This document shows, piece by piece, positions 1 through 18,353 of a DNA stretch of 18,353 bases (position 1 is the first letter of the stretch; each line of letters begins with the position of its first letter). Both the position numbers and the translations under genes were made by a program. Source of the stretch: an uncultured Rubellimicrobium sp. (GTDB lineage: Bacteria > Pseudomonadota > Alphaproteobacteria > Rhodobacterales > Rhodobacteraceae); assembly GCA_902805995.1 (NCBI GenBank), contig CADCUU010000077.1:1-18353 (forward strand). Reading direction: 5' to 3'. Under the pieces are notes generated by a model, which saw only the letters and a list, made by a program, of their open reading frames with translations, was not told the origin of the DNA and did no database searches.

Positions 1-482
1 GGGAACGACCAGATCGGGATCATGGCGGGGAAGTTGAACGGCGTGATGCCAGCGCAGACGCCGAGCGCCTGGCGCAGGGAGTACATGTCGATGCCCGGGC
101 CCGCGCCGTCGGTGAACTCGCCCTTCAGCAGATGCGGCGCGCCGATGCAGAACTCCACGACCTCCAGACCGCGCTGGATGTCACCGGCGGCGTCGGGCAG
201 CGTCTTGCCGTGCTCGCGCGACAGCGCCTCCGAGAGCTTGTCCATGTCGCGGTTGAGGAGGGCGACCATCTTCATCATCACCCGCGCGCGGCGCTGCGGG
301 TTCACGGCGGCCCATTTCGGCTGCGCGGCCGCGGCGAGGCGAACGGCCTGGTCCATCTCCTCGACGGAGGCGAGGGGGACGCGGGACTGCACTTCGCCGG
401 TCGCCGGGTTGAACACATCCGCAAAGCGACCCGAGGTGCCCTTCACGTGCTCGCCGTTGATGTAGTGGGTCAGTTCCTGCAT
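1..482 (-). CDS. mmsA: Methylmalonate-semialdehyde dehydrogenase (CoA-acylating), N-terminal part, cut by left edge
   Basis: The minus-strand frame beginning at 482 reads about 160 residues starting MQELTHYINGEHVKG and running off the left edge. It shows the aldehyde dehydrogenase superfamily N-terminal fold, including FNPATGE (residues ~24-30) and the strongly MMSDH-like TPFNFPAMIPIW stretch near the edge. The family converts methylmalonate or malonate semialdehyde with NAD and CoA to propionyl-CoA or acetyl-CoA, in valine and inositol breakdown, in the cytosol. Full-length members have about 500 residues, so roughly two thirds, including the catalytic cysteine, lies outside the window. The start is supported by a GGAGG ribosome binding site 6 bases upstream. 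The gene diverges from a LysR regulator, a common arrangement for a regulator and its target. Confidence 0.88.
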   Translation of the reverse strand, partial: MQELTHYINGEHVKGTSGRFADVFNPATGEVQSRVPLASVEEMDQAVRLAAAAQPKWAAVNPQRRARVMMKMVALLNRDMDKLSEALSREHGKTLPDAAGDIQRGLEVVEFCIGAPHLLKGEFTDGAGPGIDMYSLRQALGVCAGITPFNFPAMIPIWSF

Positions 483-575
483 GGTGGTCCTCCCGAATGC
501 GTCGCGGCCCAGATAGCCTTGCGTTTTTCGGGGTAAAAGAGAGATGATCCCAAAACCGTCATGCAGGATTGCAGG

Positions 576-1493
576 ATGCTCGACTGGGACGACATGCGCG
601 TGTTCCTGGGCGTCGCCCGAGCGCGGAGCCTGACCGGGGCCGCCCCGGGCCTGCGGATGGACCCGGCCACCGTCGGCCGCCGGATCGCGCGACTGGAGGA
701 AGCGCTGGGCGCCGCGCTCTTCCTGAAAAGCCCGCAAGGCTATGCGCTGACCGATCTCGGCCTCCGCCTCCAGTCACGCGCCGAGGAGGCAGAGGAGGCG
801 ATGCGCCTCGCGCTGGAGGAAGGGCAGGGCGCCTCACAGGGGCTGACAGGTCAGGTCCGCATCGGCGCGCCCGACGGTTGCGCGAACTACCTCCTCCCAC
901 AGGTCGCCGCCCGCATCCAAGCCGACAATCCGGGGCTGGAAATCCAGATCCTCGCGCTGCCCCGAGTGGTGAACCTGTCGCGGCGCGAGGCCGACCTCGC
1001 GATCACCGTGAGCCCGCCGGACGCGGGTCGGCTCACCGTGCAGAAGATCACGGACTACAGCCTCCACCTTGGGCAACGCCGCGACGCGCCCCCGGCCGCG
1101 ACCCTCGCCGACCTGCGGGGACGGCCCATGGTCGGCTACATCCCCGACATGATCTTTGACCGCGCGCTCGACTACCTGGGCGAGCTTGGCCTCGGCACGG
1201 TCCAGCTCGCCTCGAACTCCGTCGCCGTGCAGCTTCAGCTCCTGCGGCAGGGCGGCGTGGGCGTAGTCCATGACTTCGCGCTCCCCTTCGCGCCAGAGCT
1301 CGGCCGCATCCTGACGCAGGAGGTCAGCCTGCGCCGCGCCTTCTACCTCGTGCGCCACGATGCCGACCGCCGGTCCGACCGCATCGCGCGCCTCTCCGCC
1401 GCCCTGATCCAGGGCCTGCGGGACGAGGTCGCCCGGCTGGAGGAACTTGCGCGCTTGACAGACAGGACGGCCAAGCCGACGCTTCAACCATAG
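576..1493 (+). CDS. LysR-family transcriptional regulator, divergent from mmsA
   Basis: 305 residues from the chosen start (MLDWDDMRVFLGVARARSL), the usual LysR length. The N-terminus is a LysR winged helix-turn-helix: SLTGAA then ATVGRRIARLEEALGAALF (residues ~18-55), followed by a long linker helix and a periplasmic-binding-like effector domain from about residue 88. An in-frame ATG at 561 would add five residues, but its nearest purine-rich stretch is about 16 bases upstream, whereas 576 has AGGA at 565-568 with 7-base spacing, so 576 is preferred. Divergent orientation suggests, by inference only, control of mmsA and its own gene. The CBS-protein gene follows after 18 bases and may be co-transcribed. 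The effector is unknown. Confidence 0.9.
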   Translation: MLDWDDMRVFLGVARARSLTGAAPGLRMDPATVGRRIARLEEALGAALFLKSPQGYALTDLGLRLQSRAEEAEEAMRLALEEGQGASQGLTGQVRIGAPDGCANYLLPQVAARIQADNPGLEIQILALPRVVNLSRREADLAITVSPPDAGRLTVQKITDYSLHLGQRRDAPPAATLADLRGRPMVGYIPDMIFDRALDYLGELGLGTVQLASNSVAVQLQLLRQGGVGVVHDFALPFAPELGRILTQEVSLRRAFYLVRHDADRRSDRIARLSAALIQGLRDEVARLEELARLTDRTAKPTLQP

Positions 1494-1511
1494 GCAGCCA
1501 GGGAGGCCCCA

Positions 1512-1946
1512 ATGCTGGTCAGCCAGATCCTCAAGTCCAAGGCCAACGACGCCGTCCTGACCATCCGACCCGACGCCACCGTGGCAGAGGCTGCGCGCAT
1601 GCTCTCCGAACGGCGGATCGGTTCGCTCGTTGTCTCGGCCGATGGCCGGCGTGCCCTGGGCATCCTCTCCGAACGGGACATCGTGCGCGAGATCGGCCGC
1701 CGTGGCCCCGCCTGCCTAGAGGACCGCGCCGAGTCCATGATGACCCGCGACCTTGTCACCTGCACGCGCGGCGACAGCGCCGACGACGTGCTCGCCACCA
1801 TGACCCGCGGCCGCTTTCGCCACCTCCCCGTCGTGGAAAACGAGGAGATGGTGGGCCTCATCTCTATCGGCGACGTCGTGAAGGCGAGACTTTCCGAGCT
1901 TTCCATGGAAAAGGATGCTCTTGAGGGGATGATCAAGGGCTTCTGA
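1512..1946 (+). CDS. CBS-domain-pair protein
   Basis: 144 residues consisting of two CBS motifs and little else: CBS1 about residues 7-60 (VAEAARMLSERRIGSLVV, then GILSERDIVREI) and CBS2 about 72-132 (MMTRDLVTC, RFRHLPVVEN, GLISIGDVVKARL). Stand-alone CBS pairs bind adenosine-containing ligands such as AMP, ATP or SAM and act as sensors or partners of other proteins in the cytosol. The ribosome binding site GGGAGG lies 5 bases before the ATG. The stop TGA abuts the coaD start codon with no intervening base, which suggests translational coupling. What it senses cannot be read from the sequence; a link to the CoA pathway is inference from position only. Confidence 0.9.
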   Translation: MLVSQILKSKANDAVLTIRPDATVAEAARMLSERRIGSLVVSADGRRALGILSERDIVREIGRRGPACLEDRAESMMTRDLVTCTRGDSADDVLATMTRGRFRHLPVVENEEMVGLISIGDVVKARLSELSMEKDALEGMIKGF

Positions 1947-2444
1947 ATGCGAATCGGACTTTACCCGGGCACCTTCGACCCGGTGACGCACGGCCACACG
2001 GACATCATCCGCCGTGGCTGCCGGCTCGTGGACCGCCTCGTGATCGGGGTGGCGATCAACCGCGACAAGGGACCGCTCTTCTCGCTCGAGGAGCGTGTCG
2101 CGCTGATCCAAGGGGAAACGGCGGCAATCGCAGCCTCCACGGGGACGGAGATCCTCGTCCACCCGTTCGAAAACCTTCTCATCGACTGCGCCCGCGACGT
2201 GGGCGCCTCGGTCATCGTCCGGGGCCTGCGCGCCGTCGCCGACTTCGAATACGAGTTCCAGATGGTGGGGATGAACCGCACGCTGGACGACAGCATCGAG
2301 ACCGTCTTCCTCATGGCCGAGGCCCGTCATCAGGCCATCGCCTCTCGGCTGGTGAAGGAGATCGCGCGTCTTGGCGGCGACGTGTCCAAGTTCGTGTCCG
2401 ACCCCGTCCGAGCCTCGCTGGCCGAACGCCTGTCGCGAAAATGA
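1947..2444 (+). CDS. coaD: Phosphopantetheine adenylyltransferase (PPAT)
   Basis: 165 residues, the normal CoaD length. It catalyses the penultimate step of coenzyme A synthesis, ATP + 4'-phosphopantetheine to dephospho-CoA + PPi, in the cytosol. The nucleotidyltransferase signature is intact: YPGTFDPVTHGH (residues 6-17), with T14-H-G-H17 as the T/HxGH motif. VIVRGLRAVADFEYE (about 90-104) and the C-terminal SRLVKEIARLGGDVSKFV also match the family. The ATG directly follows the TGA of the CBS gene, so its ribosome binding site lies inside that gene (AAGGGC about 7 bases upstream). A stem-loop begins two bases after the stop codon. No anomalies are visible. Confidence 0.97.
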   Translation: MRIGLYPGTFDPVTHGHTDIIRRGCRLVDRLVIGVAINRDKGPLFSLEERVALIQGETAAIAASTGTEILVHPFENLLIDCARDVGASVIVRGLRAVADFEYEFQMVGMNRTLDDSIETVFLMAEARHQAIASRLVKEIARLGGDVSKFVSDPVRASLAERLSRK

Positions 2445-2472
2445 AAAGGCCGCCCGGGTCAGGGGCGGCCTT
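2445..2472. terminator. Stem-loop between convergent coaD and the DUF1127-like gene
   Basis: A perfect 10-bp stem (AAGGCCGCCC at 2446-2455 pairing with GGGCGGCCTT at 2463-2472) with a 7-base loop sits between two convergent genes. Read on the minus strand it is followed by TTTT, so it looks best as the intrinsic terminator of the minus-strand small gene. On the plus strand it immediately follows coaD but lacks a T-run. Confidence 0.75.
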
Positions 2473-2493
2473 CAGGGCGGGCAGGCCGCGCGC

Positions 2494-2652
2494 TCAGCCA
2501 TAGACGGCTTCACGAGCCAGACGCTTGGCGTCGCCCGGATAGATGGCGAGATCCTCGGCCAGATGGGCCGGAACGCCACGGAGTTCGTTCAGGGTGCGCC
2601 GGTAGGCGGCCCGCTTCTGGGCAGCGGCGCGAAGTTGCGAAAGCAGCGACAT
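2494..2652 (-). CDS. DUF1127-like small basic protein
   Basis: 52 residues from the chosen start (MSLLSQLRAAAQKRAAYRRT). The frame stays open 20 codons further upstream (ATG at 2712), but GAGG sits 6 bases before 2652 and the DUF1127 family is about 45-60 residues, so the short form is preferred. The C-terminal half (RTLNELRGVPAHLAEDLAIYP, then GDAKRLAREAVYG) follows the DUF1127 pattern of a helix, a D(L/I) turn, then an arginine-rich helix. The family is small, basic, often present in several copies in Rhodobacterales, and has been linked to RNA or phosphate-related regulation in other alphaproteobacteria; a function for this copy cannot be read. A terminator lies downstream and a palindromic operator-like site about 45 bases upstream. 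Confidence 0.75.
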   Translation of the reverse strand: MSLLSQLRAAAQKRAAYRRTLNELRGVPAHLAEDLAIYPGDAKRLAREAVYG

Positions 2653-2696
2653 GATATCCTCGGGGTTGGTCGATTCTGGTGACCCCAAGATAGTCA

Positions 2697-2711
2697 TGCT
2701 GCGGTGCAGCA
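2697..2711. promoter_or_regulatory. TGCTGC-N3-GCAGCA palindrome, PhaR-type operator candidate
   Basis: Perfect 6-bp inverted repeat with a 3-base centre, containing CTGC-N3-GCAG. That core is the binding sequence I recall for PhaR, the polyhydroxyalkanoate-responsive repressor of phasin genes in Paracoccus and Rhodobacter. On the minus strand it is followed within a few bases by TGACTATCTT, which could hold a -10 element, 45-50 bases before the small gene at 2652. Assignment to PhaR is inference from the motif. Confidence 0.45.
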
Positions 2712-2833
2712 CATCCCCCAGTTAGCGGTAACGGCCATGCATCCGTCGCATGCCTTCCGTCACAAGCCTGCCATAAAGATGAACAACACAGGCCGGTTCG
2801 GCGTTGATGGCAACCCTAGGTCCGGAGTCCGTC

Positions 2834-3793
2834 ATGCGTTGCCTGTCCCTTGTTGCCCTTCCCGTGCTTCTGGCCTTGCCGCTGCCAGGCCTCGCCCTCA
2901 CGGCCCAGGAGATCGAGGCAGCCACCTATCTGGGGGGCGACCTGCCGGATGACCAGTCCGCGCTGACGGCCAAGCTCCAGATCCTCCTCGACCGCGCCGG
3001 GATTTCGCCGGGAGTGATCGACGGCCACAAGGGCGGCATGTCGCAAAGCGCGCTCCGCGCCTTTGAGGCGCAGCGGGGCCTGCTGGTGGACGGCCTGCTC
3101 GACTTCGACGTCTGGATGGCGCTGGGCGGGCCCCTGGCCGGACCGGTGATGCAGGGCTACACCATCACGCCCGAGGACATGTCCAACATCGTGGGCCAAC
3201 TGCCCACCGACTACGCCGACTTGGCCGAACTGGACTGGCTGGGCTACACGAGTCCCGCCGAAATGCTCGCCGAGCGTTTCCACATGGACGTGGACTTCCT
3301 CCTGCTCCTCAACGCGGGTGCAAGCTTTGTGGAAGGGGAGACGATCGCCGTCGCGGCTCCGGGCGGCTTCCTGTCGGGGGACGTCGCGCGGATCGAGGTC
3401 CGAAAGGGCGAGAGCCGCCTGGCCGCCTACGACGCGTTCGGTGCGATGATCGCGAACTATCCCGTCACGATCGGATCCAACAGCAACCCCTCGCCCGAGG
3501 GCACGATGGAGGTTCTGGCGATCGCGCCGCTGCCGACCTACCACTACGACCCAGACGTGAACTTCGTCCAAGGTGAAAATACCGAACCGCTGACCCTGCC
3601 GCCCGGCCCGAACGGCCCCGTGGGCCTCGTCTGGATCGACCTGTCCAAGCCTACCTATGGCCTGCACGGCACGCCGGACCCCGCCTCGCTCTTCCAGCGC
3701 AACAGCCATGGCTGCGTGCGCCTGACCAATTGGGACGTGGAGGAACTGGCCGAACTCGTGTCCGAAGGCACCGTGGTGGAGTTCGTGCAATGA
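2834..3793 (+). CDS. L,D-transpeptidase (YkuD family) with peptidoglycan-binding domain
   Basis: 319 residues from ATG 2834, chosen because GGAG lies 6 bases upstream and because it gives a clean signal peptide (MRCLSLVALPVLLALPLPG, cleavage probably near ALT). Next come a PG_binding_1-like domain (about residues 40-100), a degenerate LysM-like stretch (LAERFHMDVDFLLLLNAG), and a C-terminal YkuD catalytic domain with H278 in HGTPDP and the nucleophile C294 in SHGCVRL. The family forms 3-3 meso-DAP crosslinks or attaches proteins to periplasmic peptidoglycan. Its stop overlaps the start of the extensin-like gene (ATGA), so the two are almost certainly co-translated. Everything needed for activity appears present. 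The exact substrate is unknown. Confidence 0.93.
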   Translation: MRCLSLVALPVLLALPLPGLALTAQEIEAATYLGGDLPDDQSALTAKLQILLDRAGISPGVIDGHKGGMSQSALRAFEAQRGLLVDGLLDFDVWMALGGPLAGPVMQGYTITPEDMSNIVGQLPTDYADLAELDWLGYTSPAEMLAERFHMDVDFLLLLNAGASFVEGETIAVAAPGGFLSGDVARIEVRKGESRLAAYDAFGAMIANYPVTIGSNSNPSPEGTMEVLAIAPLPTYHYDPDVNFVQGENTEPLTLPPGPNGPVGLVWIDLSKPTYGLHGTPDPASLFQRNSHGCVRLTNWDVEELAELVSEGTVVEFVQ

Positions 3794-4887
3794 CCCTCTG
3801 CCGGACCGCGTTCCTCCTCGCCCTCATGGCGGGTCCCGTCCTCGCGCAGGACGCCCCGCCCGACGAAAGCCCCGCCGACGAGATCGAGGTCGAACTTCCG
3901 ACCGTTGGGGTCGCCTCCGACGCGGAGGCGCCCGCACTCCAATCCGTGCCTGTCCCCGAATCCCGCCCGGACGGCGCCAGCGAAGGAGAAGCCCCTGCCG
4001 ACGCATCCCTCGATCCAGATGCAGCCCCGGCCGAACCCCAGACTCCTGGCGGCGCGCCAGAACTCAACTCGGTCCCCGTGCCCGAAACTCGGCCCGAAGA
4101 CGTGCCAACCCCGGCAGAACCCGACACGCCCACGCCGGAGCCCGAGGTGCCCGCCGAGCCCGAAGTGGAAGGCGACACCAACGAGCCCTCAGCAGAGGCC
4201 GAAGCCGAAGCCGACCCTGCGCCCGATGCCGATGCGCCAGCAGATGTCCCGACCTTGATCCCACCCGAAGAAGCGGCCCCCATCGAACCCGAGGCTGCAC
4301 CCGCTGGCCCACCGATGCGCGAGATCCTGACCGAGACGCCCGAGGAACTGGCCGCCTGCTTGGCCGCCCTCGACGATCTCGGCGTCGTCTATGCGCAGTC
4401 GGAGCCGATCACGGAGCCTGACAACCCCGACTGCGGCATCGCTAACCCCGTCACGGTGACCGAGATCGCCCGCGGACTCGCGCTGGAGCCGCCCCCGGTC
4501 CTGCGCTGCGACACGGCTCTCGCCGCAGCCCGCTGGGCGCAGGACGTGGCGATCCCGCTATCCCGCAAGTTAGGACGCGGCGACCTCACGGTCATCGACC
4601 AAGGCACGGCGACGCTCTGCCGCCCGCGAGCGGATGGGGAGATGTCCGAACACGCCTGGGGCAACGCCATCGACGTGATGGGCTTCCGCTTCGCCGAGGG
4701 CGAGCCCATCGCGGTGGAGCCCCGTGCGGGCGACGGCACCCTGGACGAGGCGTTCCAGCGCGCCGTCCGCGCCGGGGCCTGCCTCGATTTCATGACGGTC
4801 CTTGGCCCCGGCAGCGACGCCGACCATGCCGACCACCTGCACCTCGACATCCGCGATCGCGACGGCGGCTTCCGCATCTGCGAGTGA
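3790..4887 (+). CDS. Extensin-like (Extensin_C) periplasmic protein
   Basis: 365 residues with a signal peptide (MTLCRTAFLLALMAGPVLAQ, cleavage after AQ). Residues ~21-175 are a low-complexity acidic Pro/Glu/Ala segment containing two near-copies of SVPVPESRP (52-60 and 94-102). From about residue 185 there is an Extensin_C domain. Its conserved metal-site-like residues are present: HAWGNAID (H288 to D295) and DADHADHLHLD (H346, H349, H351), resembling LAS/M15-type peptidases. Four or more cysteines in the domain suit an oxidising periplasm. Coupling to an L,D-transpeptidase by a 4-base overlap suggests a role in peptidoglycan editing or anchoring. The actual reaction is unproven; the peptidase idea is family-level inference. 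Followed by a strong hairpin. Confidence 0.88.
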   Translation: MTLCRTAFLLALMAGPVLAQDAPPDESPADEIEVELPTVGVASDAEAPALQSVPVPESRPDGASEGEAPADASLDPDAAPAEPQTPGGAPELNSVPVPETRPEDVPTPAEPDTPTPEPEVPAEPEVEGDTNEPSAEAEAEADPAPDADAPADVPTLIPPEEAAPIEPEAAPAGPPMREILTETPEELAACLAALDDLGVVYAQSEPITEPDNPDCGIANPVTVTEIARGLALEPPPVLRCDTALAAARWAQDVAIPLSRKLGRGDLTVIDQGTATLCRPRADGEMSEHAWGNAIDVMGFRFAEGEPIAVEPRAGDGTLDEAFQRAVRAGACLDFMTVLGPGSDADHADHLHLDIRDRDGGFRICE

Positions 4888-4902
4888 CCCCCGCAAAGCA
4901 GA

Positions 4903-4925
4903 ACGGCCCCCGCGTTGGGGGCCGT
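4903..4925. terminator. Bidirectional hairpin between extensin-like gene and gap
   Basis: Perfect 9-bp GC-rich stem (ACGGCCCCC at 4903-4911 with GGGGGCCGT at 4917-4925) and a 5-base loop, placed between two convergent stop codons. The plus strand has no T-run; the minus strand continues TTCTGCTTT. It probably serves both genes. Confidence 0.65.
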
Positions 4926-4951
4926 CCGGGATCGCACCGATGCGGCAGGGC

Positions 4952-5971
4952 TCAGATGAGCTTGCCCATCGCCACGGCCGTATCCGACATGCGGTTGGAG
5001 AAGCCCCACTCGTTGTCGTACCAGGACAGGATTCGCACGAAGTTGCCTTCCATGACCTTGGTCTGGTCCATGTGGAACACCGACGAATGCGGGTCGTGGT
5101 TGAAGTCGGACGACACCAGCTTCTCGTCGGTAAAGCCTAGGATGCCCTGCAACCGGCCGTTCGCCGCCGCACGGATCGCGTCGTTGATCTCCTGCACGCT
5201 GGTGTCCCGCTTGGCGACGAACTTGAAGTCCACCACCGACACGTTCGGCGTCGGCACCCGGATCGACACGCCGTCGAGCTTGCCGTTGAGGTCGGGCAGC
5301 ACCTTGCCCACCGCCTTGGCCGCGCCGGTGGAGGTCGGGATCATCGACAGGGCCGCCGCGCGGGCGCGGTAGAGGTCCTTGTGCATCGTGTCGAGCGTCG
5401 GCTGGTCGCCCGTGTAGCTGTGGATCGTGGTCATGAAGCCATGGTCGATCCCCACCGCCTCGTTGAGGATATAGGCCACCGGAGCCAGGCAGTTCGTCGT
5501 GCAGGACGCGTTCGACACGACATGATCGTCGGCGGTCAGCTGGTCGTGGTTCACGCCGTAAACGATGGTCTTCATCTCGCGGTCCGTGCGCCATTCGCCC
5601 GACACGGGGGCAGAGACGAGGACCCGTTTGGAGCCGTTCTGAAGGTGCAGCGCCGCCTTGGGCCCGTCGGTGAAGATGCCCGTGCACTCCATCGCGATGT
5701 CGACGTGGCCCCAGGGCAGCTTGGCGGGGTCGCGCTCCGCCGTCACCTTCATCGGGCCGCGGCCCACGTCGATCGTGTCGGCGGTGGTGGTCACCGTCGC
5801 GGGAAAGCGGCCATGGACCGAATCGTAGCGCAGCAGATGCGCGTTGGTCTCCACGGGGCCGAGATCGTTGATCGCCACCACCTCGATATCGGTGCGGCCC
5901 GACTCGATGATGGCGCGCAGCACGTTGCGCCCGATGCGGCCGAAGCCGTTGATCCCCACCTTGACCGCCAT
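4952..5971 (-). CDS. gap: Type I glyceraldehyde-3-phosphate dehydrogenase
   Basis: 339 residues starting MAVKVGINGFGRIGRN, with AAGGAG 7 bases upstream. The open frame extends 17 codons further but without family resemblance. It converts glyceraldehyde-3-phosphate, NAD(P)+ and Pi to 1,3-bisphosphoglycerate in glycolysis/gluconeogenesis. Visible features are the N-terminal Rossmann motif GINGFGRIGR, AINDL (aspartate after the second strand, as in NAD-preferring enzymes), the catalytic SNASCTTNC with C157, H184 in TTIHSYTGDQ, and the C-terminal SWYDNEWGFSNR. The loop between VSAP (119-122) and KTIVYG (134-139) is about six residues longer than I expect for the family. Transketolase lies on the same strand upstream, separated by an opposite-strand DoxX gene, so gap probably has its own promoter. 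Confidence 0.97.
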   Translation of the reverse strand: MAVKVGINGFGRIGRNVLRAIIESGRTDIEVVAINDLGPVETNAHLLRYDSVHGRFPATVTTTADTIDVGRGPMKVTAERDPAKLPWGHVDIAMECTGIFTDGPKAALHLQNGSKRVLVSAPVSGEWRTDREMKTIVYGVNHDQLTADDHVVSNASCTTNCLAPVAYILNEAVGIDHGFMTTIHSYTGDQPTLDTMHKDLYRARAAALSMIPTSTGAAKAVGKVLPDLNGKLDGVSIRVPTPNVSVVDFKFVAKRDTSVQEINDAIRAAANGRLQGILGFTDEKLVSSDFNHDPHSSVFHMDQTKVMEGNFVRILSWYDNEWGFSNRMSDTAVAMGKLI

Positions 5972-6017
5972 GACCGTTCTCCTTGTGCGTGGCGCGCGTG
6001 TCGCGCCCTTGCGCGGC

Positions 6018-6045
6018 AACATGGCGATCTGGGCCGGAACGTCAA
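6018..6045 (-). promoter_or_regulatory. Possible sigma-70-type promoter for gap
   Basis: On the minus strand TTGACG (6040-6045) is separated by 16 bases from CATGTT (6018-6023), 47 bases upstream of the gap start codon. The -35 box is good and the -10 box poor; alphaproteobacterial promoters often diverge from the consensus. Confidence 0.3.
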
Positions 6046-6108
6046 CCGACTAAGGGTGATGGCCCGCCTCACCGCCGGTGCTACCTCGGGCAGGGGGAGG
6101 GCCGCATC

Positions 6109-6480
6109 ATGGACCCACGTTCCCTCGCGCTCCTGGGCGCGAGGCTTCTTGTCGCTCAGCTTTTCCTGCTGGGCACCGCGCAGAAATGGCTCGACCCCGA
6201 TCAGGTCGAGGGGCTTCTGGCTGGGCGCGGCCTGCCGGAATGGCTGATCTGGCCCGCGCTCGTCTTCAACCTCGTCGCGGGGGCGATGCTGGCGCTAGGC
6301 GTCTGGACGCGGCCGCTCGCACTCCTGCTCGCCGCCTATTGCGCGGTCACGAGCGTCTTCCATCTCATCCCCAGCGACGGCTGGCAGATGTCGATCTTTG
6401 TCAAGAACTGGGCCATAGCAGGCGGCTGCCTTGCGCTCTACGCGGCAGGTCCAGGGCGGTACGCGCTCAGCCAAAGGTAG
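6109..6480 (+). CDS. DoxX-family small membrane protein
   Basis: 123 residues from ATG 6109 (MDPRSLALLGARLLVAQLFLL), preceded by GGGGGAGGG. The frame is open further upstream but there it overlaps the gap promoter and codes nothing family-like. Four hydrophobic segments are visible: about residues 7-24, 44-62, 67-83 and 98-113. The sequence FLLGTAQKW in the first helix and the four-helix layout match DoxX/DoxD-like inner-membrane proteins, whose functions are mixed (quinone-linked redox, thiol stress). It sits alone on the plus strand between divergent gap and convergent tkt, and nothing in the context assigns a job. It converges with tkt, the stop codons being about 33 bases apart with no clear terminator. 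Confidence 0.8.
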   Translation: MDPRSLALLGARLLVAQLFLLGTAQKWLDPDQVEGLLAGRGLPEWLIWPALVFNLVAGAMLALGVWTRPLALLLAAYCAVTSVFHLIPSDGWQMSIFVKNWAIAGGCLALYAAGPGRYALSQR

Positions 6481-6513
6481 CCCGAGGACGCAGCCGCCCC
6501 CGGGCCAACGGCG

Positions 6514-8523
6514 TCAGAGCAGCCCCAGGGCCGTCTGCGCCACGTTCTCGGCGGTGATGCCGAACTTCTCGTAGAGCACCTCGGCCGGGGCGGAGGCACC
6601 GAAGCTCGACATGCCGACGAAGCCCGCCTTCCCCTCGCGACCGCCCTGGCCCAGGAGCCAACGGTCCCAGGGTTGGCGAACGCCCGCCTCGACGGCCACG
6701 CGGACCGCGCCGGGGGGCAGGACCCGCCGCCGCACCTTCTCGTCGGCCTGCGCGAACAGCTCCATCGACGGCATGGACACGACCCGCGTGCCGACGCCCT
6801 GCGCCTCCAGCCGCTCCCGCGCGGCCATGGCGATCTCCACCTCGGACCCCGTGGCGATCAGGATCACCTGCCGCTTGCCCGTGGCCTCGGCCAGGACATA
6901 GGCGCCCTGCGCGGTCAGGTTCTTGTTGGTGTGCTCAGTCCGCACAGGCTTGAGGTTCTGCCGCGACAGCGCCAGCACCGACGGCCCGGCAGAAGTCAGC
7001 GCGATCTCCCACGCCTCCGCCGTCTCCACGGTGTCGGCTGGGCGGAAGACGCGCATCCCCGGCGTCGCCCGCAGCATGGCGAGATGCTCCACCGGCTGGT
7101 GGGTGGGGCCGTCCTCGCCCAGCCCGATGGAGTCGTGCGTCATCACGTAGACGACCCGAGCCCCCATCAGTGCTGACAGCCGCATCGACGGGCGCGCATA
7201 GTCGGCAAAGCACATGAAGGTGCCGCCGTAGGGCAGGACCCCCCCGTGCAGCGCCATGCCGTTCATAGCGGCCGCCATCCCATGCTCGCGGATGCCGTAG
7301 TAGATGTAGCGGCCCTTACGGTTCTCCGGCCCGAAGACGCCCATGTCCTTGGTCAGCGTGTTGTTCGACCCCGTCAGGTCCGCCGACCCGCCCAGCGTTT
7401 CGGGCATGACGGCGTTCACCGCCTCCAGCACCATCTCCGAAGACTTGCGCGTCGCTACAGCCTTCGCGCCGATGGCCGCCTGCTTCACGGTTCGAATGGC
7501 CCCGGCGAGCTTCTTTGGCGGCTCCCCCTCGGCCACGCGGCGGAACTCGGCCTGACGGGCGGCGGGCAGGGCGGCGACGCGCTCCTCCCACTCGGCCCGG
7601 GCCTGCGCGCCGCGGCTCCCCATCTGCTCCCACCGCGCCTTGATGTCGGCGGGAACCTCGAAGGCCGCGTGCTCCCAGCCATAGACGGCCTTGGTATCCG
7701 CCACGAGCTTGGCATCCGTGAGAGCCCCATGCCCCTTGGACGTGTCCTGCGCACTCGACCCCAGGGCGATATGCGTCTTGCAGGCGATCATCGACGGACG
7801 CGGGTCCGCCTTGGCCGCCGTAATGGCCGCGTCGATGGCGGCGGGGTCATGCCCGTCGATGGCCTGCACATGCCAGCCCGACGCCGCGAAGCGCGCCCCC
7901 TGGTCCGTCGCGTCCGAGAGGGACACCTTCCCGTCGATGGTAATCCCGTTGTCGTCGAAGAGCACGATCAGCCGCGACAGCTGCTGCCGTCCAGCGAGCG
8001 CCAGCGCCTCCTGGCTCACGCCTTCCATCAGGCAGCCATCGCCCGCGATCACATAGGTGTGGTGGTCCATGACCTTGACGCCGAACCGCGCCCGCAGCGC
8101 CTCCTCGGCGATGGCGAAGCCCACCGAGTTTGCAAGGCCCTGGCCCAGCGGGCCCGTCGTCGTCTCCACGCCCGTGGTGTGGTGCACCTCCGGATGGCCC
8201 GGCGTGCGCGATTCCCACTGCCGGAAGTCGCGGATCTGCTCCAGCGTCATGTCCGGATAGCCGGTAAGATACAGGAGCGAATACAGCAGCATCGACCCAT
8301 GTCCCGCCGACAGGATGAAGCGGTCGCGGTCGGGCCAGAAGGGGGCCTTGGGGTCGAACCTCAGATGCTTGTCGAACAGCACGGTCGCCACGTCGGCCAT
8401 GCCCATGGGCATCCCCGAATGACCGGAATTGGCGGCCGCGACCGCATCGAGCGTCAGCGTGCGGATCGCGGCGGCCAGCCGCCAATGCTCGAAATGGGCC
8501 TGGCGAAGGCTGGCGATATCCAT
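6514..8523 (-). CDS. tkt: Transketolase
   Basis: 669 residues, full length for the family. It transfers two-carbon ketol units in the pentose phosphate pathway (and the Calvin cycle where present), using thiamine diphosphate and Mg2+, in the cytosol. Visible features are [12 protein letters not shown] (30-41), the TPP/metal motif GDGCLMEG (161-168) followed by [10 protein letters not shown] (189-198), the pyrimidine-domain glutamate region [15 protein letters not shown], and the C-terminal [19 protein letters not shown]. The start is supported by AGGGAGGG 6-7 bases upstream. About 50 bases upstream TTGATC and TTAATC stand 15 bases apart and could form a short-spaced promoter. The gene diverges from the coiled-coil/zapA operon. 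No anomalies are visible. Confidence 0.97.
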
Positions 8524-8702
8524 GTCTATCCCTCCCTTGGGTTGCCGGACTGATTAACAGCCCCCGGGGCAAGATCAAGCGCAGCCTCCAACCCGTTCCC
8601 GCCCATGGGGACTTGGCCGATTGCGGCCCGGAGGCGTTTCCCATACGCTTTGACGAAACAGGCACGCGTCAGGCGGCCAAGTATGACGACGAGGGACGAG
8701 GC

Positions 8703-9059
8703 ATGGACGCTGCGAACGGATCAGGCGATCTAGGGGACCTGCTCGAAGCGCGGCGGCGCATCCTTGCCGCCTTCGAACGCATTGCCTCGGGTGCCGAGAA
8801 CCTGTCCGCCCAGGCCCTCCGCGCAACAGAACTCGACCGCCTCCGCGCCGAGCTGGAGGAGGAGCGCATCGTCAACGCCCAACTCCAGGAACGGGTGAGG
8901 GCCCTGCGCGACCGCGACTCCGGCCGAGCCGCCCTGGAGGACGAACTCGCCCGCGCCCGCGCCCGGATCGCGGAGCTGGAGGCCGCCCGCGAAGCCGATC
9001 AGCAGGAGATCGACTCCGTCCTGTCCGAACTCATCCCCATCGTCGAGGAGGCGCGCTGA
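8703..9059 (+). CDS. Coiled-coil protein upstream of ZapA (ZauP-like candidate)
   Basis: 118 residues from ATG 8703 (MDAANGSGDLGDLLEARRRI), with GAGGGACGAGG just upstream. The frame is open from 8613 but that extension has no support. Nearly the whole protein (about residues 10-115) is a charged heptad-rich coiled coil with many Leu, Glu, Arg and Ala and no cysteine or catalytic motif. Its TGA overlaps the zapA ATG (TGATG), so the two are translated together. In Caulobacter a coiled-coil protein encoded just upstream of zapA, ZauP, works with ZapA to focus the Z-ring; gene order, size and structure fit that role here. Homology to ZauP was not tested, and coiled coils align poorly, so the assignment is contextual. 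Confidence 0.75.
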   Translation: MDAANGSGDLGDLLEARRRILAAFERIASGAENLSAQALRATELDRLRAELEEERIVNAQLQERVRALRDRDSGRAALEDELARARARIAELEAAREADQQEIDSVLSELIPIVEEAR

Positions 9060-9490
9060 TGCCCCAGGTCGAGATTCTCATCGGCGGCCGCCCCTTCGAG
9101 CTGGCCTGCCAGCCCGGCGAGGAACGCTTCCTCCAGAAGGCCGCGTCGCTCCTCGACGCCGAGGCCTCCGTCATCGCAAGCCAGATCGGGCGCATGCCCG
9201 AGGGCCGGATGCTCCTGATGGCGGGCCTCATGCTCGCCGACAAGACCGTGCACCTGGAGGAACGCCTGCGCGAGGCCGAGGCGCGCCTCTCATATCTGGA
9301 ACAGGAGAACGCCTCCCTCCCCAGGACCGTCGAGGTCCCGGTCGAGGTTCCCGTCGAAGTCCGCATCGAGATCCCGACCATCCCGATCGAGGTGCGCCAG
9401 CTGTTCGCCGACGTCGCCACCGAGGCCGAGGCCCTCTCCCGCGCCGTGGAGTCGATGTCCGCCGATCAGGACGTCAACCAGACCGCCTAA
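9059..9490 (+). CDS. zapA: Cell division protein ZapA
   Basis: 143 residues. The N-terminal 60 residues match ZapA: VEILIGGRPFELACQPGEE, then a helix ending RMLLMAGLMLADK, followed by a coiled coil (about 63-88). ZapA binds FtsZ and bundles Z-ring filaments in the cytosol. It is longer than the usual ~100-130 residues. After the coil there is an unusual Val/Glu/Pro segment at 91-111 (VEVPVEVPVEV, then RIEIPTIPIEV) and a second short helix (about 112-134). The start codon overlaps the stop of the upstream coiled-coil gene. Its own stop TAA shares two bases with the stop of the convergent gene on the minus strand. Confidence 0.9.
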   Translation: MPQVEILIGGRPFELACQPGEERFLQKAASLLDAEASVIASQIGRMPEGRMLLMAGLMLADKTVHLEERLREAEARLSYLEQENASLPRTVEVPVEVPVEVRIEIPTIPIEVRQLFADVATEAEALSRAVESMSADQDVNQTA

Positions 9491-10155
9491 GGGCCGATCA
9501 GCCGCCCCAGATCGATTGCGAGGTCAAGGAACCGCTCCATCTGCTCCGGCCGCTTCAGTCCCTGGCGAAGCCGGAGGTGCATCCCCGCAGGCGACAGGAT
9601 CAGAACCGGCACTCCGCGAGCGCCCTTGGCCAGCGGCGTCCAGCCCTGAAGCGCTCGGCCCACGGTCTGGAGGTCGACGCGCCTCTGCGGCGCCATGTCA
9701 GCTAGGACGGTCATCCCGGCCGGGGCCTCGATCAGCGACAGCTTGTCCGACATGCGAGCCAGATTTGCGCCGAGCAGGTCCTGCAGCGCCTGTTTGCGCC
9801 TCGCCGGTCCGTCGCCGACTTCGTCGGCAAAGTCGCACTCAGCCGCGATCAGGATCAGGGTCCCCTCCGGCCAGCGCGGCTCCGCGGCCTCGTAGTCGGT
9901 GACGAAGCCGCTCGTCCGGCCTGGCTTGGGGCGAACCTCGGCGATCCAGGGCAGCCCGCCGCGCGGCACGATCCGAAGCGTGCCCACGCGTCCCAGCCCT
10001 TCGCCCGTGACGGTCAGCGCCCAGCCGCGCCGGGCCGCGAGGGCCTGCATGCCCTCCCGTCGCGCCCCCTCAAGCTGAGTCCGCCAGACATGGATCGCTC
10101 CCGCCACCGCGGCGGCGAAGCCAAGGCTCAGCAGGAGGTTCAGCAGAGTGGACAT
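9487..10155 (-). CDS. Unrecognised protein with N-terminal membrane anchor
   Basis: 222 residues from ATG 10155 (MSTLLNLLLSLGFAAAVAGA), chosen because it starts a clean hydrophobic helix (about residues 3-22) followed by a basic stretch. The frame is open 19 codons further upstream. No strong ribosome binding site is visible for either start. The remaining ~195 residues are soluble-looking and mixed alpha/beta, with GLGRVGTLRIVPRGGLPW, LIAAECDFADE and GVPVLILSPAGMHLRLRQG among the more structured parts. I do not recognise the family and see no catalytic signature. High third-position GC and compact packing against zapA support it as a real gene. The anchor orientation suggests a cytoplasmic or periplasmic domain tethered to the inner membrane. 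Confidence 0.7.
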   Translation of the reverse strand: MSTLLNLLLSLGFAAAVAGAIHVWRTQLEGARREGMQALAARRGWALTVTGEGLGRVGTLRIVPRGGLPWIAEVRPKPGRTSGFVTDYEAAEPRWPEGTLILIAAECDFADEVGDGPARRKQALQDLLGANLARMSDKLSLIEAPAGMTVLADMAPQRRVDLQTVGRALQGWTPLAKGARGVPVLILSPAGMHLRLRQGLKRPEQMERFLDLAIDLGRLIGP

Positions 10156-10290
10156 GGGGCAGGTCGGACGGCACCGGACCACCCACCCGCCGCGAAGGGC
10201 AGGGCGCCGCACAGCGCGGGCGGGGCCGGATCATTCAATTCAGGGTCCAGTCAACCGTGGCAGCAGTCGGCATAGCTAACCACGCAGCGG

Positions 10291-10314
10291 AAAACCCTTC
10301 CAGCCGAAGGGGTT
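10291..10314 (-). terminator. Intrinsic terminator after grxD
   Basis: Read on the minus strand, AACCCCTTC-GGCTG-GAAGGGTT forms an 8-bp stem with a single bulged C and is followed by TT, giving a four-T run. It lies 65-90 bases downstream of the grxD stop codon and fits as the terminator of the bolA-ORF64-grxD transcript. Confidence 0.55.
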
Positions 10315-10378
10315 GGACGACCTCGCAGCCGACCGAACCTGTTGCAATCCTGCCGAGACTCTGTGGTCCGCGTGCCTC

Positions 10379-10741
10379 TCAGCCGTTGGCGGACCGGATC
10401 TCCTCGGCCTTAGCCTTGTCGTAGGCGATGCCGTTCTTCTCCAGCAGCGCGTCGAGCTCGCCCGACAGGGTCATCTCGGTGATGATGTCGCAGCCGCCGA
10501 CGAACTCGCCCTTGACGTAAAGCTGCGGAATCGTCGGCCAGTCCGAGAAATCCTTGATCCCCTGCCGAATCTCCGGGTCGGCCAGGACGTTCACGTCCTG
10601 GAACTCCACGCCCATGTAGTTCAGCACGCTCGCCACCCGCGAGGAGAAGCCGCATTGCGGCATGTGCTTAGTGCCCTTCATGAAGAGCACGACATCGTTG
10701 CTCGTGACGGTCTGGCGGATATCATCCAGCGCGGCGGTCAT
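10379..10741 (-). CDS. grxD: Monothiol glutaredoxin, Grx4/GrxD type
   Basis: 120 residues from ATG 10741 ([20 protein letters not shown]), with AGGAAGGACCACAGG just upstream. The open frame continues 27 codons further, overlapping the preceding small ORF, without resemblance to the family. Hallmarks are [15 protein letters not shown] with the CGFS active site, then [20 protein letters not shown], which contains the glutathione-binding TIPQ and GGCD motifs. CGFS glutaredoxins bind a bridging [2Fe-2S] cluster with glutathione and form heterodimers with BolA proteins for iron-sulfur trafficking and iron sensing in the cytosol. The BolA gene two positions upstream on the same transcript supports that role. 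A probable terminator follows. Confidence 0.96.
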
Positions 10742-10916
10742 CCTGTGGTCCTTCCTCGGTGTCGATGCGGGTCTGGCCCGCCTTGTGTTGATCAGGGGCC
10801 TCCCGGCCCATCCAGACGGCATTCTGCATCAGGTCGGCCAAGGCGAACGCCGCCTCGCCAGCCTCTGCGACCACGCGGCCCGCAGCCTCTCCGATCGCGT
10901 CCAGCCCGTCGGTCAT
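10722..10916 (-). CDS. Small ORF between bolA and grxD, function unknown
   Basis: 64 residues ([20 protein letters not shown]...). Its ATG overlaps the bolA stop as ATGA, and its 3' end overlaps the first 20 bases of grxD in another frame, so the three genes are tightly packed. Codons carry mostly G or C in third position, as in neighbouring genes. The first ~36 residues look like an amphipathic Ala-rich helix ending [12 protein letters not shown]; the rest is polar and probably disordered ([14 protein letters not shown]). There are no cysteines, so it does not itself look like an iron-sulfur ligand. I do not recognise it. Coupling to the BolA and Grx4 genes suggests it is translated; an alternative is a non-coding spacer that happens to be open. 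Confidence 0.55.
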
Positions 10917-11155
10917 TCCGGCGCCTTGGTCGTCAGGGCGAGGGCATGCAGCTCCCCGTTCGGGCCGTCCATGCGTCCCTTCAGCGCGGCATAGACGGCC
11001 CGCTGCTGCTGCACCCGGTTCATGCCCCGGAAGCTTTCGTCGACAACCTCGGCCGCGTAGTGATTACCGTCCCCCGCAAGGTCGGTGATGGAGATCCGGG
11101 CCTGCGGAAAGGCCTCCCGGATCAGGTTCTCGATGTCCCGGGCCTGCATGGCCAT
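10913..11155 (-). CDS. bolA: BolA-family iron-sulfur/iron-regulatory protein (IbaG/YrbA-like)
   Basis: 80 residues from ATG 11155 (MAMQARDIENLIREAFPQAR), chosen for GGGAG 7 bases upstream and the normal 75-90 residue length. The frame is open 24 codons further upstream. Family features are ITDLAGDGNHYAAEVV, containing the conserved His, then FRGMNRVQQQRAVYAAL and a C-terminal GELHALALTT. The short form and DGNHYAA resemble the IbaG/YrbA branch. BolA proteins pair with CGFS glutaredoxins through a shared [2Fe-2S] cluster. The first gene of a three-gene cluster with grxD; its TGA overlaps the next ORF's ATG. A fair sigma-70-like promoter lies just upstream. Confidence 0.93.
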   Translation of the reverse strand: MAMQARDIENLIREAFPQARISITDLAGDGNHYAAEVVDESFRGMNRVQQQRAVYAALKGRMDGPNGELHALALTTKAPE

Positions 11156-11179
11156 GTTGGGTCTCCCTGCCTTTTCCAC

Positions 11180-11208
11180 AATGTAGGAGCGAGGCCAGGG
11201 GGTCGCAA
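11180..11208 (-). promoter_or_regulatory. Putative sigma-70-type promoter of the bolA-grxD cluster
   Basis: On the minus strand TTGCGA (11203-11208) and TACATT (11180-11185) are separated by exactly 17 bases. Each box matches the consensus at four of six positions. Transcription would begin near 11173, leaving a leader of about 18 bases that contains the GGGAG ribosome binding site. Confidence 0.45.
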
Positions 11209-11268
11209 GCGGACCAGGGGCAGGCAATGCAGCCTAAGCCCCGGCCTGTGACATAAGCCCCGTAGGGC

Positions 11269-11282
11269 AGGGGTCAGCCCCT
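11269..11282. terminator. Short hairpin downstream of purL
   Basis: AGGGG-TCAG-CCCCT is a perfect 5-bp stem with a tetraloop, 35 bases past the purL stop on the minus strand. There is no T-run on either strand, so it may be only part of a terminator or a processing/stability hairpin. Confidence 0.3.
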
Positions 11283-11316
11283 CAGGCGCCCGCTCCATCC
11301 ACGCCGAAAGCTTGCC

Positions 11317-13476
11317 CTACACCAACTCCCGCTCGAACGCCGCGTGCCACTGGCCGACAAGATCCGCCATCGCGGCGGCCTCCCAGCCCAGCCGAATTTC
11401 CGCCCCGCCGATCCGTCCGACGACCGTCGCGGTCACCGCATCCTCACCCGCCGCCGTGAGGATTCCCTCGACGTTCTCCGCCCCAACCGCGAGCAGGTAA
11501 CGCGCCTGATCCTCGCCAAAGAGCGTGGGCAGGTCGCCCGCCTCCAGCACCGCGCCCAGGCCCGCCGCCTCGGCCATCTCGAACGCCGCAAGGGCAAGGC
11601 CCCCATCCGCCAGGTCCGTCGCCGCCCCGATCAGCGGCCTGACACGCAGAACAAGCTCCCCATTTCGCCGCTCCGCATCCAGATCCACCGGCGGCGCGTC
11701 CCCGGCCTCGATCCCCAGCGCCGCGAGCAGCGCCGACTGGCCGAGATGCCCCCGTGTCTCCCCGATCAGGACCAGCACGTCACCGTCGCGGGCCGGCCCC
11801 GCAATGACCTCGTCGAGCGACGCGAGCAGCCCGACGCCGCCGATGGTCGGCGTGGGCAGGATCGCGCTCCCGTCCGTCTCGTTGTATAGGCTCACGTTCC
11901 CCGACACGATGGGGAAGTCGAGCGCCCGGCAGGCCTCGCCGATCCCCTGGATCGCGCCCACGAACTGCCCCATGATCTCGGGCTTCTCCGGGTTCCCGAA
12001 GTTGAGGTTGTCCGTTGCCGCCAAGGGCCGCGCGCCCACCGCCACGAGGTTCCGCCACGCTTCGGCCACGGCCTGCCGTCCGCCCTCCAGCGGGTTCGCC
12101 TTCACGTAGCGCGGCGTCACGTCCGAGGTGAAGGCCACGGCCTTGCCCGTCCCGTGCACCCGTACGACGCCCGCGCCCATCCCCGGCCGCCGCACCGTGT
12201 CGCCGCCCACCTGGCTGTCGTACTGCTGCCAGACCCAGCCCTTCCAGGCGTGGTTCGGGTCCGCCAGCAGCCGCCGCAGCGCCTCGACCGCTCCGATCTC
12301 CGGGATCGCGGGCAGCGCAGCCGGGGCAGGGGTCGGCACCCAGGGCCGGTCATATTCCGGCGCGGAGGACGACAGCTGCGACAGCGGCAGATCCGCCTTC
12401 ACCTCGCCCCCGAGCATGATGAGGAACCTGTCCTCCGGGATCGTCTCACCCACGATGGCGAAGTCGAGATCCCACTTGTCGAAGATCGCCCGCGCCTCGG
12501 CCTCCTTTTCGGGCTTCAGCACCATGAGCATCCGCTCCTGGCTCTCCGACAGCATCATTGCGTAGGCGGTCATGCCCGTCTCGCGCACCGGCACGCGGTC
12601 GAGGTCGAGCCGGATGCCAAGCCCGCCCTTGTCCCCCATCTCCACGGCCGAACAGGTCAGCCCCGCCGCGCCCATGTCCTGAATGGAGATAACGGCGCCG
12701 GAGGCCATCAGCTCCATGCAGGCCTCCATGAGGCGCTTTTCGGTGAAGGGGTCGCCGACCTGCACGGTCGGGCGCTTCTCCTCGATGGTGTCGTCGAACT
12801 CCGCCGAGGCCATGGTCGCGCCGCCCACCCCGTCGCGCCCGGTCTTCGCGCCCAGATACACGACCGGCATCCCCACGCCCGAAGCCGCCGAGTAGAAGAT
12901 CGAATCCGCCTGCGCCAACCCAGCGGCAAAGGCGTTCACGAGGCAGTTGCCGTTATAGGCCCGGTGGAATCGCACCTCGCCCCCGACCGTGGGCACCCCG
13001 AAGGCGTTGCCGTAGCCGCCCACTCCCTCCACGACCCCGGACAGGAGCCGCTTGGTCTTCGGATGCGACGGCTCGCCAAAGGACAGCGCGTTCATCGCCG
13101 CGATGGGCCGCGCCCCCATGGTGAACACGTCCCGCAGGATGCCGCCCACGCCCGTCGCCGCGCCTTGGTAGGGCTCGATGTAGGACGGGTGATTGTGGCT
13201 CTCCATCTTGAAGACGAGGGCCTGACCGTCGCCTAGGTCCACGACGCCCGCATTCTCCCCCGGCCCGCAGATGACCTGGGGCCCGGTCGTGTGCAGCGTC
13301 CGCAGCCAGCGCTTGGAGGACTTGTAGGAACAGTGCTCGTTCCACATGGCCGAAAAGATGCCAAGCTCGGTAAAGGTGGGCACGCGCCCGATGATGCCGA
13401 GCAGCCTTTCGTACTCATCCGGCTTGATGCCATGAGCCGCGACCAGCTCGGAGGTGATCTCGGGTTCAGTGCGCAT
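11317..13476 (-). CDS. purL: Phosphoribosylformylglycinamidine synthase, PurL (small-type)
   Basis: 719 residues from ATG 13476 ([20 protein letters not shown]). The frame is open 43 codons further upstream, but that region overlaps the divergent promoter and lacks resemblance. Length and layout fit small PurL, which works with PurS and PurQ. It makes FGAM from FGAR, ATP and ammonia/glutamine in purine synthesis. Visible motifs are [15 protein letters not shown] (44-58), [37 protein letters not shown] with the conserved histidines, [13 protein letters not shown], and the second-half repeat [15 protein letters not shown] with [14 protein letters not shown] lies a few bases before the start. 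purS and purQ are not in the window. A 10-bp direct repeat lies in the shared upstream region. Confidence 0.97.
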
Positions 13477-13524
13477 GGGGGGCCTCGCGTGGTTTACGGC
13501 TCCATAAGTTCCTGCGAGACAATA

Positions 13525-13551
13525 AGGAAGACGAGTCGGCCAGGAAGACGA
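13525..13551. repeat. 10-bp direct repeat in the purL/small-gene divergent promoter region
   Basis: AGGAAGACGA occurs twice, at 13525-13534 and 13542-13551, with a 17-base period, between the divergent purL and the 95-residue ORF. The spacing of about one and a half helical turns could place two protein-binding half-sites; no regulator is suggested by the sequence itself. Confidence 0.6.
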
Positions 13552-13571
13552 TTCGAGGCGAGGGGGAATGG

Positions 13572-13859
13572 ATGAGCGGTGACGGATCGACCGAGGGTCA
13601 GGCACTTCGGCCCGAGGGGATCACGCCCGCACCCGATCCGGTCCGCCCACGGTTCCTCGGCACCGCCGATCCCACGCCCGAACCCTTGGGCGGCCTGACG
13701 CCTGACACCCCCGCCGAACGCCTAGCCGAGGCACGGCTCAAGCATCCCCAAGGTCGCCCCGTGATGGTGGAGTTCCCCGCCGACCCCGACGCCCTGTCCC
13801 CGGCCGCGGTCGAGGCGCTGGCCGCCATCGTCGATTTGCTGGACGGCGAGGGAAGCTGA
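13572..13859 (+). CDS. Small hypothetical protein
   Basis: 95 residues from ATG 13572, with GAGGGGG 5 bases upstream. An ATG at 13568 is in another frame. The first ~45 residues are Pro/Thr/Gly-rich and probably disordered ([18 protein letters not shown]). The second half is more ordered: [28 protein letters not shown], then an Ala/Leu helix [15 protein letters not shown]. There are no cysteines, no signal peptide and no membrane segment. I do not recognise the family. Third-position GC matches the neighbourhood, and the good ribosome binding site and divergence from purL support a real gene. Confidence 0.65.
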
Positions 13860-13917
13860 CCCGCCCCGGCTGGAGTGACTCCCCCAATCGAATGAGGCCA
13901 GTCAGCACCGTCCGGGC

Positions 13918-13946
13918 AAAAAAAAGCCGGGCACAATGGCCCGGCT
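13918..13946 (-). terminator. Strong intrinsic terminator (minus strand)
   Basis: Perfect 8-bp stem AGCCGGGC (13925-13932) with GCCCGGCT (13939-13946), 6-base loop, followed on the minus strand by seven T. This is the best intrinsic terminator in the window. It would end the candidate sRNA and any read-through from the LysR gene 150 bases upstream. Confidence 0.85.
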
Positions 13947-13998
13947 AAGTCCAACAGGGAGGTTGAAGATGATGAGCGCGAGGCGTCATCCGCTTCGA
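13918..13998 (-). ncRNA. Candidate trans-acting sRNA with anti-Shine-Dalgarno loop (suhB/alpha-r8-like)
   Basis: Read on the minus strand this holds three consecutive stem-loops. SL1 (13990-13971): GATGA/TCATC plus CGC/GCG with one bulged base and a 3-base loop. SL2 (13967-13950): a 6-bp stem UUCAAC/GUUGGA (one U-G pair) closing a six-base CUCCCU loop, complementary to Shine-Dalgarno sequences. SL3 (13946-13925): a perfect 8-bp AGCCGGGC/GCCCGGCU terminator stem with seven U following. Promoter-like boxes place the 5' end near 13997, for an RNA of about 80 bases. Exposed CUCCC-type loops and this size are features of alphaproteobacterial sRNAs such as suhB/alpha-r8 (MmgR) or the CcsR RNAs. Membership is unverified; the alternative is a structured 3' end of the LysR mRNA. 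A terminator also exists here under either reading. Confidence 0.6.
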
Positions 13999-14003
13999 CC
14001 GCT

Positions 14004-14032
14004 CAATTAGTGGGCGAATGCGGCATCATCAA
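14004..14032 (-). promoter_or_regulatory. Possible promoter of the candidate sRNA
   Basis: On the minus strand TTGATG (14027-14032) is followed after 17 bases by TAATTG (14004-14009). The -35 box matches four of six consensus positions; the -10 box is weak, though the overlapping ACTAAT is a better match with 15-base spacing. Transcription would start near 13997, just ahead of the first hairpin. Confidence 0.35.
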
Positions 14033-14064
14033 GTCGCAAACGTGAACGCTATCAGCATACCTGA

Positions 14065-14081
14065 CATGCATTCCTTGCATG
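14065..14081. repeat. Inverted repeat CATGCA-N5-TGCATG just past the LysR stop
   Basis: Perfect 6-bp arms with a 5-base centre, starting 17 bases downstream of the minus-strand LysR stop codon and upstream of the candidate sRNA. No T-run follows, so it is not an obvious terminator. It may be a protein-binding site for control of the sRNA. Confidence 0.4.
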
Positions 14082-14097
14082 CCTCAACCCAAGGTTG

Positions 14098-15000
14098 TCA
14101 CGCCACCGCGTCGCGGATCCGACGGCGATGGGCGATCACCTCTTCCTGCACAAAGTCGCGGAACACCGTGACCCGCTTGGACTGGCGAAGCTCCTCGGGG
14201 TAGGCCAGGAACACCGGCACCTCGCCCGACACGACCTCAGGGAGCACCCGCACAAGCTGCGGAAAGTCTTCCGTGACATAGTCCGGCAAAATCCCGACGC
14301 CGAGGTCGTTCAGCGTCGCCTGAAGAACGCCGAAGTAGTTGTTGATCGTCAGCAGGCTCTGCGGCTCGTGCCGCATCAGCTCCTGCGCAAGGCTCGCCCC
14401 CGCCGTCACCTGCGGCGAGCTCGGCCCCTGCGTGATGACCCGGTGGCTCGCAATCTGCTCGATCCGCTCGAGCGGCGGCGACCGCTCCAGATAGGTGATC
14501 GAGGCATAGGGCGCGAGCCGGATCCCCATGAGCTTCTTGCGGATGAGGTCGGCCTGCGACGGCTCCTTCATGCGGATCGCCACGTCGGCCTCGCGCATGG
14601 GCAGGTCCAGCACCCGCTCCTCCAGCATGAGGTCGATCCGCAGGTCCGGGTAGCGCTCATAAAGCTTCGGCAGCCGCGGCGCGAGCCAGAGCGTTCCGAA
14701 GGCCAGCGTCGTCGTCACGCGGAGGTCGCCCAGCACCTCCTCCTCGCTGTCGCGGATGCGCGCGGCGGCGGCCTCCAGCCGCTTGTTCATCGACCGCGTC
14801 GCCTCGAATAGAAGCTCGCCCTGCTCGGTCAGGATCAGCCCCCGCGCGTGACGATGGAAAAGGGTGGTGCCCAGGCTTTCCTCCAGCGACCGGATCTGCC
14901 GGCTCACGGCGGACTGGCTCAGATGAAGGCTGTCCCCGGCATGGGTGAGGCTTCCCGCATCCGCGACGGCGTGGAAGATGCGCAGCTTGTCCCAGTCCAT
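14098..15000 (-). CDS. LysR-family transcriptional regulator
   Basis: 300 residues from ATG 15000 (MDWDKLRIFHAVADAGSLTH), preceded by GAGGGAGAGG. The frame is open 23 codons further upstream, through the operator region, without family resemblance. The winged helix-turn-helix is clear: SLTHAGDSLHLSQSAVSRQI (residues 17-36), then RSLEESLGTTLFHRHARG. The effector domain follows, with LRVTTTLAFGTLWLAPRLPKL and the ERVLDLPMREADVAIRMKEP stretch typical of the substrate-binding fold. The upstream region carries a LysR-type T-N11-A dyad, suggesting autoregulation. The target genes are unknown; murI lies upstream in the opposite direction but 475 bases away. The probable sRNA gene lies directly downstream on the same strand. 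Confidence 0.93.
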   Translation of the reverse strand: MDWDKLRIFHAVADAGSLTHAGDSLHLSQSAVSRQIRSLEESLGTTLFHRHARGLILTEQGELLFEATRSMNKRLEAAAARIRDSEEEVLGDLRVTTTLAFGTLWLAPRLPKLYERYPDLRIDLMLEERVLDLPMREADVAIRMKEPSQADLIRKKLMGIRLAPYASITYLERSPPLERIEQIASHRVITQGPSSPQVTAGASLAQELMRHEPQSLLTINNYFGVLQATLNDLGVGILPDYVTEDFPQLVRVLPEVVSGEVPVFLAYPEELRQSKRVTVFRDFVQEEVIAHRRRIRDAVA

Positions 15001-15475
15001 ACCTCTCCCTCGCTCCGGCTCCGGGCGATACACTAGCATGCAGCTATGTCCTGGATGCGGCGGGCGCAAAGGAATGCGCGCATTTTTTCCGATCAGCCCC
15101 CTGATCTGCCCAGTTTCTTGCGTTTCAGACCACTCGTCGCCACCTCGCCGCCCAGTTTCACCACGAACCCCAAGCCGATCCGGCCACGGCCGAATCAGTC
15201 TCGGCCGGCACCGACCCTATCGAAGGCAGATCAGCCGAACTGCCACCCAGACCTGCCGCAGTCCGACTTTCACCGCCCCGGGGCGCTCTCGGCACACCCG
15301 GCGTCACCCCCATCGTGACCGCACGGCCAACCTCCCGTAGCCGCAGTCCTGCCCGCCGTAGGGCAGGGCTCCCGGAGATTATGGATTTCCCCCGCAAGCC
15401 GACCTATGCCTGTTCCCAAAGGACCCAGGCCCTTGTCGCCCTGGTCCATGACCAAAGAAGGCAGGGATCGGCACG
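15001..15475. other. Gene-free, C-rich divergent region between lysR and murI
   Basis: 475 bases with no convincing coding frame; the open frames here lack ribosome binding sites and read as low-complexity Pro/Arg/Ser. It holds the T-N11-A dyad (15034-15046), a 12-bp palindrome AATGCGCGCATT followed by TTTT (15073-15084), a small hairpin GATCAG-CCCC-CTGATC (15091-15106), a 7-bp stem CGGCCGA/TCGGCCG (15187-15207) and a 7-bp stem CCTGCCC/GGGCAGG (15348-15367). The plus strand is C-rich and G-poor, for example 28 C against 10 G in 15121-15180. It may be a long murI leader; no clear murI promoter was found. murI has GGCAGGGA about 10 bases before its ATG. Confidence 0.6.
15034..15046. promoter_or_regulatory. 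LysR-type T-N11-A operator (TAGC-N5-GCTA)
   Basis: TAGCATGCAGCTA is a perfect TAGC/GCTA dyad with a 5-base centre and fits the T-N11-A rule for LysR-type regulator sites. It lies 33 bases upstream of the minus-strand LysR start codon, where autoregulatory boxes usually occur. Confidence 0.5.
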
Positions 15476-16288
15476 ATGGCAGTGGGCATCTTCGACAGCG
15501 GCCTGGGTGGGCTGACGGTTCTCGACGCGGTGCGGCGCAGGCTGCCCGACCTCCCCATCGTCTATTACGGCGACAACGCCCATGCCCCCTACGGCGTCCG
15601 CACCGCGAATGACATCTACGCCCTCACCACCACTGCTACCGAAAAGCTCTTCGCCGCCGGCTGCGACCTCGTGATCCTCGCCTGCAACACCGCCTCCGCC
15701 GCCGCGCTCCGCCGGATGCAGGAATCCTGGGTTCCCCGCGACAAGCGCGTCCTCGGCGTCTTCGTCCCGCTGATAGAGTCGCTGACCGAACGCGAATGGG
15801 GCGACAACTCCCCCCCGCGCGAGGTCGCCGTAAAGCATGTCGCGCTCTTCGCCACGCCCGCCACCGTCGCCTCCCGCGCCTTCCAGCGGGAGCTCGCGTT
15901 CCGCGCCATCGGCGTTGACGTGGAATCCCAGGCCTGCGGCGGCGTGGTCGACGCCATCGAGGACGGGGACATGATCCTCGCCGAAACCCTGGTCCGCGCC
16001 CATGTGGACGCGCTCCGCCGCAAGATGCCCGAACCCGACGCCGCCATCCTCGGCTGCACGCATTATCCGCTGGTGGAGCAGGCCTTCCGCAACGCCCTCG
16101 GCCCCGAGGTGCGCGTCCTGTCGCAGCCCAACCTCGTGGCCGACTCCCTCGCCGACTACCTCCAGCGCCGCCCCAACATGGTCGGCCCGGGGACCGAGTC
16201 GCTATTCCTTACCTCCGGCAAGCCGCGTCAGGTCTCGGACCGCGCCACCCAGTTCCTCCGTCGGCCCATCGAGTTCCAGGCCGCATGA
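15476..16288 (+). CDS. murI: Glutamate racemase
   Basis: 270 residues, family-sized. It makes D-glutamate for peptidoglycan precursors by a two-base mechanism in the cytosol. The sequence starts [16 protein letters not shown] with the conserved D7-S8-G; the first catalytic cysteine is C70 in ILACNTASA and the second C194 in [19 protein letters not shown] (30-40) is also typical. GGCAGGGA lies roughly 10 bases upstream of the start. The stop overlaps the next gene's start (ATGA), coupling it to a CPBP-family membrane protease. The upstream 475 bases are gene-free and structured, so leader-based control is possible but not shown. Confidence 0.97.
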
Positions 16289-17082
16289 GGCGACCCCTCG
16301 CCGCATTTGCCCTTCTGGTCCTCTGGCTTCTCGTCAACGCCCTCGTGGGCGGCCCCGGCCCCGCGCCCACGAGCCTCCAGGACGCCGTCACCCGCGCGGT
16401 CCTCCCACAGCCCGCCATGGCCGCGATCGCGCTCGGCCTCGCGGCTCTTCTCCTGCGCTGGAAGGGCCTGGGCTTCCGCCAACCCCGGCCCGGCACATGG
16501 CGCCTCCTCTGGCTCCCAGGGCTCTACCTTCTCCTGACCGCCACGCTCATCGCCGTCACCGGCCCGCCGCCGCCCGGCCTCGTCGCCATCATCCTCGCCA
16601 ACATGCTGCTAGTGGGCCTCTCCGAGGAGCTGATGTTCCGCGGCTTCCTCTACTCCGGCCTTCGCGACCGCCTGTCCCTCTGGCCCGCCGCCCTCATCAC
16701 GAGCATGCTGTTCGGCGCGGTCCACGTCCTCAACGTCGCGGTCACGGGCCACCTGCGGCTCGCTCTCCTCCAGAGCGTGGCCGCGACGATGCTGGGCCTC
16801 CTCCTGCTGGGCCTGCGGCTCCGCATGGGCTCCATTTGGCCGGTGATCCTTCTCCACGCGTTCTGGAACGTCGGCCTTCTCGTCCTCGGCCGCAACGCCA
16901 CCCCGCCGCCCCCGGGCGAGCCCCTGCCCATCGCCGCCCAGATCGCCCCGATCCTGTTCCTCCTCCCGCTCGGCCTCTACGGCCTGCGCCTCCTGCGCGA
17001 CGCGGCGCGGGAGGAGCGCGGCGCCAGACCCGCCCCGCCGCCCAGCCCAGCCCAACCGAACCCCTGGGCGCCCCCCACCTGA
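16285..17082 (+). CDS. CPBP-family intramembrane metalloprotease (Abi/CAAX-like)
   Basis: 265 residues with about seven to eight hydrophobic helices. The CPBP signature motifs are all present: E114-E115 and R119 in [18 protein letters not shown] (motif 1), FGAVHVLN with H147 (motif 2), and LLHAFWN with H191 and N195 (motif 3). The family comprises integral membrane glutamate/histidine proteases related to Rce1; bacterial members act in bacteriocin immunity, membrane protein processing or unknown roles. The C-terminal ~25 residues are cytoplasmic-looking and Pro-rich ([17 protein letters not shown]). The start codon overlaps the murI stop by ATGA, so it is probably made with MurI; the substrate is unknown. 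Confidence 0.9.
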
Positions 17083-17114
17083 CATCACGGCCAGGGTTCC
17101 CCACTGGCCAAGGC

Positions 17115-17154
17115 CCGCTTCGCCCCTAGCTGTCGTGGCAGCCGCACGAAGCGG
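17115..17154. repeat. 8-bp inverted repeat upstream of the DUF2171 gene
   Basis: CCGCTTCG (17115-17122) and CGAAGCGG (17147-17154) are perfect complements separated by 24 bases, in the 95-base gap between the CPBP gene and the DUF2171 gene. It could be a hairpin ending the murI transcript or an operator for the next gene; no T-run follows. Confidence 0.4.
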
Positions 17155-17177
17155 TCCCGCCACGGAAGGATAGCGAC

Positions 17178-17441
17178 ATGGCCGATGCCAGCCAGATCAA
17201 GGAACATGCCGAGGTGATCGGCGCCGACGATGTCCATGTCGGCATCGTCGACGGCGTCGAAGGCGACCGCATCAAGCTCACCAAGAGGGACAGCGGAGAG
17301 GGCCAGCACGAAGGCCATCACCACTACATCCCCCTCGCCCTTGTCGCGGCCGTAAACGGGAACACCGTCCGCCTGTCCGCCACCGGCGCCGTCGCGGCGG
17401 AGATGTTCGAGGAAGAGGAAGGCGGCCAGCCCACCGGCTAA
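17178..17441 (+). CDS. DUF2171 domain protein
   Basis: 87 residues, starting [20 protein letters not shown], with AAGGA 7 bases upstream. The pattern [30 protein letters not shown] followed by [10 protein letters not shown] and a hydrophobic-acidic tail matches small DUF2171 proteins, which resemble PRC-barrel-like folds. The function is unknown; the family is found in stress-associated and aerial lifestyles in several bacteria. The [11 protein letters not shown] histidine cluster might bind metal, which is speculation. It sits alone between the murI-CPBP pair and argC. Confidence 0.8.
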
Positions 17442-17486
17442 GGCTCCGTTCCACCGAAAACCCGGCCTCCGCGACACCCCGCCCGA

Positions 17487-17515
17487 TTGCGCAGGGGACG
17501 CGGGGGCCGTACATG
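17487..17515 (+). promoter_or_regulatory. Possible promoter of argC
   Basis: TTGCGC (17487-17492) and TACATG (17510-17515) are separated by exactly 17 bases, each matching the consensus at three of six positions. Transcription would start near 17522, inside the hairpin that overlaps the argC ribosome binding site. Confidence 0.3.
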
Positions 17516-17534
17516 CCCCCTGACCAACAGGGGG
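17516..17534 (+). promoter_or_regulatory. Hairpin covering the argC ribosome binding site
   Basis: CCCCCTG (17516-17522) pairs perfectly with CAGGGGG (17528-17534) across a 5-base loop. The GGGGG of the 3' arm is the only ribosome binding site candidate for argC, 5 bases before its ATG at 17540. In an RNA that contains both arms the site would be masked. Whether such an RNA exists depends on the transcription start. Confidence 0.5.
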
Positions 17535-17539
17535 ACCGC

Positions 17540-18353
17540 ATGACCGCCAATGTCGCCATCCTCGGCGCTTCGGGCTACACCGGGGCGGAGCTTGTCCGTC
17601 TCATTGCCACTCACCCGTCGCTGCGGATCGCCGCACTCACCGCCGACCGCAAGGCGGGGCAGGCGATGGCCCAGGTCTTTCCCCATCTGCGCCACCTCGA
17701 CCTCCCCACGCTGACGACGATCGGAGAGGTGGACTTCGCCGCCATCGACCTCGCCTTCGTGGCGCTTCCCCACGGGCTGAGCCAGGCCCTCGTCAAGGAG
17801 CTGCCGCCCACCCTCAAGGTCGTGGACCTCGGCGCCGACTTCCGCCTCACGCCCGAGGGGTACAAGTCCTGGTACGGCGCCGACCATGTCGCGCCCGAGC
17901 TTCAGCCCGAGGCCGTCTACGGCCTGACCGAATTCTACCGCGACCAGATCCGCACGGCCCGCCTCGTGGCGGGAACCGGCTGCAACGCCGCCACCGTCCA
18001 GTTCGCCCTCCGCCCGCTCATCGAGAACCGGCTCATCGACCTCGACGACATCGTCTGCGACCTCAAGAACGGCATCTCCGGCGCGGGTCGCTCCCTCAAG
18101 GAAAACATGCTCTTCGCGGAGCGCTCCGAGGACGTCATGGGCTACTCCCAGGGCGGCAAGCACCGCCACCTAGGCGAGTTCGACCAGGAGTTCTCCCGCC
18201 TCGCGGGCCGCGACGTGCGCATCCTGTTCACGCCGCACCTCGTCCCGGTAAACCGCGGCATCCTCGCGTCCTGCTACGTCAAGGGCGACCCCCAAGCCAT
18301 CCACGCCGCGCTTGAATCCCGCTACGACCACGAGCCCTTCTGCGTCGTCCTCC
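17540..18353 (+). CDS. argC: N-acetyl-gamma-glutamyl-phosphate reductase, cut by right edge
   Basis: About 271 residues are visible from [20 protein letters not shown] to the edge; the family runs about 310-345. It reduces N-acetylglutamyl-5-phosphate with NADPH, third step of arginine synthesis, in the cytosol. Visible parts are the nucleotide-binding [13 protein letters not shown] (9-21), [25 protein letters not shown], the catalytic cysteine in [11 protein letters not shown], and the catalytic histidine region [13 protein letters not shown]. The cysteine motif differs from the common PGCYPT version. GGGGG lies 5 bases upstream of the start codon, within a hairpin. The gene appears intact up to the edge. 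Confidence 0.93.

Follow-up and report, generated by a model that had tools for sequence, protein, structure and literature searches.

On its minus strand, downstream of a gene for a LysR-type regulator, the window (the whole 18,353-nt stretch analysed here, from an uncultured Rubellimicrobium sp.) carries what looks like a real small RNA (sRNA) gene with promoter boxes and a terminator. With a probability of about 0.7, we read it as an independent gene and the counterpart of SorY, which would be controlled by the adjacent LysR protein, act through an anti-Shine-Dalgarno (anti-SD) core and represent the Rhodobacterales form of the VtlR/LsrB-AbcR circuit. As an RNA it falls into a known bacterial stress family; what is useful is the joining of two literatures. 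The reading names a candidate transcription factor for SorY, the missing one if the reading is true, and offers a reason for the resemblance between SorX and SorY. The features are the following:

13918..13998, minus strand: sRNA gene of the SorX/SorY family (Rfam RF02784, 48.6 bits at 13919-13995; model R2; synteny)
about 13998, minus strand: predicted 5' end of the sRNA (from sequence only)
13965..13996, minus strand: SL1, closing stem GAAG/CUUC plus inner stem (folding, 133 relatives)
13947..13963, minus strand: conserved core ACCUCCCUGUUGGACUU, including the anti-SD motif CUCCCU at 13961-13956 (sequence, alignment A1)
13918..13946, minus strand: intrinsic terminator (stem 13946-13939/13932-13925, U run 13925-13918)
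14005..14033, minus strand: putative promoter, -35 CTTGAT (14033-14028), 17-nt spacer, -10 CTAATT (14010-14005), read from the sequence
14066..14080, minus strand: LTTR-type box ATGC-N7-GCAT (T-N11-A), from the sequence
14057..14069, minus strand: GCAT-N3-AG-N3-T, one mismatch to the published LsrB/VtlR motif GCAT-N3-TG-N3-T (described in PMC8844928)
14098..15000, minus strand: LysR-type regulator of 300 aa, likely start ATG 15000, proposed VtlR/LsrB orthologue
11317..13605, minus strand: purL, downstream synteny marker (NCBIfam PRK01213, 942.8 bits); the limits are those of the listed ORF and the real start may be internal

Family, locus and structure of the RNA

The interval extends from the LysR stop at 14098 to the end of a convergent ORF at 13859. 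On the minus strand, the T-N11-A box is followed in order by the GCAT motif, the promoter, SL1, the core and the terminator with eight U. The 81-mer 13998-13918 has a predicted folding energy of -30.8 kcal/mol; 200 dinucleotide shuffles average -20.3 (sd 3.1), which gives z -3.35, and 2 of the 200 fold equally well. The minus-strand sRNA candidate with terminator and promoter-like boxes that the initial annotation proposed is largely borne out by this fold and by a SorX match above the Rfam cut-off; the U run behind its terminator is also present, with eight U (13925-13918) instead of the claimed seven.

In an Rfam scan, SorX (RF02784) scored 48.6 bits, above the gathering threshold of 46.6. 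It was the sole Rfam match at cut-off, and its E-value of 2.8e-9 for the whole window indicates more than chance. SorY (RF02651) gave the window 38.5 bits against a gathering threshold of 111. By score the SorX label holds, but the position is that of SorY, because Cereibacter azotoformans has its SorY match at cut-off (111.4 bits, cut-off 111, L161:7873-7954) directly downstream of a LysR orthologue, 72% identical to that of the window. SorX is located behind ompR, whereas the window RNA has LysR upstream. The window RNA is of the SorX/SorY family and, by position as judged on C. azotoformans, the SorY counterpart.

SorY of R. sphaeroides (RSs1543) resembles the window RNA, as judged on C. 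azotoformans, in its LysR linkage, the putative promoter between LysR and the RNA, an SL1 ending in CUUCA, the core ACCUCCCUGUUGGACUU and a terminator; it differs in the sequences of SL1 and terminator, and the window RNA stays below its Rfam cut-off. SorX (RSs2461, R. sphaeroides) shares the core and the terminator with the window RNA, which also scores over the SorX cut-off. However, SorX is described as cut from the ompR-1 (RSP_0847) mRNA with RNase E (PMC6238624), while the window RNA is LysR-linked and has promoter boxes of its own. SorY has its own promoter according to the same source (PMC6238624) and is described as RpoHI/RpoHII-dependent and Hfq-bound; SorX is also RpoHI/RpoHII-dependent (PMC5036791).

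Matches to the SorX model at E <= 0.01, often several per genome, were found in 45 of 61 genomes (the own genome and 60 relatives). Among the 183 non-redundant core loci listed, 136 have the window's type of LysR gene upstream on the same strand, and 83 of these also have purL downstream; a further 24 have OmpR upstream, 7 purL only, and 16 none of these. Of the 183, 114 stem from a scan with a SorY-like core, whose loci (L098-L216, among the matches listed) are biased to that core; without these 114, 35 loci are LysR-linked, 24 OmpR-linked and 10 neither. The LysR-linked set, termed Rhodobacterales here, includes one locus of another family (L061 in G037, the same as L231 of the class set), and in G024 (L036) and G011 (L057) the LysR protein is only 52-55% identical. 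Within the family of the window, 33 of 37 genomes show a LysR-linked copy, including all eight of the genus; G015, G021, G029 and G036 show none. Tandem copies of the RNA occur, two beside LysR in L041 and two beside OmpR in both L014 and L019. An OmpR-linked SorX was found in five of the seven other genus genomes, and none among the examined loci of the own genome (G000, 85% complete).

Structure was judged by folding each sequence singly. RNAalifold on the sequence alignments gave no usable consensus structure, we think because the stems were misaligned. Of the three hairpins proposed by the initial annotation, SL1 and the terminator are conserved and the proposed SL2 stem is not. SL1 extends beyond the 13990-13971 given there, from GAAG (13996-13993) to CUUC (13968-13965). 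At least four paired bases within the 14 nt before the core were found in 131 of the 133 LysR-linked relatives listed, in which the 5' 42 nt averaged z -3.1 relative to mononucleotide shuffles and the closing tetranucleotides of SL1 comprised 31 different pairs, including GAAG/CUUC, GAGG/CCUC and AAGG/CCUU. The SL2 stem CAAC/GUUG (13965-13952), by contrast, is absent from the minimum-energy fold of the window RNA; all four of its pairs can form in 7 of the same 133 relatives, and in 2 their mean pair probability exceeds 0.5.

The CUCCCU motif, read as a hairpin loop in the initial annotation, proved real and strongly conserved, as part of a core and not of a loop. The core is almost invariant in alignment A1, an invariance that is partly selection, the sequences having been picked by core. 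A1 holds 56 of 73 non-redundant sequences drawn from the 133, and A2 holds 42 of 44. The core is not strictly single-stranded: the mean unpaired probability of CUCCCU exceeds 0.7 in just 30 of the 133 sequences listed, and the window RNA has a weak predicted CC-UGUU-GG pairing. SL1 and the terminator flank the single core ACCUCCCUGUUGGACUU.

Putative promoter and LTTR-type box

With a loose pattern, promoter-like boxes were found at 110 of the 136 LysR-linked loci listed (shuffles 5.1%) and at one of the 24 OmpR-linked loci; without the core-scan loci, the LysR-linked count is 25 of 35. The LTTR-type box ATG[CT]N7GCAT is present at 101 of the 136 (shuffles 1.7%; OmpR-linked 0 of 24; without core-scan loci 23 of 35) and stands 46-47 nt upstream of the -35 element in 76 of the LysR-linked loci listed. 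The motif GCAT-N3-NG-N3-T occurs at 112 of the 136 listed (shuffles 6.4%), and the T of the published LsrB motif is T in only 10 of the 114 LysR-linked loci having the motif, among the loci listed. For S. meliloti, PabcR1 is described as carrying T-N11-A motifs and GCAT-N3-TG-N3-T at -61 to -49, bound by LsrB; LsrB drives AbcR1, whereas AbcR2 (PabcR2) is RpoH1-dependent and independent of LsrB (PMC8844928). Relative to the predicted start, the GCAT motif of the window would fall at about -71 to -59, compared with the published -61 to -49.

By analogy with published SorY, a heat-shock-type or housekeeping sigma factor may transcribe the gene from CTTGAT/CTAATT. The adjacent LysR protein would bind the T-N11-A box, which is itself present in the sequence, and switch the sRNA gene, an independent unit as we read it, downstream of the Rhodobacterales VtlR/LsrB orthologue.

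The initial annotation had also considered a product of the LysR 3'-UTR. The window RNA is probably no such product, because promoter-like boxes stand between LysR and the RNA, and these boxes characterize the LysR-linked loci listed and not the OmpR-linked ones. The related proposal that it is simply SorX, derived from a 3'-UTR and freed from the upstream mRNA by RNase E, would agree with SorX being the only Rfam match at cut-off and with a same-strand position downstream of a regulator gene. We nonetheless regard it as improbable: true SorX is described as coming from the ompR-1 mRNA (PMC6238624), the counts for promoter and LTTR boxes separate LysR-linked from OmpR-linked loci, and the bona fide SorY of C. 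azotoformans is LysR-linked. It is scarcely credible that the locus holds the terminator of the LysR gene and no separate RNA. A strong terminator does start about 150 nt past the LysR stop, but the conservation of the promoter boxes, SL1 and core goes further than a terminator would require, and members of the SorX/SorY family are described as expressed sRNAs (PMC6238624, PMC5036791). The alternative of a stress sRNA under an RpoH sigma factor alone, with the T-N11-A box a relic or in other use and with LysR taking no part, is in line with the RpoHI/RpoHII dependence described for R. sphaeroides SorY and SorX (PMC5036791) and with the AbcR2 of S. meliloti, which needs RpoH1 and not LsrB (PMC8844928). 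We consider it doubtful, given that the box is kept at 101 of the 136 loci listed and at a fixed distance from the -35 element in 76, and that the linkage to LysR persists in other families.

A proposed regulator-sRNA pair across the class

One match per genome to the LysR protein was obtained at E <= 1e-60 in 131 of 240 genomes of the class. Three of these (G000, G061 and G190) belong to the family of the window and 128 lie outside; the 87 class loci used below are the better-scoring part of the 128, with G261, G223 and G198 passed over. In the first 64 residues of the window protein, the DNA-binding part, 55 equal the class consensus, and its best PDB match is the LysR-family protein 9hh1 (E 1.3e-68). 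The motif C[AS][TV]CDG, which we take to be of the thioredoxin-reductase type (trxB-like), precedes LysR on the same strand in 76 of the 86 class loci with enough sequence, and trxB was found upstream in none of 75 Rhodobacterales loci. Published descriptions place vtlR between trxB and abcR1/abcR2 (PMC7486931). We propose that the window LysR is a VtlR/LsrB orthologue, the rhizobial proteins being known here by published description.

A redox switch by conserved LysR cysteines is unsupported: there is no cysteine in the window protein, and every cysteine column stays below 15% of 82 class proteins. Among the LysR-linked proteins listed, a cysteine at position 190 is present in 93 of 126. A cysteine redox switch is described for S. 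meliloti LsrB (PMC8844928), but a switch of this type is not general, because 30 of the 126 LysR proteins listed have no cysteine.

The class core CCTCCCTGTT, with at most one mismatch and on the same strand downstream of LysR, was found within 450 nt in 57 of the 87 class loci (shuffles 2.2%) and within 600 nt in 60; the other 27 have no core within 600 nt of LysR. An exact ATGC-N7-GCAT is present in 45 of the 87 (shuffles 0.9%), and a loosened LsrB motif in only 34. In 46 of the 60 class loci having the core, a hairpin 5' to it carries a second CTCCC in its loop, often ACGTCTCCCAGACGT, compared with 1 of the 136 LysR-linked loci listed; the window lacks this second motif. Such a second CUCCC hairpin, carried by a related RNA that many other alphaproteobacterial families have at the position of the window RNA, appears to have been lost in Rhodobacterales. 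In L228, L225 and L257, several CUCCC-like pyrimidine-rich stretches precede the terminator by eye, as if the module had been multiplied.

Two homology models were built, R1 from 56 LysR-linked sequences and R2 from class RNAs alone. They hold 2 and 3 pairs, respectively, and are almost pure sequence models; the GC-rich terminator and the U run contribute to every score, and the E-values of both are rough. Searched against the 87 class loci, R1 matched 30 times at E <= 0.1, each time on the same strand downstream of LysR and 116-483 nt from it. In the reciprocal test, R2 matched the window only at 13918-13996(-), with E 7.4e-11. Across 240 whole genomes, 54 R1 matches fell outside the family; 16 of them lie on the same strand at most 700 nt downstream of LysR, where by our estimate from genome size chance would give clearly less than one. 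The remaining 38 do not adjoin LysR: three lie 1.8-5.6 kb downstream of it, two about 8 kb upstream and 33 elsewhere. In the three downstream cases (G069:C22:20642-20731, G198:C4:1339925-1340007 and G201:C1:235145-235232), the match stands as if separated from LysR.

Among 20 class loci put through the Rfam scan, 16 have the core and none reached a cut-off; the locus points to an RNA that is spread widely through the class and that, at these 20 loci, stays below the Rfam thresholds. With lax thresholds on eight class loci, seven matched SorX below cut-off (25.3-44.1 bits) and L226 did not. The initial annotation had placed the RNA with the alphaproteobacterial sRNAs, which stands, and within them with suhB/alpha-r8 (MmgR) or CcsR, which does not fit by Rfam score: suhB (RF00519) gave 18.8 bits in the window against a gathering threshold of 41. 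Membership of the suhB/MmgR or CcsR/cuckoo group is accordingly very improbable, although a C-rich anti-SD core is common to the suhB group, suhB (alpha-r8) RNAs also share the terminator, and suhB scored 24.4-35.1 bits on six of the eight class loci. The window RNA and suhB may yet share a wider superfamily. At 13918-13974(-), the window also has weak Rfam matches to the toxic sRNA family of betaproteobacteria (28.8 bits, cut-off 50) and to anti-hemB (20.0 bits, cut-off 49.5), which may hint at a wider likeness among anti-SD sRNAs.

The ar15/AbcR model (RF02345, gathering threshold 40) had no match at E <= 10 in 13800-14150, and it detected nothing in the 240 class genomes or in 14 controls. 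As far as published descriptions allow a comparison, AbcR1 and AbcR2 (alpha-r15) of Rhizobiales share with the window an upstream LysR, T-N11-A, a CTTGA-type promoter, a CUCCC anti-SD motif and a terminator (PMC7486931, PMC8844928, PMC5461406, PMC3712013). They are longer, 121 nt for AbcR1 and 114 nt for AbcR2 of S. meliloti (PMC8844928), whereas the window RNA has about 80 nt and one module; Brucella AbcR is described with M1 CUCCCA in its first hairpin (PMC5461406), while the window RNA lacks a CUCCC in a 5' hairpin.

LysR-type regulators beside an sRNA that they control are known from the enterobacterial pairs GcvA-GcvB and OxyR-OxyS. In these the two genes are divergent, whereas the window sRNA lies on the same strand downstream of LysR.

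The locus is probably one end of an LsrB/VtlR-AbcR-like circuit that extends across the class, simplified here to one module. We lean slightly towards the further view that SorY, SorX and rhizobial AbcR are branches of one ancestral circuit, made of LsrB/VtlR and a two-module anti-SD sRNA, of which Rhodobacterales would have dropped the 5' module, kept the order of LysR, box and promoter, and put a SorX copy behind ompR. SorX would then be the relative that sits behind ompR. The photooxidative-stress sRNAs of Rhodobacter and the transporter-controlling AbcR of rhizobia and Brucella may thus describe one conserved regulator-sRNA pair; among open-access papers, the literature covered, we found none that joins SorX or SorY with AbcR.

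Predicted targets

In the preferred reading, the CCUCCC of the core would pair with GGGAGG-type ribosome binding sites and lower the translation or stability of mRNAs. Transporter mRNAs would be the likeliest targets, by analogy with published SorY, SorX and AbcR targets: SorY is described as acting on takP (PMC6238624), SorX on a spermidine transporter subunit (PMC8307010), and AbcR1/2, through anti-SD motifs, on large numbers of mRNAs for transport and metabolism (PMC8844928). GGGAG-type sites do precede the genes that the initial annotation called mmsA (GGGAGG at 494, ATG 482), CBS (site 1501, ATG 1512) and bolA (GGGAG ahead of ATG 11155), and also tkt and DoxX. The block on many mRNAs suggested there is plausible from the published relatives, but a test for target specificity came out negative.

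That test searched the eight genus genomes for ACAGGGAGG-N3-10-ATG, the core complement plus a start codon. It gave 103 matches, 13 of which read as antisense to SorY/SorX copies; 87 of the remaining 90 were examined, 78 had an ORF of at least 60 aa, and 77 were scanned, one duplicate having been dropped. Solute-binding proteins account for at least 13 of these 77, for 0 of 21 with the control GCTGGGAGG and for at least 6 of 26 with the permuted control CAAGGGAGG. For eight other genera, the figures were at least 5 of 24 with the complement and at least 8 of 28 with the permuted control (one duplicate dropped). The loci taken per search were 30 of 51, 30 of 107, 30 of 78 and 30 of 96 matches, and the Pfam tallies, which cover at most 25 families each, are lower bounds. 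Complementarity beyond GGGAGG brought no enrichment of transporter genes over the permuted control in the eight genus genomes and the eight other genera. Transporter genes are thus frequent among those preceded by GGGAGG, and extra complementarity adds nothing. In the window, a strong site, CAAGGGAGGGATAGACATG, was observed at the transketolase gene (8521-8539, minus strand); GGGAGG genes of the genus often encode solute-binding proteins.
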